The translations under genes and the position numbers were made by a program. A DNA stretch of 64,000 nucleotides from Arthrobacter sp. MYb213. GTDB taxonomy: Bacteria; Actinomycetota; Actinomycetes; Actinomycetales; Micrococcaceae. Below are positions 1 through 64,000 of the stretch, one piece after another; position 1 is the first letter of the stretch, and every line of letters starts with the position of its first letter. Below the pieces are notes generated by a model. It was given only the letters and a program-made list of their open reading frames with translations, did not search any database and was not told the DNA's origin. The DNA is taken from the NCBI RefSeq assembly GCF_002979915.1, contig NZ_PCQA01000001.1, positions 434,001 through 498,000 of the forward strand, in the 5' to 3' direction.

Positions 1-5
1 TTTGT

Positions 6-251
6 TCATTTGTTCCTCCTGGGTGTCGAGATCGCGGGGTCAATTCTTTTGGAGTGTTTCTTGTGGGCGGCTTGTCGCGTCACTCCGAGCGCGTCGGCGA
101 TCTGCTGCCAACTCATGCCTGAATGCAACGCGGCCTCGACCTGCCGAAGTTCCAAGGTGTCCGCGAGTACACGTAAGGACGCTACGGCCCGCAATCCTGC
201 TTTCGGGTCGCTGGTATCGGCTGCTACTGTTGCGATCCGTGGAGACTCCAT
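6..251 (-). CDS. Small helix-turn-helix DNA-binding protein
   Basis: An 81-residue protein whose second half is a helix-turn-helix of sigma-region-4 type: WQQIADALGVTRQAAHKKH around residues 49-67, followed by a basic tail. It has no other domain, so it is probably a small transcription factor; the target is unknown. The ATG at 251 has no Shine-Dalgarno sequence. A TTGACA-like -35 and TAGGTT-like -10 end six bases before the ATG, which suggests a leaderless transcript (inference). Two near-identical palindromes lie directly upstream and could be its own operators. Similar small HTH proteins in related genera often sit beside Clp-type genes; any such neighbour lies off the left edge here. Confidence 0.75.
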   Translation of the reverse strand: MESPRIATVAADTSDPKAGLRAVASLRVLADTLELRQVEAALHSGMSWQQIADALGVTRQAAHKKHSKRIDPAISTPRRNK

Positions 252-254
252 GCA

Positions 255-298
255 GTCAACCTACGTTGCTAAGTGACGGACTGTCAACCTGGGTTGCT
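255..298 (-). promoter_or_regulatory. Twin palindromic operator overlapping promoter of the HTH gene
   Basis: Two 16-base copies, GTCAACCTACGTTGCT (255-270) and GTCAACCTGGGTTGCT (283-298), match at 14 of 16 positions and each is close to a palindrome (CAACC-NN-GGTTG). They start 28 bases apart and lie just upstream of the start codon at 251. On the minus strand they overlap a TTGACA and, about 17-19 bases later, a TAGGTT hexamer. The layout fits autoregulation by the adjacent HTH protein. Confidence 0.55.
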
Positions 299-710
299 TC
301 CGCGCTTGGCGAACTCGATACCGCAGGGCCAGGACAAGGGCGGCACTTTGGAGAATTCACCATATTCTCAGAGGTTGGTACCGCGCTGCGACGTCGTGGA
401 GCTCCGCTTCAACGTCAAGCCATCGACGCCTGACAAACGAACAGGTGACGACATCTGCCTGCTGTGGCCAGAGCATCGTTCAGTCCTGCGCGCTTTTCGA
501 GGACGCCTCGCGTTCCGGTCTGAGAACGGCTGCGATAAGTATTGAAAAACGTTGTTGGAGGTCGCAGTAACTGAACTCGCACGCATCAAAGCTACCCAAC
601 AGAGCAGCATCACCGGGCCTATCGTGTAATTCCGTTCCATTACTGTCAAGGGTCCGGCGACGAAACTAAACACAGGGGAGGGGCCGGCGTAAAGCCTGCT
701 TAACCCAGAA
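299..710. other. No supportable gene
   Basis: Open frames exist on both strands here but none has a recognisable motif, a good ribosome site or a plausible composition. The stretch may be decayed coding DNA between the HTH gene and the qcrB terminator. Nothing specific is visible. Confidence 0.4.
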
Positions 711-742
711 GAGGGACACACCAGTAGGTGTGTCCCTCTTTC
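711..742 (-). terminator. Terminator after qcrB
   Basis: Perfect 12-bp inverted repeat GAGGGACACACC / GGTGTGTCCCTC with an AGTA loop (711-738), followed on the plus strand by TTTC. It lies 26 bases past the qcrB stop codon and should end the ctaE-qcr transcript. Confidence 0.8.
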
Positions 743-763
743 TGTGACTAATGCGAGTCGATG

Positions 764-2434
764 TTACTTCTCGATTGAGTCTTGCTTTTCACCTTCGACC
801 TCATGGTGGCCGTGGGCTGCATGCGCAGCTTCCAGCTCCGATGGCGTCACTGGTGCAACGCGATCCTCGAAGAAGAACTTCGACAATGCTGCGCGACGCT
901 TCTCCGTACCGGAGACGTGTCCTGCGGCATCCGGCTGAGCCGGGATGTACTTGTTGTCGTTGTAGCTGGTGAGCAAGAAGCGCTTGTACACGTCAACTTC
1001 CTCATGCTTCTCCGAGAAGCCACCTTCAGGGGACATCTGGATAATGCCAGCTTCACGGCCGTGCAGCACGATCTCGCGATCCTTACGCTGCAGCGACAAG
1101 CAAATACGGCGGGTAATCCAGAAGGCGAAGATTGGCCCTAAGAAGAAGAGGATGCGTAGCCAGTAGGCAACGTCGTTCAATGCCACGTGGAAGTGGGTTG
1201 CAATCAAGTCCGAGGAGGCAGCTGCCCACATGACGGAGTAGAAGACAACACCAGCTGCACCCATGGCGGTACGGAATGGAGCGTTACGCGGGCGGTCCAA
1301 CAAGTGGTGCTCGCGGTTATCCTTGGTGACCCAACGTTCAATCCATGGCCATGCGAACATCACCATGAACAGTGCACCGGCAGGAACCAGCGCAGGAAGC
1401 AGAACGCTCAAGACCAAGGTGTTATCGCCCCATGGGAATGGGATGATCCATTCGAAGCTGAAGTTACCAAGGTAACCAGGCATCAAACGCAACGCGCCAT
1501 CAACGAATCCGATGTACCAGTCCGGCTGAGTACCAGCAGAAACAGGTGATGGATCGTATGGACCGTAGTTCCAAATCGGGTTGATCTGGAAGAGACCCGA
1601 AATGAACGCCACGATACCGAAGACGATGAAGAAGAATCCACCGGCCTTCGCTGCGTAAACCGGACCAACTGGGAAGCCAACAACGTTGTCGTTGGTGCGA
1701 CCTGGGCCAGGGTACTGGGTGTGCTTGTGAGTCACAACCATGAACAAGTGGATGACCAACAGCAAGATGATTACTGCAGGAACGATCATGATGTGCAACG
1801 AGTACAGACGAGGAATGACGTGGACGCCAGGGAACTCTCCGCCGAAGAAGAACATCGAAAGGTAAGTACCAACGATTGGTAGAGCCTTCATCACGCCGTC
1901 GATAATGCGCAGACCGTTACCGGAAAGCAAATCATCTGGCAGTGAGTAGCCGGTGAAACCAGCAGCAAGACCCATGATCAGTAGTACGCCGCCGACAACC
2001 CAGTTCAGTTCACGTGGGCGACGGAAAGCGCCGGTGAAGAACACGCGCAGCATGTGCACGGACAGCGAAGCTACGAAGAGCAGCGCCGACCAGTGGTGTA
2101 CCTGACGCATGAACAAACCACCGCGAACATCAAAGGAGATGTCCATGGTCGAAGCCATAGCCGCCGACATACCAATGCCCTTCAACGGGACGTAAGAACC
2201 GTTGTAGGTAACGTGAGTCATCGATGGATCGAAGAAGAAAGTCAAGAAAGTACCGGAGAGCAGCAACAGTACGAAGGTGTACAGCGCTACTTCACCGAAC
2301 ATGAATGACCAGTGGTCAGGGAAGACCTTACGGCCAAATTCCTTGACCATGCCCGAAGCACCGACGCGGGAGTCTACGAAGTTCGCAAGACGACCGGTCG
2401 TAGTTGACGGGGTGTATTCATTCGTTGTTGCCAT
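764..2434 (-). CDS. qcrB: Cytochrome bc1 complex cytochrome b subunit
   Basis: Membrane subunit of the menaquinol:cytochrome c oxidoreductase. It carries the two b hemes and both quinone pockets. Heme-ligand histidine pairs are visible at about H113/H127 and H214/H229, and the Qo-site motif PDWY at 305-308. At 556 residues it is longer than mitochondrial cytochrome b; the extra C-terminal cytosolic tail, rich in charged residues and ending in an HGHHEVEGE-type stretch, is usual in actinobacteria. The gene begins two bases after the qcrA stop, so the two are translationally close. It is the last gene of the ctaE-qcrC-qcrA-qcrB unit and is followed by a strong hairpin terminator. Confidence 0.97.
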   Translation of the reverse strand: MATTNEYTPSTTTGRLANFVDSRVGASGMVKEFGRKVFPDHWSFMFGEVALYTFVLLLLSGTFLTFFFDPSMTHVTYNGSYVPLKGIGMSAAMASTMDISFDVRGGLFMRQVHHWSALLFVASLSVHMLRVFFTGAFRRPRELNWVVGGVLLIMGLAAGFTGYSLPDDLLSGNGLRIIDGVMKALPIVGTYLSMFFFGGEFPGVHVIPRLYSLHIMIVPAVIILLLVIHLFMVVTHKHTQYPGPGRTNDNVVGFPVGPVYAAKAGGFFFIVFGIVAFISGLFQINPIWNYGPYDPSPVSAGTQPDWYIGFVDGALRLMPGYLGNFSFEWIIPFPWGDNTLVLSVLLPALVPAGALFMVMFAWPWIERWVTKDNREHHLLDRPRNAPFRTAMGAAGVVFYSVMWAAASSDLIATHFHVALNDVAYWLRILFFLGPIFAFWITRRICLSLQRKDREIVLHGREAGIIQMSPEGGFSEKHEEVDVYKRFLLTSYNDNKYIPAQPDAAGHVSGTEKRRAALSKFFFEDRVAPVTPSELEAAHAAHGHHEVEGEKQDSIEK

Positions 2435-2436
2435 GA

Positions 2437-3486
2437 TTATCCACGCTCCCAGTAGCTTGGGCCTACAGGTTCGTGGAAGTCACTCTGAGCTACGAGGTAG
2501 CCGTCAGCGTCCACGGTAATAGGCAACTGTGGAAGTGCGTGACCTGCCGGGCCGAAGACAACCTTGCACTCATTGGCAAGGTCGAAGGTCGACTGGTGGC
2601 ATGGGCACAGCAGGTGGTGGGTGTGCTGCTCATACAAGGCGATCGGGCAACCCACGTGGGTGCAGATCTTCGAGTAAGCAACAATGCCATCTACGTGCCA
2701 GTCTTCGCGGCCCGCGGAAATATTCATTTCCTGTGGGTCCATGCGCATAAGCAGTACAACTGCCTTAGCCTTTTCGTTCAGCATGTTCTCTGCATTTTCC
2801 AGACCCTCAGGGATCACGTGGAAAGCGGAGCCAAGCTGGACGTCCGAAGCCTTGATCGGAGTACCCGATGGGTCGCGAGTCAGACGAACACCGGTGTCCC
2901 ACAAAGTGTGACGCATCTGTTCGATCATCTGATGCGCGGTCTTACCGGTACGGTCAAGGTCGCGGAACATGAAGATTGCTGGAATCGGTGCCAAAGCGAT
3001 GGCACCAATCAAAGTGTTGCGGATCAGCGGACGGCGCTTGATACCGGTTTCTTCGATCACGGTGTCGATGATATCGACTGCATCCTGGCGATCTTTTTCG
3101 GAGCTGATCTCGTGACGTTGTTCAACGAGTTCGTGGTCCGGCATCAGAGTCTTAGCCCAGTGAACGATACCCACACCAATGCCGAGCATCGCGAATGCGG
3201 TGCCCAAGCCCAGTGCAGCGTTCTGCACACGCAGTTCTGCGAAGGTCATTTCGCCCAGGTGACCCAGGACGAAGTAAGCCACGAAGAAGAACAGCGTGCC
3301 AATGATGGAGATGGTAAATAGCAGCGCAACTTGGCGCTCGTGTCGCTTGGCTGCGCGCGGATCGCGATCTGCGAGACGCGGACGATGTGGGGGGAGTCCT
3401 GGATCCGGGAACCGGTCCTGAGCTACATCGTCAGCCTTAGCAACGGTGCCCGATTCTTCGGGACTGCCGTGACTATGGTCGCCCAT
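2437..3486 (-). CDS. qcrA: Cytochrome bc1 complex Rieske iron-sulfur subunit
   Basis: Rieske protein of the bc1 complex, which passes one electron from quinol to the c-type hemes of QcrC. The 2Fe-2S ligands are clear: CTHVGC starting at C275 and CPCH starting at C294, giving two Cys and two His. Unlike mitochondrial Rieske proteins it has a long N-terminal half with about three membrane segments (around residues 55-75, 90-112 and 160-178), the typical actinobacterial form. A charged cytosolic N-terminus precedes the first segment. It lies 69 bases after qcrC and almost abuts qcrB. Confidence 0.96.
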   Translation of the reverse strand: MGDHSHGSPEESGTVAKADDVAQDRFPDPGLPPHRPRLADRDPRAAKRHERQVALLFTISIIGTLFFFVAYFVLGHLGEMTFAELRVQNAALGLGTAFAMLGIGVGIVHWAKTLMPDHELVEQRHEISSEKDRQDAVDIIDTVIEETGIKRRPLIRNTLIGAIALAPIPAIFMFRDLDRTGKTAHQMIEQMRHTLWDTGVRLTRDPSGTPIKASDVQLGSAFHVIPEGLENAENMLNEKAKAVVLLMRMDPQEMNISAGREDWHVDGIVAYSKICTHVGCPIALYEQHTHHLLCPCHQSTFDLANECKVVFGPAGHALPQLPITVDADGYLVAQSDFHEPVGPSYWERG

Positions 3487-3555
3487 GTTTCTCTCTCATC
3501 CTTCTGTTAGGAATTTATGTACGTAGTGATGTGTGCGGTTTTCACCGCGAAAGCC

Positions 3556-4365
3556 TTAGGAAGGACGCGAGGTCAACCAAATGGTGAAGGCGATAATGAT
3601 GCCCAAACCGGCGGTCCAAACGAAGAGACCTTCAGCCACTGGGCCAAGGTTTCCAAGAGCAGCGCCACCGGCAGAACCATTAGCTTCAATGGTCTTCAAG
3701 AAGGTGATCACATCACGCTTCTCATCGGGGGTGATGTTCGAGTCGTTGAACACTGGCATGTTCTGCGGACCGGTAGCCATCGCTTCGTAAATGTGCTTCT
3801 CCGAGACGCCAGCTAGCGTCGGAGCAAACTTACCGCGGGTCAACGCGCCACCACCGGCAGCGGCGTTGTGGCACATTGCGCAGTTCACTCGGAAGACGGT
3901 GCCACCGTGGGCGGCGTCGCCCTTAGAGGCATCCAGGGCTTCTTCGTCTGGAATTGCTGGACCTGCACCGAGGCTCGCAACGTAGGCCGACAGCTGGGAG
4001 ATCTGATCATCGTCAAACTGTGCTGGCTTTGCCTGAGCCTGTGGCCCCTGCATCTGCATCGGCATACGGCCGGTGCCTACCTGGAAGTCAACTGCTGCTG
4101 CGCCGACGCCGATCAACGATGGGCCGTCTGCGGTGCCTTCGGCGCTCATGCCGTGGCAGGTGGCGCAGTTGGCTACGAAAAGCTTCTGGCCTTCCTCTAC
4201 ATCGGTAACCGATGCAGAAGTAGTATCCGCTGCCTTCGCTTCGCTTACGCTGCCTGCTGCAGTGTAGAGACTGCCGGTGACCAGCAATCCGAACAACAGC
4301 AGGGCCACAGCGGCGAGCGGGTGGCGGCGCTTTTTCGAAAGAGCCTTCACTTGCTGGTTCCTCAC
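3556..4365 (-). CDS. qcrC: Diheme cytochrome c subunit of bc1 complex
   Basis: Actinobacterial bc1 complexes use a membrane-bound diheme cytochrome c in place of soluble cytochrome c, handing electrons directly to the aa3 oxidase. Two heme-attachment motifs are visible, CATCH at 67-71 and CAMCH at 162-166. There is an N-terminal membrane anchor (about residues 17-37) and a C-terminal membrane helix (about 245-265). The gene lies between ctaE and qcrA, consistent with a bc1-aa3 supercomplex. Length (269) is normal for the family. Confidence 0.96.
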   Translation of the reverse strand: MRNQQVKALSKKRRHPLAAVALLLFGLLVTGSLYTAAGSVSEAKAADTTSASVTDVEEGQKLFVANCATCHGMSAEGTADGPSLIGVGAAAVDFQVGTGRMPMQMQGPQAQAKPAQFDDDQISQLSAYVASLGAGPAIPDEEALDASKGDAAHGGTVFRVNCAMCHNAAAGGGALTRGKFAPTLAGVSEKHIYEAMATGPQNMPVFNDSNITPDEKRDVITFLKTIEANGSAGGAALGNLGPVAEGLFVWTAGLGIIIAFTIWLTSRPS

Positions 4366-4425
4366 TTAGTTTCTTGGTGTGGTGTTGCCATACTTCCGTG
4401 GAGGCAACTGATGGATATTAGTTAC

Positions 4426-5064
4426 CTATTTTAGGAAGTAGATGATCGCAAACAGCGCGATCCACACTACGTCAACGAAGTGCCAGTAATAAGACACAAC
4501 GATGGCGCCGGTCGCTTCGAAGTGACCAAACTTCTTAGCCAACATTGCTCTACCTATGATCAGCAAGAATGCGATCAGGCCACCGAGCACGTGAATGCCG
4601 TGGAAGCCAGTAGTGATGTAGAACGATGAAGCGTACGAGTTCGAGTTCATTGCAACGCCTTCGCTCACGAGCACGGCGTATTCATAGGCCTGAACAGAGA
4701 CGAAGATCGCGCCAAGAATGAAGGTAAGGATGAACCATTCAATCATTCCCCATTCCTTGAACTTAAAAAGTCCGCCGGAACGGCGAGGCTTGAACTCTTC
4801 GGCTTTGAACACGCCAATCTGGCAGGAGAACGAGCTGGACACCAGAATCAAGGTGTTAACCAGCGCGAACGATACGTTCAGCTTTGAAGTTTCGGTCGCC
4901 CAAAGCTCGGGCGCGGCAGCCCGAAGGCTGAAATACATGGCGAAGAGGGCGGCGAAGAACATGAGCTCGCTGGAGAGCCACACCATCGTTCCCACCGACA
5001 CCATGTTTGGGCGGTTCGGCGCATGTGGCGCCGTCGTATTTGGGGCATGAGTCGCAGTTGTCAC
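4426..5064 (-). CDS. ctaE: Cytochrome c oxidase subunit III
   Basis: Subunit III of the aa3-type terminal oxidase, a membrane protein with about five helices. The [18 protein letters not shown] stretch near residues 29-46 and the C-terminal [14 protein letters not shown] motif are hallmarks of the family. At 212 residues it is the usual short bacterial form. It is the first gene of the ctaE-qcrCAB operon; the promoter should lie in the 269-bp divergent gap shared with trpD. Subunits I and II are not in the window. Confidence 0.96.
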
Positions 5065-5333
5065 ACTGTCATTATGTCTCTAAACAGCCCTCAGATACCA
5101 ATGCAAACCATGGTTCTTTAGGGTTTGCTACGCCACACTATGAAAACAACCGCGGAAACATGCGGAAGTAGCCCAAAAACTCTTTCTACAATTTGTAGAG
5201 GTTGGGTCGGCGCGCCGCGCGAAACAATCGCTTAAGCAACACAAATGTTCCCTAATTGAAGTCTTTTTTGACCTAAAAACGGTCTATTGGCCTCGCATCA
5301 CGTGACGACATGAACTAGCAGTGTGGGGGAGCC

Positions 5334-6419
5334 GTGGATAGGCTTATATACGTGTCAACGAGCCTTGCAAACGAAAAGTTCCCAACGTGGCCAGATCTTT
5401 TGGCCTCCCTAATTAGCGGCCAGAACCTGAGCCGTGAAGATGCCGCCTGGGCCATGAATCAAATCATGACCGGTGAAGCCAGCGATGTGCAGATCGCCGG
5501 CTTCCTTGTCGCGCTGCGCGCCAAGGGGGAGACGGTGGCAGAGCTCACCGGTCTTGTTGACTCCATGGTGAGTAATGCGCGTGAACTTACCATCGATGCA
5601 CAAACTTTAGACATTGTGGGGACCGGCGGCGATCGACAGAACACCGTAAACATCTCCACGATGTCGACCCTAGTGTGCGCCGGCGCCGGGGTGAAGATTG
5701 TCAAACACGGAAACCGGGCCTCGTCTTCGTCTTCCGGGTCGGCGGATGTCCTGGAAGCCTTAGGCGTTCACCTGGACGTACCAATTGATCGCCTTGTAGA
5801 GGTGTACGAAAAAGTCGGCATCGCCTTCTGTTTTGCCAATATCTTCCACCCATCGATGCGCCACGTCGCGGGGGCTCGTCGCGGGCTGCGAGTACCTACT
5901 GCCTTCAACTTCATGGGCCCATTGACTAACCCAGCGCTTCCCAGCGCCTCCGCGATTGGTTGCTCGGACCTACGAATGGCTCCGATTATGGCCGGTGTAC
6001 TAGCCAGCCGAGGTGTGCGTGGCCTGGTATTCCGCGGAAATGATGGTCTTGATGAAATGACCACCACCGCGCCGAATATGGTCTGGGAAGTACGAGACGG
6101 AAAAGTAGAAGAGTTTACCTTCGACGCTCAAGAAGTCGGCATCGCTCGAGCGACGCTAGATGATTTGCGTGGGGCTGATGCTGCGTACAACGCCAGCGTC
6201 GTTCGAGACATTGTCTCCGGGGCCAAAGGTCCGGTGCGTGACGCCGTGGTGCTTAATTCAGCGGCTGGAATGGTCGCATTTGATCAGGATGCCCGTGGTA
6301 GCTTTGCCGATCGAATGCGGGCAGCAATGCGTCGCGCGGAAGAATCCTTAGATTCCGGCGCCGCGGCCAAGGTCTTGGACGCATGGTCTTCGACGACTTC
6401 GGCGATTGTGGGAAAGTAG
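5334..6419 (+). CDS. trpD: Anthranilate phosphoribosyltransferase
   Basis: Joins anthranilate and phosphoribosyl pyrophosphate in the second step of tryptophan synthesis. The PRPP-binding motif GTGGD is at 96-100, KHGNR at 124-128 and a Ser/Gly-rich stretch follows. The 361-residue length fits the family. The start used is a GTG preceded three bases upstream by GGGGGA, a short spacing; an in-frame GTG at 5352 is an alternative. Other trp genes are not adjacent; in many actinobacteria this copy sits beside the cta/qcr cluster as here. A strong bidirectional terminator follows. Confidence 0.95.
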
Positions 6420-6434
6420 CCCCGTAATACAACT

Positions 6435-6480
6435 AAGGGAGCTTGCCTCAGGTGTTCAATCACCTGAGACAAGCTCCCTT
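6435..6480. terminator. Bidirectional terminator between trpD and the AsnC-domain gene
   Basis: Long inverted repeat: AAGGGAGCTTG-C-CTCAGGTG, loop TTCAAT, then CACCTGAG-A-CAAGCTCCCTT. The 19 pairs are broken only by one C/A mismatch. It serves the two convergent genes. Confidence 0.85.
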
Positions 6481-6496
6481 CGTTGTACTCTGAGCG

Positions 6497-6778
6497 CTAG
6501 TCGTCCAAGCCCAATGAAAAGGCAGCTTCTAGGTCATGAGCCGAGTAGGCGCGAAATGCAATGTGAGTCTGCGTCTGGCGAATACCAGGAATCTTCGATA
6601 GACGATTAGCGATAACTTCCGCCAGGTCTTCGTGCTTGTGGACCCGTGCCACAGCGATCAAATCCCAGTCTCCGGCAACGGAGTAGACCTCACTGATTCC
6701 TTCGATTTCTGAAATCTGCTGCGCCGACTCAGGAATACTGTCGGTTGCCGTCTGAATCATGACGAATGCGGTGACCAT
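6497..6778 (-). CDS. Stand-alone Lrp/AsnC ligand-binding domain protein
   Basis: A 93-residue protein made only of the AsnC/Lrp C-terminal sensor (RAM) fold, with no DNA-binding domain. The pattern EIEGISEVYSVAGDWDLIAVARV near residues 24-46 is typical. Such proteins bind small effectors such as amino acids and form ring-shaped oligomers, and may act on full Lrp regulators. A copy beside trpD and the qcr cluster is common in actinobacteria, so a link to amino-acid sensing is plausible but unproven. It has its own promoter region at 6779-6942, shared divergently with the next gene. Confidence 0.88.
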   Translation of the reverse strand: MVTAFVMIQTATDSIPESAQQISEIEGISEVYSVAGDWDLIAVARVHKHEDLAEVIANRLSKIPGIRQTQTHIAFRAYSAHDLEAAFSLGLDD

Positions 6779-6942
6779 GAAAGCCTCTCAACGTTGAATA
6801 GTTCCCCCATGTACAGGGATTGCTTCACTTAATAACTCTAGTGCACCCGGAGTCTGACTCCCATGCGTAAGACGAAGATCGCCTCTCCATTAAACAGGAC
6901 TTAAAGTTTGTTTAACTAAGTACAATACTTTAGGCTTGTACC

Positions 6943-7536
6943 ATGATCGTTCTGACAATCGACCAGCGACGCTCTCGTCAGGGAGAAGATAAAGTCGAGG
7001 CGCTGATTAATCAGGCCAATAATACAGTGACCCACGTGCGTCCATTTCAGCGTACAGCTGGCGACGAAGTGCAGGCAGTATTTGACGACGCTATGGAGGC
7101 CATCCATCTTGCCGTCATGATGGCCGCCTCCGGAGACTGGAGCGTAGGTCTCGGATACGGGGAAGTGGAGCTTCCCCTACCAAAGGAAACCCGTGCTGGC
7201 CGCGGGCCCGCCTTCGTTTTTGCACGTGAAGCGGTAGAGCGTGCAAAAAACACCAACGCTCACCTGTCAGTGGCAGGGCCCACCGAAGAAGCCAGTCGTC
7301 TTGAAGCCGAACTTCAGCTCACCGCTTGCATCGTATCCAAGCGACGCGCTACGGCGTGGGAGGCCGGAACGCTCGCTGACCAAGGGCTGACTCAACAGCA
7401 AATCGCCACACGCCTTGGTATTACACAACAAGCGGTGTCATCCAGGCTCTCGGCTGCCCTATGGTTTGAAGCTAACCGAATGATGGAAGAGGCTACTAAG
7501 TCTCTATCCAGACAATTACGTAAATTGGGGGAGTGA
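6943..7536 (+). CDS. SatD-like HTH regulatory protein
   Basis: A 197-residue protein with an N-terminal alpha/beta domain that begins MIVLTIDQRRSRQGED and contains GDEVQAVFDD and VGLGYGEVELPLP, resembling the SatD family. A C-terminal helix-turn-helix reads LTQQQIATRLGITQQAVSSRL (about 149-169). SatD-type proteins are poorly understood and usually sit beside a small membrane protein, as here: the next gene starts inside this stop codon (GTGA overlap). A role as a cytosolic regulator coupled to the membrane partner is inference. Confidence 0.65.
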   Translation: MIVLTIDQRRSRQGEDKVEALINQANNTVTHVRPFQRTAGDEVQAVFDDAMEAIHLAVMMAASGDWSVGLGYGEVELPLPKETRAGRGPAFVFAREAVERAKNTNAHLSVAGPTEEASRLEAELQLTACIVSKRRATAWEAGTLADQGLTQQQIATRLGITQQAVSSRLSAALWFEANRMMEEATKSLSRQLRKLGE

Positions 7537-8084
7537 ACTTGGCTTGGACGGCGTGGTCGCTACTGGTACTAGCGGTGCTTATTGCCAGCTGTGCAACTTT
7601 CCTCGCTGGAAAGAACGGTACTAGGGCGAAAGTTCGTAACCTTCTCACCGTTGGTGCAGGTGTAGTTTCCCTCGGGGCATTGATCATTGGCCTACTAGCC
7701 AAGTCCTCTGATCTATCGGCTGCAGTTCCCGACGTATTGATCATCGCCGTGAGTGTCCTCTTTGCGGTGAGTTTCGGTGGTCCACTAACCGAATTAATTT
7801 TCCATCTGGCATGGCGACACGATCAAAGGCAGGATCGACAAAAGACCGACCCATCACCACTGCGGGGTGGTTTATGGATCGGTCTGCTGGAGCGAACGGC
7901 TATCGTTGCGACACTTTGGGCTGATTGGCCCGAGGGCATCGCAGTAGTGCTCGCGGTGAAGGGGCTAGGTCGTTTTTCGGAACTGAAAAATCATCAGGCA
8001 GCCGAGCAGTTTATCCTCGGCACCTTCGCTAGTTGCCTTGTTGCCGCCGGCGGATACGGACTAGGCGTTTTGTTGCTTCGCTGA
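7533..8084 (+). CDS. Multi-pass membrane protein, partner of the SatD-like gene
   Basis: 183 residues with about five hydrophobic helices (near 5-24, 37-60, 67-93, 118-140 and 155-182). A polar, charged linker (HDQRQDRQKTDPS) follows helix three. GTG start overlaps the previous stop by four bases, with GGGGGA just upstream, so the two genes are translationally coupled. No enzyme motif is visible. The C-terminal half resembles membrane proteins found next to SatD in other bacteria (recalled, not searched). Its 3' end overlaps the convergent DUF3054 gene by 24 bases. Confidence 0.65.
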   Translation: MNLAWTAWSLLVLAVLIASCATFLAGKNGTRAKVRNLLTVGAGVVSLGALIIGLLAKSSDLSAAVPDVLIIAVSVLFAVSFGGPLTELIFHLAWRHDQRQDRQKTDPSPLRGGLWIGLLERTAIVATLWADWPEGIAVVLAVKGLGRFSELKNHQAAEQFILGTFASCLVAAGGYGLGVLLLR

Positions 8085-8447
8085 TCGCTTGGAAAGTAGC
8101 GAGCAGATTAATCTGCGACCTAAGAGGAATATGCCTAGGACGATGATCGTGACGATGACAAATGCAATGGCTGCAGTTGAACCCATCGCAATTCGAAGCG
8201 CCATTCCCACGGCTACAGTTCCGAGCCAAACAAGTAGACCTGTAGGCCAGACCCGGTTGATGGTCAGCCACGGACGCGATATCAAAGTCATCACTAGGTA
8301 GGCGGCCAAGAACGGAACGGCCGTTTCGAAAATTCCACCAATGTCTAATGCATGTTCGTGTTCGCGCCGACCTAAAATGGCAAAGAGAATGATCAGCGCG
8401 AGGTCAATAACGGCCCAGAGCGGCCAATTGCGAATACGTTCTTTCAT
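8061..8447 (-). CDS. DUF3054-type small membrane protein
   Basis: About 128 residues from the ATG at 8447 with four hydrophobic helices. The order WPLWAVIDLALIILFAILGRR, then a loop with His/Glu, then helices ending in a basic tail matches DUF3054 proteins of actinobacteria. Function unknown. The open frame extends upstream to 8549, but that part is polar, unlike the family and runs into the upstream divergent spacer, so I prefer 8447. Confidence 0.65.
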   Translation of the reverse strand: MKERIRNWPLWAVIDLALIILFAILGRREHEHALDIGGIFETAVPFLAAYLVMTLISRPWLTINRVWPTGLLVWLGTVAVGMALRIAMGSTAAIAFVIVTIIVLGIFLLGRRLICSLLSKRSAKQQNA

Positions 8448-8623
8448 GACTCCATCATATGTACCGCCATCCTCTAAGATCCCATTCAGCGGGCAAGTGT
8501 ATGTTGAATCACTTGTCCAGCTGCGGAGCTCAATTGGCTGACGTGCCAATGCTCGTGACCCCTTGTAGCGAGCTGTTCTCCACTAGCATTAGATATATGA
8601 GAATTTGGCCAGGGGCATCCTGG

Positions 8624-9595
8624 ATGCAACGACATCAAATTGTTTTGTACCTGGTCGCTATCGTGTTCGGCGCAGTTATTGGGCTTCAAGTCCCTGATGT
8701 TCGCTCGACCCTCGAGGCCTCGATCAATCCGTTTCTTGGCCTTCTGCTTTACGCGACATTCTTAAGTTTGCCGCTGACAAAACTACTCGAGTCGTTCCGC
8801 GATCTGAGATTTATGGCGGCCTTGGGTTTGGCCAACTTTGTACTGGTGCCTGTCGTCGTTTTTATTCTGACCAGATTCATCGCCGATGACCAAGCCTTGC
8901 TCTACGGCGTGCTCTTAGTGTTGCTAGCGCCGTGTATCGACTACGTGATCGTGTTTGCAGGACTGGCTGGGGGAGACAGTACAAAGTTGTTGGCGGCTAC
9001 ACCGCTTCTCTTGTTGTTGCAGGTGCTTCTAGTCCCTGCATACATGTTCCTTATAGCCGGCCCAGAAACTCTGGCATTAATTGACCCAGAACCCTTCTTA
9101 CGCGCTCTACTCGGGCTGATAGTGCTCCCGTTTATCGCCGCCTTCTTAACGCAGGTGTTAATGAAGAGGTTCACATTCGCTGTCAGGATCGGCTCATGGG
9201 CCGATTATCTGATGGTGCCTTTAATGATGGGCACATTACTTAGCGTCGTGGGTTCCCAGACCTACGCAGTAGCAAGTCAGTTTCCAAATTTGGCTACGGC
9301 CATCGTTATTTTTGTCGTATTCGTGGTCGTTATGGCAGTGCTCTCAACCGCCATTGGAAAACTCTTTCACCTGGAAACCGCTCCAATGCGTGCCGTGACC
9401 TTTAGCGGGGTGACCAGAAATTCTCTGGTTGTATTACCCCTTGCGTTGGCCCTGCCACCGGAGCTTTCGCTGGCTTCCGCGGTAGTGGTTTCACAAACAT
9501 TAGTTGAGTTAGTTGCCATGCTGGTTTTGATCCAGCTAGTCCCTAGATTCGTCTCAGCAAAAAGCGGTATAAACGATCAACATGGCTTGGCTTGA
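8624..9595 (+). CDS. Acr3/BASS-family transporter, likely arsenite-type exporter
   Basis: Roughly 323 residues with about ten membrane helices. It contains LLAPCIDYVIVFAGLAGGD near residues 103-121, where the Cys after AP matches the conserved thiol-binding Cys of Acr3 pumps. A second half with GVTRNSLVVLPLALALP matches the bile-acid/arsenite permease superfamily. The start at 8624 is preceded by AGGGG at good spacing; the longer open frame from 8459 adds a polar segment not seen in the family. No arsC or arsR is adjacent, so the substrate is inferred from family only. Confidence 0.75.
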   Translation: MQRHQIVLYLVAIVFGAVIGLQVPDVRSTLEASINPFLGLLLYATFLSLPLTKLLESFRDLRFMAALGLANFVLVPVVVFILTRFIADDQALLYGVLLVLLAPCIDYVIVFAGLAGGDSTKLLAATPLLLLLQVLLVPAYMFLIAGPETLALIDPEPFLRALLGLIVLPFIAAFLTQVLMKRFTFAVRIGSWADYLMVPLMMGTLLSVVGSQTYAVASQFPNLATAIVIFVVFVVVMAVLSTAIGKLFHLETAPMRAVTFSGVTRNSLVVLPLALALPPELSLASAVVVSQTLVELVAMLVLIQLVPRFVSAKSGINDQHGLA

Positions 9596-9673
9596 TCGGC
9601 ACTGAGCAATAATGAACGACTAGGTTTGGCGCTCAGACTGAGCTTGCGCAGCAATTGCAGGTCGCTTCAGCTC

Positions 9674-10135
9674 CTAGCTACGTCCACCGGGAGGGCCTAG
9701 GAATAACATGGTAGAAAATACTGCGACAATTGCTACGAACAACAGGACGGCAGTTAAAACCGGTCGGGCAACGAGCCAACGCATAGTTGCATCGGTCCAT
9801 TTTCTGTCGCCAGGGTGATCAGAAGCTGCAGTACGCCAGTCGCCGACTAGTTTTCCGTTCTTTTCCAACCACTTATCAAACGGGATGGTCAGGTACGGAA
9901 TGATCGAGGTTGCTGCGGCACCGACAATCAGCCGCTTACTCCAACGTTGGTTCATACCGACAAGTATCGACATGACCACGTACGACAAAAATACAAAGCC
10001 GTGAATAAATCCAGCGACCGATACCGGCCAGTCTCCAACTTTTACACCGTATTTTAGAATCATTGCAATGATGAGCAATGTCCAGGTGACGGCTTCGGCC
10101 CGGGCTACGGTCCGATACATAACGCTTGGCGACAT
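9674..10135 (-). CDS. DUF3817 membrane protein
   Basis: About 153 residues from the ATG at 10135. The N-terminal part (YRTVARAEAVTWTLLI, then GFIHGFVFLSYVV) matches DUF3817, a small integral-membrane family of unknown role common in actinobacteria. There are about three helices, then a charged loop (SDHPGDRKWTD) and a C-terminal helix that ends FLGPPGGRS. An in-frame TTG at 10180 would add 15 residues but has no better ribosome site. Confidence 0.75.
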   Translation of the reverse strand: MSPSVMYRTVARAEAVTWTLLIIAMILKYGVKVGDWPVSVAGFIHGFVFLSYVVMSILVGMNQRWSKRLIVGAAATSIIPYLTIPFDKWLEKNGKLVGDWRTAASDHPGDRKWTDATMRWLVARPVLTAVLLFVAIVAVFSTMLFLGPPGGRS

Positions 10136-10369
10136 GAGCTGTTTACAATCCTTGCTGTGGTGGGGGAGAGATATACCCAAAAAGGGCTTCCTGCATCAAG
10201 CTTATCGGGTCAACCGCTAACAGTCTGAACAGCTCTGCTCAGTCACTGTTCAAGGTTGCTAAATGCACCAAGCTCACCGATGGGCAATCTTGATAGACAT
10301 TCTTTCGCTCCGATGCAGGGGAGTACAAGCAGTTGCATACACGCACGCTGATGAATTGCTCATCTTCAG

Positions 10370-10804
10370 CTAGTTATGATCATTCCGCTGGGTTGCACTA
10401 GCTTCAAGTCCCGCAAGCTTCTCGATAATCGACAGTCCCGTGGCGGTTCCCGGCCAATGCCGGTGAAGTAATTCAACACCCGCAGAACGGACAACCGAGC
10501 GTAGAACTAGGGCCAAAATGATGACATCATCAGCCTGTCCAATAATCGGAATGAAATCTGGGACAAGATCAACAGGGGACAACAGGTAGACCAGCAGCAG
10601 TGCAAGTTTTATCTTGACCGCACGTGGCGCAGATTTATCCGCAGCCATCCGTCGAATCAATCTGATGAGATCAGGTAGCAGGCGGAGTGCTTCAAGTACG
10701 CTAACTGTTTCCGGATGGCGTCTGGCATATAACCAGAGCGCGATTAAAAGTACGAGATAAACGACTAATAGTCCCGCCAGCGTTCCTGCAATTGCTTCCC
10801 ACAT
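10370..10804 (-). CDS. YkvA/DUF1232 family membrane protein
   Basis: About 144 residues from the ATG at 10804. An N-terminal membrane helix (about residues 6-27) precedes a DUF1232 domain with the signature YLLSPVDLVPDFIPIIG followed by DDVIILALVLR. The family is widespread and of unknown function. The frame is open to 10861 but the extra residues are basic and lack a ribosome site. Genes on both sides are separately transcribed. Confidence 0.82.
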   Translation of the reverse strand: MWEAIAGTLAGLLVVYLVLLIALWLYARRHPETVSVLEALRLLPDLIRLIRRMAADKSAPRAVKIKLALLLVYLLSPVDLVPDFIPIIGQADDVIILALVLRSVVRSAGVELLHRHWPGTATGLSIIEKLAGLEASATQRNDHN

Positions 10805-11060
10805 GAAATCCACTCTAAGCTCACATACTCTGATTTTTCTTTGAACCCACCACCGGAACAATGTTAGAAGGTGAACGGATAGCGATTCGCCCTAGGCCCA
10901 TATTGCTGGACTAGAGAACAGTAAGAGAGATAGCCGTTAGTTGGCACATTGGGGAGCGTTGGATTTCAACAACTTGACATAATGTAGATTATCGGCTCAA
11001 TACCAAAGTAGCTGAAAGTGGCGGAAGTTAGCCAACGATCAGGAATACATGCACTCACAG

Positions 11061-11435
11061 CTAGCTGCTGGAAACCTGACTCACAGACTCATCCTGGTTG
11101 CTGACGGCAAGGCGGTACTCGGCAAAATCTAGGGCTTGGCCAATGAACAGTTTGAGGCGTTCGTCTTGCATCGAGTAGATTACGTGACGACCAGATTTGC
11201 GGGTTTGCAGAACACCAGTCGTTCTGAGCCTGGCGAGTAACTGCCCAGCGACTGTTGGGCTGACACCAACATATTGTGCAAGCTCAGACAATGAATGCTC
11301 GGCTCTACTGAGCGCCCACAACATCTGTAGCCGAGCAGGATCTGACAGGGTCTTGAGAATCGTCATCGACATGTCCAGTAAATCATTGGAAATGATCTCT
11401 TCGCGTGTTGGCGATCCAGCATATTCACTGGTCAT
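11061..11435 (-). CDS. ArsR/SmtB-family winged-helix regulator
   Basis: 124 residues with a winged helix-turn-helix: LKTLSDPARLQMLWAL (about 28-43), LSELAQYVGVSPTVAGQLLARLRTTG as recognition helices, and the wing RKSGRHVIYSM. Such proteins are usually metal-responsive repressors. This one has no cysteine, so a Cys metal site of the ArsR/CmtR type is ruled out; the inducer is unknown. A GAGGAAG ribosome site precedes the ATG. It lies 19 bases after a small Cys-rich membrane peptide gene (11455-11601), probably in one transcript. Confidence 0.85.
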   Translation of the reverse strand: MTSEYAGSPTREEIISNDLLDMSMTILKTLSDPARLQMLWALSRAEHSLSELAQYVGVSPTVAGQLLARLRTTGVLQTRKSGRHVIYSMQDERLKLFIGQALDFAEYRLAVSNQDESVSQVSSS

Positions 11436-11454
11436 CTTCCTCGACTCCTCTGGC

Positions 11455-11601
11455 TCAGCGATAATTCGGACTCAGTGCTCCCAACGCTTCACCGCACTTG
11501 CAGCCCTCGGTGCAACCATTATGGACACGCTTAGCTCCAAAGCGATAGTAAAGATACGAAGTTGCCACTATCAGGGCTACATGTGTTGGTGAAATTAGCA
11601 C
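11455..11601 (-). CDS. 48-residue Cys-rich membrane peptide upstream of arsR-like gene
   Basis: GTG start with AAAGGGGGAG just before it. The peptide has one short hydrophobic stretch (HVALIVATSYLYY, 7-19), then a basic turn and a Cys motif GCTEGCKCG at about 29-37, ending LSPNYR. I do not recognise a family. The ArsR-like gene starts 19 bases after its stop with its own GGAG site, so they are likely co-transcribed. Three cysteines in a membrane peptide beside a metal-type repressor hint at metal binding, which is inference. Upstream on the same strand is TTGAAGTATCAA, a short palindrome that may be an operator. Confidence 0.5.
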   Translation of the reverse strand: MLISPTHVALIVATSYLYYRFGAKRVHNGCTEGCKCGEALGALSPNYR

Positions 11602-11774
11602 TACTCCCCCTTTAATACTTGATACTTCAACTTAGACGTTTCTCGATCTACCTGCGTGTTTTCAAGATGGTTTCCCTGCTTTCACAGGCCGTTGGCTGAG
11701 AAAGCAATTAGCAATCTACTCGGCGGATAGGCAAGTGAATTGGCAGTCAGTCCTGCTAATGGGAAGATTTGTAC
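11602..11774. other. Divergent spacer between Cys-rich peptide and zapE
   Basis: Non-coding, AT-richer than its flanks. It holds the palindromic TTGATACTTCAA (near 11619-11630) and the ribosome site GGGAAG of zapE at 11761-11766. No clear promoter hexamers stand out. Confidence 0.4.
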
Positions 11775-12839
11775 ATGCCTTCACTATTGCCTTCTCGACT
11801 GTTGCGCGCCCGTAGCGCCGCAAAGCGTAGGCGCCGAGTAGTTTCCCACCTTCAGCGACAAGGACTTACACTCGATGATCGCCAGAACGAACTCATAGGC
11901 TTACTGTCCCGAAATCTTGCACACCTTAGTGAACAAGAGCGGCGTGGAACGTATATTTATGGTCCGCCAGGCCGCGGAAAATCCATGCTAATAGATGCTC
12001 TCTGCGCGGACTTAGATCAGCAGACTACCGCACGTTTTCACTTTCATGAGTTCTTTCAAGCGATCAATAATCCAAGCAAACGTAGCAACGACCAAAGCTT
12101 GGGATCAGTCTTTACCGAAGGCCTCCACCGCGAACTGCAGGGTTTAAAGGTTCTGTTCTTTGATGAGTTCCACTGCGTCGAACCAGGGGACGCAATGTTT
12201 ATGGCGAGGATGGTGAATTACTGCCAAGAGCATGGAATCTTCATCATCACGACGTCAAATTATGCCCCAGAAAAATTACTGGATGACGAATATTTCCATC
12301 ATCTGATCGAGCCGACCATTACGAAGATTCGGTCGTCCTTCGAAGTATTTGAACTAGACGCAGCGGTTGATTACCGAATGCTAGAGACGCCGGATCAAAT
12401 GCGGCTTAACGGCTACCGATCGGGCACGCTAAACCCCGGATACTCCCCCATTGATGAAACAGACTTCACTGAACAGCTCCCCATTGGCTACGACCACATA
12501 GGCCCTGTCCGGCTCTCCGGAACGAGCATTGAAATATCGTTTAGTCAGCTATGCCGTACCCGACGCAATACCGCTGACTACCTTGAACTAGCTTCTCGTT
12601 TTAACTGTTGGCATATAACTTCCATACCCTCCAGTGAACACATGCCAATGGACCAGGAACGCCGATTCGCTAATCTCATAGATGTTTTCTATGACAAGGA
12701 CATCGAAATTCACTTATACACTCAGGACCGGCTGGAATTTCTTGGGCACCAATTACACGACACAGAGAGCGCACGGCTGAAGTCTAGGTTGGCGCAATTA
12801 ACACACACCTTTGATACAACTGATCGGATCATGAAGTGA
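11775..12839 (+). CDS. zapE: AFG1/ZapE-type P-loop ATPase
   Basis: A 354-residue AFG1-family ATPase. Walker A GPPGRGKS is at about 63-70, Walker B VLFFDEFH around 126-133, and ITTSNYAPEKL follows as sensor 1. In Escherichia coli ZapE associates with the division ring and AFG1 relatives act in membrane protein quality control. The ATG at 11775 has GGGAAG eight bases upstream; a TTG two codons earlier is less likely. It forms an operon with def (GTGA overlap) and the methyltransferase after it. Confidence 0.9.
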   Translation: MPSLLPSRLLRARSAAKRRRRVVSHLQRQGLTLDDRQNELIGLLSRNLAHLSEQERRGTYIYGPPGRGKSMLIDALCADLDQQTTARFHFHEFFQAINNPSKRSNDQSLGSVFTEGLHRELQGLKVLFFDEFHCVEPGDAMFMARMVNYCQEHGIFIITTSNYAPEKLLDDEYFHHLIEPTITKIRSSFEVFELDAAVDYRMLETPDQMRLNGYRSGTLNPGYSPIDETDFTEQLPIGYDHIGPVRLSGTSIEISFSQLCRTRRNTADYLELASRFNCWHITSIPSSEHMPMDQERRFANLIDVFYDKDIEIHLYTQDRLEFLGHQLHDTESARLKSRLAQLTHTFDTTDRIMK

Positions 12840-13480
12840 ATTCACCTCAGCCTCTAACTTCCGAGGACCTGACCGACCTCGTCGTGACTATTCTGGCCCA
12901 GGCCGAGAATCAGGTCGTACCGATCGTCCAACTGGGTCATCCGGTGCTTCGCCAGCAAGCGCAACGCTATACAGATCAGCTGCCCAAAGAACTGCTTGAA
13001 GAACTATTAGATGTCATGCGAGCGACCATGTACGCGGCGCCAGGTGTCGGGCTTGCGGCACCACAGATTGGAATTCCGCTACAGATCGCTGTTTTGGAGG
13101 ATCTGTATCCCACGGAGCCAGAAGTAGCGCAGTTACGAGAACGAGCACCGTTGGAGTACCTCGAAATCTTCAATCCCACCTATCGTTCCGTCAGCGAACG
13201 ACAAGCGACATTCTATGAAGGCTGCCTGTCCTTCGATAATTTCCTAGCCGTAGTGAATCGTCCGGCAGATATCGTCGCCGACTTTGAAGACCATGAGGGA
13301 AACAAACTGAGCCTAGAGTTTTCTGGCTGGCAAGCTCGGATCATCCAACACGAAACAGACCACCTTGCTGGCACCGTCTATATCGACAAGGCTATTACTC
13401 GGTCGCTGATTGGGCAGGATGAGTTATATCGCTACCCGGGCCTTGAAATTGCCCAAGCCCGAGAGGACCTGAACTTCTAA
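12836..13480 (+). CDS. def: Peptide deformylase
   Basis: Removes the formyl group from the N-terminal Met of new proteins. All three family motifs are present: GVGLAAPQIG (70-79), EGCLS (128-132) and HETDH (172-176), giving the metal ligands Cys130, His172 and His176 with catalytic Glu173. The GTG start overlaps the zapE stop by four bases. The next gene starts on the last base of this stop codon. At 214 residues it is slightly long, with an extra N-terminal segment of about 28 residues before the usual start of the fold. Confidence 0.95.
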   Translation: MNSPQPLTSEDLTDLVVTILAQAENQVVPIVQLGHPVLRQQAQRYTDQLPKELLEELLDVMRATMYAAPGVGLAAPQIGIPLQIAVLEDLYPTEPEVAQLRERAPLEYLEIFNPTYRSVSERQATFYEGCLSFDNFLAVVNRPADIVADFEDHEGNKLSLEFSGWQARIIQHETDHLAGTVYIDKAITRSLIGQDELYRYPGLEIAQAREDLNF

Positions 13481-14328
13481 TGGACATTAGCACCACGGCT
13501 CAATGTCCTGTCTGCGAACAGAGCCTCAGCCTCACCATGCAGCCGCGGCGCAGCCTGAGCTGCCCTGAGGGACACCGTTTTGACGCTGCTAAACAGGGCT
13601 ATTTCAATTTCCTTACCGGGCGTGGAACGAACTTTCTCGAAGATACCGGGCCAATGGTTCTCGCCCGCGAAGAATTCCAGCACGCAGGGCACTACGAACC
13701 CCTGGCCGAATTACTCAGTGAATCTATCAGCGGACATCACCCAGATAATTCAGTAGATCTCTTAGACGCTGGCGCCGGCACCGGTTACTACCTGAACATG
13801 ATCATCGAGTCCCTACCCGGATCCAAAGTTGATGCACTCGCCCTAGATATTTCACGCTACGCCATGCGACGAGCCGCGAAGGTGCCTCATACGCTGGCAA
13901 TGGTGTGGGACGTTTGGCGCCGGCTACCGTCGGCCAATGAGTCACGCGATGTAGTACTCAACTGCTTTGCACCGCATAACCCGCAGGAGTTTCATCGCGT
14001 TCTACGGGCTAATGGTGTCTGCATAGTCGTCACCGCGGCGGCAGATCACCTCCAAGAAGTCCGCGAACCACTGGATATGCTCGGCATTGCGGAAAACAAA
14101 GAATCCTCGCTGATCGAGAAATTTGCAGCTCATGACCTCGTGCACCAGCAGAGCCGTCAGTTGAAGTACTCGATGGAACTGAGCGTCAACGACTTGTTCA
14201 ATCTTGTATTCATGGGTCCTGCTGGGCACCATCTCTCCCCCGAAACGCTACGCGCTAAAACTGAATCCCTCGGGGCGCAAAGTGTCAACGCATCCTTTGG
14301 CGTACATACTTTCGTCCGTAAGGGCTAG
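13480..14328 (+). CDS. RlmA-type 23S rRNA guanine-N1 methyltransferase (putative)
   Basis: An N-terminal zinc ribbon (C9, C12, C28, H32) is followed by GYFNFLTGRG-like RlmA signature text and a class I methyltransferase domain, with the SAM-binding LLDAGAGTGYYL near residues 88-99. RlmA enzymes methylate N1 of a guanine in 23S rRNA helix 35 (G745 or G748); some actinobacterial members give macrolide or tylosin resistance. Which base is modified here is not known. It overlaps the def stop by one base (TAATG). Confidence 0.85.
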   Translation: MDISTTAQCPVCEQSLSLTMQPRRSLSCPEGHRFDAAKQGYFNFLTGRGTNFLEDTGPMVLAREEFQHAGHYEPLAELLSESISGHHPDNSVDLLDAGAGTGYYLNMIIESLPGSKVDALALDISRYAMRRAAKVPHTLAMVWDVWRRLPSANESRDVVLNCFAPHNPQEFHRVLRANGVCIVVTAAADHLQEVREPLDMLGIAENKESSLIEKFAAHDLVHQQSRQLKYSMELSVNDLFNLVFMGPAGHHLSPETLRAKTESLGAQSVNASFGVHTFVRKG

Positions 14329-14431
14329 AAAATACCCCAAAATGACTACCGCTTTTGTTCAGGTCTTACGGCAGAATAGAGAAAAGGCCACTCGCAATTG
14401 GCCCTTGCTCATTTGAACAGAGGTGGATGCC

Positions 14432-14902
14432 ATGACAACGGCAGAATGGATTGTCAGCAACGCGTGGGTCATTTGGCTCGCGCTATTTCTGCTGTTGGCC
14501 ATCATTGAGATGATTTCGTTAGATCTGTACTTCATCATGCTCGGTGTTGGTTCCCTAGGCGGAGTCGCCGTCGCATTACTTGAAGGACCCGTATGGCTGC
14601 AGGTAGTTATTTTTTGCCTGCTGTCACTTCTGATGATTTTCTTAGTCCGGCCAATCGCCATCAAACATCTAAAAAAATCGCCCGAAGGCTTTAGGACGAA
14701 TATTGAACGGCTTATCGGCCAAGACGCGCTGATTCTGGAGCCAACCTCACGCCTGTCTGGTTCCGCCAAGATCGCCGGTGAAATCTGGACCGCCCGTGCT
14801 GAAGCTAATGCTGCGACGATGTCGCCAGGTTCCTATGCGGTGGTAAGCCGTATTCAAGGGGCTACCGCATATTTGAATCCCGCGCCGCCTACTGAGTCCT
14901 AA
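14432..14902 (+). CDS. NfeD-like membrane protein
   Basis: 156 residues: two or three N-terminal membrane helices (about 12-32, 38-60 and 62-80), then an OB-fold domain that starts NIERLIGQDALILEPT and carries the GEIWTARAEAN motif. NfeD proteins pair with SPFH/stomatin proteins, and the next gene is exactly such a partner. AGGTGG sits five bases before the ATG; the GTG three codons earlier overlaps that site and is less likely. Confidence 0.88.
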   Translation: MTTAEWIVSNAWVIWLALFLLLAIIEMISLDLYFIMLGVGSLGGVAVALLEGPVWLQVVIFCLLSLLMIFLVRPIAIKHLKKSPEGFRTNIERLIGQDALILEPTSRLSGSAKIAGEIWTARAEANAATMSPGSYAVVSRIQGATAYLNPAPPTES

Positions 14903-14958
14903 TAGATTCAAAGACTTTTTTACCTCATTACTACGCACAAGGAAAGAGAGTACACACC

Positions 14959-15888
14959 ATGGAAAACGGCTTTGGCCTGACCATCGTACTTGTCGTCCTG
15001 GCGATCTTCGTGATCGTCGCACTGTTGCGCAGTGTTCGAATCGTGCCTCAAGCACGAGCCGGCATTGTGGAGCGCCTCGGCAAGTACAACAAGACCCTGA
15101 ACCCAGGGCTTACGATCCTCATCCCATTTGTGGATCGACTTTTGCCACTTCTCGATCTTCGTGAGCAGGTTGTTTCCTTCCCACCTCAGCCGGTGATTAC
15201 CGAAGATAACCTCGTGGTTTCGATCGATACCGTGATTTACTTCCAGATCACCGAAGCACGCGCGGCAACTTACGAAATCGCTAACTACATTCAGGCAGTC
15301 GAGCAGCTGACCACCACGACGCTTCGTAACGTCGTCGGTGGCTTGAACTTGGAAGAGGCTTTAACTAGCCGCGACCAGATCAACGGTCAGCTTCGCGGAG
15401 TCTTGGATGAGGCTACCGGCAAGTGGGGCATTCGTGTTTCACGAGTCGAGCTGAAGGCCATCGATCCTCCGGTATCGATCCAGGATTCGATGGAGAAGCA
15501 GATGCGTGCCGACCGAGATCGCCGTGCAGCGATCTTGACCGCAGAAGGCGTTAAGCAGTCCTCGATCTTGACCGCAGAAGGCGCACGCCAGTCCTCCATC
15601 CTGAAGGCCGAAGGTGATGCTCAGGCATCGATCTTGCGCGCTGATGGTGAAGCACAAGCGATCCAGAAGGTCTTTGATGCAATTCACGCCGGTAAGCCGG
15701 ATTCTGAATTGCTTGCTTACCAGTACCTGCAGACCTTGCCTAAGCTGGCCGAAGGTACGAGCAACACCTTATGGGTTATTCCAAGTGAACTGACCGAAGC
15801 GCTCAAGGGAATCGGTAGTGCTTTTAGCAACACCGAAAACCCAGCCGCGGGTTCGGTTCAGCCACCACAAAGCGGTTCGGGAATCTAA
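14959..15888 (+). CDS. SPFH/stomatin-like membrane protein (QmcA type)
   Basis: A stomatin/prohibitin-family protein of 309 residues. One N-terminal membrane helix (6-24) anchors an SPFH domain that begins VPQARAGIVERLGKY at about 29-43. Residues 191-234 form four 11-residue repeats of the type SILxAEGxxQS, a coiled coil used for oligomer assembly; the DNA shows the same 33-base period. With NfeD upstream it probably forms membrane microdomain scaffolds that influence protease access. GGAAAGAGAG precedes the ATG. Confidence 0.92.
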   Translation: MENGFGLTIVLVVLAIFVIVALLRSVRIVPQARAGIVERLGKYNKTLNPGLTILIPFVDRLLPLLDLREQVVSFPPQPVITEDNLVVSIDTVIYFQITEARAATYEIANYIQAVEQLTTTTLRNVVGGLNLEEALTSRDQINGQLRGVLDEATGKWGIRVSRVELKAIDPPVSIQDSMEKQMRADRDRRAAILTAEGVKQSSILTAEGARQSSILKAEGDAQASILRADGEAQAIQKVFDAIHAGKPDSELLAYQYLQTLPKLAEGTSNTLWVIPSELTEALKGIGSAFSNTENPAAGSVQPPQSGSGI

Positions 15889-15923
15889 TTTCCACTCTTT
15901 AGGGTGAAACTCATCAGCTCGAT

Positions 15924-15950
15924 GGCGGGGTGCGCATGACGTACCCCGCC
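15924..15950 (+). terminator. Hairpin after the SPFH gene
   Basis: GGCGGGGT at 15924-15931 pairs with ACCCCGCC at 15943-15950 around an 11-base loop. No T run follows, so termination may be weak. It overlaps the -35 region of the rbpA promoter. Confidence 0.55.
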
Positions 15951-15965
15951 ATTGACGCGTATAAT
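15936..15965 (+). promoter_or_regulatory. Likely rbpA promoter
   Basis: A perfect TATAAT (15960-15965) with ATGACG 18 bases upstream as a weak -35. It would give a 5' leader of about 90 bases before the rbpA ATG. Confidence 0.5.
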
Positions 15966-16064
15966 GGATGTTTTGGTGTCCAAATTATTCCTTGGGAATT
16001 ATCTTGTGCCATCAATCGTTGATACGTTTGTAGCGAATTCTTTTTAACATCGCGGAGGGAAAAC

Positions 16065-16412
16065 ATGAGCGATCGCAGCCTACGAGGAATGCGCCTGGGT
16101 GCACAGAGCATGGAATCTGAGGCAGGTGTGGAGCCGGCTGCCCGTCAGCGTGTGGAGTACCGTACCGAAGCAGGTGAACGTGTTTTCATCATCTTTGCAG
16201 CCGAAGCCGAAATTCCTGCTACTTGGCTCACCAAGAACGGCACGGAGGCAAAGCTCGTCCACGGCGAAGCTAAAGCCCCTGAAGCAACGAACGAAAAGCC
16301 GGTACGTACCCACTGGGACATGCTGCTTGAACGTCGTAGCGTAGAAGAACTTGAGAAAATCTTAGGTGACCGTCTGACCCAACTGCGCACTGCGCGCGGC
16401 GAGGCCGTCTAG
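16065..16412 (+). CDS. rbpA: RNA polymerase-binding protein RbpA
   Basis: Actinobacterial factor that binds the RNA polymerase beta' subunit and group 1/2 sigma factors and stabilises open promoter complexes. The C-terminal sigma-interacting part KPVRTHWDMLLERRSVEELE (about 76-95) is diagnostic. The central core domain has no cysteines (it reads RVFIIFAAEAEIPATW), so it cannot hold the zinc found in Streptomyces RbpA; zinc-free forms are known in other actinobacteria. GGAGGG lies before the ATG. A long hairpin separates it from the convergent ppm gene. Confidence 0.95.
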   Translation: MSDRSLRGMRLGAQSMESEAGVEPAARQRVEYRTEAGERVFIIFAAEAEIPATWLTKNGTEAKLVHGEAKAPEATNEKPVRTHWDMLLERRSVEELEKILGDRLTQLRTARGEAV

Positions 16413-16430
16413 GTTTCTAAGCTTTAGAAA

Positions 16431-16476
16431 AAAGAGTGGTGGTTTCCAACCCTAGGGTTGGAAACCACCACTCTTT
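16431..16476. terminator. Bidirectional terminator between rbpA and ppm
   Basis: A perfect 23-bp inverted repeat (16431-16453 and 16454-16476), from AAAGAGTGG to CCACTCTTT with CCCTAGGG at the centre; A and T runs flank it on both strands. Confidence 0.9.
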
Positions 16477-16494
16477 TGTTTCGCCTCGGAGAGG

Positions 16495-17223
16495 TTACTT
16501 CTTTGAGGTCAGTTTCTTCCAGCGTGCGCTCATGCCCCAGCGGGTCACATTCCACATAGCTTCAAAGACGATGTTTCCACTCATCTTTGAATCACCGAGT
16601 TCGCGCTCTACGAAGGTCACCGGAACTTCTACGATCTTCTTACGCAGCATCGCTACACGGAAGGTCATATCGACCTGGAAACCGTAACCGCGTGACTCTA
16701 CGGCATCAAAATCAATGGCTTCGAGGGTGGAGCGTTTGAAGGCGCGGTAGCCTGCGGTGATATCGCGCAAACCCAAACCGAGCATGGTGCGAGCATAGAA
16801 GCTGCCACCTCGGGAAATCAGCTTACGGTGCAGCGGCCAGTTCACGACCTCGCCGCCCTTGACCCAGCGCGAACCAATAACTAGGTCAGCGCCTGCTGCG
16901 CTGGCTTCTAGCAAGCGTGGGAGCTGTTCTGGCATATGTGAACCGTCGGCGTCCATTTCTACCAGGACGTCATAGTCGCGCTCGAGCGCCCAGCGGAAAC
17001 CAGCAATGTACGCGGCGCCAAGCCCGTCCTTGCCGGTGCGGTGTAGAACGTGGATCGATGAGTCCTCGGCTGCGAACTTATCGGCGAGCTCACCGGTGCC
17101 GTCCGGGGAGTTATCGTCCACGATCAGAACATCCGAATCCGGAACGGCCTGGCGAAGACGCCCCACTGTCAGCGGGAGCGACTCCAATTCGTTATAGGTC
17201 GGAATGATCGTAATGACGCGCAC
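16495..17223 (-). CDS. ppm: Polyprenol-phosphate mannosyltransferase (GT2)
   Basis: Family 2 glycosyltransferase of 242 residues resembling dolichol-phosphate mannose synthase: IIPTYNE at 6-12, DDNSPDGT at 36-43, EMDADGSHMPEQLP at about 88-101 with the metal-binding DAD, and GSRWVKGG. It loads mannose from GDP-mannose onto polyprenyl phosphate, the donor for lipoglycan and protein mannosylation. In Mycobacterium tuberculosis this domain is fused to apolipoprotein N-acyltransferase; here it is free-standing. GTG start with AAAGGTG upstream. A TATAAT on the minus strand at 17296-17301 is a plausible -10. Confidence 0.88.
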   Translation of the reverse strand: MRVITIIPTYNELESLPLTVGRLRQAVPDSDVLIVDDNSPDGTGELADKFAAEDSSIHVLHRTGKDGLGAAYIAGFRWALERDYDVLVEMDADGSHMPEQLPRLLEASAAGADLVIGSRWVKGGEVVNWPLHRKLISRGGSFYARTMLGLGLRDITAGYRAFKRSTLEAIDFDAVESRGYGFQVDMTFRVAMLRKKIVEVPVTFVERELGDSKMSGNIVFEAMWNVTRWGMSARWKKLTSKK

Positions 17224-17584
17224 GCAGCGGCACCTTTCTAGATATACAACAGAAGTTCCATCCGGCGAACCGGTGGAGAGTCAAGCCAAACTTAAATTAT
17301 AGACACCCATGAATCGGGCGGCACCATCAGACACAGCAATCCCCGGTGACTTCGGCCCAATCTCACATCTATGAAGAACGTGAAATGTTATCTAATGTCA
17401 CCGGGGATCGCGATCGTACTGCGTCGTTTCGAACGCAATGCTACTGCATCACGATGAGGCGCTATCCCCCAGCCTAACCGTTTACCCACCCCGACTGTCA
17501 ACCATAAGATGACTACAATCTTCATCAAATATTTACATGTCAAAGGCTAGATTCGTGATAACGAAGAACTTCCAAGAAGGACGA
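17224..17584. other. Spacer with 12-bp inverted repeat
   Basis: 361 bases without a gene between the amidohydrolase and ppm. ATCCCCGGTGAC (17339-17350) is exactly mirrored by GTCACCGGGGAT (17397-17408), enclosing 46 AT-rich bases. A TATAAT on the minus strand at 17296-17301 probably belongs to the ppm promoter. The hairpin could end the amidohydrolase transcript or be a structured RNA. Confidence 0.5.
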
Positions 17585-19195
17585 TTACGCTGTCGGCTCA
17601 TTTAGTTGATCCAGCTGATCGAACAGCAGAACACCGGCACGTACGGTACGCAAACAGGTAGGAATTTCCTGATCAACCACCGGCAGCATCGGCGTTCCGG
17701 CTCGCGCATCGGTACTCCACGAACTAATCCGCTCATCGGGGGTTTGGATGGCCAGTTCGGAGGCACTCCAGATCGCGAACGTTGCCGGAGCACCAATCAG
17801 CAGCTGCCCAGCGAAGGGATTCATCTCCCCCATTGCGCGGTACGTCGAACGAGTTTGTCCCATAAACCCGGCTCGAGCCGAAATTCGACCGGCCTCATTG
17901 CTCATGCTCATGGCGGCGCGCACCACGGCCCAACCGTTGACTTCGGTCACCGGAGCGTCTGAACCGAGAACCAATGGAACGCCGCTGGAGAGCATCGCGG
18001 AGAGATTGTTCATCGTTGCCGCGCGTTCACCCAAGCGTTGCTCGTACATGCCTTCAGACCCGCCCCAGAGGGCATCAAAGCCAGGTTGCATGGAAACAGT
18101 AATCGAATAGCTCAGCAAGCGCGCACGGGTGGCCTCGTCAACCATCTCGGCATGTTCTAAACGGTGCCGGGCAGCTTGCAATTTAGCGACGCCAATCTGT
18201 TCGGCTGCCCCATCAAATCCGTCAAGTAACAAGTCCAACGCTGCATCCCCAATGACATGGAAGGCTGCTTGGATTCCCTTGCTCGAGCAGGCGACCAAAT
18301 GCGCGGTGATTTCTTCGACGCTCAAGTAAGCCAGTCCGCGGTTGCCGGCATCATCGGCATAATCTTCGCGGAGCAGTGCCGTGCGCGAACCGATCGAACC
18401 GTCGACGCACAGATCTCCACCCAAGCCAAGTACTCGGCCCTGGGGGAAGGAACGAATTAGTTCCTCCGCAGCGGCTTCTTCCTGAACTAACTCGCCCCAG
18501 TAGGCATACACCTGAGGAAGGTTCGCTTGATCAGCGGCTAGTAACTGGTCCAACGCTTCGCGGCCCTCAAGGTGTGGCGCTGCCATTTCCACAACAGTCG
18601 CAAAACCGCGAGCCGCGTAGTGTTCTAAAGCCACGCGCTGGAATTCTTCAACCCCAGGACCTTCGGCCAGCAGTGCTTGGCGCACCTGATCATGCTCAGC
18701 ACCGCGCACCACTCCGGAGGCAACTGAACCTAAACCTAAGCGGTCTAATAGTTCACGGTTGACCAGAGCACTGTGTACATCACGGCGTGCAAGGTAATAC
18801 GGCCGGCCGCCGGCAGCTGAACTCAAATCAGTTTCGCTCGGCAGGCTCGAATCCACCCAGGTGGTTTCATCCCAGCCCTGGGCAATGATGACCGATTCTG
18901 CACCTTTGGCCCGGGCCGAGAGCAGTTCAAGCAATTGACTGCTCGAAGAAGCTGTACCCAGGTCCGCTCCCCCAAGGTTTCGGCCCAAGGCGGCTAGGTG
19001 CGTGTGCGATTCAACGAATGCTGGGGTAATCAACGCACCAGCAAGATCAATGACCTCGTCTGCCTTCTCTACATATCGCTCGGCGGCTTCTTCACCGCCA
19101 AGCCACGCGACGGTATCCGAATCAATAAGTAGCGCCGTTGCGAAGGGGTCAGCGGCCGAATAGATAGTTCCATTGCGATACAAGGTAGTTGCCAC
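17585..19195 (-). CDS. Amidohydrolase family protein (YtcJ/NfdA type)
   Basis: A 536-residue metal-dependent hydrolase of the Amidohydro_3 group. The metal motif is ESHTHL (about 62-67); FHVIGDAALD and RLEHAEMV supply later His ligands; GSDAPV near residue 420 supplies the catalytic Asp. The fold starts with the usual YRNGTIYSAADP strand pair. These enzymes cleave amide or formamide bonds in varied substrates; this one cannot be assigned. The gene is monocistronic in appearance, 36 bases after helY. Confidence 0.85.
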   Translation of the reverse strand: MATTLYRNGTIYSAADPFATALLIDSDTVAWLGGEEAAERYVEKADEVIDLAGALITPAFVESHTHLAALGRNLGGADLGTASSSSQLLELLSARAKGAESVIIAQGWDETTWVDSSLPSETDLSSAAGGRPYYLARRDVHSALVNRELLDRLGLGSVASGVVRGAEHDQVRQALLAEGPGVEEFQRVALEHYAARGFATVVEMAAPHLEGREALDQLLAADQANLPQVYAYWGELVQEEAAAEELIRSFPQGRVLGLGGDLCVDGSIGSRTALLREDYADDAGNRGLAYLSVEEITAHLVACSSKGIQAAFHVIGDAALDLLLDGFDGAAEQIGVAKLQAARHRLEHAEMVDEATRARLLSYSITVSMQPGFDALWGGSEGMYEQRLGERAATMNNLSAMLSSGVPLVLGSDAPVTEVNGWAVVRAAMSMSNEAGRISARAGFMGQTRSTYRAMGEMNPFAGQLLIGAPATFAIWSASELAIQTPDERISSWSTDARAGTPMLPVVDQEIPTCLRTVRAGVLLFDQLDQLNEPTA

Positions 19196-19231
19196 GAGTT
19201 ATTTCCTTTACTCTCTGAACATTGCGGTTGA

Positions 19232-22057
19232 TCAGAGGACGTTGGAGTAGGCGACGACGCCACGCTTGACGAGGTCCACTGCTTGGCGCGCGGACTTCAC
19301 CAGCTGGACCGGGAGGTCCGTGTTCTTGCCAAATTGATCTAGGGTGTCAATGACCTGCTTAGCCCAGCGCACAAAATCTCCAGGGGCCATGTCTGAACCG
19401 CGCAGTGAGCTGTTCAGCGAGGATCCGCGGGACCACTTGTACATGGGCCAGATCAGGCCAGCTTCCGGTGGCGCCGTTTGGTTCAGCGACATAGCTTCTT
19501 CGGCGTCCGAGAGTTTGCCCCAGATATTTATTGTCTGAGTCCAAATATCGCCAACACGAACCGTCGGCATCTTAGGATCTGGACGGTCATAGTCACGCCG
19601 GCCCTGGTAGACCAGAGCCGCGACCACTGCGCAGAGTTCTTCGGGATTAAGACCGTTAAGTTTACCGGTTTCTAGTACCTGGCTGGTGAGCAAATCACGT
19701 TCACCATAGATCCGGCGCAGTCGGCGGCCGGAGTCGGTAATCTCGTAATCTTCCCCGTCATTGCTCGGCACTAGGTACTCAAAGAGCTCGAGCACCTTAC
19801 AGACTTTATCGAATTCTGTGGCGATGGTATTGGTGCGTCCACGGATGGCTCGGCGGGCCTTATCCGTATCTTTCTTAAGCTTCCAATACCTATCGGCCCA
19901 GCGCATATGTGCGTCACGGTCAGAACAGGCGTGGCAAGGGTGCTCTTTCATCGCTTCACGCAGCGTAGCGATCTCCCGTTCGAAGGAGTCCGCCCCCTCA
20001 AAATTAAAGCTCGGTGCATCCTGTCGAGGTGGGCGCTGCTCCTCAATCGCAGCACGTAAGGAGGCTGCCAGCGCGCGTCGTTCCTTGGGGCTATTGCCGG
20101 TGAACCCCTTGGGGATGCGAATGCGTGAAACAATTTCCAGCGGTCCATTCAGATCTTCCACCGAAATTCGGCGCAGCTGACCTTCTTCGGTGAGCACGGT
20201 GTGCCGGGGATTGTAGAGCGACTCGTCCAATGCCACGATCACGCCACGTCCGAAGCGCCGCGCGCCGGGCAGGTCGATAACATCTCCGCGAATCACTGAC
20301 TGCAATGAAGTTTCAGCCGCCGAGCGTCGCAACGTCTTGCGATCTTTTGCTGAGCGTTTCTCCGCTTCGGAGATGTTGCGCTGTAGTTGAAGGTATTCGC
20401 GGAAGTCCCCCACGTGGCATTCCATGGATTTTTCGTATCCAGCCAGGGATTCTTCGCGCGAACGAACCTGACGCGCCATGCCAACTACCGAGCGGTCCGC
20501 TTGGTACTGCGCAAAGGAAGATTCAAGAATCTGTCGTGTCTGCTCACGTCCAAACTGAGCGAGCAGATTGGTAGACATGTTGTAGGTCGGGCGGAAGGAC
20601 GAATTCAACGGATAGGTACGTCGCGAGGCCAGACCGGCTAATGCCTCTGGTTCAATATCCGGATTCCACAGCACTATGGAGTGGCCCTCTACGTCGATTC
20701 CTCGTCGTCCGGCACGCCCGGTGAGTTGGGTGTACTCCCCCGAAGTGATCTGCACATGGGATTCGCCGTTAAATTTCACCAGTTTTTCAAGCACCACAGA
20801 GCGCGCTGGCATGTTGACACCCAAGGCGAGGGTCTCGGTAGCAAAAACCACCTTGATCAGATTTCGTGCAAATAGATCTTCCACGATTTCTTTAAAGATT
20901 GGCAACAGGCCAGCATGGTGACTAGCAAAACCACGTACTAAACCGTCACGCCAAGACCAGAATTCTAAGACGTCGAGGTCTTCACTGGGGATCCGGTGGG
21001 CCAGCTCATCGAGTACCTCGGCGATCTGGCCTGCTTCTTCGTTGGTCGTCAGCCGCAAGTCTGCCATGGCGCACTGCTGGACCGCCATATCGCAGCCCTT
21101 ACGCGAAAAGATAAAGAAAATTGCGGGGAGAAGTTCGGCTTTTTCCAACCGCGAAATGACATCGCGGCGGCTCACTCGCAGGCTTTGGCCTGGACCCTGG
21201 GCTCGACCACGTTGTGGTCCTCTCCCGCCTCGGTGTGGGCGCCCAGCCGGGCGGTGCCCGCGCACGAGTTTGCGCAGTTCTGGATTCACACTGATTTTGG
21301 CGTCTTCATCGGCGGCTTGCTCGAAAGCGACGTCTTCGGAAAACAAATCAACGAGCTGCGGGCCAACCATGACATGTTGGAAAAGTGGCACCGGGCGATG
21401 CTCAGAGACGACGATGTCGGTTTGTCCGCGGACAGTATCTAGCCATCCACCAAACTCTTCGGCGTTCGATACGGTGGCTGAGAGCGATATGGTCTGCACG
21501 TTGGACGGAAGATGGATGATGACTTCTTCCCAGACTGCACCGCGGAACTTATCGGCCAGATAGTGCACCTCATCCATGATCACGTAGCCCAGGCCGTCAA
21601 GGGTTCTTGAATCGGCGTAGAGCATATTACGTAGCACCTCGGTGGTCATCACGACCACCTGCGCCTCGCTGTTGATCGAGGTATCGCCGGTGAGTAGACC
21701 CACCGTTTCCGCTCCGTAGCGTTTAACCAATTCGGAGTACTTCTGATTACTCAACGCTTTAATTGGCGTCGTGTAGAAGGCCTTACGGTTCTCCTGGATT
21801 GCTTGGTAAATGGCGAATTCGCCTACAACGGTTTTACCGGCTCCGGTAGGTGCCGCTACGAGGACACTATGTCCCTTTGCCACTGATTGGCAGGCTTGGG
21901 ACTGGAACTCGTCGAGACTAAACGACATGCTGGCGCGGAAGTCAGGCAAATAGGTGCCGCTCTCGACCTGTCGCGCCTTGGAATTCGCGTATCGTTCCGC
22001 GGGTGAAGTCACTATCGGCCGTTCACTTTCTGGAACGGGGTTGCCGTTCCGAAACAC
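19232..22057 (-). CDS. helY: Ski2/Mtr4-like DEAD/DEAH RNA helicase HelY
   Basis: A 941-residue superfamily 2 helicase. Walker A APTGAGKT is near residues 69-76, the DEVH box around 165-168, SAT follows, and motif VI QLTGRAGRRG is near 440. An Arg/Gly-rich insert (about residues 268-297, RGHRPAGRPHRGGRG) sits before the second RecA domain and probably touches RNA. The C-terminus is the DSHCT domain of Ski2-type enzymes. In actinobacteria helY lies downstream of tatAC beside the Pup genes, as here. GTG start; 15 bases after tatC. Confidence 0.92.
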   Translation of the reverse strand: MFRNGNPVPESERPIVTSPAERYANSKARQVESGTYLPDFRASMSFSLDEFQSQACQSVAKGHSVLVAAPTGAGKTVVGEFAIYQAIQENRKAFYTTPIKALSNQKYSELVKRYGAETVGLLTGDTSINSEAQVVVMTTEVLRNMLYADSRTLDGLGYVIMDEVHYLADKFRGAVWEEVIIHLPSNVQTISLSATVSNAEEFGGWLDTVRGQTDIVVSEHRPVPLFQHVMVGPQLVDLFSEDVAFEQAADEDAKISVNPELRKLVRGHRPAGRPHRGGRGPQRGRAQGPGQSLRVSRRDVISRLEKAELLPAIFFIFSRKGCDMAVQQCAMADLRLTTNEEAGQIAEVLDELAHRIPSEDLDVLEFWSWRDGLVRGFASHHAGLLPIFKEIVEDLFARNLIKVVFATETLALGVNMPARSVVLEKLVKFNGESHVQITSGEYTQLTGRAGRRGIDVEGHSIVLWNPDIEPEALAGLASRRTYPLNSSFRPTYNMSTNLLAQFGREQTRQILESSFAQYQADRSVVGMARQVRSREESLAGYEKSMECHVGDFREYLQLQRNISEAEKRSAKDRKTLRRSAAETSLQSVIRGDVIDLPGARRFGRGVIVALDESLYNPRHTVLTEEGQLRRISVEDLNGPLEIVSRIRIPKGFTGNSPKERRALAASLRAAIEEQRPPRQDAPSFNFEGADSFEREIATLREAMKEHPCHACSDRDAHMRWADRYWKLKKDTDKARRAIRGRTNTIATEFDKVCKVLELFEYLVPSNDGEDYEITDSGRRLRRIYGERDLLTSQVLETGKLNGLNPEELCAVVAALVYQGRRDYDRPDPKMPTVRVGDIWTQTINIWGKLSDAEEAMSLNQTAPPEAGLIWPMYKWSRGSSLNSSLRGSDMAPGDFVRWAKQVIDTLDQFGKNTDLPVQLVKSARQAVDLVKRGVVAYSNVL

Positions 22058-22072
22058 ATATTTAGAGGGGCG

Positions 22073-22924
22073 CTAGACCTCGGTGCTAGGGGTATCGATC
22101 GAGGAGGCTGACCCGGCTGCCATGTTTTCGTTGGCAGCGTCTTGTTCCGCCTGTTTCTTGGCGCGTTTTTTATCGTTGATATAGCAGAACAGTGTGGCTG
22201 CCGCGAAGGTGAGGAAGAGCGGGCCTGCGAGGGCGAACATGGTGATTGCGTCGCCACCTGGAGCTGCCATGGCTGCCACCAAGGCGATGATGAACACCGT
22301 GATGCGCCAATTTTTGAGAATCACCTTAGAAGGCAGCACACCAACCATGTTTAGCCCGACCATCAGTACTGGTACCAACATGGCTAGGCCGAAGGCGAGC
22401 AGCAGGCGGAAGATAAAGGGCAGGTAGGTGTCGATGGTGAAGAGTGTTTCGGAGTTTGCCGCAGCAAGGCTCACGAAGAATTGCAAAGCAAAGGGCAACA
22501 CGAAGTACGCCATAGCTATGCCAAAGAGGAAGAGCGGTGCGGCTACCGCAGCGAAGGAGTAGCTGAGCCGGCGTTCCTTCTTTTTCAATCCCGGAATGAT
22601 GAATGCCCAGATTTGATAGATCCAGACCGGAGACGAAGCGACCACACCAACAAAAATGGCTACCTTAAGCATGATGTCAAAAGGTGACATCACGGAGGTA
22701 TAGGTGATCGACCCACCTGCGGCACGTACCGGTTCGATGAGCAACGCCAAGAGCTCGTCGTAGAGGAAGAACCCGCCTACGGTGCCTATCACTAGGGCGA
22801 TCAACGACTTAAAGAGTCGGTTACGAGCCTCAATCAGGTGAGATTTGAGGGACATCCGCCCCTCGGCGTCTTTAGACCGCGACTTCTTTTTAGTGCGCGG
22901 TTCTTTATCTTTGCTATTTACCAC
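22073..22924 (-). CDS. tatC: Twin-arginine translocase subunit TatC
   Basis: Receptor subunit of the Tat pathway for export of folded proteins. It is 283 residues with six membrane helices and the N-terminal signature MSLKSHLIEARNRL at about 24-37, which recognises the twin-arginine signal. Charged tails at both ends are normal. It follows tatA by nine bases. A Tat lipoprotein (the TAXI protein near 42 kb) is encoded in the same window. Confidence 0.96.
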   Translation of the reverse strand: MVNSKDKEPRTKKKSRSKDAEGRMSLKSHLIEARNRLFKSLIALVIGTVGGFFLYDELLALLIEPVRAAGGSITYTSVMSPFDIMLKVAIFVGVVASSPVWIYQIWAFIIPGLKKKERRLSYSFAAVAAPLFLFGIAMAYFVLPFALQFFVSLAAANSETLFTIDTYLPFIFRLLLAFGLAMLVPVLMVGLNMVGVLPSKVILKNWRITVFIIALVAAMAAPGGDAITMFALAGPLFLTFAAATLFCYINDKKRAKKQAEQDAANENMAAGSASSIDTPSTEV

Positions 22925-22933
22925 TGAAGAGGT

Positions 22934-23146
22934 CTACGAGTTGTTCTTTTCATTGGGATTAGGCTCGTTGACGGTACCGTCAACAGTTTCAGGCTTGTCG
23001 TCGTCTTTCATCTGACGAACCTCAGACTTAAAAATACGTAGCGACTGGCCCATCGAGCGTGCCAGCCCTGGAAGCTTCGGCGCACCGAAAAGCAGCAGTG
23101 CCAAAACAATAATGATGACCAAGTGCCATCCCTGTAAACCACCCAT
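22934..23146 (-). CDS. tatA: Twin-arginine translocase subunit TatA
   Basis: Pore-forming Tat subunit, 70 residues: one N-terminal membrane helix (about 6-20), the [21 protein letters not shown] amphipathic helix and an acidic tail. The order tatA-tatC-helY downstream of pafBC is conserved in actinobacteria. tatB is not next to it, as is usual in this phylum. Confidence 0.95.
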
Positions 23147-23178
23147 GTGATTTCCCTTCTCTCAAACTTAAGTCTACG

Positions 23179-23538
23179 TCAGAACAGATTCAGATCGCGC
23201 ATGTTTTGCGCCTGTCCCCTATTACTGCGACGGGCCACACGTTTGACCCGACGTGCCTCAATTCGCTCAGCCTTACCAAGGTGGCGTAACTCGGAAATTT
23301 CTTCCCGATCTCCATGTGTCGCATCGGTTCCGTGCGGGTAACGTCGAACCACCGGTTCATAAGCCACCACCGTTCCAGGTTTGGCAAATTCCCCGCTGAT
23401 ATGGTCCGCCGCATCAGAGGCGCTGTCGAGCACGGACATGGCTCGACGGAACAGACGGAACCCTGCAAGCACCGCCAAGAGCAGTGTCGCGAGAATCAGC
23501 ACGGTCCATAAGAGAACCCAAAACCACCAAGGAAGCAT
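23179..23538 (-). CDS. Hypothetical single-pass membrane protein
   Basis: 119 residues: an N-terminal helix (MLPWWFWVLLWTVLIL and on to about 27) and a basic cytosolic tail with RIEARRVKRVARRSNRG. It starts three bases after pafBC stops, so it is probably co-transcribed with pafBC and tatAC. I do not recognise a family; similar small proteins occur between pafBC and tatA in related genera (recalled). Confidence 0.7.
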   Translation of the reverse strand: MLPWWFWVLLWTVLILATLLLAVLAGFRLFRRAMSVLDSASDAADHISGEFAKPGTVVAYEPVVRRYPHGTDATHGDREEISELRHLGKAERIEARRVKRVARRSNRGQAQNMRDLNLF

Positions 23539-23541
23539 CTA

Positions 23542-25545
23542 TCAATCCTCATACATTCTGATAGCGTCGTCCAACCATTTCTCCACGCGTTCGCGTGTAG
23601 CGTCAGGACCGACAACAACAATCTTACCGCCGTGGCGAGCAACCCATGGAGCAGCCACCAGGTGGTCGGAAAGTCGAACTTTTGCTAAGTGACCTGATTC
23701 AACCTTGGATTGAGACCATGCTATCGGGTTGAAAGCCTCAATAACCGCCACGGCTTCGGCAGCTACGTAAAATTCAACTTCTAGATCATCACTGTTTGCC
23801 GAATAGCTGAAATCAAGATTCTCATTGTCCTGATGACGTTCGCCAAGAACAAATGTTTCCTCGGTGAGTTTCACGTCGAGAACACGGTCCACGCGGAAGG
23901 TAAGGATGGCTTCTCGCTTGCGGCACCACGCACGTAAGTACTGCACGGGCCCGTCCTCGATCAGCCTAATCGGTTCAATCTCACGTCGTTGATGAGTCTG
24001 GGATTTCGCCGAGTAGTAATCTATGTCTGCCACTACATTGCCCCGTAGCGCCTGAATTAGCTGGGCAGGAGTGTCGTGCTCACGTACCTGGGTCAGCGCA
24101 AAACCGAGCGCCCCGTTCCAACCATCAAACCGTGCCACGGCCGCATTGATTTTTTGTAGCGCGCTGCGCAAGACCTCGCGGTGTTCAAAGGCCGGGATGC
24201 TGTCTAAAGCGTTCAGGCCACCGAGCACTGCCACTGCTTCCAAGGGAGCAAGCTTTTGCGGTTCGGCAAGGAACGCGGCGTTGGTGATGGTGACTTCATC
24301 CGAGTCGAGGTCTCCATCATTGACGTTGATCAGTTCATCGTGTTGCCCATTGGGCACTCCACACATCATGATCATTGCCAGTTCATCGCGAACTTTGGCT
24401 TGGGTCATCGAATAACGTTCACAAAGTTCGCCAATCGTCACCGAACCCTGGGCAACAACATATTGGATCATGTCGATATTACGCATGACCTGTTGGGCCG
24501 TCGAGCTACGTCCTAGGGCGCGATGTGGCTTGAACTTGACGTCTTTGAGCGCTGGAAGCTGTGGAATATCGTGCTGTGCTGCCCGGGCGTCTTTGAGGGT
24601 TTTAGCCACCTGTAACGCCAATTCGCTCGGCTGCAGGACCTTGACTGCAGGGCCAAAACTGGCCAATTCTGCGGCGAATGAGTGTTGGTCTGCGTAACCA
24701 ATATTCAGGGTGGATGAGCCACGAGTACCGTTGATAGCTTGAGCGCGCAAAGGCGTTGCCGAGTCATCGAGCAGTTCTACGACTGCTAGGTGACCAGGAT
24801 TTCGCAGATCAAAATCTTGGAGCACTTCGGTCATTGAAAAATCTTGCGGACGCGGGCGGTATCCGGTGTTGGAAGCACCCTCACGCCGTACCTGAATGGT
24901 GAAGTGACCTTGCAGCCGGTTCAGCCGGAACACGCGTTGGGCCTGGCGGTTATGATCCCACCCGGTGAAGTACCAATTGCCGAAGCGCTGTCCGATCCCC
25001 CACATATCCACAACACGTTTAGTGATATTTCCTTGGGCATCTTCATAATCAAACTTCAGTGTTTTCTTATTAAAGACCGCAAGTGCGCACGCTTTAAAGT
25101 TTGGATCATCCACCGAGAGACGTGGCAGCATGGCTCCGGTGTAGGGGGCAATACTGGCATTGTTGCTCTGGTTGCCGGTAATCCGCGCGGCAGCACTCAA
25201 GGCCAGAGCCTGGACTTTGGAGTCCTTCCAGAGACTTGCGGCCAAGGCGATCATGGAAGATTCCGCCACGGAGAAGTCGATGGCCGGCAGGAACCAGTCG
25301 CTGGTATCGATCCGGTAATAAGGAACATCGTCAATAACCTCGGTGATCAGCCGCAGACCGAACTCGTTGCGGATGTCATCCTTAAGCCGTTCGATGGCCT
25401 TGTCACGCGCTTCGGTATTCCCTGTTGGATTGAGGTAGTCACCGATACGCTCGGCACTAAACCGTCGTTCGGTGGTTGCCAAGGCGTAGATGAGGCTTGT
25501 TAGGCGTTCGGCCTTGCTCGGTCCGTCAGTCTGCTTTATGCTCAC
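23542..25545 (-). CDS. pafBC: Fused PafB-PafC WYL-domain transcriptional regulator
   Basis: A 667-residue fusion of two HTH-WYL proteins. The first copy has an HTH around residues 12-75 and a WYL domain with YFTGWDHNRQAQRVFRLNR near 193-211. The second has an HTH near 355-400 (VTIGELCERYSMTQAKVRDEL) and a WYL domain with QYLRAWCRKREAILTFRVDRV. PafBC activates the DNA-damage response independently of LexA in mycobacteria, and the fused form is known from Arthrobacter. A terminator separates it from the FKBP gene upstream, so it likely has its own promoter. Confidence 0.93.
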   Translation of the reverse strand: MSIKQTDGPSKAERLTSLIYALATTERRFSAERIGDYLNPTGNTEARDKAIERLKDDIRNEFGLRLITEVIDDVPYYRIDTSDWFLPAIDFSVAESSMIALAASLWKDSKVQALALSAAARITGNQSNNASIAPYTGAMLPRLSVDDPNFKACALAVFNKKTLKFDYEDAQGNITKRVVDMWGIGQRFGNWYFTGWDHNRQAQRVFRLNRLQGHFTIQVRREGASNTGYRPRPQDFSMTEVLQDFDLRNPGHLAVVELLDDSATPLRAQAINGTRGSSTLNIGYADQHSFAAELASFGPAVKVLQPSELALQVAKTLKDARAAQHDIPQLPALKDVKFKPHRALGRSSTAQQVMRNIDMIQYVVAQGSVTIGELCERYSMTQAKVRDELAMIMMCGVPNGQHDELINVNDGDLDSDEVTITNAAFLAEPQKLAPLEAVAVLGGLNALDSIPAFEHREVLRSALQKINAAVARFDGWNGALGFALTQVREHDTPAQLIQALRGNVVADIDYYSAKSQTHQRREIEPIRLIEDGPVQYLRAWCRKREAILTFRVDRVLDVKLTEETFVLGERHQDNENLDFSYSANSDDLEVEFYVAAEAVAVIEAFNPIAWSQSKVESGHLAKVRLSDHLVAAPWVARHGGKIVVVGPDATRERVEKWLDDAIRMYED

Positions 25546-25580
25546 GTGCCTACCCTAACGAACTTCCGCACTGATCTATG

Positions 25581-25643
25581 ACTTTGAAGACAAGGAAAGC
25601 CCCAAGATTTGCCAAATTGCAATCTTGGGGCCTTCTTCAAAGT
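25581..25643 (-). terminator. Nested hairpin terminator after the FKBP gene
   Basis: Inner stem CCCCAAGATT / AATCTTGGGG (25600-25609 with 25621-25630) is framed by an outer stem ACTTTGAAGA / TCTTCAAAGT (25581-25590 with 25634-25643). It follows the FKBP stop immediately on the minus strand. Confidence 0.85.
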
Positions 25644-25644
25644 C

Positions 25645-26040
25645 TTACTTGGTGCCCATCAGGTCAACCACGAAGATCAATGCCTCGTTAGGTGCGATAG
25701 CACCAGGAGCACCCTGCTCACCATAGGCGAGGTGGGAAGGAATCTCTAGGCGGCGGCGTCCGCCAACCTTCATTCCCAACAGTCCCTGGTCCCAACCCTG
25801 GATGACCATGCCGACGCCCACTGGGAAGTCGAGGGTCGAGCCACGGCCCCATGAAGAGTCAAACTCTTCGCCGGTGGACCATGAAACGCCCACGTAATGA
25901 GCCTGCACGGTGGTGCCCGGGGTGACTTCTGCGCCGTCACCCTCGATCAGATCATTGATGACCAATTCGGTAGGTGCATCGGTGCCTGGGAAATCAATTT
26001 CAGGCTTGGTGCGCTCGTAATTACGTTCTCCAAAAGACAT
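25645..26040 (-). CDS. FKBP-type peptidyl-prolyl isomerase, cytosolic
   Basis: 131 residues forming a single FKBP domain: VQAHYVGVSWSTGEEFDSSW at about 45-64, GVGMVIQGWDQGLLGMKVGG, then RRLEIPSHLAYGEQGAP. It speeds cis-trans isomerisation of prolyl bonds. No signal peptide, so it acts in the cytosol. It lies 16 bases after a second, lipoprotein-type FKBP gene and the two look like an operon placed between pafA and pafBC. Confidence 0.93.
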   Translation of the reverse strand: MSFGERNYERTKPEIDFPGTDAPTELVINDLIEGDGAEVTPGTTVQAHYVGVSWSTGEEFDSSWGRGSTLDFPVGVGMVIQGWDQGLLGMKVGGRRRLEIPSHLAYGEQGAPGAIAPNEALIFVVDLMGTK

Positions 26041-26056
26041 GTTTATGGCCTTTCTG

Positions 26057-26989
26057 TTACTTGCTGGTAGTTACCTTGTCTAATTCTACGTAAAAGACCA
26101 GTGGTCCTGCAGGCTGACCCGGCTGCGGGTTCTTGCCGTAGGCCATATCGGCAGGAATGCTGAGCAAGACCTTGCTGCCTTCCTTCAAGCCCTTAAGACC
26201 TTCAAGCCATCCCTTGATGACGCCGCCGGACATCTTCATTTCGAACCCCTTGTCCGAGCCGAAGTTGCCATCAAACTTCTTGCCGTCTTCCCAACGCACG
26301 CCGTGGTAGTGAACGCTGGCGCTGGAAGTATCGGTGGTTGCCGGTCCGGTACCTTCTTCAAGAACATCAACCGCTAGGCCTGCAGGAGCCTCAGTGTCCT
26401 TAGGGATGCTGATCGCTGGATCGCCCTTACCGGTCTTTACGGTAGGTAGCTTGCCCTCGTCCTTCAGCTTCTTGACCTCGTCCTGGCTCAACGCCTTGCT
26501 GGCGCTGACCGAATCAGCGATCTTGATGACGATCAGGCGCTCGGCACGGGAACCAGCCTCTGGTTCCTTCATGGTTCCGTCTGGCTGCTGCACTCCATCG
26601 ATGGCGGCGTAAGCAATCCAGTCGCCCACCTGGGACTTGAGCAGAGTGTCATACAGTGCCGGCATCTGTGTCTTAAGCGATTCATCGACCGGCATCGGGG
26701 TGGTGGAACCGGTGAAATTCTCGTTGGTCAATTTACCGTCGATGGTCTTGTAGAGGCCCGACTGAATGTCGATAGTGTCGCCATCTTTGATGTCCGCACC
26801 ATTACCCTCAACGACGGTGACCGCTTCTTCTTTATCGGTCAACAAAGGGGCGTCGAAGCTGACCTCTGGTGCGGTCTGCTCGTCAGCCGCCGGCTTTACA
26901 TCAACTTTGCTTAGTGAGGTGGTTCCTGACCCACAAGCGGTCAGGGCCAATACGGACGCGGTTACGCAAACTGCCAAAACTTTTCGCAC
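26057..26989 (-). CDS. FKBP-type peptidyl-prolyl isomerase lipoprotein
   Basis: 310 residues. A lipoprotein signal peptide ends in the lipobox LTAC (Cys19), so the protein should be anchored outside the membrane. The C-terminal half is an FKBP domain (VHYHGVRWEDGKKFDGNF, then GGVIKGWLEGLKGLKEGS, then PADMAYGKN). The N-terminal half, including GDTIDIQSGLYKTIDGK, looks like a second, degenerate FKBP-like region. Likely a folding helper for exported proteins. A perfect palindrome lies upstream at 27075-27093. Confidence 0.9.
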   Translation of the reverse strand: MRKVLAVCVTASVLALTACGSGTTSLSKVDVKPAADEQTAPEVSFDAPLLTDKEEAVTVVEGNGADIKDGDTIDIQSGLYKTIDGKLTNENFTGSTTPMPVDESLKTQMPALYDTLLKSQVGDWIAYAAIDGVQQPDGTMKEPEAGSRAERLIVIKIADSVSASKALSQDEVKKLKDEGKLPTVKTGKGDPAISIPKDTEAPAGLAVDVLEEGTGPATTDTSSASVHYHGVRWEDGKKFDGNFGSDKGFEMKMSGGVIKGWLEGLKGLKEGSKVLLSIPADMAYGKNPQPGQPAGPLVFYVELDKVTTSK

Positions 26990-27074
26990 GAATCTTCTTT
27001 CCGATAAGAACTAATGGTTCTACTACACGCACCGGGACGGGACCCGGTCGCAACGATCTGCATCTAGCTTAGGG

Positions 27075-27093
27075 GTATTTACTGTGTAAATAC
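27075..27093. promoter_or_regulatory. Perfect palindrome in the pafA-FKBP spacer
   Basis: GTATTTAC-TGT-GTAAATAC, an exact 8+3+8 inverted repeat in the gap upstream of the FKBP lipoprotein gene and just past the pafA stop. There is no T run on the pafA side, so an operator is as likely as a terminator. Confidence 0.4.
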
Positions 27094-27107
27094 TTGTTTT
27101 CAGCTGG

Positions 27108-28481
27108 TCATACGGGGCGGCGCATCATTTCAATTAGCTCATCAACCGCAGAATTTGTGGTGGCAAAGGGATCCTTACACAGGACAACCCCGCCTTCGCC
27201 TTCTTCATATTTCATATGAACCCAGTCGGTGGAATACCGTCGACCCGTCTCTCTGGCGGCCCTGATGAATTTACTGCGCACCGCCGCGCGGGTGGTAGCT
27301 GGCGGATTTTCAACTGCATCCGCAATTGCCTGCGGGTCGAGAACCGAGCTAGCAAGTCCGCGCCGACGCAGTAAATGGAACAGACCACGCGTCGGGTCAA
27401 TGTCATGGTAGGTCAAATTCAACTGCGCAATGCGATGGGAATCTAGGCTCAGATTGTTCTTCGCAGCGTAACCAGTGATTAGTTTATGCTTAATCGCCCA
27501 GTCAATATCTTTGTCGATTAACGAGAAATTCTGGCTCTCAACGGCAACCAACACGCGTTCCCACAGTTCAAGCACCCGATCAACCTGGTCGTGGTGCGCA
27601 CCATGACGAGCGACAAATCCCTTGACCAGCTCAAGGATTTTCCACTGCAACTGCAGGGCGGTTGGTTCATCTCCGGACATCAACCGCACCACGGTTTGCC
27701 CGGTAAATTCATGGGAGATACTGCGAATTGAACGAATCGGGTTCTCCAGGCGCAGATCATGATAGATCTCCCCGGATTCAATCAGTCGCAAAACCAGATC
27801 GGTTGCACCGATCTTCAGCAGTTGCGTGGTCTCACTCATCGAGGAGTCCCCCACGATCACGTGCAGACGACGGTGATACTCGGCATCCGCATGCGGCTCG
27901 TCACGAGTGTTGATAATCGGACGGGACCGTGTGGTCGCTGAGGAAACACCTTCCCACATGTGGTCTGCGCGCTGGGAGAAGACAAACTTCGTTTCATCTT
28001 CAACCTGGACCAGATGACCGGCACCGCACAGCAGCTGACGAGTTACTAGGAACGGGATGAGCATATCCGCGAGTCGCTTAAATTCGACCTTGCGCGGGAT
28101 CAAGTAGTTTTCGTGACATCCATAAGAATTGCCAGCGGAATCCACGTTGTTCTTGAACAAGAACAATCGGCCTTCGTGACCTTCTTCGAGCAGCTGCTCT
28201 TCGGCTTGTTCAACCAGATCCAGCATCACCGTTTCACCGGCGCGGTCGTGAGCGATCAGCTGCAACAACTGATCGCATTCCGCGGTGGCGTATTCGGGGT
28301 GCGACCCAACATCGAGGTAGAGCCGTGAACCGTTGTTCAGGAAAACATTGGAGCTACGTCCCCACGCAACAACTGGCCGAAAAAGATGCCGGGCTGCGTC
28401 TTCTGGAGTGAGTCGTCGCCCATCAGATGGCACATAGTTCAGTCCAAATTCGGTCTCTAAACCGAAAATCCTGCGATCCAC
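27108..28481 (-). CDS. pafA: Pup--protein ligase PafA
   Basis: Glutamine-synthetase-like ligase that joins the C-terminal Glu of Pup to lysines of target proteins using ATP. At 457 residues it starts MDRRIFGLETEFGL (GTG start), the classic N-terminal strand with metal-binding Glu residues, and contains NGSRLYLDVGSHPEYATAE near 49-67, which carries catalytic Asp57-type residues, and [11 protein letters not shown]. Dop, encoded nearby, is its paralogue. The gap to pup is only 76 bases; prcB and prcA, which usually lie here, are absent. Confidence 0.97.
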   Translation of the reverse strand: MDRRIFGLETEFGLNYVPSDGRRLTPEDAARHLFRPVVAWGRSSNVFLNNGSRLYLDVGSHPEYATAECDQLLQLIAHDRAGETVMLDLVEQAEEQLLEEGHEGRLFLFKNNVDSAGNSYGCHENYLIPRKVEFKRLADMLIPFLVTRQLLCGAGHLVQVEDETKFVFSQRADHMWEGVSSATTRSRPIINTRDEPHADAEYHRRLHVIVGDSSMSETTQLLKIGATDLVLRLIESGEIYHDLRLENPIRSIRSISHEFTGQTVVRLMSGDEPTALQLQWKILELVKGFVARHGAHHDQVDRVLELWERVLVAVESQNFSLIDKDIDWAIKHKLITGYAAKNNLSLDSHRIAQLNLTYHDIDPTRGLFHLLRRRGLASSVLDPQAIADAVENPPATTRAAVRSKFIRAARETGRRYSTDWVHMKYEEGEGGVVLCKDPFATTNSAVDELIEMMRRPV

Positions 28482-28557
28482 CGGAAATTACTTCCCCTCA
28501 TTGGTGTTGCCAGAGTTCACCAGCAACATGTTGGTCATGCCCGTGACTGCAACTAGG

Positions 28558-28743
28558 TTACTGGCCACCCTTTTGAATGAAACCACGCACGAATTCTTCG
28601 GCATTCGATTCAAGTACTGAATCGATCTCATCCAATAAATCATCAACGCCGGCACTGGTACCGGTGGTATTTACCTGTACCTGTTCGGTTTCTACTGGCT
28701 GGGCTTGGTTTTCACGGCGAGCCGAGAAGTTTTCCTGAGTCAT
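28558..28743 (-). CDS. pup: Prokaryotic ubiquitin-like protein Pup
   Basis: 61-residue modifier, disordered at the N-terminus with a helical C-terminal half (DDLLDEIDSVLESNAEEFV, 34-52) that binds the Mpa coiled coil. It ends in Gly-Gly-Gln, so Dop must deamidate the Gln to Glu before ligation. A strong GAGGAG site lies upstream of the ATG. It is placed 60 bases after dop. Confidence 0.97.
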   Translation of the reverse strand: MTQENFSARRENQAQPVETEQVQVNTTGTSAGVDDLLDEIDSVLESNAEEFVRGFIQKGGQ

Positions 28744-28803
28744 TTTTTGCTCCTCAAATCTTTGGCGGCAGGTAATGCACGCCTAGTTCTCATTCTGCGC
28801 TGT

Positions 28804-30423
28804 TTAGCGATGCCGTGCCAACTGATCAATGAACTCATTGATTTCTAGTTGCGCATCAAAGAGTTCGCCCACCTGCGCACGACTACCTGCTAACGGTTCG
28901 GGCATGTGGAATCGGCTGATTTTCCTTGCGCCCGGGACCGAGAATGACAGTGCATCCCAGTTAGCAGCCACCACATAGGGTGCATAGCGTTGCAGCGTCA
29001 TTCCTCGCAGGTAGGCACGGGTGTCGTGAGGTGGGTTATCCACCGCCGCATTGATTTCTTCCTGGCTGAAGATGGTTTCCATCAGGCCGCGCGCGGCCAT
29101 CCGATAATACAATCCTTTATCCAGACGCAGGTCGGCCCATTGCAAGTCCATCAGCGCAATGCGCGGATCATCAAGCCCCACACCGTGGCGTTCGGTAAAT
29201 GACTTCATCAGCGAATATTTGGCTACCCAGTCGACTTGGCCTGCCGCCTGCATTGGATCTTGTTCCAGGGTGTCCAAGATGGCACGCCAGCGGTTAAGAA
29301 TTTCACTGGTGTCGGGATCGGTAAGCTCGCGCTGGGCACAATAGGTTTCAGCCGCTTCCAGATAGCTGCGCTGGATCTCGATAGCGGTCATTCGGCGCCC
29401 GCCGCGAAGGGGCACGGTGGTTTGCAGGGTGGGGTCGTGACTGATCTGTTGAAGGGCGGATACCGGATCTGCCAACTCAAGCTTTGGCGACATTCCCGCT
29501 TCGATCAGGCTGAGCACCAAGTTTGTGGTGCCAACCCTTAACAGGGTGGAGATCTGACCTAGGTTTGCATCACCGATGATCACATGTAACCGGCGGTACT
29601 TATCCCAGTTGGCGTGCGGCTCGTCCCGAGTATTGATGATCGGACGGTTGACCGTGGTTTCCAGGCCAACTTCCGCCTCAAAAAAATCGGCACGCTGAGA
29701 GATTTGGAATTCGGCTCCGCGCCCAAGCATTCCGCGGCCCACTCGTCCGGCCCCACAAAAAATCTGTCGGGTAACAAAAAATGCGGTCAACCCGTCAACT
29801 AACCGGGAGAACTCCACATCACGCGGGATCAAGTAGTTTTCATGCGACCCGTAAGACACCGACTTATTGTCGGTGTTGTTCTTGTATAACAGCAGTTCAC
29901 CACCGCCCAAACTGGCAGCCGAGGCTGCGGCCCGGCGCATTACCTGATCACCTGCTTGATCCCAGAGCACCGCGTCACGCGGACTGGTCACTTCCGGACT
30001 GGAGTATTCCGGATGCGCATGATCAACATAGAGTCGGGCACCGTTACCGAGCACCATATTCATGACTACGTCGGTGGCATCATTTTCCTGATACAACGTG
30101 GCACCAACGCGCGCGTCATTTCCATCCAAGGCAATTGATTCGGCGGTCCAGACCTGATTTTCGGCTTCTAGGGTGGGTTCAGAATCGGTGAGTTGACTCG
30201 GGTGTGCTTCCTCGCGGGACACCGAATGACCCCGAGCATCATTGAGCGGAGTCTCATCAGCATAATCCCAGCGCGCGGCGCGGGTCGCGGTGTCGGTGTC
30301 ACGTACTAATTGCGCGTATCCGTCCACAATTTGAGCGGAGAGCACCGTGGAGTTCGCCTTGGGCATGGACGGCCGAATGATTCCGTACTCGGTTTCTAGG
30401 CCCACTAGTCGACGAGCACTCAT
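28804..30423 (-). CDS. dop: Pup deamidase/depupylase Dop
   Basis: Paralogue of PafA (539 residues) that deamidates Pup-Gln and also removes Pup from targets. It starts [16 protein letters not shown] and has [18 protein letters not shown] and [14 protein letters not shown]. An insertion at about residues 40-85 (rich in Asp, Glu and Ser) corresponds to the Dop-loop found in Dop but not PafA. The ATG overlaps the mpa stop by four bases. Confidence 0.96.
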
Positions 30424-32102
30424 TTGCTGCCCTTCTGATTAACTAGCGAACGGATATGGCTGATTCGTTCGCCCTTGCGTCCGGAAATACGCGCCCAATC
30501 ATCGGGATTGGTGGTGTTTGGCATATCTTCGTGCTCGGCGAATTCTTCGCGCACTGCACGCAACAGATATTCCATTTTCAGTCCACGTTCACCGGTGGTG
30601 ATCAACGACTTAATCGCATGTTTTTTTGCTCGGTCCACCACATTGTGAATGACCGCCCCGGAGGCGAAGTCCTTAAAGTAGAGCACCTCTACTTGACCGT
30701 TGACGTAAGTGACTTCCAAGAATTCGTTGATCCGTTCGGTGGAATACATCGCTTCCACTGTGCCGCTGATCATTCTTGCGACGGTCTTTTGGCGCTCTCC
30801 CCCATCGGCGGTGACTTCCTCCTCATGCAGGGGTAGGTCTGTGGTCAGATACTTATCAAAAATTTCTGCGGCGCCCACAGCATCTGGGCGGCGAATTTTG
30901 ATCTTCACGTCCAAACGTCCAGGACGCAAAATGGCCGGGTCAATCATGTCTTCTCGGTTTGAGGCACCAATGACGATGACGTTATCCAAGCGCTCCACAC
31001 CATCAATTTCGGCAAGCAGCTGTGGCACTATGGTCGTTTCAACGTCGGAAGAAACGCCTGTGCCACGCGTTCGGAAGAGCGATTCCATCTCGTCGAAGAA
31101 CACCACGACTGGGTCGCCATGCAACGCTTTTTCGCGGGCTCGTGCGAAGATCAGGCGAATATGACGTTCGGTCTCACCGACGTACTTGTCCAGCAGTTCC
31201 GGGCCCTTGATGTTCAGGAAGTAACTTCTGGATTGGGTATTACCGTTGCGTGCCGCTGCACGCTGAGCCAGTGAATTTGCCACGGCCTTAGCTATCAAGG
31301 TTTTGCCGCAGCCCGGAGGACCGTAAAGCAGAATGCCTTTAGGGGCGCTCAGTCCGTGTTCTCGGTAAAGCTCTGGGTGTGCGAAGGGCAGTTCGACCGA
31401 ATCTTGGATAGCTTCAATTTGAGAGTTCAATCCGCCGATATCCGAGTAATCGATATCCGGTACTTCTTCGAGAACTAGCGACTGCATGTCAGTGAGCTGT
31501 ACCCGGTTGATCGCTAATCCGGTCCGCGAATCGATCGTTAGCTGATCTCCCACGCGCAGGTGTTCCCTGCGCAGTGGCTCGGCAAATTCAATGACTCGCT
31601 GGTCATCGCCTCGGGTCATCACTACCGCTTGGTGGTGATCCAGGATTTCCTTGATCGTCACCAAGTCGCCAGTTTGTTCATAGCCTAGGCCTGCCACAAC
31701 AACGAGCGCCTCATTGAGCAGCACCTGCTGGCCAATATGGAATTTGTCGAAATCCAGCAACGGACTAATGGATACACGCATTTTTCGTCCGGAGTAAATC
31801 ACGTCGACGGCCTGTACCGCGGTGGTTTCGATTCCGGTGCCTGGTTCCGGATGTTTACGCGGGTGTTTAGCGACGATGGTTCCGCAGCTAAATGGCGTAT
31901 CACCGTCTTTTTCAAGCGCAGATTTGAGGTTGATAATTTGTTCGCGAGTCTGCTCTAACAAGGACACCAGGCGCTGATTATTGCCACTGATTCCGGCTAA
32001 CTGCTTGTCTAGGTTGCGATTTTTATCGCGAAGCAGGTTGACCTGACGTTCGGTTACCTGAAGACGCTCGGCGACGCGTTGCGCCTCGTTGTTTTCGCTC
32101 AC
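30420..32102 (-). CDS. mpa: Proteasome-associated AAA ATPase (Mpa/ARC)
   Basis: Ring-forming AAA ATPase that recognises Pup by its N-terminal coiled coil (about residues 5-55) and unfolds pupylated proteins. Two OB folds follow, then GPPGCGKT (Walker A), [11 protein letters not shown] (Walker B) and the IRRPD region. The GTG at 32102 has GGGAG seven bases upstream; the frame is open to 32168, but that extension lacks a ribosome site. The C-terminus ends SLVNQKGSK shortly after the conserved [13 protein letters not shown]. The Gln-Tyr-Leu tail that docks to the 20S core in mycobacteria is missing. Confidence 0.95.
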
Positions 32103-32188
32103 GGTTATTCTCCCAACCTTTGCAGTTCTCCTCGCGTACCCACCAGAGGTGACTACCTTGCGCGGCACTCTGATTCCATCTTAGGAAG

Positions 32189-32223
32189 CTAAAGCCCCGG
32201 GAATGAATTTCCCAGGGCTTTAG
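32189..32223 (-). terminator. Terminator after trmI
   Basis: CTAAAGCCCCGGGAA at 32189-32203 faces TTTCCCAGGGCTTTAG at 32208-32223, one mismatch, loop TGAA. It separates trmI from mpa, so mpa should have its own promoter in 32103-32188. Confidence 0.8.
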
Positions 32224-32239
32224 TTCACATATTGAAACG

Positions 32240-33292
32240 TTAGTTCTCGGTATCCGAGACGTTGTCACCTTCGCGGACACGATTCGGACGGTTGGCGTCC
32301 TTGGCTGCACGGCGAAGTTTCTTAGGCGAAATACCACGTTCTCCGAGTGCGGATTCGGTCCACTGCTCGGCGTCGTGTTCGCGGGTCCACGCGTTCAGAT
32401 CCTCGGCAGAGTAGCCGTGCTCTTTCATCCGCTTGGCTTTCGGGATGCCCTCCTGGGCGTCGGCCAATCGGCGGGTGGTGATCAGGAACGCCGTGTGCGC
32501 CACCATACGGTGATCCGGGCGAACCGCTAAGCCGTCAACATGCCAACCGCGCACCATGGTTTCAAAGCAATCGGGCTCGGTAAACTGGCCCGAGGCGCGA
32601 ATTGCTTCCACCACGCGGGACATTTGGGTCACCGTGGCGACGTAGTTCGTCCACACTCCGCCAGGTGCCAACACCGTAGCTACCGCGTCTAGGCATTCCC
32701 ACGGAGAGAGCATATCGAGCACTACGCGGTCTACGCTGCCGGGCTCCTCAATTTCCAGTACCTTCTCTTGGAAGTCACCAATTGAAAGGTTCCAGGCAGG
32801 GTGCTCGCCACCAAATACGGTAGCGATATTGCCACGGGCAATATCTGCGAACTCTTCACGACGCTCATAGGAGTGCAGGTATCCCTGGTCGCCTACCGCA
32901 CGCAGCAGTGAAATCGACAGCGCTCCGGACCCCACACCGGCCTCAACTACTCGTGCGCCGGGGAAAATATCGCCAAACTGAATAATTTGGGCGGCATCCT
33001 TGGGGTATACCACTGCAGCACCTCGAGGCATGGACAGAACAAAGTCCTTCGCCAGCGGACGCAGCATCTGATAGCGCACGCCTTCAACGTTTTCCACTAC
33101 CGAACCTTCGGAGGTACCGATGATCAGATCATGGCTCAGCACGCCCTGATGCGTGTGGAACTCTCCGCCGGCTTCAAGGGTGATGGTGTTGATGCGACGC
33201 TTTTCGTCGGTCAGCTGGACACGGTCGCCGACGCGGAACGGGCCACGACGGGCATTCGCGCCATGCGGCGCTGCGGTGTTCTGAGCACTCAC
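32240..33292 (-). CDS. trmI: tRNA (adenine-58-N1)-methyltransferase TrmI
   Basis: Makes m1A58 in the T-loop of tRNAs. The N-terminal small barrel is followed by a Rossmann methyltransferase with VEAGVGSGALSISLLRAVG near 113-131 and the catalytic-region VVLDMLSPWE near 187-196. At 350 residues it has an actinobacterial C-terminal extension rich in basic residues. In actinobacteria trmI usually lies directly upstream of mpa, as here. Confidence 0.93.
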   Translation of the reverse strand: MSAQNTAAPHGANARRGPFRVGDRVQLTDEKRRINTITLEAGGEFHTHQGVLSHDLIIGTSEGSVVENVEGVRYQMLRPLAKDFVLSMPRGAAVVYPKDAAQIIQFGDIFPGARVVEAGVGSGALSISLLRAVGDQGYLHSYERREEFADIARGNIATVFGGEHPAWNLSIGDFQEKVLEIEEPGSVDRVVLDMLSPWECLDAVATVLAPGGVWTNYVATVTQMSRVVEAIRASGQFTEPDCFETMVRGWHVDGLAVRPDHRMVAHTAFLITTRRLADAQEGIPKAKRMKEHGYSAEDLNAWTREHDAEQWTESALGERGISPKKLRRAAKDANRPNRVREGDNVSDTEN

Positions 33293-33318
33293 TGAGTTTT
33301 CCTTTGTTGTAGAACTTT

Positions 33319-34446
33319 TTAGGCTTTGCGGCCGGTGACGGCCGAAATAATCTTGCGTTGGTGCAATAACCCGACCACGGCACCCCGGGCATCAATGACC
33401 GCGTACTCTGCGCTAGCCACACTGGCCAGGTAATCGATCAGTTGCCTTCCATCGGCGTCAGCAGCGACCACGGCTCCGCGACCCAAAGCCCGCGAAACGG
33501 CCAAGGCGGACACCTCGGCAGCCGCCTCAGGAGCTACCCGGCTCAGCGCTTGTTCGTCCACCACTCCGCACGGCATGCCTTGCGGGTCAATCAAAATGAT
33601 CGATCCCCCACGGTTACGTTTGCGGGTGTGCACGTCAGCTACTGTGGCCACGGACATCATTGCGCTGGCCGGTGACATCAGATCCCCGGCAATGACCTTG
33701 GGCAGGTTCAGCATCATTTTTGCGTGATTGATCAACTGCGTTGTGGCCTGCCACATGAAGACTGCCACCATCACGCCAACCACCATGGTGATCAGCTGCG
33801 GCTGTTGGCCCTTGAAATATGGAAGCACCGCAAACCAGAAGACCACACCGATGACGATAATGCGGCCCACCCAGGAAGCGGCGATGGTGCCTTTAAACTG
33901 TGATCCGGTGAGTTTCCACACCGCAGATTCAACGAGGCGCCCGCCGTCTAGCGGAAGCCCTGGCAGTGCATTAAACGCACCAAGTAGCAGGTTCGCGTAG
34001 ACGAAGAAATTCAGCAGCAGTCCCGGGTACAACCCGAGGCTTGGAATTTGCATGGCCAGCCAGGCTAGGCCGGCGAGGACAAAGTTCGATAACGGACCGG
34101 CCATCGCCACAGCCAAAGAGGCTCCAGGCTTAGCTTTGAAGGAACCGAACTGTGTGTGTCCGCCCATCAGGGTGAGCACAATGTGGGCATCTGGCCATTT
34201 GAAGGCACGCGCGGTGAGCGCGTGCGCTACCTCGTGTACCAGCACGGCTAGGGCAATCACTACGGCGCAGGCAAACCCCAAGAGGTACGCGACAACCGGT
34301 GGGATCAACGCGTTATTTGATAATTGCATGCCAATGGCCACGGTGATGACCGCGGTAATAATGAACCACGAGCTAGACAGGTACACCGGTACTCCGCCGA
34401 TGCGCCCCAGCTTCAGTCCTGGGGCCTTTTCAGTTACTTCGCTCAC
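33319..34446 (-). CDS. Site-2-type M50 metalloprotease with CBS-like tail
   Basis: A 375-residue membrane protease. The zinc motif HEVAH is near residue 70, the second metal motif LDGGR around 165, with at least five helices. After the membrane part comes a CBS-domain pair region with GDLMSPASAMMSV. It belongs to the site-2 protease class that cleaves substrates within membranes, such as anti-sigma factors; the target is unknown. Overlaps the HAD gene by four bases. Confidence 0.9.
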   Translation of the reverse strand: MSEVTEKAPGLKLGRIGGVPVYLSSSWFIITAVITVAIGMQLSNNALIPPVVAYLLGFACAVVIALAVLVHEVAHALTARAFKWPDAHIVLTLMGGHTQFGSFKAKPGASLAVAMAGPLSNFVLAGLAWLAMQIPSLGLYPGLLLNFFVYANLLLGAFNALPGLPLDGGRLVESAVWKLTGSQFKGTIAASWVGRIIVIGVVFWFAVLPYFKGQQPQLITMVVGVMVAVFMWQATTQLINHAKMMLNLPKVIAGDLMSPASAMMSVATVADVHTRKRNRGGSIILIDPQGMPCGVVDEQALSRVAPEAAAEVSALAVSRALGRGAVVAADADGRQLIDYLASVASAEYAVIDARGAVVGLLHQRKIISAVTGRKA

Positions 34447-35156
34447 GCGTTAACCTGCACCAACCAATCGGTCATGGTTTCTACTTCCACATCAACTAGC
34501 GACGTGATCCGGCGCCAGTTCCCCACTCCGGGGTCGGTGGCGTTAGGAACTAATACCGCGTGTAGCTCGGCGGCCGAGGCGGAATGAATCCCGGGTTTTG
34601 AATCCTCGAAGCCAATGCAGCGGGCGGCTTCAAAATCTCGACCCAACTTTTCACTCAATAAGGTGAGTCCGCGTCGGTAGGGTTCGGGGTCTGGTTTGCC
34701 GTGGGTGACTTCCTCACCGGTAACGCTGACGGTGAAGATACCTTCGGGCAGTGCTTCCATTAGCTTGTCCACGATGCTGCGTTCACTCATCGTGACCAAC
34801 GCTTGAGGAATACCCGCGGCGTGGACGGCAGTGAGTAGTTCTAAAGCCCCGGGGCGCCACGGTACTTCCTGGCTCAACCCGGCAATGACCTTGTCTGATA
34901 AGTGGTCAATGATTTCGCGGATACTGAGATCAACTCCGGCTTCCTGAAGGATCTTGGCACCATTAGGCAACGCTTGTCCGACGAGGTTAAATGCTTGTTC
35001 CTCACTCCAGCTACCACCATGGGATTTGACGAGTTCCATCTCGGCATTGATCCAATAGGGTTCGGTGTCGATGAGGGTCCCATCCATATCCCACAGCACC
35101 GCTTGCGGGCCGTGGGATGAAACTTTTGTATCGAACGCTGATCTGGTGCTTGGCAT
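34443..35156 (-). CDS. HAD-family phosphatase
   Basis: 237 residues with a haloacid-dehalogenase fold: catalytic DMDGTL at about 23-28, VTMSERS motif II, K-P-D-P-E-P-Y and FEDSKPGIHSA motif IV. The helical cap and the LIDTEPYW stretch place it with beta-phosphoglucomutase-like/sugar phosphatase members. Substrate unknown. It starts upstream of and overlaps the site-2 protease gene, so the two form a small operon; divergent from the PAC2 gene. Confidence 0.9.
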   Translation of the reverse strand: MPSTRSAFDTKVSSHGPQAVLWDMDGTLIDTEPYWINAEMELVKSHGGSWSEEQAFNLVGQALPNGAKILQEAGVDLSIREIIDHLSDKVIAGLSQEVPWRPGALELLTAVHAAGIPQALVTMSERSIVDKLMEALPEGIFTVSVTGEEVTHGKPDPEPYRRGLTLLSEKLGRDFEAARCIGFEDSKPGIHSASAAELHAVLVPNATDPGVGNWRRITSLVDVEVETMTDWLVQVNA

Positions 35157-35239
35157 GACTCCATTCTAGATGGAAGAGTGGGGCTAAACCGCTTCGGTGG
35201 ATACCTTGGGTCGGTGAAGTGGCAGGAAAGAGGTTTGTG

Positions 35240-36148
35240 ATGAGCGAGGAATACCAAGCACCAACGCTGAATGGCTTCGTTGGGCAAACCGAACATGAGA
35301 TGCGTCCCACCATCTTAATTTCGGCGTTTGAGGGCTGGAATGATGCTGGCTCGGCCGCTAGTGATGCGGTTCGACGCATTTTGAGTAGCTCCTCGCCCGA
35401 ACATGTAGCCACCGTGGGCTCGGATGATTACTACGACTACCAGTTCACTCGCCCGCATTCTCGGCTCACCGATACCGGACGTGTGATCGACTGGCCGGTC
35501 ACCAATGTTTATCGCATCAACCTCGAACAAGCCCCAGCAGATCTGCTCATTGTTGTGGGCGTGGAGCCCACGTTTAAGTGGCAATCCTTTTGTGCGCAGG
35601 TCGTACGGTCGGCGCAAACCCACAATGTTCACGTGGTACTTTCCGTCGGTGCCCTGTTGGCTGATGTGCCGCACACCAGGCCGGTGCCTACGGTGCTGAA
35701 CAGCGATCATCCTAAGCTGCAGGAGTTCTTTAATATCTCCGCGTCGCGCTATGAGGGTCCGACAGGGATTCCTTCAGTACTCAGCGCGGAATTCGACAAG
35801 CATGGGATTCCTACTATGTCGCTCTGGGCTCAGTTATCCCATTATGTAGCCCAAGCGCCAAGCCCGCGGGTGGAATTAGCCCTAGTTGAAATGCTCGAGG
35901 AGCTGGTTCCGATGACTGTGGCCTCAGAAAAGTTGCGTGAAGACGCGATCGCCTGGAAACGCGGGGTCGATGAGCTATTGGCAGCGGATTCGGATGTCTC
36001 AAAATATGTGGAGCAACTTGAACGAGCCTCGGATGCCAGCGAATTACCTGAGGCCAGTGGCGAGTCTATTGCCCGCGAATTTGAACGATACCTGCGAAGA
36101 CGCGGCCGCTCACGAGGAGATGGTCAAGGCCCGGACTTTGAGATCTGA
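35240..36148 (+). CDS. PAC2 family protein
   Basis: About 302 residues of the PAC2 (proteasome-assembly-chaperone-like) family: the N-terminal ILISAFEGWNDAGSAASDAV block at about 27-46, LIVVGVEPTFKW, and a C-terminal Glu/Arg-rich helix. Despite the name, bacterial members occur without proteasomes and their function is unknown. The ATG at 35240 has AGAGG upstream; a GTG at 35219 is the alternative. Conserved position beside mshC and the HAD gene in actinobacteria. Confidence 0.88.
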   Translation: MSEEYQAPTLNGFVGQTEHEMRPTILISAFEGWNDAGSAASDAVRRILSSSSPEHVATVGSDDYYDYQFTRPHSRLTDTGRVIDWPVTNVYRINLEQAPADLLIVVGVEPTFKWQSFCAQVVRSAQTHNVHVVLSVGALLADVPHTRPVPTVLNSDHPKLQEFFNISASRYEGPTGIPSVLSAEFDKHGIPTMSLWAQLSHYVAQAPSPRVELALVEMLEELVPMTVASEKLREDAIAWKRGVDELLAADSDVSKYVEQLERASDASELPEASGESIAREFERYLRRRGRSRGDGQGPDFEI

Positions 36149-36159
36149 GCCGAGGGTAC

Positions 36160-36199
36160 AAAAAATCCTCATGCGAAGAAATTCGCATGAGGATTTTTT
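36160..36199. terminator. Bidirectional terminator between PAC2 and mshC
   Basis: Perfect 18-bp stem from AAAAAATCCTCATGCGAA to its mirror with a GAAA loop, flanked by A and T runs on the two strands. Confidence 0.92.
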
Positions 36200-36204
36200 C
36201 TTGC

Positions 36205-37476
36205 TTAGAGCTTCAGGCCCAAAAGAGCATCAAAGCCGCGGGTTAGCAGTTCGCTACCTTCACCGCTGCCTTCAGCCTCGGTGGCCGCCCACTGGTCGAT
36301 GGCTTCCAGCGCTGCTGGAGCGTTCAGATCATCGGCCATGCGTGAGCGAATGCGGGTGAGCAGTGCAGTGGCTTCTGCCAGGCCGCTAGCGGTGATCCGT
36401 TCCCTCCAGGTGGCTACGCGCTGCTGTGCAAGCTGCAATAGGTCATCTGTCCAAGACCAGTTGGTTCGGTAGTGCTGGGAGAGCAACACCGCACGAATCG
36501 CTACGGGCTCCACCCCGGCCTCACGGAGTTTGGAGACCAACACCAGGTTACCTAGGGACTTGCTCATCTTCTCGCCGTCCAAGCCAACCATGCCGGTGTG
36601 CACGTAGCTCTGCGCCAATTCGATCTGATCATCGGCAGCAGCGTGTGCGGCAGAAAATTCGTGGTGCGGGAAGATCAGGTCTGAGCCGCCACCCTGAACG
36701 GTAAACGGCGCAGGCAGAGTCTTTCGGGCAATCACCGAACATTCGATGTGCCAGCCCGGACGACCGGTGCCCAGTTCGCCACCTTCCCACGAAGGTTCAC
36801 CTTCACGGGCCATCCGCCAGAGCAGTGGATCGAGTTCATCACGCTTACCAACTCGCTGTGGGTCTCCGCCACGTTCGGCGAAGAAGCCGAGCATCGTTTC
36901 ACGGTCGTAGTTTGATACCTGACCGAGCTTCCATGCATCATTCTGCGAGGCCATGGTGTCAAAGTACACGTCACCATCTACCCCGTCTTCACCGGCAGGG
37001 ACTCGGTAAGCCAAGTCTGCGGCCAGCAGTCGTTCGACGACCGGTACCAGCCAACTGACGGACTCTACGGCACCGATGTAGTTGTGTGGGGCGATGACGT
37101 TCAACGCTTCCATGTCGGTGCGGAACAGCTGAATCTGGCTCTCGGCCAGATCTCGCCAGTCAACACCCGTCGCGGTGGCGCGCTCGAGCAACGGATCATC
37201 CACGTCGGTGATGTTCTGTGTGTAGCTCACCTTACGGCCGTTATCCAACCAGGTGCGGTGCAAGAGGTCAAAGGTGACATAGGTAGCCGCATGACCCATA
37301 TGTGTGGCGTCGTATGGGGTGATGCCACAGACATACATGCTGGCTGGACTGTTGGCTTTATCGGCCGGCGCGGTGGCCCGCTTGGTTCCGCTGGAGGTAT
37401 CAAAAATCTCCAAAATGGGTGCGGATCCGACAACATGCGGTACTTCCGGGGACTTCCACGCGAGCACTGAGTACAT
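36205..37476 (-). CDS. mshC: Cysteine--GlcN-inositol ligase of mycothiol synthesis
   Basis: ATP-dependent ligase that joins Cys to GlcN-Ins, the fourth step of mycothiol synthesis. It is a cysteinyl-tRNA-synthetase relative: [14 protein letters not shown] (HIGH-type site, with zinc Cys), HIECS, HHEF zinc ligands, and KMSKSLG. It lacks the C-terminal tRNA-binding part of CysRS. The ATG at 37476 gives the family-typical start [13 protein letters not shown]; upstream in-frame TTG at 37515 is less likely. mshA is in the same window at 59 kb. Confidence 0.94.
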
Positions 37477-37514
37477 CCTTTCGCAGATGTATAGACGATC
37501 TTCTCTTAAGAGCA

Positions 37515-37547
37515 AGTCAACGGGAACTTAGTTTATTCCCGTTGACT
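37515..37547 (-). terminator. Terminator after uppP
   Basis: AGTCAACGGGAA (37515-37526) mirrors TTCCCGTTGACT (37536-37547) exactly with a nine-base loop, 11 bases past the uppP stop. The mshC promoter must lie inside or just after it. Confidence 0.82.
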
Positions 37548-37558
37548 CTCTTGTCGTA

Positions 37559-38383
37559 TTAGGCGTTGATCACACCGAGGCCAAGAAACACGAACAGTCC
37601 TAGGCCCAAGAGCAAGCGGTACCAAACGAAGAATCGGTAGGAGTGGGTGGAAACAAACTTCAGGAACCAGCCCACGATAAAGAATCCGACGACGAAGGCC
37701 ACCAAGGTGGCCACACCGGTTTGCGCCAACGTGTATACGCCAGGTTCGGCAAATGACTTGTAAAGCTTGTACAGTCCCGAGGCGTAAACCGCTGGAATGG
37801 CGAGCAAGAATGAGTATCGTGCCGCGGCTTCACGGGTGTAGCCCATCAGCAGGCCGGCGGTGATGGTGCCACCTGAGCGTGAGACACCGGGAATCAAAGC
37901 CATCGCCTGAGCCAAACCGTAAAAGATACCGTGTTTGACCGTTAGCGTTTGCAAGGTGCGTTCTTGTTTGCCGTAGTGGTCAGCGATCGCAAGGAAGACG
38001 CCAAAGACCACTAGTGTGGTGGCCACTATCCATAGCGAACGGAAGTTCGTATCGATGTAGCTTTCCAGCAATAAGCCTAAGAAAGCGATGGGGATCGAGC
38101 CGACAATAATCAGCCAACCCATTTTCGCGTCCGGATCCGAATGCGGAATCTTGCCGGTGATCGCCTTAAACCAGGCTCCGATTATTCGTACAATATCGCG
38201 CCAGAAAAACACGATGACCGCAGTTTCAGTACCCAATTGGGTAATGGCGGTGAAAGCCGCACCGGGATCTTGCGCATTGGGCAGAAGTTCGCCCACAATG
38301 CGTAAGTGTGCCGATGAGGAGACGGGCAAGAACTCTGTCAGGCCCTGTATTAATCCGAGAAAAGCTGCTTCAAACCAATTCAC
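37559..38383 (-). CDS. uppP: Undecaprenyl-diphosphatase
   Basis: Membrane enzyme that recycles undecaprenyl pyrophosphate to the monophosphate carrier used for peptidoglycan; high activity gives bacitracin tolerance. The family motifs are clear: [19 protein letters not shown] (9-27) and GVSRSGGTI at about 163-171. There are about eight helices. Its length of 274 is typical. Confidence 0.95.
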
Positions 38384-38461
38384 CCCTTGACACTACGTCA
38401 CGTGGACGGCCGACACGGTGATTAACGGACGTTTGAAAGAAAAATCAATCCGTGGCCGTAC

Positions 38462-38680
38462 TCACTCGTCATCGTCGTCATCCGTGGGTATGGTGAACGG
38501 AAGTAGTTCGGAAAATTGGTCGTAGAGGGCATCCTCATAAGTCTGGAACGCGTCGGCTAACGATCCAAAAGCCGCGTCAACGGCTGCGTCGGCCGATCCC
38601 CGGCTCTGGGAAACCACCGTCAGGTGCTGCTCAAGTCGTGAGATCAGCTGTTGTAGCGCGTAGCTCGGTTCGATGCTCAT
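38462..38680 (-). CDS. Hypothetical acidic small protein
   Basis: 72 residues from the ATG at 38680: a helical middle (YALQQLISRLEQHLTVV) and an acidic end PTDDDDDE. No membrane segment or known motif. Similar short proteins appear beside the DUF5703 gene in related genera (recalled). The frame is open to 38707. Function unknown. Confidence 0.6.
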   Translation of the reverse strand: MSIEPSYALQQLISRLEQHLTVVSQSRGSADAAVDAAFGSLADAFQTYEDALYDQFSELLPFTIPTDDDDDE

Positions 38681-38724
38681 GAGACACACGCTACAACCGA
38701 ATGCCATCTTTCGATAGAGGTGAA

Positions 38725-38967
38725 ATGCTTCAGGAACTTATCAAGGCCCCGCTGCACTTGAATAATGATGACCGGTACGAATATTTGGTGATCACTTCTT
38801 TCCCTACGGAATCCAAACACGTCGCCCGAGCAGCCTTGCGAGAACACTCTGACAACGGAAAGTGGGAGCATATTCGCACCCTGCGCTACGAGGGTGGAGC
38901 CAGCAAATATTGGATGCGACGCAAGGTGATCCGAGTGGTCAGCACCCTTGGGCGCTCAGGACTCTAG
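38725..38967 (+). CDS. DUF5703 family protein
   Basis: 80 residues in the DUF5703 pattern: RYEYLVITSFPTES, then ALREHSDNGKWEHIRTLRYEGGASKYWMRRKVIR. Function unknown, restricted to actinobacteria. AGAGG lies four bases before the ATG at 38725; an upstream ATG at 38701 would add eight residues. Divergent from the acidic small protein; its last 12 bases overlap the convergent acyl-CoA dehydrogenase gene. Confidence 0.78.
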   Translation: MLQELIKAPLHLNNDDRYEYLVITSFPTESKHVARAALREHSDNGKWEHIRTLRYEGGASKYWMRRKVIRVVSTLGRSGL

Positions 38968-40095
38968 CGGGCCCACCAGCCAATTAGCCACGGTGTTTTC
39001 CGCCGAGGCGGCATTTGATGGGTGATACCAGCTGGCCTGTACATCTCGGTAGAGACGTTCAAATTCGCTGCCGCGGAAGTATCCGCCGCCACCTAATAGT
39101 TGGCCGGCGGTTTCCATATTCTCTCGCGCGGTTTGTCCGGCCAGAGTTCGTAAGGTGACTAGCCGCGGGAACCAGCTCACGCCATGATCAACCCGGGATT
39201 CCAAATCGCTGGCTACCGCGTGTTGCAGCGCATCAAGGGTCAGCATCCGCATCCCTGATTGGGCTAAGAGACCACGAGCGCGAACATCTTGCGTGTAACT
39301 ACTACCGTCGTGGTGGGTGCGTTTGGTCAACGCGTTTTGGCTTAGCTGTACCGCACGTTCAGCCATCCCGACATACACACTGGCCGTGAGCGTGAGGAAC
39401 GAGGCGAAAATTCCGAAGATTAGCGGGTCAGCATTTGGTCCCGCCGGTAATCGGGAATGCACCCACTGAGCTGGTGCTACGGCACCCTCCAATTTGGTGG
39501 TGTGCGATTGACTCGCCCGCATTCCTAAGGTGTTCCAGTCCCCCAGCGAGCGAACCTTTTCTCCGCGGGCTACAAAGCCATGAACTAATTCCCCGGTCTG
39601 CTCATCCTTGCCAAAGATTCCCAGCCGGGTAAAGGCCGGAGACAGTGAGGTGAAGATCTTTGCGCCGGTAAAGGCCACCGAACCATCGCTCGCGGTGTGC
39701 GCCACGGTATTTGAATCAAAAAGCACCGAATCGTTGCCGGGTTCCGAAATGCCGAAGGCCATTACTTCTCCTTCTGCGATCCAGTCCGTGACCATGTTTA
39801 GCCGTGCATCTCCGCGGGCGGCAAGCAAGTATGCGACACCGGCCCACACGTGGTGCATGTTGATTGCTAGTGCGGTACCCGGAGCCGCTGTGGCAAGCCG
39901 CCGCTGAGCCAACACCACTTGGTCAAAGCTCCATCCCAGCCCGCCGGCAGACTCAGGCACCAGGGCCTTCAAGTACCCTAGCGACACCAGCTCATCAAAG
40001 TCTTCGGTGGCGAAACTGTTTTCCGCATCGTATTTCGCGGCACGTTCGCGCATCCGCGCGAGTAGCTCGTCGCTGAGAAGAGTTTCTATAGTCAT
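38956..40095 (-). CDS. Acyl-CoA dehydrogenase family protein
   Basis: FAD-dependent acyl-CoA dehydrogenase fold, 379 residues. The N-terminal helical part (LVSLGYLKALVPESAGGLGWS), the FAD-stacking stretch AFGISEPGNDS at about 112-122 and the C-terminal helical bundle with AGQTARENMETAGQLLGGGGY are visible. Substrate unknown; the set is also compatible with flavin-dependent monooxygenases of the same fold. It may be co-transcribed with the M20 peptidase, which ends 11 bases upstream. Confidence 0.85.
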   Translation of the reverse strand: MTIETLLSDELLARMRERAAKYDAENSFATEDFDELVSLGYLKALVPESAGGLGWSFDQVVLAQRRLATAAPGTALAINMHHVWAGVAYLLAARGDARLNMVTDWIAEGEVMAFGISEPGNDSVLFDSNTVAHTASDGSVAFTGAKIFTSLSPAFTRLGIFGKDEQTGELVHGFVARGEKVRSLGDWNTLGMRASQSHTTKLEGAVAPAQWVHSRLPAGPNADPLIFGIFASFLTLTASVYVGMAERAVQLSQNALTKRTHHDGSSYTQDVRARGLLAQSGMRMLTLDALQHAVASDLESRVDHGVSWFPRLVTLRTLAGQTARENMETAGQLLGGGGYFRGSEFERLYRDVQASWYHPSNAASAENTVANWLVGPLES

Positions 40096-40106
40096 GCAGG
40101 ATGCCC

Positions 40107-41423
40107 CTAATAGTTGCGTAGTAGTCGGTCAAGTACACGGGTTCCGAACTTCAGTGCCGAGATCGGAACCCGCTCATCCACCCCATGGAACATACCGGTA
40201 AAGTCGAGGTCTTTGGGTAGCTGCAGCGGAGCAAATCCGTACCCGGTGATATCAAGCTTTGCCAACGCTTTGTTGTCGGTGCCACCGGAGAGCATATAGG
40301 GCAGTACTACTGCCTGCGGATCTTCGGCTTTTAATGCCGCAATCATCGATTCGACTAGTTCGCCGCTAAACGGAACCTCGAGCGAGGGCTGGTCTTGCAC
40401 CAGGCTGAGCTCAACATGCTCGCCAGCCAGTTCCCGCAATGTCGCCAGTGTCGATTCATGTTCCATGGGCAAGGTGCGGCAATCGATCAGCGCCTCAGCG
40501 TAACCAGGCAGCACATTGTGCTTATACCCGGCTTTGAGCACCGAAGGATTTGACGTGTTCTGCAAGGTGGCGCCAACAAAGCGGCTGGTGCTCCCTAACG
40601 CTTCCAGTAGCCCCTCGGGATGATCTTCGTTGAACTCGATCCCGGAGATTTCAGAGAGTTCTTCGAATAGCGCCCTGGTGGTTTTTGTGTAGGACAGCGG
40701 CCACTGATACTCGCCAATACGCGCAACTGCCGAGGCCAAGCGAGTGACCGCGTTATCTTTATTTAGCTGTGAACCATGACCAGCCACGCCATGAGCTGCA
40801 AGTTTGATCCAAGCGATCCCCTTCTCAGCGGTCTGCACCAGATACGCGCGTTGCCCGGCGATTTCGGTAGAAAAACCACCCACTTCGCTGATCGCTTCGC
40901 CTGCTCCGGCAAAGAGCTCTGGATGCTGTTCAACCATCCATAAGGAGCCATAATCACTACCGGCTTCTTCATCCGCGAAGAACGCGATGATGAGATCTCT
41001 ACGTGGGCTGATTTGCTCGCGTTTCAGGTGCCGAATAACGGCGATAATCATTGCGTCCATGTCTTTCATATCCACGGCGCCACGGCCCCAAATCATGTCA
41101 TCAATGATTCGCGCGCCAAAGGGGTCTACTGACCAGTCCTCGGCGATGGCCGGAACGACGTCCAGATGCCCGTGGACAACTAGTGCGGGCAGGCTCGGAT
41201 CGCTACCGGGGATACGGGTGATCAGGTTTGCGCGTCCCGGTGCAGACTCATAGATTGTTGACGCAATACCAACTTCGCTGAGCAATTGGGCAATGTAGTC
41301 CGCCGCTTCGCGTTCTCCTCGGCTATTGTTATCGCCGAAATTTGTGGTGTCTATGGAGATCAGCTTCTGGCAGATCTCCACCACTTCTGTTTGCATCAAT
41401 TCATAAGAGTGCGTACTCGACAT
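40107..41423 (-). CDS. M20-family metallopeptidase
   Basis: A 438-residue zinc peptidase/deacylase: HGHLDVVPA at about 84-92, GRGAVDMKDM, DEEAGSD with the catalytic Glu, and a C-terminal HGVDERVP with the last His ligand. M20 proteins cleave dipeptides, acyl-amino acids or similar. It resembles dipeptidase/ArgE-type actinobacterial members. The ATG is used. Placed between the acyl-CoA dehydrogenase and the TAXI gene, same strand. Confidence 0.9.
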   Translation of the reverse strand: MSSTHSYELMQTEVVEICQKLISIDTTNFGDNNSRGEREAADYIAQLLSEVGIASTIYESAPGRANLITRIPGSDPSLPALVVHGHLDVVPAIAEDWSVDPFGARIIDDMIWGRGAVDMKDMDAMIIAVIRHLKREQISPRRDLIIAFFADEEAGSDYGSLWMVEQHPELFAGAGEAISEVGGFSTEIAGQRAYLVQTAEKGIAWIKLAAHGVAGHGSQLNKDNAVTRLASAVARIGEYQWPLSYTKTTRALFEELSEISGIEFNEDHPEGLLEALGSTSRFVGATLQNTSNPSVLKAGYKHNVLPGYAEALIDCRTLPMEHESTLATLRELAGEHVELSLVQDQPSLEVPFSGELVESMIAALKAEDPQAVVLPYMLSGGTDNKALAKLDITGYGFAPLQLPKDLDFTGMFHGVDERVPISALKFGTRVLDRLLRNY

Positions 41424-41459
41424 TATTCAAACCTCTATTCAATCCAGGAATGGTTGCCG

Positions 41460-42431
41460 TTATCCATGGAGCCTGCGATACGTTTCTAGCGCCGCCGGGT
41501 GCAATGTCTGACCGCCAGTTGAGATCAGTGTATCGGGGGTCAAATATTGTATTCCGGCGCTGTTACGTGGGATGAGTTCGGGAGCATGATTAACCAGCAG
41601 CTCAACAACCGCGGAGGCCACCCGATCTGGCAAGGACACGTTGGCCATCAATAGGTTAGCAACACCCACGGTATCGACCTGGTCGATCCCTCGGTACGTA
41701 CCTTGCGGGATAATCACATGCTCGTAGAGTCGCGGGTATTGTTCCCGCAAGCTTGGGAGCACCGAAGACATATCGATCAAGCGCAAAGGAACGCTTTCTC
41801 CCAATTCGGTAATCGAACTGACCGGGATTCCGCCAAACAGAAAAAGCGCCTCGATCTCGCCTTCGGATAAGGCTTTGAGGCCACCCACATAGCCCAACTG
41901 CCGTTCTCGTGGACTTCGCTGAGTGCTATCAAGCCCAGCAGCTTTCAAAATCCGCTGTCCGGTAACCCAGGTGCCCGAACCGGGAGCTCCGGTACCCAAT
42001 TGGCGCCCACTGAGATCAGCTAATGTCTTGATGCTGCTGTTTTCAGGGACCAGACAATGGTAATAATTTTGATATACCCGCCCTAGTGCTGCCAAAGACT
42101 TGTCGCGTGGTTTCAATTGCGCCACCGTATCAGCCAAGGCCAGCGAAAGACCGGCACGGCCGCTCTTTATCAATCGAAGATTCTCTACGCTGGCCTCGGT
42201 AACCAACGCTTCGGAGCTTTCAGCAATGTTGTATTTAACCAGCGCTTCGCACAACAGGTTTGCGAACTCAAAATACATGCCGCCGCTTTCGCCGCCGGCA
42301 ACATCCAACCGCCCGATAAGTGGCCCGGTCGAGCAGGCAGTCATTCCGGTTGCCAGCATTGACAGTCCGCCCCACCGAAGTAGTTGCCTGCGTCCTATCT
42401 TTCGCGGCGCAAGGTCCAAAGCTTTAGACAC
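41460..42431 (-). CDS. TAXI-type solute-binding Tat lipoprotein
   Basis: 323 residues of the TAXI family of TRAP-transporter binding proteins. The signal has GRRQLLRWGG (twin-arginine, at about 13-22) and ends in TACS, so it is probably exported folded through TatAC and then lipid-anchored. The mature part has GGESGGMYFEFANLL, GAPGSGTWVTGQRIL and IPQGTYRGID. The GTG start overlaps the kinase stop by eight bases. No TRAP membrane subunit is near, so it may feed a signal to the kinase rather than act in transport (inference). Confidence 0.88.
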   Translation of the reverse strand: MSKALDLAPRKIGRRQLLRWGGLSMLATGMTACSTGPLIGRLDVAGGESGGMYFEFANLLCEALVKYNIAESSEALVTEASVENLRLIKSGRAGLSLALADTVAQLKPRDKSLAALGRVYQNYYHCLVPENSSIKTLADLSGRQLGTGAPGSGTWVTGQRILKAAGLDSTQRSPRERQLGYVGGLKALSEGEIEALFLFGGIPVSSITELGESVPLRLIDMSSVLPSLREQYPRLYEHVIIPQGTYRGIDQVDTVGVANLLMANVSLPDRVASAVVELLVNHAPELIPRNSAGIQYLTPDTLISTGGQTLHPAALETYRRLHG

Positions 42432-43848
42432 CGTGAACCCCTTCCCTCGGTGCAGCGCCGCGTAGAAGCGACAAGCTCATTTGCAGTCCACCGCCAGGGG
42501 CCGATTCAACACTGAGTTTGCCTCCATTAGCCTGAGCAAGACGATCCACAATTGCCATGCCCAACCCGGTTCCAGGACTTTGGCTGGCGGGATCCGCACG
42601 CCAAAAACGTTCAGTCACCGAGGCTAGATCTTGCTTGTGTAACCCTGGTCCGTGATCCCTGATAATGATCTCCACATTTTTCTCCGTGGCGATTATGCTC
42701 GTCTCTATCGGCGCCCCCGGCGCATATTTCAGACAGTTTTCATATAGCTCGGCGATTATTTGTTGCAACTCAAATTCATTGCAGTCAACCCATACTTCGC
42801 TTTGATGTTGCGCGCTAAGCAACAATTCGGTACCAGATTTCCGGGCACTCTCTGTTCGCCGTTCTATTTCTTCGACGAGCAGTTCTCGAACTGGAACCGC
42901 GGTGGAGTCGGCGAGGCTTGTGGCTAGGGTACTTCCAGCGGCCAGTTCCGAGAGACGGTGGTCGGCGCTGGCTAGACGCAAAACAGCTTCCAACAGTGTC
43001 TCAACTCTGTGAAGTTCCTTCTCGACCGCTTGCACTCCTTGCGGGTCAACGTTTTCGCCTAAACGCATTTTTAGTAGATCGACGCGAAGCCGCAAGGCCG
43101 CAACCGGGTTGCGTAATTGATGTGAGGTTTCGGCGATCAGTTCGCGCTGCTGTGTCAGGCTGGCGGTCATCACCTGCGCCATAGTGCTAAAAGAACGCGC
43201 CAACTCGCGCAGTTCCGGTGGACCGGCAACTTCTAGAGGTGCGGCCGTTTTTGTCGCGGCCAGTGCCTTGGTCGCTTCGTTGAGTCGGTGAATAGGGCGT
43301 AGTACCCACGTAGTTACGCGGTCTGCCAGCAGTAGTAGTGCGGCCCCCGCGGTCAAACTAACTAACACCACCAAGACCCAGCGTTGCAACACCAGTTGCC
43401 GCGCGGAATCGAGATTCACCTGCATTATTACCGAACCCAAAACCTGAGTGGAATTTCCAAAGGGGCGTGCAATCAGCGCCTGATCGGTGGATAAGGGATT
43501 GACCGCAGGAATATCAGTGTGTTCCAGATTCAGTTCGGTATTCGCGAGCGCTTGAACCACTTGTGGGTCGCGCGGATCAATATTCCCGGAGGTGAAGATC
43601 TGATCATCCATCCTCACCAGAAGTCCCTCATGGTAAATCCGCGAGTAGGTGTCCATTTCCTGCTGGAGTTTGCCGTGGTCTGCTTCTGTGGAAGCAGCTA
43701 GTTGAATAAAACGATTCAACGAAGCGGCACGGGACAAGCGCAATTGCTGGGTAGCGTCAACACTCGCATTTTGCATGAGAACCGCAGAAACGATCATCAC
43801 TAATAAGGCCAACAACGAACCTAGGATCAGAATGACGCGGCGTCTCAC
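42424..43848 (-). CDS. Sensor histidine kinase
   Basis: 474 residues from the GTG at 43848, which overlaps the response-regulator stop by four bases. Two membrane helices (about 4-26 and 157-177) flank an extracytoplasmic sensor of some 130 residues. Then HAMP (RPIHRLNEATKAL), the phospho-acceptor box AETSHQLRNP (His243), an N-box NCLKYAPGAPI and G-boxes DHGPGLHK and GTGLGMAI. Upstream in-frame sequence to 43974 only shadows the regulator gene. It signals to the adjacent OmpR-type regulator. Confidence 0.93.
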   Translation of the reverse strand: MRRRVILILGSLLALLVMIVSAVLMQNASVDATQQLRLSRAASLNRFIQLAASTEADHGKLQQEMDTYSRIYHEGLLVRMDDQIFTSGNIDPRDPQVVQALANTELNLEHTDIPAVNPLSTDQALIARPFGNSTQVLGSVIMQVNLDSARQLVLQRWVLVVLVSLTAGAALLLLADRVTTWVLRPIHRLNEATKALAATKTAAPLEVAGPPELRELARSFSTMAQVMTASLTQQRELIAETSHQLRNPVAALRLRVDLLKMRLGENVDPQGVQAVEKELHRVETLLEAVLRLASADHRLSELAAGSTLATSLADSTAVPVRELLVEEIERRTESARKSGTELLLSAQHQSEVWVDCNEFELQQIIAELYENCLKYAPGAPIETSIIATEKNVEIIIRDHGPGLHKQDLASVTERFWRADPASQSPGTGLGMAIVDRLAQANGGKLSVESAPGGGLQMSLSLLRGAAPREGVHGV

Positions 43849-44510
43849 GAGGACTCGATGCGGTAGCCGACTCCGCGCACGTTGATGATCATGCCGGGGC
43901 TGTCTAGTTTCGCGCGGAGTCCGGTCAGGTGCACATCCAAAGAGCGCGATACCGCCAGGAACGCGTCGCCCCACAGCGCGTCAAGTAGTTGTTCGCGGGT
44001 GACTACCGAGCCAGCATGTTGGGCAAGCAAGGTGAGCAAATCGAATTCCTTGGCCGTGAGATTCAGCAACCGCTGCCCCATATGGGCGGTTCGCTTATCG
44101 AGGTCGATACGAAGCTCACCAATCTGAAGTTCACTGCTGCTTCGAGAACCTAGCTGCGTGCGTCTGGCCACGGCTTCAATGCGCGCCAAAAGTACCGTCA
44201 GGCCAATGGGTTTAACCAGATAGTCATCTGCGCCTTGCCGAAGTCCGCGCACCACGCTGCGTTCATCATCACGGGCACTGAGAATCACTACCGGAACACT
44301 AGTGATCAGCCGCAACTTGCGCAGTACCTCCAGCCCGTCCATGTCCGGCAGACCCAAATCGAGCAAGATCATCTGTGCTTCACGGTGGCGTAGTAACGCA
44401 TCTGCTCCGCGAGTGACACAGATTGCTGTATGCCCGGCAGCTGCAACGGCGTCGGCAAGAGCCGTCGCGACGGCGTCGTCGTCCTCGACGATGAGCAGCT
44501 GCAAGGTCAC
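43845..44510 (-). CDS. OmpR-family response regulator
   Basis: 221 residues: receiver domain with the acidic pocket EDDD (9-12), phospho-acceptor Asp51 in LLDLGLPD and LVKP Lys near 98, then a winged-helix DNA-binding domain (LNLTAKEFDLLTLLAQHAG, later GVGYRIESS). First gene of an overlapping operon regulator-kinase-TAXI. The arrangement resembles TctD/TctE-type systems for organic acids, but the ligand is unknown. Confidence 0.95.
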   Translation of the reverse strand: MTLQLLIVEDDDAVATALADAVAAAGHTAICVTRGADALLRHREAQMILLDLGLPDMDGLEVLRKLRLITSVPVVILSARDDERSVVRGLRQGADDYLVKPIGLTVLLARIEAVARRTQLGSRSSSELQIGELRIDLDKRTAHMGQRLLNLTAKEFDLLTLLAQHAGSVVTREQLLDALWGDAFLAVSRSLDVHLTGLRAKLDSPGMIINVRGVGYRIESS

Positions 44511-44667
44511 GTCCTTTCAAATTGCGGTGCACCATGCACTGAGAGCACTTTATCAGCTGGGCAAATCGCTTGACCGACCGATCGGTTTCCTAAGACAGTG
44601 TTAAGACTTGGCTTACATCTTGGTTATGTCACGAGTCACGCATACATTAGATCTGACTCTCATGTTG

Positions 44668-44702
44668 GCGTGATTAAGATCAATGTTGCTTTTTGATCAC
44701 GC
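44668..44702 (+). promoter_or_regulatory. Hairpin in the leader of the Nramp-like gene
   Basis: GCGTGAT (44668-44674) mirrors ATCACGC (44696-44702) around 21 bases. It lies 64 bases before the ATG. It could be an operator or part of a leader RNA. Confidence 0.35.
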
Positions 44703-44765
44703 GTGCAGATCTTAGACACCGGTACTCGCACCGGACTCGAGCAAGAACTTTTAAGGATTACATTC

Positions 44766-46067
44766 ATGGCCGAACAAAATCAGCCCGGCATGCACGACGC
44801 CGCGATACAGGGTGACCGCGACGGTGGCGGTCCACCAAAATGGAAGATTATCGGGCCGGGACTGGTTGTTGCGGCAACCGGTGTAGGCGCTGCCGATATG
44901 GTCGCCACCCTCGTGGCGGGCAGTCAGTACGGTTACGCCCTCCTGTGGGCCGTAATTTTGGGTGTCATCCTCAAAATTGTTTTGGTCGAAGGCGCCGGAC
45001 GCTACACGCTGGCCACCGGAAAGACCATCTTTGAGGGTTGGAAGACCCTTGGTAAGTGGACCACCTGGTACTTCGGTCCGTACATCATCATCTGGGGCTT
45101 CGTATACGGTGCCACCGCGATGAGTTCGGCGGCTATGCCGCTGGCAGCACTATTCCCGGCTGTGGATTTGAAGATCTGGGCCATCGTGATGGGCCTAGCC
45201 GGCTTTGCCATGGTTTGGTTCGGCAGGTACTCCTTCTTCGAGAAGGTCACCGCGGTACTGGTGGGCATCATGTTCATTACCGTTGTTGGTCTGGCAATTA
45301 TTGCTGTTCCGAACTTCCCGGAGATGATCAAGGGACTCGTTCCGATGATTCCTTCCGGCGGCGTGGTCTACACGCTGGCGCTGGCCGGCGGTGTCGGTGG
45401 CACTATTACCCTGGCTGCTTACGGTTACTGGCTGCGTGAAAAGGGCTGGTCCACCCCGAAGTGGATGCGTGTGATGCGTATCGACAACTCGATGGCATAC
45501 GTCATGACCGGCATCTTCGTGATTGCCATGCTTATTGTGGGCGCCGAAGTAGTTCAGGCTGCTGGCGTTTCCTTGTCCGCTGGTGACCGCGGTCTGCTGG
45601 ACTTGGGTGATGTGCTCAACGAACGTTACGGCACCTTTGTAGGCACCGGATTCCTTGTGGGCTTCTGGGCTGCTTCCTTCTCCTCGATTATCGGTGTATG
45701 GAACGGCGTTTCGCTGATGTTCGCTGACTTCTGGGGCCACATGCGCAAGAAGCCAGCTGGCCACCCAGACACCCTGACCGGTGGCAAGTACTTCAAGTTC
45801 TACGTACTCTGGCTGACCTTCCCACCAATGGTTCTGTTCTTGCTGGACAAGCCAATCGCACTGATCTTGGCCTACGGCGTGCTTGGCTCGCTGTTCATGC
45901 CGTTCTTGGCGATTACCTTGCTTGGCCTGCTTAACGGCAAGCGCATTCCTAAGGGCTGGGCCAACCGCTGGCACACCAACACGGCTCTTGCTATTACCGC
46001 GATACTGTTCATTGCGCTGGGTATTCAGCAATTGATCAAGAACCTCGCACCGCTCTTCGGCGGTTAG
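44766..46067 (+). CDS. Nramp-related membrane transporter lacking DPGN motif
   Basis: 433 residues from the ATG at 44766 (AAGGA eight bases upstream), with about eleven helices. The overall pattern is Nramp-like: helix 1 IIGPGLVVAATGVGAADM, helix 6 LAGGVGGTITLAAYGYW. But the metal-binding DPGN of helix 1 is replaced by GAAD, and MPH of helix 6 is missing. So it belongs to the divergent Nramp-like branch, where some members carry Mg2+ or other substrates. Transport of a divalent metal is only a guess. A strong terminator follows. Confidence 0.85.
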   Translation: MAEQNQPGMHDAAIQGDRDGGGPPKWKIIGPGLVVAATGVGAADMVATLVAGSQYGYALLWAVILGVILKIVLVEGAGRYTLATGKTIFEGWKTLGKWTTWYFGPYIIIWGFVYGATAMSSAAMPLAALFPAVDLKIWAIVMGLAGFAMVWFGRYSFFEKVTAVLVGIMFITVVGLAIIAVPNFPEMIKGLVPMIPSGGVVYTLALAGGVGGTITLAAYGYWLREKGWSTPKWMRVMRIDNSMAYVMTGIFVIAMLIVGAEVVQAAGVSLSAGDRGLLDLGDVLNERYGTFVGTGFLVGFWAASFSSIIGVWNGVSLMFADFWGHMRKKPAGHPDTLTGGKYFKFYVLWLTFPPMVLFLLDKPIALILAYGVLGSLFMPFLAITLLGLLNGKRIPKGWANRWHTNTALAITAILFIALGIQQLIKNLAPLFGG

Positions 46068-46079
46068 CGAGTTGCGTCT

Positions 46080-46124
46080 AAAGAGGCCTTCACCCCGAGC
46101 AATACGGGATGAAGGCCTCTTTTT
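46080..46124 (+). terminator. Terminator after the Nramp-like gene
   Basis: AAAGAGGCCTTCA-CCCCG pairs with CGGGATGAAGGCCTCTTT around AGCAATA, followed by TTTTTG. Confidence 0.88.
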
Positions 46125-46161
46125 GTTCGTCAGTATGGTCGCAACGACTACGCTGAAGGCA

Positions 46162-46848
46162 ATGACTACCGAAGATAAGAATTTGAGTTCCCTGCAGGGA
46201 GATACGACGCCTTTCACCGACCGCATTGGCATCCTAGGCGCAGGGCGAGCTGGCACCGCTTTGGCGCGTGCAGCGGCGACTGTCGGGGTTCCGGTGAACA
46301 TCGCCTCTTCGCGATCACCGAGCCAGATGAAATATCACCTGGCTCAATATGCCCCACAGGCTACCGCCGTAGCAGCCAAAGACATTGGCACCGACGTTTC
46401 CTTAGTCGTGCTCATGGTGCCGCAAGACGATCTCGATGATGTGGACCCTGAATCTTTGGCTGGACTGACACTCATCGATGCAACTAACCGTTGGGACGAT
46501 ATGCCCCTGCCCATCTGGCTGGAAGACGGACAATCCGCTGGGCTTTCTAGCTCCGAAGTTATTGCGGAACATTTCCATAGTTCACGACTCGTCAAGGCGT
46601 TGAACCACATCAGTCATTGGGACCTAGATTCGGACAGCTCCACGCGTCAGGCTCAGCAACGTGCTTTAGCCGTCGCATCGGATCATAAGGCTGAGGCGGT
46701 TCTTGTAGCTCGGCTAGTGAGTACTTTAGGCTTCACTCCAGTTCTAGTTGGGAAGCTGGCCAAAGGTAGTTTGCTGGAGCCTGAGGGAGAAATTTTCAAT
46801 CAGGTACTTAGCGTGGCACAGTTGCGCACACTACTGCACGAAAGCTAA
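46162..46848 (+). CDS. NADP/F420-oxidoreductase-like Rossmann protein
   Basis: 228 residues from the ATG at 46162. The N-terminal Rossmann motif GILGAGRAGTALARAAATVG (about 22-41) matches the F420/NADP oxidoreductase-type binding domain, followed by VSLVVLMVPQDDL and a C-terminal part with RLVKALNHIS. It probably uses NADP with an unknown substrate or acts with coenzyme F420. The start is uncertain: GAAGG is only two or three bases before this ATG, and an in-frame ATG at 46135 exists. It lies in the gap before the tRNA. Confidence 0.8.
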   Translation: MTTEDKNLSSLQGDTTPFTDRIGILGAGRAGTALARAAATVGVPVNIASSRSPSQMKYHLAQYAPQATAVAAKDIGTDVSLVVLMVPQDDLDDVDPESLAGLTLIDATNRWDDMPLPIWLEDGQSAGLSSSEVIAEHFHSSRLVKALNHISHWDLDSDSSTRQAQQRALAVASDHKAEAVLVARLVSTLGFTPVLVGKLAKGSLLEPEGEIFNQVLSVAQLRTLLHES

Positions 46849-47077
46849 TACCAAGGCGGATCCTCTTTTGGTCAATACATACAGAAATTACCTGTGACGC
46901 TTGACACGGATTATGGCATTTGGCTTCCGAAAGCACTACTCAACTGCGATTTATCCGCAAGATTCCGGGAAAATTGCTACTCCGAGGACCTAAGCTTGCC
47001 GAATTGGAGTTCATGAATATCTGATGGTAGAGTTTTACTTCGTTGCCAGCGGTAATAACGCAGACAATGCATAACCT

Positions 47078-47161
47078 GCGCGGGTGGCGGAATAGGTAGA
47101 CGCGCTAGCTTGAGGTGCTAGTCCTCGCAAGGGGGTGGGGGTTCAAGTCCCCTTTCGCGCA
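47078..47161 (+). tRNA. tRNA-Leu (anticodon GAG)
   Basis: 84 bases. Acceptor GCGCGGG pairs with TTCGCGC (two G-U), the anticodon arm CTAGC-TTGAGGT-GCTAG gives anticodon GAG, a long variable arm TCCTCGCAAGGGGGT makes it class II, and GGGGG-TTCAAGT-CCCCT is the T arm. No CCA is encoded. The 3' end (from 47140) is repeated at 58028, which marks the gene as the probable integration site of the downstream island. Confidence 0.93.
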
Positions 47162-47240
47162 CAGGTAGAAACCCCGGTTGACTTCGGTCAACCGGGGTTT
47201 TCTTTTACCCATATTGACCGGAACGCCAAATCCGCTGACA
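47140..47240 (+). repeat. Left copy of the island's flanking direct repeat (putative att)
   Basis: About 101 bases starting in the tRNA T arm, running through the discriminator, the terminator and the following GACCGGAACGCCAAAT. The right copy is at 58028-58129 with about 90% identity, judged by eye. Direct duplication of a tRNA 3' end is the standard mark of site-specific integration. Confidence 0.82.
47169..47200 (+). terminator. Terminator of tRNA-Leu
   Basis: Perfect 14-bp stem AAACCCCGGTTGAC / GTCAACCGGGGTTT capped by TTCG, followed by TCTTTT. A nearly identical hairpin sits in the right repeat copy. Confidence 0.93.
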
Positions 47241-47313
47241 TGGGTTGACACCACGACGGCTTGACCAGCCCGGAGGTGGTGCGGACTCTTTGTTGGAGTC
47301 TTTCTCTTTTAAG

Positions 47314-48190
47314 CTACCTGAGCCCGATACTCAGCTCACCGAGCGAAACCTTGACTCGTTCATTGTTGTAAAACTCGGCTTATTCGTTGACCGCTGCCTC
47401 CAACTCGGCAGCGTCTGGCCACGAACGGAAGTAGAACATCTCGGTCTTGAGCCTGCCGAAGAATCCTCCAGACGCCGAATTGTCCGGCGAGCACCCTTTC
47501 TTGGACATTGATCTAGTCAAATTCTCAGTGCGTGTCATCGTAATCCAGGAGTTGGACCGATAGTGCGTTCCTCGGTCAGAATGTATGACCAGTTCCCGCT
47601 CGCGATCTGGTCGCTAAAACGCCAAGGCATCTTTCAACGCGTTCTCGGCAAGATCCATTGTGGGATGCCTTCCCGTCTTCCAACCCACCACCATACCGTC
47701 GTAGCAATCAATAATGGCTGAGAGATACAGCTTGCCGTTGTGGGCCGAGAATTCGCTGATGTCGGTCAGCCAAAGTTCTCCCGGATTGGCGGCATGAAAA
47801 TTGCGTCGGACCAAGTTCTCCGGAGCAGGCGTTGTTTCACCCTCATAGCTGGAATACCGGCGCTTTCTGGCAGCGAAGCGCACCTCGATACATTCTTCAT
47901 GCATCAAACGCCTCACGACCTTCTCACTAACGGCCAACCCCTCGTGACGCAATGTCCACCAGATGCGCCTATACCCATAAGTGAAGAAGCTACGTTTCGC
48001 GTGATAATGGATCCGATCGCGCACGTGTGCGTACGGGTCTGGCCGGCCCATGGCCTTGACTTGGTAATAGAAAATCGAGGTGCTCAACCCGATTGTTTCA
48101 AGGAGCATGGGCAGAGGATATGAACTTCGCAGAGCGTCAACTACCAGGGTTTTCTGACGATTGTTCAGATGCCCGGGCAGGATGCTCTCG
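47314..48190 (-). pseudogene. IS3-family transposase orfB (DDE integrase), inactivated
   Basis: Reading through in one frame gives a complete rve/DDE transposase: YGYRRIWWTLRHEG, then ELWLTDISEF (first Asp), IIDCYDGMVVGW, then LVIHSDRGTHY (second Asp), and NSASGGFFGRLKTE with the terminal Glu position altered. An in-frame TAG at 47614-47616 and a TAA near 47380 break it. The piece 47614-48108 alone would make 164 residues without the catalytic second Asp, so it is not functional. Confidence 0.82.
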
Positions 48191-48191
48191 T

Positions 48192-48675
48192 CTTTTTTAT
48201 CAGCGTCAGCTCCTCATCGAGCAGAGCCTTGTCCAGCAGGACTTGTGCTGCCAGTTTTCGCAGCTCTGCTGGGTCCTTGGGCAAGGAAGATTCTAATGAG
48301 GACCGGGTTGGGAACCCCGGTCTGTTCTGCGTTCTTTCTTGCTCATCAATCCCCACCGACCTGATTCACGGAAGATTTGCGCCCACGCATACACATTCAT
48401 ATGGCTCTTGAAGTTCAAGCGTTCAGCTATTTCTGGTGGGCGCAGGCCTTCGCTGAGCAATTGGACTGCTTCTAACTTAACAGTCCAAGGTAGCGACGTA
48501 AGGTCTTGGACTGTTTCTTGGGTTTACTGCCACTTTTAAGTGGCTCGCGAATTCATTTATGCAAGGTCCAGCGTCCGGGGTAACCGAGGTTTCGGACGGG
48601 CTTCGTGATGGACTTAGTCCGCCGGAACTCGGCAACCGCTGCTTTGCGTTCTTCGAGGGTGTATCGACGATTCAT
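48192..48675 (-). pseudogene. IS3-family transposase orfA, inactivated
   Basis: Starts ATG at 48675 with MNRRYTLEERKAAVAEFRR, an HTH_Tnp-type beginning. It is broken by a TGA where Trp is expected (WTLHK-stop-IRE), then two frameshifts near 48505 and 48290. The C-terminal leucine-zipper-like part ELRKLAAQVLLDKALLDEEL and the frameshift site A-AAA-AAG are still readable. Confidence 0.75.
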
Positions 48676-48716
48676 GGGATCAAACCTTCCAGGTTTCGGT
48701 CTGCACCCCCCCATAC

Positions 48717-49058
48717 TTATGCACCGTCTAATTCAGATCCCCGTTTGATCAAATAATTACGCGTCGAACTTCCCGGATAAGAAATCGGAATCGATGCGCT
48801 CAGCTGTTTGCCTAGTTGCCCGAATGCGCCGTGTATCCAAGCACTTTCGTACATCGTCCACCAATCTCGATAAGTTTGCGCGATAGCTGACCTTCGATCA
48901 GCTAGGAGTGCTTCGAACTGATCCATCGGAACGCCTAACGGAATCTGGCTTACATTATCTTCAAGCTCCGACCATTGATCTTCCGGCGCCGGATATTTCG
49001 ATCCTCCAACCACTGCATCCAGATAGTAAAATCGCCCACCTGACCCATAATTTTTCAA
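48717..49058 (-). pseudogene. C-terminal fragment of a frameshifted HEPN-like protein
   Basis: 113-residue open frame with no good start codon (TTG at 49058 without a ribosome site). The same frame stays open upstream to about 49183, where it overlaps the end of the 49115-49420 gene in a different phase, reading ALAVWVGQVESQVWLPD just after that gene's stop. A single-base loss near 49115 would explain the split. It has WTMYESAWIHGAFGQLGK and ends at the IS3 right end, so its true C-terminus may be lost to the insertion. No family recognised. Confidence 0.55.
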
Positions 49059-49114
49059 GATAGAGAATAAGTCTGGAAGCCATACTTGAGATTCAACTTG
49101 CCCGACCCAAACAG

Positions 49115-49420
49115 CTAGCGCTTGTTCCTTTCCGTGGCTTGGTGGGAAGTTATGAAACGCCGGGCTTTGGGTTCAAGTTCGTCGAGTTTATGACTAAACG
49201 CTTTGATCTTTTTCGCTGGCCATTCGCCTGTCTCGTAGTGAGTCCCCAGTCCATACGCGATCTTGATTAGTTTTTCGGCAGCTAATGCCAAACAAGCGAA
49301 CATGCCGGCGCTATCATAGTGCTGGTCTTTCATTTCTTCGAGCAGCTTGAGCCCCGCTTCTGCCAATTGCACAGCGTTGTTAGCTTCTTGGGTTAGGGCA
49401 GGCATGTTGATAGATTGCAT
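49115..49420 (-). CDS. HEPN-like small protein (N-terminal part of a split gene)
   Basis: 101 residues, nearly all helical: NNAVQLAEAGLKLLEEMKD, ACLALAAEKLIKIAYG and SHKLDELEPKARRF. The pattern resembles HEPN or nucleotidyltransferase-partner proteins, although the catalytic RxxxxxH motif is not clear. It directly follows the 241-residue membrane protein (TAG then ATG). A downstream reading frame in another phase looks like its continuation, so this is probably the front part of a longer protein or a frameshift-dependent product. Confidence 0.5.
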   Translation of the reverse strand: MQSINMPALTQEANNAVQLAEAGLKLLEEMKDQHYDSAGMFACLALAAEKLIKIAYGLGTHYETGEWPAKKIKAFSHKLDELEPKARRFITSHQATERNKR

Positions 49421-50146
49421 CTAATGTGATTCCGAATCGTCTAAATTATCTGATGTTTCGTGTTCACGATAACGGCCATCTGCAATATGGAACCACCGGT
49501 CATGCTTTTTACGCACGCGATCTCCAAAGTCGCCCAACGATACTGTGAATTGGTCCATATCGATTTCTCCGCGTGAAAGTTCCGCGACCCAGTTGCAGAA
49601 TTCAGAATAGCCGGCGTCTAGTACTCGCAGAGCGCCTTCAATTTCGAGGTCTTTGTATGATGCTGCCCTTGCCAGCAGTACAAGGCTGGTTGCGAAACGG
49701 TCGATTCTGCGTCGTTCGTGAGTTTTGAATTCCCAAATGAGATTATATTGAACCGTTGCTTTTCTTACGGTCGATGAAACGCGAATAACTTCGTCCTGGG
49801 ATTCTTTGGTTGCCGTTATTAGGTCAGCGAACGCAGAAACCATTCCCATGGTGGCCGTGTCAACTCTTACCTGATGTGCTTGGTTTTCCTTCTGGGTGAC
49901 TTCTACGTCGAATCGTCGCAGGGACTCTACCTGGTCATCTTTCAATGCCTTGAATGATTTAGCTGCATATGCGCCCGCGACCACGGCGGCAGCCAGAAGT
50001 CCAAGAGTGAAGAAGGCTGTCATCCACGTTGCGAGATCACCCAACACCAAGTAATTGTCTGGTGCTGTTCCTGCACAATAGAGCACACTGTCTTTGACAG
50101 AAGTAGCACCGGGAATTTGGCATTCGAATTGTTCAGCAGTGGTCAT
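49421..50146 (-). CDS. Hypothetical membrane-anchored helical protein
   Basis: 241 residues. One membrane helix at about 38-62 (ATWMTAFFTLGLLAAAVVAG), then a long cytosolic helical domain: LKDDQVESLRRFDVEVTQKENQ and RKKHDRWFHIAD. No enzyme motif. Its stop TAG touches the ATG of the HEPN-like gene, so the two are one transcript. Membrane protein plus HEPN-like partner on an integrated island suggests a defence or toxin role, which is inference. Confidence 0.65.
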   Translation of the reverse strand: MTTAEQFECQIPGATSVKDSVLYCAGTAPDNYLVLGDLATWMTAFFTLGLLAAAVVAGAYAAKSFKALKDDQVESLRRFDVEVTQKENQAHQVRVDTATMGMVSAFADLITATKESQDEVIRVSSTVRKATVQYNLIWEFKTHERRRIDRFATSLVLLARAASYKDLEIEGALRVLDAGYSEFCNWVAELSRGEIDMDQFTVSLGDFGDRVRKKHDRWFHIADGRYREHETSDNLDDSESH

Positions 50147-50308
50147 TCCTACATCTTATGGTTTGATCGACACATGGTCCTTTAGTTAACGTGCTTTATC
50201 TGTATACGATTTCTCCGGAAATTTAACAGTAAACTTATGAATTGCCTTTAGTCATGGGGCTCGCCAAACTAAGAGTTGGTACTCACTCGCAATCCTTCAG
50301 AAGGACTC

Positions 50309-51229
50309 ATGGACAACTTTCCTAGCCCCATCGCGCCCGATCGACCGACAAAACAGAAGAAGCCCGGAATGGGGAAACTAGGTTGGATCGTCTTGGCCGT
50401 AGTCATCGTAGCGGTCATCGCACTTATGATCGCCCTACCAGAGCTAGTCTTCGCACTGAGTTTTCTCGGCATCATCGCGGCATTAATCGGCATCATCATT
50501 GGACGCCTCCCTTGGCTACGAGGACGTAAACGAAACGCGAAGTTCGGCGGCTTAATGGTTTTGCTGTTCGTCGCGTCCGCCATCACCGGCTCGTCCCAGT
50601 ATGCTGCTAAGAATCCCGCGCCTGCTGTTGCAGAGACGATGGTAATTAGCAGTGAGTCACCTAGTCCTACCCCCTCAGAGCCTCCTTCCCCTACCGCTAT
50701 TGCTGATTTTGTCGGTCAGGAGTGCAAGGGTGACGAGTTGGTCATGGAACAGGGTGCTGAAAAGCTCTATTGCGACGCAAGTGCGACTGGTGTTCTTGCC
50801 TGGGCTAACCAGGATGATCATGACAAAACTATTCTGGCTGCTAAGAAAGTAGCCGAAGAAAAAGCGGCGAAGGAAAAAGTGGCGCAGGAAAAAGCAGCTG
50901 CCGCAAAGAAAGCCCAAGAAAAAGCTGTAGCTGACAAAAAAGTTGCAGAAGAGAAAGCAGCGGAAAAGAAAGCCACTGAAAAAGCCGCAGCTAAAAAGGC
51001 AGAGCAGAAAGCCGAAGCAAAACGCATTGCTGCGCAGGAGGAAGCTGCTCGTATCGCTGAGCAAGAAGCCATCGAAGAAGCCTACGAAGCACCAGCCCCG
51101 GCACCGGTCAGCGCGTACTACGCTAACTGCAGTGAAGTACGATCGGCTGGAGCAGCGCCTATCTATAGCGTTGATCCAGGTTATTCACGCAAACTGGATC
51201 GTGATGGTGACGGCGTAGCTTGCGAATAA
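50309..51229 (+). CDS. Membrane protein with coiled coil and C-terminal excalibur domain
   Basis: 306 residues from the ATG at 50309 (AAGGA upstream). Two N-terminal helices (about 22-44 and 46-64) and a third near 82-96, then a Ser/Pro linker, a short WANQDDHDKT segment, and some 80 residues of Ala-Lys-Glu coiled coil (about 185-268). It ends in an excalibur domain with YYANCSEVRSAGAAPI and the calcium loop DRDGDGVACE. Excalibur domains often accompany extracellular nucleases, and the next gene is one. The last ten bases overlap that gene. Confidence 0.82.
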   Translation: MDNFPSPIAPDRPTKQKKPGMGKLGWIVLAVVIVAVIALMIALPELVFALSFLGIIAALIGIIIGRLPWLRGRKRNAKFGGLMVLLFVASAITGSSQYAAKNPAPAVAETMVISSESPSPTPSEPPSPTAIADFVGQECKGDELVMEQGAEKLYCDASATGVLAWANQDDHDKTILAAKKVAEEKAAKEKVAQEKAAAAKKAQEKAVADKKVAEEKAAEKKATEKAAAKKAEQKAEAKRIAAQEEAARIAEQEAIEEAYEAPAPAPVSAYYANCSEVRSAGAAPIYSVDPGYSRKLDRDGDGVACE

Positions 51230-52053
51230 AAAGTCGCTTTATCGGGCTCGCTTTGGTGAGTTTGCTGTTGGTTGGTTGCGGGTCAACCGCCGGCAACGCA
51301 CCGTTAGTGCCGGAAGTTTCAGCTGATGTGGTCAAACCGGCTGAGATTGTCATTCGTACCGAGGCGCCGCCGATCATTGTCAGGACGGAAGCGCCTACTG
51401 TTGCACCGGAAGCTCCGAAGACGGAACCGGATCTTCCCAGCGCTTCTGTACTGTCCAAGCCTCATGCACCTAAGGCGAAGAAAAACAGTGCAACTTCCGG
51501 AGCACTCGGACTGTTGGATGAGATACCGGTAAAGGGCCGCGCGCCCAAGACTGGTTACGACCGTGACCTGTTCGGAAGTGGTTGGGGTGATCCGGACCGG
51601 AATGGTTGCGATGCTCGTAACGACATTCTCGACCGTGACCTTGATGTGCACACCTATAAGGCTGGCACCAGGGAGTGCGTTGTTCTCACCGGCAACCTTC
51701 TGGACCCTTTCACTGGGAAGACTATTGAGTTCCAGCGTGGGCAAGGCACGAGCAATGCCGTGCAGATTGACCATGTTGTGGCGCTCTCTGACGCGTGGCA
51801 GAAGGGTGCACAACAACTCTCGCCAGAGCGTCGAGTAGCGTTCTCCAATGACCCCTTGAACTTATTAGCAGTGGACGGTCCAACCAACGCATCCAAAGGC
51901 GACAGCGACGCCGCAACGTGGCTACCACCAAACCGCGGGTACTGGTGCGAATACGTCACCCACCAGGTCGAAGTAAAACACAAATATGACCTCTGGATGA
52001 CCAAAGCAGAACATCGGGCATCTCAGCAAGTCCTCTCAGACAAATGCAAGTAG
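51220..52053 (+). CDS. Secreted HNH nuclease lipoprotein (DUF1524/GmrSD type)
   Basis: 277 residues. A lipoprotein signal ends LLVGC (Cys20); a Pro/Glu/Thr-rich spacer of about 70 residues follows; the C-terminal domain carries the HNH motif QIDHVVALSDAWQKG (about 186-200), NDPLNLLAVDGPTNASKGD and DAATWLPPN, typical of DUF1524. It should be an extracellular, lipid-anchored endonuclease. The TTG start overlaps the excalibur gene by ten bases; no ATG or GTG fits. The pair probably acts on external DNA (inference). Confidence 0.85.
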   Translation: MRIKSRFIGLALVSLLLVGCGSTAGNAPLVPEVSADVVKPAEIVIRTEAPPIIVRTEAPTVAPEAPKTEPDLPSASVLSKPHAPKAKKNSATSGALGLLDEIPVKGRAPKTGYDRDLFGSGWGDPDRNGCDARNDILDRDLDVHTYKAGTRECVVLTGNLLDPFTGKTIEFQRGQGTSNAVQIDHVVALSDAWQKGAQQLSPERRVAFSNDPLNLLAVDGPTNASKGDSDAATWLPPNRGYWCEYVTHQVEVKHKYDLWMTKAEHRASQQVLSDKCK

Positions 52054-52153
52054 GCACACTCCCTATTTGACACGTGGATAGCTATCGAACGTAACTCAAC
52101 AACAGCATCAACTACGCACGAACTCCTAAATATAATCAGAAAGAAGCTTGCTC

Positions 52154-53080
52154 ATGGCAAATCCAACACCAACCTCTCAGCCTAAGAAAGCCGACGCGAC
52201 AAACGATGTGGGGAAGACTAAATCTGTGTTCGTGATTTCGCCGATCGGTTCGCAGGGAACTGAAGGTTACAGAAAGGCCAAGCTGTGTTTGGATTTCATT
52301 ATCAAGAAAGCCTTGCCTGAGTCAGTTTGGGAAGTTACGAGGGGTGACGGTTCGCTGTCTCCAGATTCAATTGGTCACGACATTATTGAACGGATCGACA
52401 AAGCGGATTTGATAATCGCTGATTTGACTGATCAGAATCCCAACGTGTTTTACGAACTTGCAATAGCGCACGGCTGGGAGAAGCCTGTTATTCACATCAT
52501 TGAAAGCGGTCAGCCAATCCCTTTCGATGTCGCTGACCTTCGGACGATTCCCTACGATCTGTCAGACCCAGAGTCCGTGGATTCAGCAATAACAGCAATT
52601 TCGGGTATTGCAGCCAATATATTCTCTACTGCTTACCAACCGAAAACTCCACTGACACAATTCAACGCGTTTAAAAGGGCCAAAGGATCATTAGATCCAG
52701 AATCAGCTCAGGCCGAGATCAACGAGCAAATATTAAGTCGCTTGGTTTCGATTGAACTTTCGTTGCGTCCGAATCTGGGAACTCGAGCCATGGATAGTTC
52801 AGGTCGAGTTTTGTCATCTGCAAAATTCGCTAAAAGACTGCAAGGCGAGTCAACCTTTATGTCCGGGCCTGATCATGGGATGAGGGAGTTTATTGAGCTC
52901 TCACGTGAGCTCGACCCGCGTCATCCTGATTTCGACATGATGTCGTCTACGGTTCCAGCAAAGCTCAAAAAATGGCAGATCATGTGGGAGTTATTGTCCG
53001 TTCAAGAACAAGAAGCCGTCAAGAATATCCTTGAGAAGTCTGGAATTTCTGTTCCCCCTTTCCGTCTCAGCAAGGACTAG
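52154..53080 (+). CDS. TIR/deoxyribosyltransferase-like fold protein
   Basis: About 308 residues. The N-terminal domain SVFVISPIGSQGTEGYRK (about 24-41), ADLIIADLTDQNPNVFYELAIAH and KPVIHII has the nucleoside 2-deoxyribosyltransferase/TIR-like layout, with the catalytic-type Glu in FYEL. The C-terminal part (from about 170) is helical. Such proteins are often nucleotide-handling effectors in bacterial defence islands, some cleaving NAD. This function is inference; no partner gene of a named system is adjacent. Start with AAGAAG upstream. Confidence 0.7.
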   Translation: MANPTPTSQPKKADATNDVGKTKSVFVISPIGSQGTEGYRKAKLCLDFIIKKALPESVWEVTRGDGSLSPDSIGHDIIERIDKADLIIADLTDQNPNVFYELAIAHGWEKPVIHIIESGQPIPFDVADLRTIPYDLSDPESVDSAITAISGIAANIFSTAYQPKTPLTQFNAFKRAKGSLDPESAQAEINEQILSRLVSIELSLRPNLGTRAMDSSGRVLSSAKFAKRLQGESTFMSGPDHGMREFIELSRELDPRHPDFDMMSSTVPAKLKKWQIMWELLSVQEQEAVKNILEKSGISVPPFRLSKD

Positions 53081-53163
53081 ACCATTCCATGTCCGTTAGC
53101 TTAGAGGCATCGACTTTATGCGACGTGTAGGACTGGTAACTCACGATGCGATTAAATACGTGT

Positions 53164-53192
53164 AGTGGGCGAGGTATACCACCCCGCCCACT
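53164..53192. terminator. Hairpin between TIR-like gene and the convergent pseudogene
   Basis: AGTGGGCG (53164-53171) pairs with CGCCCACT (53185-53192) around a loop containing GGTATACC. Likely a terminator for the genes facing it. Confidence 0.6.
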
Positions 53193-53204
53193 GTTAGTTA
53201 GTTG

Positions 53205-53606
53205 TTAGTTCCAGTCGTAGGACAGCAACGGGGTGTACCCGTCGAGTTCGTTGGCGCCTGGTACGCGGATGATCTTGATCTTTTCTCCTTCGTTCTCTGT
53301 TCCGTTGTCGGTCCAGTCGAGTTTGAAGCTGTACACGGCTACGTTGAGGCCGGCTGGTTCGGTGCCGTTGATTTCTTTGTAGTAGCGTTTCGCCGCGTCT
53401 AGCGCTTGGGCGCTGTCGGTTGTTCCGGCGATGCGTAGAACGTTGTCGTCGTCTTCCCATACTTGGATGCCGATGGTGGCTCAGGCGCTGCTGATGGTGT
53501 GGCATGAGCCGAGTTCGGTCCGGGTGTGGATGTGTCCGTTGAACGCGTCGTCGTTGGGCTGGATCTTTTCGTTGCAGTTCGAGCAGGTAATGAACAAGGT
53601 AATCAC
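53205..53606 (-). pseudogene. Zinc-ribbon protein with in-frame stop
   Basis: Reading on from the GTG at 53606, the frame has CSNCNEKIQPNDDAFNGH, then ELGSCHTISSA, a TGA at 53481-53483, and then a long sensible tail (ATIGIQVWEDDDNVLRIAG, DAAKRYYKEINGTEPAG, KIIRVPGANELDGYTP) to TAA at 53205. The tail has no start codon of its own near the stop. One nonsense change has therefore probably killed a gene of about 133 residues. Function unknown; a phage-type origin is possible. Confidence 0.6.
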
Positions 53607-54079
53607 CTTTTGTTTCAGGGGTCCCGCAGGATCGGTTTCTGAGCTTCCAGGTTGGGGCTCTGAATGTATGTGTGGGGCACTCGAAAGCCCGCTCACGCGA
53701 AAAGCCGTATTTCATCGTGATTACGATCACTCTGAAATCACATTCGGGCACCGAACAGTCCACAACTCATCCATCAGCTGACCATGGGGCCGGAAATACT
53801 GACACCTGTGACTAAACCTGTGGATAAAGTCAGACGAAAACTTCAACTATTGGCACACGTGACTCAACAGGAACGAGATTTAGATTGGTCAAAATCTGCA
53901 GGATGCATACTTCTCAGACCTGCAAAACCCCAATTTTCGAAGAAACAAGGGCTCAGGTTGGGATCCATGGCACGAACGATGAAAAGGGACATCATCAAAC
54001 TTTTTATGCTGCCGGGGTTTCGTTGCACAGTTCGGATACCTGGTCGAAAAAGGTACGTTATCTCGGAGTCGAACGTGCC
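53607..54079. other. Spacer between the pseudogene and the DUF3800 gene
   Basis: Open frames run through it but lack start signals or motifs. The DUF3800 frame is open back to 53885, yet the extra part is unlike the family. It probably holds divergent promoters; none is clear by eye. Confidence 0.35.
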
Positions 54080-54859
54080 ATGATTAACGAATCACTTCAC
54101 CGCTTCGTAATGAATGGGGACCAAACTTTGACGCACGGTGCATTTATTGACGAATCAGAAAAGAACACGTCTCATTATTTTCTTGGTGCTTTAGTAATCA
54201 CCCAACAGCTATATCGGTCCTTGGCAGAAAAGATGACCGCGATCCACGAGCAGGTCCTTCGCGACTACCCAAAGCTTCCAATGGACTTCGAATTTCACGG
54301 ATGGGAGTTCATGAGCGGTAAGAGAGTATGGCGCGGAGTACCCATCCGGTACCGTGTGGGCATTATGAACAAGATACTTACCGCTGTGGCCGAGTCCGGC
54401 GGGTGTGTTCATATTGAAGGTATTGACCGTGCGAAACACGCTGCACGTAAGTACAAAGATGAATTTCCGCCACGGGAAATTGCGTTCAACTACCTTTTTG
54501 AACGAATCGATGCTTGCCTTATTACTCGGTCGTTAGTTGATGGTGAACGGCCAGGCACTCGGGTTTTTGCTGACGAACACCACACCAAGACTGAAAGTAC
54601 TTCTAATTTTACGGATTATCAGCTTTATGGGACGTGGGGTTATAAATCTTCAAAACTCGGCTTACTACACCCCGAGATGACTTTCATGGATTCGAAGACA
54701 ACTTACGCTCTTCAAGCCATTGATTGCGTCACCTACATTTACAACAGGGTTAAAACGCATAAAGAAACTGATGAACGCGCACAACAGACAAAAAACAATT
54801 TTTGGGCTCTGATGCAGCCCATGTTCGTAGGTTGTGGATCACACCGAATTTGGCCTTAA
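54080..54859 (+). CDS. DUF3800 domain protein
   Basis: About 259 residues from the ATG at 54080 (GGAG about 11 bases upstream). The DUF3800 pattern is visible: AFIDESEKNTSHYFLGALVI (about 21-40), HGWEFMSGKRVW, VFADEHHTKTES with a second acidic cluster, and LQAIDCVTYIYNR. The Asp/Glu positions resemble a RNase H-like metal site. DUF3800 proteins are common in mobile and defence regions but have no settled function. Confidence 0.75.
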   Translation: MINESLHRFVMNGDQTLTHGAFIDESEKNTSHYFLGALVITQQLYRSLAEKMTAIHEQVLRDYPKLPMDFEFHGWEFMSGKRVWRGVPIRYRVGIMNKILTAVAESGGCVHIEGIDRAKHAARKYKDEFPPREIAFNYLFERIDACLITRSLVDGERPGTRVFADEHHTKTESTSNFTDYQLYGTWGYKSSKLGLLHPEMTFMDSKTTYALQAIDCVTYIYNRVKTHKETDERAQQTKNNFWALMQPMFVGCGSHRIWP

Positions 54860-55534
54860 GCACGAAGACCCCGTCAATGACAGGGCCTAAGGCAAGGTGG
54901 GAAGTTTCCTCCCTACACAACAATCCTCGCACATTTTTTTGGCACAACACAATGTGACTTTATCTACTCGTGGGTATCTTTGACTCACGTTGCGAGCATT
55001 ACCTTGGATCAATCCCGGCAATTTATCTATTGCACCGAAAAGTCGACCCCGAACTTCTTGAGGGAAGGTTCGGGGTCGACTTGTATGTACGGGACTGATG
55101 GCTCGGTTTGTTGGTTTCTCACTCGCATGGCGGAAATCACCGAATTGGCGGCATCCCTGAACACCAACACTTATCGTAACCCACCTTTAGGGGCACTGTA
55201 CTAGTTGTTGACACCTCATTTTGCATACGCCTGACACAGTACCGCTTACTATTCGTTACAGGTCAGCGACTGGATTGGTTATGAGTAAACTCTTCTTAAG
55301 TGGATCGCGAATCTAACCATTTTGCGGCCCTCGTCTACAATTCCACACCGTCCAGTGGTAGGCAGGGCTCTAACCTGTCTATCGTTATTGTGTCCACCAA
55401 TTCATGAATGTAACTGATCATTTTATCAAAATGTAGCCTCTAGCCTCGTCAAAAAAGAGAATTAGCAAGGCCACGAAATCCAGTCCATAATTAACGGACT
55501 CACTCGATAAATTAGCGTTCTAAATAGAGGAAGA
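54860..55534. other. 675-base spacer with a strong hairpin
   Basis: No convincing gene. It contains the hairpin at 55040-55082. Open frames such as the one at 54980-55204 look random. The region is AT-rich compared with core genes. Confidence 0.45.
55040..55082. terminator. Hairpin downstream of DUF3800 gene
   Basis: AAGTCGACCCCGAAC mirrors GTTCGGGGTCGACTT exactly around a 13-base loop. It is 180 bases past the DUF3800 stop, so it may belong to a lost gene. Confidence 0.6.
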
Positions 55535-56320
55535 ATGTCCACACACCCACTAGTTCGACTCGCCGAAGTCTACGAGCATCTGTATCTCGCGGCTCAGGAC
55601 AATGAACCGTCATACACCAGCCTGACCTACAAATGCCAACAAGCTTTAGGTCTACGAAATAACGAAACCATTTCGGTTGCAGCTGCTCGTAGTGCCCTAG
55701 AGGGCCAGTTAGTACTCGAAGCTTTTGTGACTGAACAGCCTATTGCTTCGAAATATTTGGATGCAGGCCATTTACTTGCAATCATGTGGGAAGCCACCCG
55801 TCTTCTGCGTACGGTCGAATCTCGACAAATTCTGGACGATGTAGAGATCAGCGACGCCAAACTACTGAGAATGGCGGCGTCAATGATGACCATGGGTGAG
55901 ACGCTAGCTCCTCCTGAGGCTCACCCCAATTTCGATTGGTTATTGGCGATACTTCAAGAAGTACAAACCGACCTGGATGAATCGTCTATTAGCGAGCAAA
56001 TGAAGTTGTCGATAAGGCGTCAGATTAATCAAACCGAGTTAATACTCGAACAAGATCCTGTGTCGCCAGAGTTGGTCATTCGTTACCTTGCCACATTGTC
56101 CGGTTTACTTAGCGCGGCTGCGCAATCAGAGCCCACGCCCTCGAAAGCTCGGCAGTTCATGAAGTGGTCTGTTCGTATCGCTGGCGGAATCATGATCGAT
56201 GCTTTAACTGGCGTTCCAGCCGTGTCGATCACCAATGCGATTCTGCTAGCCATTGATTCATCGGCTGGTACCGGCTTGGATGTTGAGCTTGAGGACCTAG
56301 GAGAAGCGTCCGGAGTATAG
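55535..56320 (+). CDS. Unknown 261-residue protein with hydrophobic C-terminus
   Basis: I do not recognise a family. GAGGAAG precedes the ATG. The first 200 residues are helical and mostly acidic (VYEHLYLAAQDNEPSY, EQMKLSIRRQINQTELILEQD). Residues about 213-245 (IAGGIMIDALTGVPAVSITNAILLA) are hydrophobic and could insert in a membrane. It has no neighbours on its strand. Likely island cargo; a toxin or effector is possible but unsupported. Confidence 0.65.
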   Translation: MSTHPLVRLAEVYEHLYLAAQDNEPSYTSLTYKCQQALGLRNNETISVAAARSALEGQLVLEAFVTEQPIASKYLDAGHLLAIMWEATRLLRTVESRQILDDVEISDAKLLRMAASMMTMGETLAPPEAHPNFDWLLAILQEVQTDLDESSISEQMKLSIRRQINQTELILEQDPVSPELVIRYLATLSGLLSAAAQSEPTPSKARQFMKWSVRIAGGIMIDALTGVPAVSITNAILLAIDSSAGTGLDVELEDLGEASGV

Positions 56321-56339
56321 CGGCATCGGATAATTCGGG

Positions 56340-56403
56340 CCGGCACCTACGGAGTCTTCCACGACAGGATGTCTCCTGGATATTCTTGCTGTGTAGGTGC
56401 CGG
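56340..56403. repeat. Inverted repeat CCGGCACCTAC / GTAGGTGCCGG
   Basis: 11-bp perfect arms at 56340-56350 and 56393-56403, 42 bases apart, just after the 261-residue gene. Possibly a terminator for convergent genes or a structured RNA. Confidence 0.45.
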
Positions 56404-56467
56404 TCATTAGTCTAAGTTGTGTTCAATGAATCACCCGGTAATCCGTGCGATCCCTATTTCGGTGCTC

Positions 56468-56692
56468 CTATCCGCGAGTTTCGAAAACTTTCCACCCGCC
56501 ACCTCTCGATAAAAGTGGCTTCATGCGCGGGTTGCGGATTACCGCGTTATCCCGGTTATCTATCAGGTCGTGGTACCGGCAGTGGCCGTGGTTCAGCATC
56601 ATTCGCCATTCGGCGTATCGGTTCGTGTTTATCCATTTCGACCGGTTCCTGAACTCGCTCGCACGCTGAAACTGGTACAGGAGCCTAGGCAT
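56468..56692 (-). CDS. Phage-type small protein, 74 residues
   Basis: Strong site GGGGAGGGGAG just before ATG at 56692. The protein is basic: NRSKWINTNRYAEWRMMLNHG, ending GGGWKVFETRG. It overlaps the end of the Cys-rich gene by eight bases in another frame. Together with the next four or five upstream genes it forms a packed minus-strand cluster of tiny genes typical of phage early regions. Function unknown. Confidence 0.6.
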   Translation of the reverse strand: MPRLLYQFQRASEFRNRSKWINTNRYAEWRMMLNHGHCRYHDLIDNRDNAVIRNPRMKPLLSRGGGWKVFETRG

Positions 56693-56807
56693 GCTCCCCT
56701 CCCCGGCGCAAGAAGTTGGATAGCTCGTCGCAAGCTGACTGACACTCGTCGCAGGTGTCGTAGTTGCCTGGTTCGCAGCCACATGTCCAACCCTTGATGT
56801 TCAGCAC
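56685..56807 (-). CDS. 40-residue Cys-rich peptide, phage-type
   Basis: GTG start immediately after the TAA of the gene upstream. Cysteines in GWTCGCEPGNYDTCDECQSAC (about 6-26) fit a small zinc-ribbon peptide of the kind encoded in actinophage early regions. Its stop overlaps the next gene. Confidence 0.5.
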   Translation of the reverse strand: MLNIKGWTCGCEPGNYDTCDECQSACDELSNFLRRGGEHA

Positions 56808-57020
56808 TTACGGGGTAAAAGCTTCGACCACAGCGGGGGCAGGGGTGAAGCGTGCACGCAACCCTGGCAGTGCCGCCACGATGCAGTCACGTGATGCGCG
56901 GTAGTTTCGGACTGCCTCAGAGTCACTTCTCGCGCCCATCTTCACTCCGGCGATCACGGCAGCTTTGAGCGTTGGAGATCCTTGGACGATTTGCTCAGGG
57001 GTTAGTGGGTTGTCACTCAC
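56808..57020 (-). CDS. Phage-type small protein, 70 residues
   Basis: Begins MSDNPLTPEQIVQGSPTLKA, ends in a Pro/Ala stretch. ATG overlaps the preceding gene by eight bases. No family known to me; position and size fit a phage early gene. Confidence 0.55.
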   Translation of the reverse strand: MSDNPLTPEQIVQGSPTLKAAVIAGVKMGARSDSEAVRNYRASRDCIVAALPGLRARFTPAPAVVEAFTP

Positions 57021-57261
57021 TGGGATTCACTTCCTCGTATTTCCAGAGCACCGCGTCGGGGTATTCGTTTATTAGTTCAACTGGCGCGCATGGCTTCGGC
57101 GTGATCTGGTACTTGTCGAAGTCGTGATAACTGTCTTCGAGCCCGGAGGCGTTGACCCAATTGATAAGCCAGCAGTCATGACCCGCGGTGAGTTTGTGCT
57201 CCCCGGCGTGGTCTCGGCAGCCCTTTGCGCTCCACTCTTCGGGCTCGCAGCTTGGTCTCAT
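57013..57261 (-). CDS. Phage-type small protein, 82 residues
   Basis: Starts ATG inside the previous gene's stop (ATGA overlap). It contains CRDHAGEHKLTAGHDCW and a C-terminal acidic part LINEYPDAVLWKYEEV. Cys/His residues might bind a metal. Function unknown. Confidence 0.55.
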   Translation of the reverse strand: MRPSCEPEEWSAKGCRDHAGEHKLTAGHDCWLINWVNASGLEDSYHDFDKYQITPKPCAPVELINEYPDAVLWKYEEVNPSE

Positions 57262-57551
57262 GCGACACTTGGCATCTGTCGGAGCGGTGCACTCAACACT
57301 GAGCCCATCGACGCTGATCTTGTGCTCACTCGTTCCCCTGGCCCCATTCCTAATCTCTTGTAGATGGTTTCCATGTCGTAGTCAGTGTTGGAGTTCGCGG
57401 TGAGAGTTGCCAACGCGATTAGGTTCGCTGACCTCTGCTCGTATGCGAGTGCGAGGGTGGCTTGGGCGATCGTCCAGTCTCCGTCGTTCTCACCCTCGTG
57501 TGGGCTGACGTGTGACGCGGTACCGCACGGGTTGCCGGGTAGGTTGCTCAT
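57258..57551 (-). CDS. Phage-type small protein, 97 residues
   Basis: ATG overlaps the end of the frameshifted gene upstream (AATGAG). It has DWTIAQATLALAYEQRSANLIAL and LTANSNTDYDMETIYKRLG, a small helical protein. No recognised family. Confidence 0.55.
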   Translation of the reverse strand: MSNLPGNPCGTASHVSPHEGENDGDWTIAQATLALAYEQRSANLIALATLTANSNTDYDMETIYKRLGMGPGERVSTRSASMGSVLSAPLRQMPSVA

Positions 57552-57816
57552 TTGGTTTCCTCGAAATCGATTGGTTTGGACTTCTCCACGGTGACTTCAA
57601 TGACCCAACCTGCAGCGATTTCTTCGACAATCTGCAAAAGGGGCGACTCCCCGAAAGGTCAACCTTGCCGGAGTACCAGTGCTTGCGGTTGCCTACGAGG
57701 ACTTCGGCGAGGTCGTCAGGTACATCGGCTGTGCCGGTGAGGTTGATTTGTTCGGCGAGGTCGTGGACAGCGGTGCCTCGTTTGGCTGCGGCGTCGCTGG
57801 GTTCAAGCTTGGCCAC
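57548..57816 (-). pseudogene. Phage-type gene with one-base deletion in a G tract
   Basis: GTG at 57816 gives MAKLEPSDAAAKRGTAVHDLAEQ, reading on to GKVDLSG. If one G is added to the run at 57649-57652, the frame continues ESPLLQIVEEIAAGWVIEVTVE to a TGA overlapping the next ATG, a natural fit. The observed frame instead gives odd sequence to 57490. Either a real mutation or a homopolymer sequencing error. RGTAVHDLAE is faintly like the start of RecB-type nuclease domains. Confidence 0.55.
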
Positions 57817-58027
57817 CAGAACGCTACAACATGAAACCCAAGGGTACGGAGTTGATCATTGCCCGTCTGCACGTTTAGAGGCATTGAAGTCCGGCATGTA
57901 GAAGACCCAAGTTTTCGGTCTTGACGCTGTCAACCAGAAACGCAACAACGGGCAACACACGTCAACAGTTTCCACAAGGAATCAACAATTAAATAGAGTC
58001 GTAACCGGCATGACTAGGCGAAACAGT

Positions 58028-58129
58028 GGTTCAAATCCCCTTTCTCGCACAGGTAGAACCCCGGTTGACTTCGGTCAACCGGGGTTTTTCTTTTTACCCA
58101 CATTGACCGGAACGCCAAATCTGCTGACA
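58028..58129 (+). repeat. Right copy of the island's flanking direct repeat (putative att)
   Basis: Begins GGTTCAAATCCCC, a tRNA-Leu T-arm and 3' end fragment, then the terminator hairpin (58057-58086 region) and CATTGACCGGAACGCCAAAT. Only the last 25 or so tRNA bases are present, so this is a truncated copy of the gene end at 47140. Several substitutions and indels show that the duplication is old. Confidence 0.82.
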
Positions 58130-58736
58130 CGCTGCTACTAGCAAGGCATGAGCAACCGAGCCGGCCTCACCTTGCAGATATCACCAGGGCTCTCAGGCCA
58201 CTTCACTGCCGACCGTAGTTCCAATCTGAGTACTGGGACATAACCCATGAAGTGTAAAGGCCAGACCTACTGGGTTCCAGCAGATTCCTCCACCGTAGGA
58301 AATCGACGAGCGAAGCTCAGCAACGTTAATTCAAGTTCTGATTAGGTCGCTCACTCCCTTGAATAATGCTTCGAATCGTAGGCATATTCTCTCGCTGATC
58401 TGCCCGAAACACTGTGACCTTGGTCCCTGTAACCCACACAACACAGGTCAACAATCGGGGAGCTCTCCATAATTATCCATTGCATGTTTACAACCATGAA
58501 ACCAAAGTTGACTAGTATTGTCATCCAGATATTTAGGCTCCGCACCGGATCAAACTTAGCCATCCAATTCAATGGAAAACCATCCAACAACACGTATTTA
58601 CCGCTCGCGTGGACCCAATGACAGGACCTACACAGTTCCTGATTAGTAATCACTGCTACTCATCGGTAATGTTCTGCGAGTGCATCTCAGTCCAGATGCT
58701 GAACGAAGTCACTTATAACTTGAAAGAGGAATAGTC
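58130..58736. other. 607-base spacer right of the island
   Basis: No gene can be supported. A minus-strand frame at 58351-58653 lacks a ribosome site and family features. Short inverted repeats are present but none is strong. Confidence 0.45.
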
Positions 58737-58997
58737 ATGGGTTTCATTGGTTGGATTGTCTTGGGTCTTATTGCCGGTGCGATTGCAAAGGCAATCAAGC
58801 CAGGTAAGCAGGGTGGCGGCTGGATCGCTACGTTGGTACTTGGTGTTGTTGGCGCCATTGTTGGCGGCTGGATCGGCTCCGCGCTGTTTAGCGTTGACAT
58901 TAGCTCGTTCTGGTCGTTGTCGACATGGCTACTTGCAATCGGCGGTTCGTTGATTGTTCTCATTATCTGGGGATTCTTGACTCGCAAGAAGGCGTAA
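58737..58997 (+). CDS. GlsB/YeaQ/YmgE-family membrane protein
   Basis: 86 residues with three helices: GFIGWIVLGLIAGAIAKAI (2-20), GWIATLVLGVVGAIVGGWIGSAL and LLAIGGSLIVLIIWGF. The family is called stress-response or transglycosylase-associated. AGAGGA lies upstream of the ATG. A terminator follows directly, so it is transcribed alone. Confidence 0.92.
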   Translation: MGFIGWIVLGLIAGAIAKAIKPGKQGGGWIATLVLGVVGAIVGGWIGSALFSVDISSFWSLSTWLLAIGGSLIVLIIWGFLTRKKA

Positions 58998-59007
58998 TTA
59001 CGCATAA

Positions 59008-59044
59008 AGAAACGGCCTCGTTCCTATGGGAGCGAGGCCGTTTC
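59008..59044 (+). terminator. Terminator after the GlsB-type gene
   Basis: AGAAACGGCCTCG pairs with CGAGGCCGTTTCT around a short loop; U/A-rich flanks. Confidence 0.88.
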
Positions 59045-59268
59045 TATATCTTGGGTGGCTGGCCACAAAATGCAGCGGCCTGACGGATTCCAAGCAGGTG
59101 AAGATTCAGGTTTCCCAGCGTCAATAGCCGGGAAAATTAGCAACCTAACTGCTTCCGATCACAAGAAACCGTTTTGTAAGCGCACTAAGTCATCGCTGAG
59201 CTTGGTACGATCGGTGATGGTCATCAATTAGTAAAATGACGATTTCGTCCGCCAGCTTTGGAGCCTTC

Positions 59269-60462
59269 ATGCGTATCGCCATGCTCTCCCTACACACCTC
59301 GCCCATGGAACAACCAGGTTCCGGCGACGCCGGTGGCATGAACGTGTACATTCGAAACCTCTCCTTAGCCCTCGGGGCATTGGGCCATGAGGTACATATG
59401 TTCACTCGTACCGCCGATGAATCAACGTCGAGCGAAGTGAGCCCGACCGTATTCATGCATCAGGTACAGATACGTCCTGGGACAAAGCTGTCCAAAGAAG
59501 AACTACCCAAGATCATTGATGAAGCAGCATCGCTGATCGGTGAATATGCATCTGAATTACACTTTGACATCATCCACGGCCACTACTGGCTCTCCGGAAT
59601 GGTCGGTTTACAACTAGCCGAAGCATGGAACATTCCCCTAGTTGTTTCGCTTCATACCTCCGCTGCTGCCAAAGAGTTTGAGTCTGGCATCCCCGAACCC
59701 GAAGAGCGTAAGGATGCTGAGTGCCTTCTACTCGCCGGAGCAACTCGCATCATCGCTAATACTCCGGTTGAGGCCAGACAACTTTCCCGGTTCTACAGCG
59801 TAGATAAAGAAAAACTTGATGTGGTGCTGCCCGGAGTTGATCACAAGATTTTCCACCCCGACCAGAACAAGCTGCGCCGCCCACTGGGTGCCGATGATCT
59901 ACATCTGGTTTACGCTGGCAGGCTCCAACGACTCAAGGGTGCCCACGTCCTGATCGAGGCGATCGCAATCGCCCGCGCCGAGGACCCGTCACTGAAAATC
60001 ACCGCGTCATTATTCGGAGCAAATTCTGGCTCCGCAGATTATGATCTGCCAGCCCTTGCCGCGGAACTTTCGGTTAGCGACGTGCTGAGTTTTTTCGGTC
60101 CTTTGCAACCCCACGAACTTGCCGCAGTCTTCGCCAACGCCGACGTGGTGGCAGTACCCTCGCTATCAGAAACCTTTGGGTTGGTAGCTGCTGAGGCTCA
60201 GGCTTGTGGCACCCCGGTGCTCGCAAACCATGTGGGCGGATTGGCCTATGCGGTCAACGACGGTGAATCGGGCTGGCTGATGGAGGATTGTTCTCCTCAT
60301 CTGTGGGCACAACAGCTACTGACCCTCGCGCGCAATCCGGCCATGGTCACCCAAGCTGGACACGCTGCCCTCGAGCACAGTGGCGAATTCACTTGGGAAC
60401 GAGCAGCTGTAACTTCGTTAGCCAGCTACCGCATGGCGAGCACCCCGGCGCCGACACTATAG
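59269..60462 (+). CDS. mshA: D-inositol-3-phosphate glycosyltransferase of mycothiol synthesis
   Basis: First committed step of mycothiol synthesis: transfers GlcNAc from UDP-GlcNAc to inositol 3-phosphate. GT-B fold of family 4. Diagnostic N-terminus MLSLHTSPMEQPGSGDAGGM and, in the C-terminal domain, PSLSETFGLVAAEAQACGTPV with the E-x7-E type donor site. The ATG at 59269 has GGAG five bases upstream; the frame is open to 59236. Length 397 fits. ctaA follows 19 bases later on the same strand. Confidence 0.95.
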   Translation: MRIAMLSLHTSPMEQPGSGDAGGMNVYIRNLSLALGALGHEVHMFTRTADESTSSEVSPTVFMHQVQIRPGTKLSKEELPKIIDEAASLIGEYASELHFDIIHGHYWLSGMVGLQLAEAWNIPLVVSLHTSAAAKEFESGIPEPEERKDAECLLLAGATRIIANTPVEARQLSRFYSVDKEKLDVVLPGVDHKIFHPDQNKLRRPLGADDLHLVYAGRLQRLKGAHVLIEAIAIARAEDPSLKITASLFGANSGSADYDLPALAAELSVSDVLSFFGPLQPHELAAVFANADVVAVPSLSETFGLVAAEAQACGTPVLANHVGGLAYAVNDGESGWLMEDCSPHLWAQQLLTLARNPAMVTQAGHAALEHSGEFTWERAAVTSLASYRMASTPAPTL

Positions 60463-60481
60463 CAACAATCTTAGGGACCAC

Positions 60482-61426
60482 ATGCGCACCCCCTTTGCCT
60501 GGCTGGAACATCGTTTCCCACTAGAACGTCGCCCTCTACGTAGCGCATCACTCGCCGCGTTGATCGCAGCGATCCTGATCATTCTTGGCGGCGGTGTAGT
60601 CCGAGTGACTGGTTCGGGGCTCGGTTGCCCTGACTGGCCCACCTGCGTGGGTGGATCAATAGCGCCGACCGCTGAGATGGGACTGCATTCCGTTATCGAA
60701 TTCGTCAATCGACTACTGACCGTTGGATTATGCATCGTGGTGGGCTGGGTGATTATCGCCGCTCGCCTGCAACGCAAGCAGGCGCCGGAGGTGACCCGAT
60801 GGGCATGGATGCAGTTCTGGTTTGTAGTCCTCAACGCCGTCATTGGCGGAATCACCGTATGGGTCGATCTGAATCCTTACGTAGTGGCTGGACATTTTCT
60901 GGCGGCCACTTTGCTGCTCACCGCTGCAACGATTACCTGGCAGAAAACTCAAAACCTCGATAAGCCAGAGCTGCCGGCCAGTTCGCTGAAATCACGTACG
61001 CTAGCTCGTTGGCTACTTGCCCTCACCGCGGTACTGCTCATTCTGGGCACCACGGTGGCTGGAACCGGTCCGCACGCCGGAGATTCGGCTCAGGTGCCAC
61101 GGATGCCATTCTCATGGATCTGGGTGACGATTATTCACGGTGCCGCGGCGTTGGCTTCGCTAACCTTTGCGGGTTTGTTGTGGCGTAGTGCCAAGCTCGC
61201 CGGAGAGCAGATGCTTGCCCAGAAGGCGCTGTTATTTATTTTTGTTTTCTTGGGACAAGGAGCTTTGGGAATCATCCAGTCCCTGACTCATCTGCCCGAG
61301 TTGATGGTCGTTTTGCACCTTGTCGGTTCGGCGTTGGTCTGGATCGGTGCCGTACGCGTACTGTTGGCAGCCGAAGGAAACCATCGCGCTCCAACGCGAA
61401 GTCCCTCACTGGCCTTAAAGAAGTAG
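60482..61426 (+). CDS. ctaA: Heme A synthase
   Basis: Membrane oxygenase that converts heme O to heme A for the aa3 oxidase whose subunit III (ctaE) is also in this window. 314 residues with eight helices. RVTGSGLGCPDWPTC is the conserved first loop with paired cysteines; HSVIEFVNRLLT holds a heme ligand His, and IIHGAAALASLTF and LHLVGSALVWIGAV hold the others. AGGGA precedes the ATG. It ends at a convergent hairpin. Confidence 0.93.
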   Translation: MRTPFAWLEHRFPLERRPLRSASLAALIAAILIILGGGVVRVTGSGLGCPDWPTCVGGSIAPTAEMGLHSVIEFVNRLLTVGLCIVVGWVIIAARLQRKQAPEVTRWAWMQFWFVVLNAVIGGITVWVDLNPYVVAGHFLAATLLLTAATITWQKTQNLDKPELPASSLKSRTLARWLLALTAVLLILGTTVAGTGPHAGDSAQVPRMPFSWIWVTIIHGAAALASLTFAGLLWRSAKLAGEQMLAQKALLFIFVFLGQGALGIIQSLTHLPELMVVLHLVGSALVWIGAVRVLLAAEGNHRAPTRSPSLALKK

Positions 61427-61457
61427 CGGCCCGTAGATCAAAGCTACGGACCACTAC
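61423..61457. terminator. Bidirectional hairpin between ctaA and the MaoC-like gene
   Basis: GTAGCGG-C-CCGTAG pairs with CTACGG-A-CCACTAC around ATCAAAG with one wobble. It overlaps the ctaA stop. Confidence 0.7.
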
Positions 61458-61460
61458 ATT

Positions 61461-62318
61461 CTATTTTTCGCGAGTCAGGTCTAGTTCAAAGTGCGGTTTG
61501 AGCTTGCGCGGGTTCCACCCTTGCACTTTGTACCCGTTGCCGGTCGCTTCAAATCCCAGATCTACGGTGCCCGGTAGGAGCACCGGAGTTTTGAACTCAA
61601 TGCTCCACGCATAGTTCCCGGTAGCTGGTTCAATTCCTGCCAACGCGCGTGCCGCTAGATAAATACCGTGGGCAATGGCCCGAGGCATTCCTAGCGCCTT
61701 CGCACTGAGCGCGCTGAGGTGAATCGGGTTGTAGTCCCCGGCCACGGCAGCCCAATCTCGTCCGGCGCCTGCTCCCAGTTTCCATTGTGCGGTGCGCTGC
61801 GGCGCAGTAAACTCGCTGTGCTCCACGTTCGACGGCGTCTGGCCATCAATTTTGGCGCCTTTAGCCAGGAAGGTGCTGCGCAACAACATACGCGTTTGCC
61901 CGTCCACCACAATCTTTACCAGCAGATCGCAGCAGACCCCCTTGGGGTGTGCAACTAAGTTCTCGGCATTGACTTCCACGTCGAATAACTCGGTTTCCCC
62001 TAGCGGCTCGGTGACTTCCACCTGGTTGGTCAGGTGAATCATGCCCAGCAACGGCAGCGGAAAATCATCGCGTAGCATCAAGGACATCGCCAGCGGGAAA
62101 GCCAGCGAATGTACGTAGAGGCTAGGCAATTTACCGTTGGCCGGAGCCTTGACCGCACGGCGAAATTCGCCGAGCTTGTCCCGATCGGCTCTTGCCCCGT
62201 GGAAGACCAGCGTCACCTCGGGCAACACCGGGTTCTTACTCTTACGGTTCAGCGTTTTGACTGCGCGCGCATACACCGATCCCATCGACGGGATCGCGGA
62301 AACTACCTCGGCACCCAT
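61461..62318 (-). CDS. MaoC-like hot-dog hydratase/dehydratase
   Basis: 285 residues with an N-terminal degenerate hot-dog domain and a C-terminal MaoC domain: AGDYNPIHLSALSAKALGMPRAIAHGIYLAARAL at about 198-231, where Asp/His of DYNPIH form the catalytic pair. Such proteins hydrate enoyl-CoA or dehydrate hydroxyacyl-CoA/ACP. It directly follows the reductase gene and belongs to a thiolase-reductase-hydratase set, a likely fatty-acyl cycle. Specific substrate unknown. Confidence 0.87.
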   Translation of the reverse strand: MGAEVVSAIPSMGSVYARAVKTLNRKSKNPVLPEVTLVFHGARADRDKLGEFRRAVKAPANGKLPSLYVHSLAFPLAMSLMLRDDFPLPLLGMIHLTNQVEVTEPLGETELFDVEVNAENLVAHPKGVCCDLLVKIVVDGQTRMLLRSTFLAKGAKIDGQTPSNVEHSEFTAPQRTAQWKLGAGAGRDWAAVAGDYNPIHLSALSAKALGMPRAIAHGIYLAARALAGIEPATGNYAWSIEFKTPVLLPGTVDLGFEATGNGYKVQGWNPRKLKPHFELDLTREK

Positions 62319-63656
62319 TTAGGCGCCCACTAGCGACTGACCGCAGACGCGCAATGTCTGACCGTTAAGGCCAGCGGCTGCGCCGGAACCAAGGAATCCA
62401 ATCGCCTCGGCGACGTCTACCGGCAACCCACCCTGCATGAGCGAAGGCAGCACCAAGCGCGCCACGGTTCGGGTGCCCAGCGGGATCTTTGCGGTCATTT
62501 CGGTTTCGATAAAGCCCGGTGCCACGGCGGTGATCGAGCCACCGTTTTCAGCGAATAATGCGGCGCTGGCTCGTACCATGCCGATGACCCCACCCTTACT
62601 GGCGGCGTAATTTGTCTGGCCACGGTTACCGGCAATGCCTGAGGTGGAAGCCAGGCTAACTACGCGTAGCCCGGGTAGTTTTGCGGCCAAGAAGACCTCA
62701 TTCATGCGTAGCTGCGAGGCGATATTAACTGCGATCACCGAATCCCAGCGGGCGGCATCCATATTTGCCAGTAGCTTGTCCCGGGTGATCCCCGCATTGT
62801 GTACTACCAAATCCAGCGAGCCGTGACGGGTCAGCGCGTGATCCATGATTCGTTGGCCAGCATCCTTGGCGGTGACATCTAGCTGCAGCGTCGTGCCACC
62901 GACTTGGTTGGCCACCTTTGCCAGCGCGTCGCCGGCCTGTGGCATGTCAACTAAGACCACCTTGGCACCGTCCCGGGCCAAGGTGCGGGCAATCTCCGCG
63001 CCGATACCGCGGGCGGCGCCGGTAACTACGGCGACCTTACCGGCCAGTGGTTTCCGGAAGTCTTCGGGTAGCTCTCCAGCTTCGGTGCGGACGGTCAAAA
63101 ATTGACCATCCACGTAGGCGCTGCGTCCCGAGAAGAAGAAGCGTAGAGCTCCCAATGCGCTCGGGCTGACGATACTAGTGTCGCCGGCTAAGACGATGCC
63201 GTTGGCGGTGGCCCCGCCACGCATTTCGCGTCCTAAGGAACGCATCGCGCCATCAATTCCTTGGCGTACCGCGGCGAGGGCAGGCTCGTCATTTGCCAAC
63301 GCCGGCTTGGAGACGGAAACCACGCGGGCGCCGGGCACCAGTTTGCGTAGTGCAGCGCCGGTGGCAAGCATTAGGGCGGAGAGTTGTTCGGGATGACTCA
63401 GCTCGTCGAGGAGCAATACCAGCCCGCCGAGTTTGCTCTCCCCCGCGTCGTGGCGGCGCACATCCAAGCCCCACGAGACCATCGTGTCACTGAGTTCCTG
63501 AGCGCGGGCGGAGGTGCCTAAGACCAATACCGGACCGGGAAGTAGCGGAGTGTCCACCCCAAAGCGGCGCAGGCGCGGTGGGCGTGGAAGTCCCAGTAGC
63601 TTCGCAAGCTTTTTGGTCATCCCACTGTTTACTAGTTCTAGGTACTTATCAGCCAT
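62319..63656 (-). CDS. 3-oxoacyl-ACP/CoA reductase, FabG4-like two-domain SDR
   Basis: 445 residues. A non-catalytic N-terminal Rossmann-like domain (about 1-200) precedes a typical SDR domain: VAVVTGAARGIG (about 208-219), the HNAG loop, SLASTSGIAGNRGQTNYAASKGG with Ser, Tyr and Lys of the active site. This long architecture matches mycobacterial FabG4 (high-molecular-weight FabG), which uses NADH and acts on CoA substrates. It starts immediately after the thiolase stop. Confidence 0.9.
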   Translation of the reverse strand: MADKYLELVNSGMTKKLAKLLGLPRPPRLRRFGVDTPLLPGPVLVLGTSARAQELSDTMVSWGLDVRRHDAGESKLGGLVLLLDELSHPEQLSALMLATGAALRKLVPGARVVSVSKPALANDEPALAAVRQGIDGAMRSLGREMRGGATANGIVLAGDTSIVSPSALGALRFFFSGRSAYVDGQFLTVRTEAGELPEDFRKPLAGKVAVVTGAARGIGAEIARTLARDGAKVVLVDMPQAGDALAKVANQVGGTTLQLDVTAKDAGQRIMDHALTRHGSLDLVVHNAGITRDKLLANMDAARWDSVIAVNIASQLRMNEVFLAAKLPGLRVVSLASTSGIAGNRGQTNYAASKGGVIGMVRASAALFAENGGSITAVAPGFIETEMTAKIPLGTRTVARLVLPSLMQGGLPVDVAEAIGFLGSGAAAGLNGQTLRVCGQSLVGA

Positions 63657-64000
63657 TTACTTTCGTGCCTCCAAGATTGCGACAACACCCTGGCCGCCGG
63701 CGGCACACACGGAGATTAGTGCGCGGCCGGAGCCCTTTTCATGCAACATTTTTGCGGTGCTGGCGATCAAGCGTCCGCCGGTGGCGGCGAATGGGTGACC
63801 TGCGGCCAGCGAGGAACCATTCACGTTGAGCTTGGCGCGGTCCACGGTGCCCAGTGGTCCGTCTAGTCCCAGCTTTTCGCGGCAGAATTCTTCGGACTCC
63901 CACGCCTTGAGGGTGGCTAGCACGGTGCCGGCAAAGGCCTCGTGGATTTCGAAGAAGTCAAAATCTTCGAAGCTGAGGTTATTGCGCTTGAGTAGTCGGG
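63657..64000 (-). CDS. Acetyl-CoA C-acetyltransferase (thiolase), 3' part
   Basis: Only the C-terminal 114 or so codons are in the window; the rest lies beyond the right edge. The thiolase signatures are clear: FEIHEAFAGTVLATLKAW, GSSLAAGHPFAATGGRLI with the catalytic His, and CAAGGQG with the catalytic Cys. It is the first visible gene of the minus-strand lipid set. The FadI/FadA-type subclass fits, and the substrate range is unknown. Confidence 0.93.
   Translation of the reverse strand, partial: RLLKRNNLSFEDFDFFEIHEAFAGTVLATLKAWESEEFCREKLGLDGPLGTVDRAKLNVNGSSLAAGHPFAATGGRLIASTAKMLHEKGSGRALISVCAAGGQGVVAILEARK

Follow-up and report, generated by a model that had tools for sequence, protein, structure and literature searches.

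A probable decayed actinophage at the tRNA-Leu(GAG) gene of Arthrobacter sp. MYb213

Cryptic prophages inserted by a tyrosine integrase at the 3'-end of a tRNA gene are bordered by the whole tRNA on one side and a 3' fragment of it on the other, with phage early genes adjoining the fragment and an empty site in relatives. Integration of actinophages at host tRNA genes also belongs to the tRNA-dependent lysogeny treated in PMC10865867, the available text of which calls a common att stretch of 30–45 bases typical for mycobacteriophages. An island with the same arrangement was found in the genome of Arthrobacter sp. MYb213 (Glutamicibacter group, GCF_002979915.1). It differs from the cryptic prophages in that no integrase was detected and no structural genes were recognised, and its repeat, at 101 bases, is longer than the mycobacteriophage range. 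It also departs from tRNA-dependent lysogeny in that the tRNA of the host remains complete, with no tRNA gene in the island itself. The stretch analysed, here called the window, comprises 64,000 nt (NZ_PCQA01000001.1, positions 434,001–498,000, forward strand).

The only tRNA gene located by ARAGORN in the 64-kb window is that for tRNA-Leu(GAG). The duplication of its T arm and terminator reported by the first-pass annotation is present as a direct repeat of 92% identity with small gaps, and its E value of 1.7e-35 in a search of the whole 3.79-Mb genome rules out a chance origin. From the coordinates listed below, the repeat opens in the T arm and extends 78 bases beyond the tRNA, across a terminator-like hairpin. 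The 39 bases left of either copy bear no mutual likeness by eye, the likeness stopping at the repeat edge. The features of the region are as follows.

47078..47162, + strand: intact tRNA-Leu(GAG), proposed host attachment-site gene (ARAGORN; site in 17/17 relatives)
47140..47240, + strand: left repeat copy, attL-like, with T arm, tRNA 3'-end, terminator-like hairpin and further bases
47280..48710, − strand: IS3-family remnant with a transposase piece at 47614–48108; approximate outer limits drawn by eye
48717..49420, − strand: two short frames in different registers, 49115–49420 and 48717–49058 (three-frame translation)
49421..50146, − strand: 241-aa protein of unknown family
50276..51229, + strand: membrane-type protein (by eye) with a C-terminal Excalibur domain (Pfam PF05901, 3e-17)
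51220..52053, + strand: lipoprotein-like protein (by eye) with a GmrSD_C domain (Pfam PF07510, 7e-20), paired with the Excalibur gene
52148..53080, + strand: TIR-like / deoxyribosyltransferase-like protein with an intact open frame and relatives of phage type (phrog_3634, 9.5e-37)
53885..54859, + strand: DUF3800 protein, domain from about residue 86 (Pfam PF12686, 2e-10)
55535..56320, + strand: orphan protein (2/295 family genomes, its own included)
56808..57884, − strand: actinophage early-gene fragments, namely an exonuclease-like piece, the C-terminus of a small gene, the start of a 97-aa gene and part of another gene
58028..58129, + strand: right repeat copy, attR-like, with the tRNA fragment from the T arm on and the terminator-like hairpin
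58737..58997, + strand: small membrane protein of GlsB/YeaQ type (named by eye), the nearest host gene on the right side of the island; its counterpart at the empty site of G. ardleyensis is 96.5% identical

All 17 relatives examined in the genus (Glutamicibacter group) have a single copy of the repeat and lack the island at the tRNA-Leu site. Core genes had been said to resume on either side; indeed, an NRAMP-type gene, the tRNA and mshA occur together in 17/17 relatives, with the tRNA reversed in four. The nearest relative, G. ardleyensis, has homology to both flanks of the island and, between the same neighbours, the empty tRNA-Leu site with one repeat copy that the first-pass annotation had proposed to look for. 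Spacing from the tRNA to mshA is 12.2 kb in MYb213, 6.8 kb in G. ardleyensis and 0.2–2.3 kb in the remaining 12 relatives whose tRNA has this orientation. The G+C content, which had likewise been proposed for measurement, is 0.511 for the island, below the 0.546 and 0.567 of its flanks; codon bias was examined as G+C by codon position.

Matches to the att pattern occur in 30 of 290 family genomes, and only three of these have more than one: the genome of the window (two), G059 (three) and G082 (two). The T-arm pattern was found in 11 stretches of genome contigs, once in each. In plasmids (four records) and phages (two), near matches to the island were all confined to the tRNA and terminator, within query bases 1–138. 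One distant match of 85 bases to the island was seen in a Pseudomonas phage record.

Among viral contigs, only IMGVR_UViG_3300031088_000743 carries the T-arm pattern. Its tRNA-Leu fragment begins at the T-arm base where the right repeat copy also begins and shows 87% identity over 113 bases, no tRNA gene having been found in the contig. Like the island, this contig has recombination genes on the minus strand near the tRNA fragment and a relative of the TIR-like protein (49% identity over residues 9–308). Unlike the island, it is 63 kb long, has genes identified by eye as lysin and terminase, and has a tyrosine integrase gene, which comes first at the end away from the attR-like fragment. Over the 31,634 of its 63,444 bases that were compared, the island shares only the att stretch and the TIR-like gene; the YqaJ exonuclease region of the contig did not match the exonuclease-like piece, and its last kilobase gave no convincing match to the genus loci compared that would mark it as host DNA. 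A second provirus encodes another relative of the TIR-like protein (63% over residues 15–215) and matches the exonuclease-like piece near its own integrase end (E 7e-6). No tRNA-Leu repeat was found at the ends of proviruses G297 and G298, records that start and stop at gene borders. A 19-base pattern from downstream of the tRNA matched four viral contigs, in every case in a context unlike the repeat.

Where the two repeat copies differ, all 7 of the 7 columns that can be judged in G. ardleyensis match the left copy, and a crossover inside the tRNA would therefore require changes on the right copy. The viral contig is split, agreeing with the left copy at four columns, with the right at two and with neither at two; the crossover point is thus not fixed by these sequences. 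Both copies also have changes in common, e.g. CAACC for CGATC and ATTGACC for GTTGACA, that neither G. ardleyensis nor the viral contig shows. The 52 bases that follow AAATC in G. ardleyensis are missing from both copies in the window. A deletion common to both copies was disfavoured, since the viral contig lacks these bases too, which makes an insertion in G. ardleyensis the simpler account. At this stretch, genome G011 shares a short motif.

The phage-like genes mentioned by the first-pass annotation were recovered as the early-gene fragments at the right end, with weak PHROG matches. There, the exonuclease-like piece passes in one frame into the C-terminus of the small gene; G. ardleyensis has the two genes in the same order, about 9 kb apart, within a region of phage type. 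Relatives of the 97-aa gene are encoded at nine viral loci. The segment 57025–57352 is 74% identical in the loci L094 and L095 and adjoins the 97-aa gene in the island, while in L094/L095 it is 2.9 kb away from it and the gene pair is in reverse order, which indicates that this junction is not a plain deletion. The fragments have been brought together by deletion and rearrangement. No phage structural genes were recognised among the island proteins scanned.

The 52148–53080 protein matched the PADLOC TIR effector model over residues 64–134 only (3e-9) and Pfam Nuc_deoxyrib_tr under the cut-off (0.021), and its alignment against solved structures gave no meaningful match. The GmrSD_C domain lies on a lipoprotein-like protein and not in a full GmrSD, the PADLOC model PDC-M40B being matched at 0.003. 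Support for the defence-type folds attributed to the island is weak and consists of this partial TIR match, these two matches to the lipoprotein-like protein and the DUF3800 domain. The orphan protein has a single weak relative, encoded in another genome amid DNA judged phage-like by eye.

In the left part, the IS3 remnant foreseen by the first-pass annotation was confirmed by the transposase piece, which matches NF033516 (157.9 bits, slightly below the cut-off of 160) and Pfam HTH_21 and rve. No second copy was found in the rest of the genome, nor any clear or convincing terminal inverted repeats at the remnant. The two short frames beside it, which matched no Pfam family above cut-off, are probably one broken gene.

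The island is best explained, with a probability of about 0.86, as the remnant of a temperate actinophage that used a tyrosine integrase to enter the 3'-end of tRNA-Leu(GAG) and later collapsed. The attachment site of the phage would have borne a copy of the tRNA end, so that recombination would leave the whole tRNA at the left (attL) and a tRNA fragment with the terminator at the right (attR). The integrase would then have been lost along with the structural genes, the early genes near attR would have collapsed through deletion and rearrangement, and an IS3 element would have landed close to the left end, while the TIR-like, orphan and DUF3800 accessory genes survived. Of these steps, we infer the integrase type, the order of losses and a single arrival of the cargo. 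An element at a tRNA 3'-end that had lost its integrase and was decaying had been proposed from the start; the repeat, the empty site and the broken phage genes agree with it, and the search for an integrase relic found none. The PF00589 profile gave three matches genome-wide and none in the island, and tblastn of three prophage integrases and the proteins of the same genome against the island returned nothing better than E 0.056, hence a remnant and not an active prophage.

The first proposal had left the choice between a phage and an integrative element, and it is the rearranged early genes, together with the identical tRNA-Leu break point in an independent viral contig, that narrow it to a prophage. 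A non-phage element, such as an actinomycete ICE or a small genomic island, at which phage fragments arrived later, is improbable. The greater part of the 10.9 kb cannot be recognised as phage, the Excalibur/GmrSD_C pair recurs at other loci of the genus, and actinomycete elements with long att repeats are known; yet no replication, FtsK-like transfer or relaxase family was matched above cut-off among the island proteins scanned (RepA_C reached just E 0.14, on the DUF3800 protein), and the sole viral contig with the att pattern has an integrase and phage genes. It is more improbable still that chance recombination duplicated the tRNA end and terminator locally, the genes between arriving separately. 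The changes shared by both copies would suit sister duplicates, but an attP that co-evolved with the host lineage is also expected to share them; moreover, the right fragment and that of the viral contig begin at the same T-arm base, and the island end adjoining the right fragment is phage DNA.

A composite origin overlaps with the prophage reading and is a real possibility, though short of an even chance: the right end would be a prophage remnant, while other routes would have brought the Excalibur/GmrSD_C pair, the IS3 element and other genes. The pair has a relative of 76% DNA identity in the tRNA–mshA interval of G. ardleyensis, beyond the core gene GlsB, and so need not be phage cargo; G+C per kilobase varies along the island between 0.466 and 0.559. 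The IS3 remnant, the broken genes and the pair, which make up the left part, may thus be a later accretion of separate arrivals. Against this, everything sits between the two att-like copies, and relatives of the TIR-like and orphan genes occur in phage-type DNA.

Genomic scars left by a prophage decaying at a tRNA are ordinary; this one has a clear insertion site and retains a single virus-type gene intact. That gene may be defensive. It is a doubtful further step that an actinophage lineage specific to tRNA-Leu(GAG), with an unusually long att repeat, would carry a putative TIR-like module for superinfection defence, kept here amid the decay as a domesticated immunity gene. By title, the literature searched held no report of phage attachment at tRNA-Leu(GAG) in Glutamicibacter-like hosts, which is weak evidence. 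The comparison brackets the tRNA attachment site by one occupied genome, 17 empty ones and an independent provirus-like record whose break falls on the same base. It suggests that phages of Glutamicibacter-like hosts attach at tRNA-Leu(GAG) and singles out one intact phage-type TIR-like gene as worth testing.

The sole tRNA gene of the window, tRNA-Leu(GAG) at 47078-47162, enters a direct repeat in which the sequence from the T arm at 47140 to position 47240 returns at 58028-58129, the copies being 92% identical. In a search of the whole 3.79-Mb genome this second copy was retrieved with an E-value of 1.7e-35, the next-best match elsewhere being a 43-base terminator-like stretch (E 2.2e-6). 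The 39 bases to the left of the 58028 copy, inspected by eye, are unlike the tRNA; the right copy is thus a tRNA fragment followed by the terminator-like hairpin of that same tRNA.

A search of the genus yielded 18 genomes, 17 of them relatives, and about 20 kb around the site was taken from each of the 17. All carried the tRNA-Leu site and none had a second copy of the tRNA-Leu 3' end there; the remaining matches to the repeat fell in other tRNA-Leu genes or in short stretches resembling a terminator. The NRAMP-type gene, the tRNA and mshA occurred together in 17 of 17 relatives and the reductase-like gene in 16. The tRNA-Leu is reversed with respect to its neighbours in four relatives (L060, L061, L062 and L064), a local inversion. 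Measured from the starts of tblastn matches, the distance from the tRNA to mshA is 12.2 kb in the window, 6.8 kb in Glutamicibacter ardleyensis, the nearest relative, and 0.2-2.3 kb in the other 12 relatives of the same orientation. The empty site of G. ardleyensis reads reductase, tRNA, a single repeat copy, 52 extra bases, the right flank of the window and the GlsB/YeaQ-type gene (GlsB). These 52 bases (loci L007 and L049) follow AAATC downstream of the tRNA terminator and are absent from both window copies and from a viral contig. Part of the motif (GGGTTAAGTCCCAA) was found again at the same site in genome G011.

Some island DNA was matched in 17 of the 18 genomes, mostly in the GmrSD_C gene, and apart from the window's own genome no match is longer than about 1.8 of 9.3 kb. 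The G+C content of the island is 0.511, against 0.546 in the left flank and 0.567 in the right, and lies below the range of equal-length stretches of the left flank (0.520-0.561). Closely spaced tRNA-Leu 3'-end matches were also noted in two genomes of another genus, G059 (C1:63108 and 64672, 1.6 kb apart) and G082 (C369:54 and 354, 300 bases apart); possibly these are further insertions or tandem tRNAs.

The following features lie within the island:
52148-53080, TIR-like protein (phrog_3634, 9.5e-37; PADLOC TIR, 3e-9, partial length)
53885-54859, DUF3800 protein
55535-56320, orphan protein
56808-57884, minus strand, pieces of actinophage early genes

The open stretch 57493-57855 has weak similarity to exonuclease families (phrog_69, 0.008). 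Its first part resembles a gene in a phage-type region of G. ardleyensis (37%, E 6.9e-7) that we call a putative exonuclease (Pfam PDDEXK_1 at 0.17), and its last part is 78% identical to the C-terminus of a small gene of the same region. There the two genes stand in the same order about 9 kb apart, and a deletion therefore explains the join. The adjacent 97-aa gene, whose start resembles a gene of nine viral loci, adjoins, in a different frame, a piece that over 108 aa shares 74% identity with a gene of loci L094 and L095; in these, that gene sits 2.9 kb from the relative of the 97-aa gene and on its opposite side, which indicates rearrangement instead of a simple deletion. The island yielded no tyrosine integrase. 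The 85 bases at 56712-56796 are 81% identical to a 16-kb record named Pseudomonas phage Hadban. Genome G006 (L068, 3548-4896) has an integrase immediately after tRNA-Pro(CGG), and about 5 kb further on come phage genes akin to the pieces in the window; this is a prophage of the shared gene pool, sited at a different tRNA.

The TIR-like protein was matched in 9 of 295 family genomes, at full length only in the window's own, and the orphan protein had in the same 295 a single weak relative (25%), in a region phage-like by eye. The island also holds a gene pair for an Excalibur and a GmrSD_C protein. G. ardleyensis carries this pair (76% DNA identity) between GlsB and mshA (L049, 3518-8578 in the tRNA orientation), adjoining genes named by eye as XpaC- and TelA-like, and both genes occur at other places in five further genomes; for these reasons the pair perhaps did not come with the phage. 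The interval from the tRNA to mshA has the look of a turnover hotspot. The IS3 piece occurs just once in the genome, and the frames at 48717-49420 look like one broken gene.

Viral contigs, from a collection described as holding 2.9 million, were scanned for the T-arm-to-CAGG pattern, and a single one was found, IMGVR_UViG_3300031088_000743. The tRNA-Leu fragment on it and the window's right copy begin at one and the same T-arm base. Identity of the fragment is 87% with the left copy (113 bases) and 85% with the right (106 bases), and ARAGORN predicts no tRNA gene there. An integrase gene begins at base 1 of the 63-kb record, and the other end runs through a RecT-like gene (by eye), a YqaJ exonuclease and an HTH_17 protein (below cut-off) to the tRNA fragment. 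The record looks like a provirus excised at gene borders, which would account for its missing left att; compared with the genus loci, the DNA to the right of the fragment gave no convincing sign of host origin. The contig also encodes a relative of the TIR-like protein (49% over residues 9-308); since att and TIR-like gene were found to be common to it and the island in separate searches, the two support each other. In the record of locus L091 there is a 52% relative of the contig's integrase, together with a relative of the 97-aa gene. A TIR-like relative (63% over residues 15-215) is also encoded by a second provirus, which matches the exonuclease-like piece near its own integrase end (E 7e-6); no tRNA-Leu repeat was present at its ends.

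The two repeat copies differ at eight alignment columns. At all seven columns that G. ardleyensis can judge, neighbouring gap columns being counted singly, it has the state of the left copy; the viral contig sides with the left copy at four, with the right at two and with neither at two. The crossover may have taken place past the terminator; the alternative is a crossover in the T arm, with most changes arising on the right copy, freed from selection. Both copies also have common changes absent from both outgroups, G. ardleyensis and the viral contig, which means that attP hardly differed from attB, or else that the repeat copies are sisters.

No published report of this attachment site in Glutamicibacter was among the literature matches listed, which is weak evidence of absence. 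According to PMC10865867, the stretch common to attP and attB in mycobacteriophage lysogeny is typically 30-45 bases long and takes in the 3' half of the tRNA, which allows one junction to restore the tRNA. The island agrees with this pattern, with a longer shared stretch; it is a further example of an already known kind of element.
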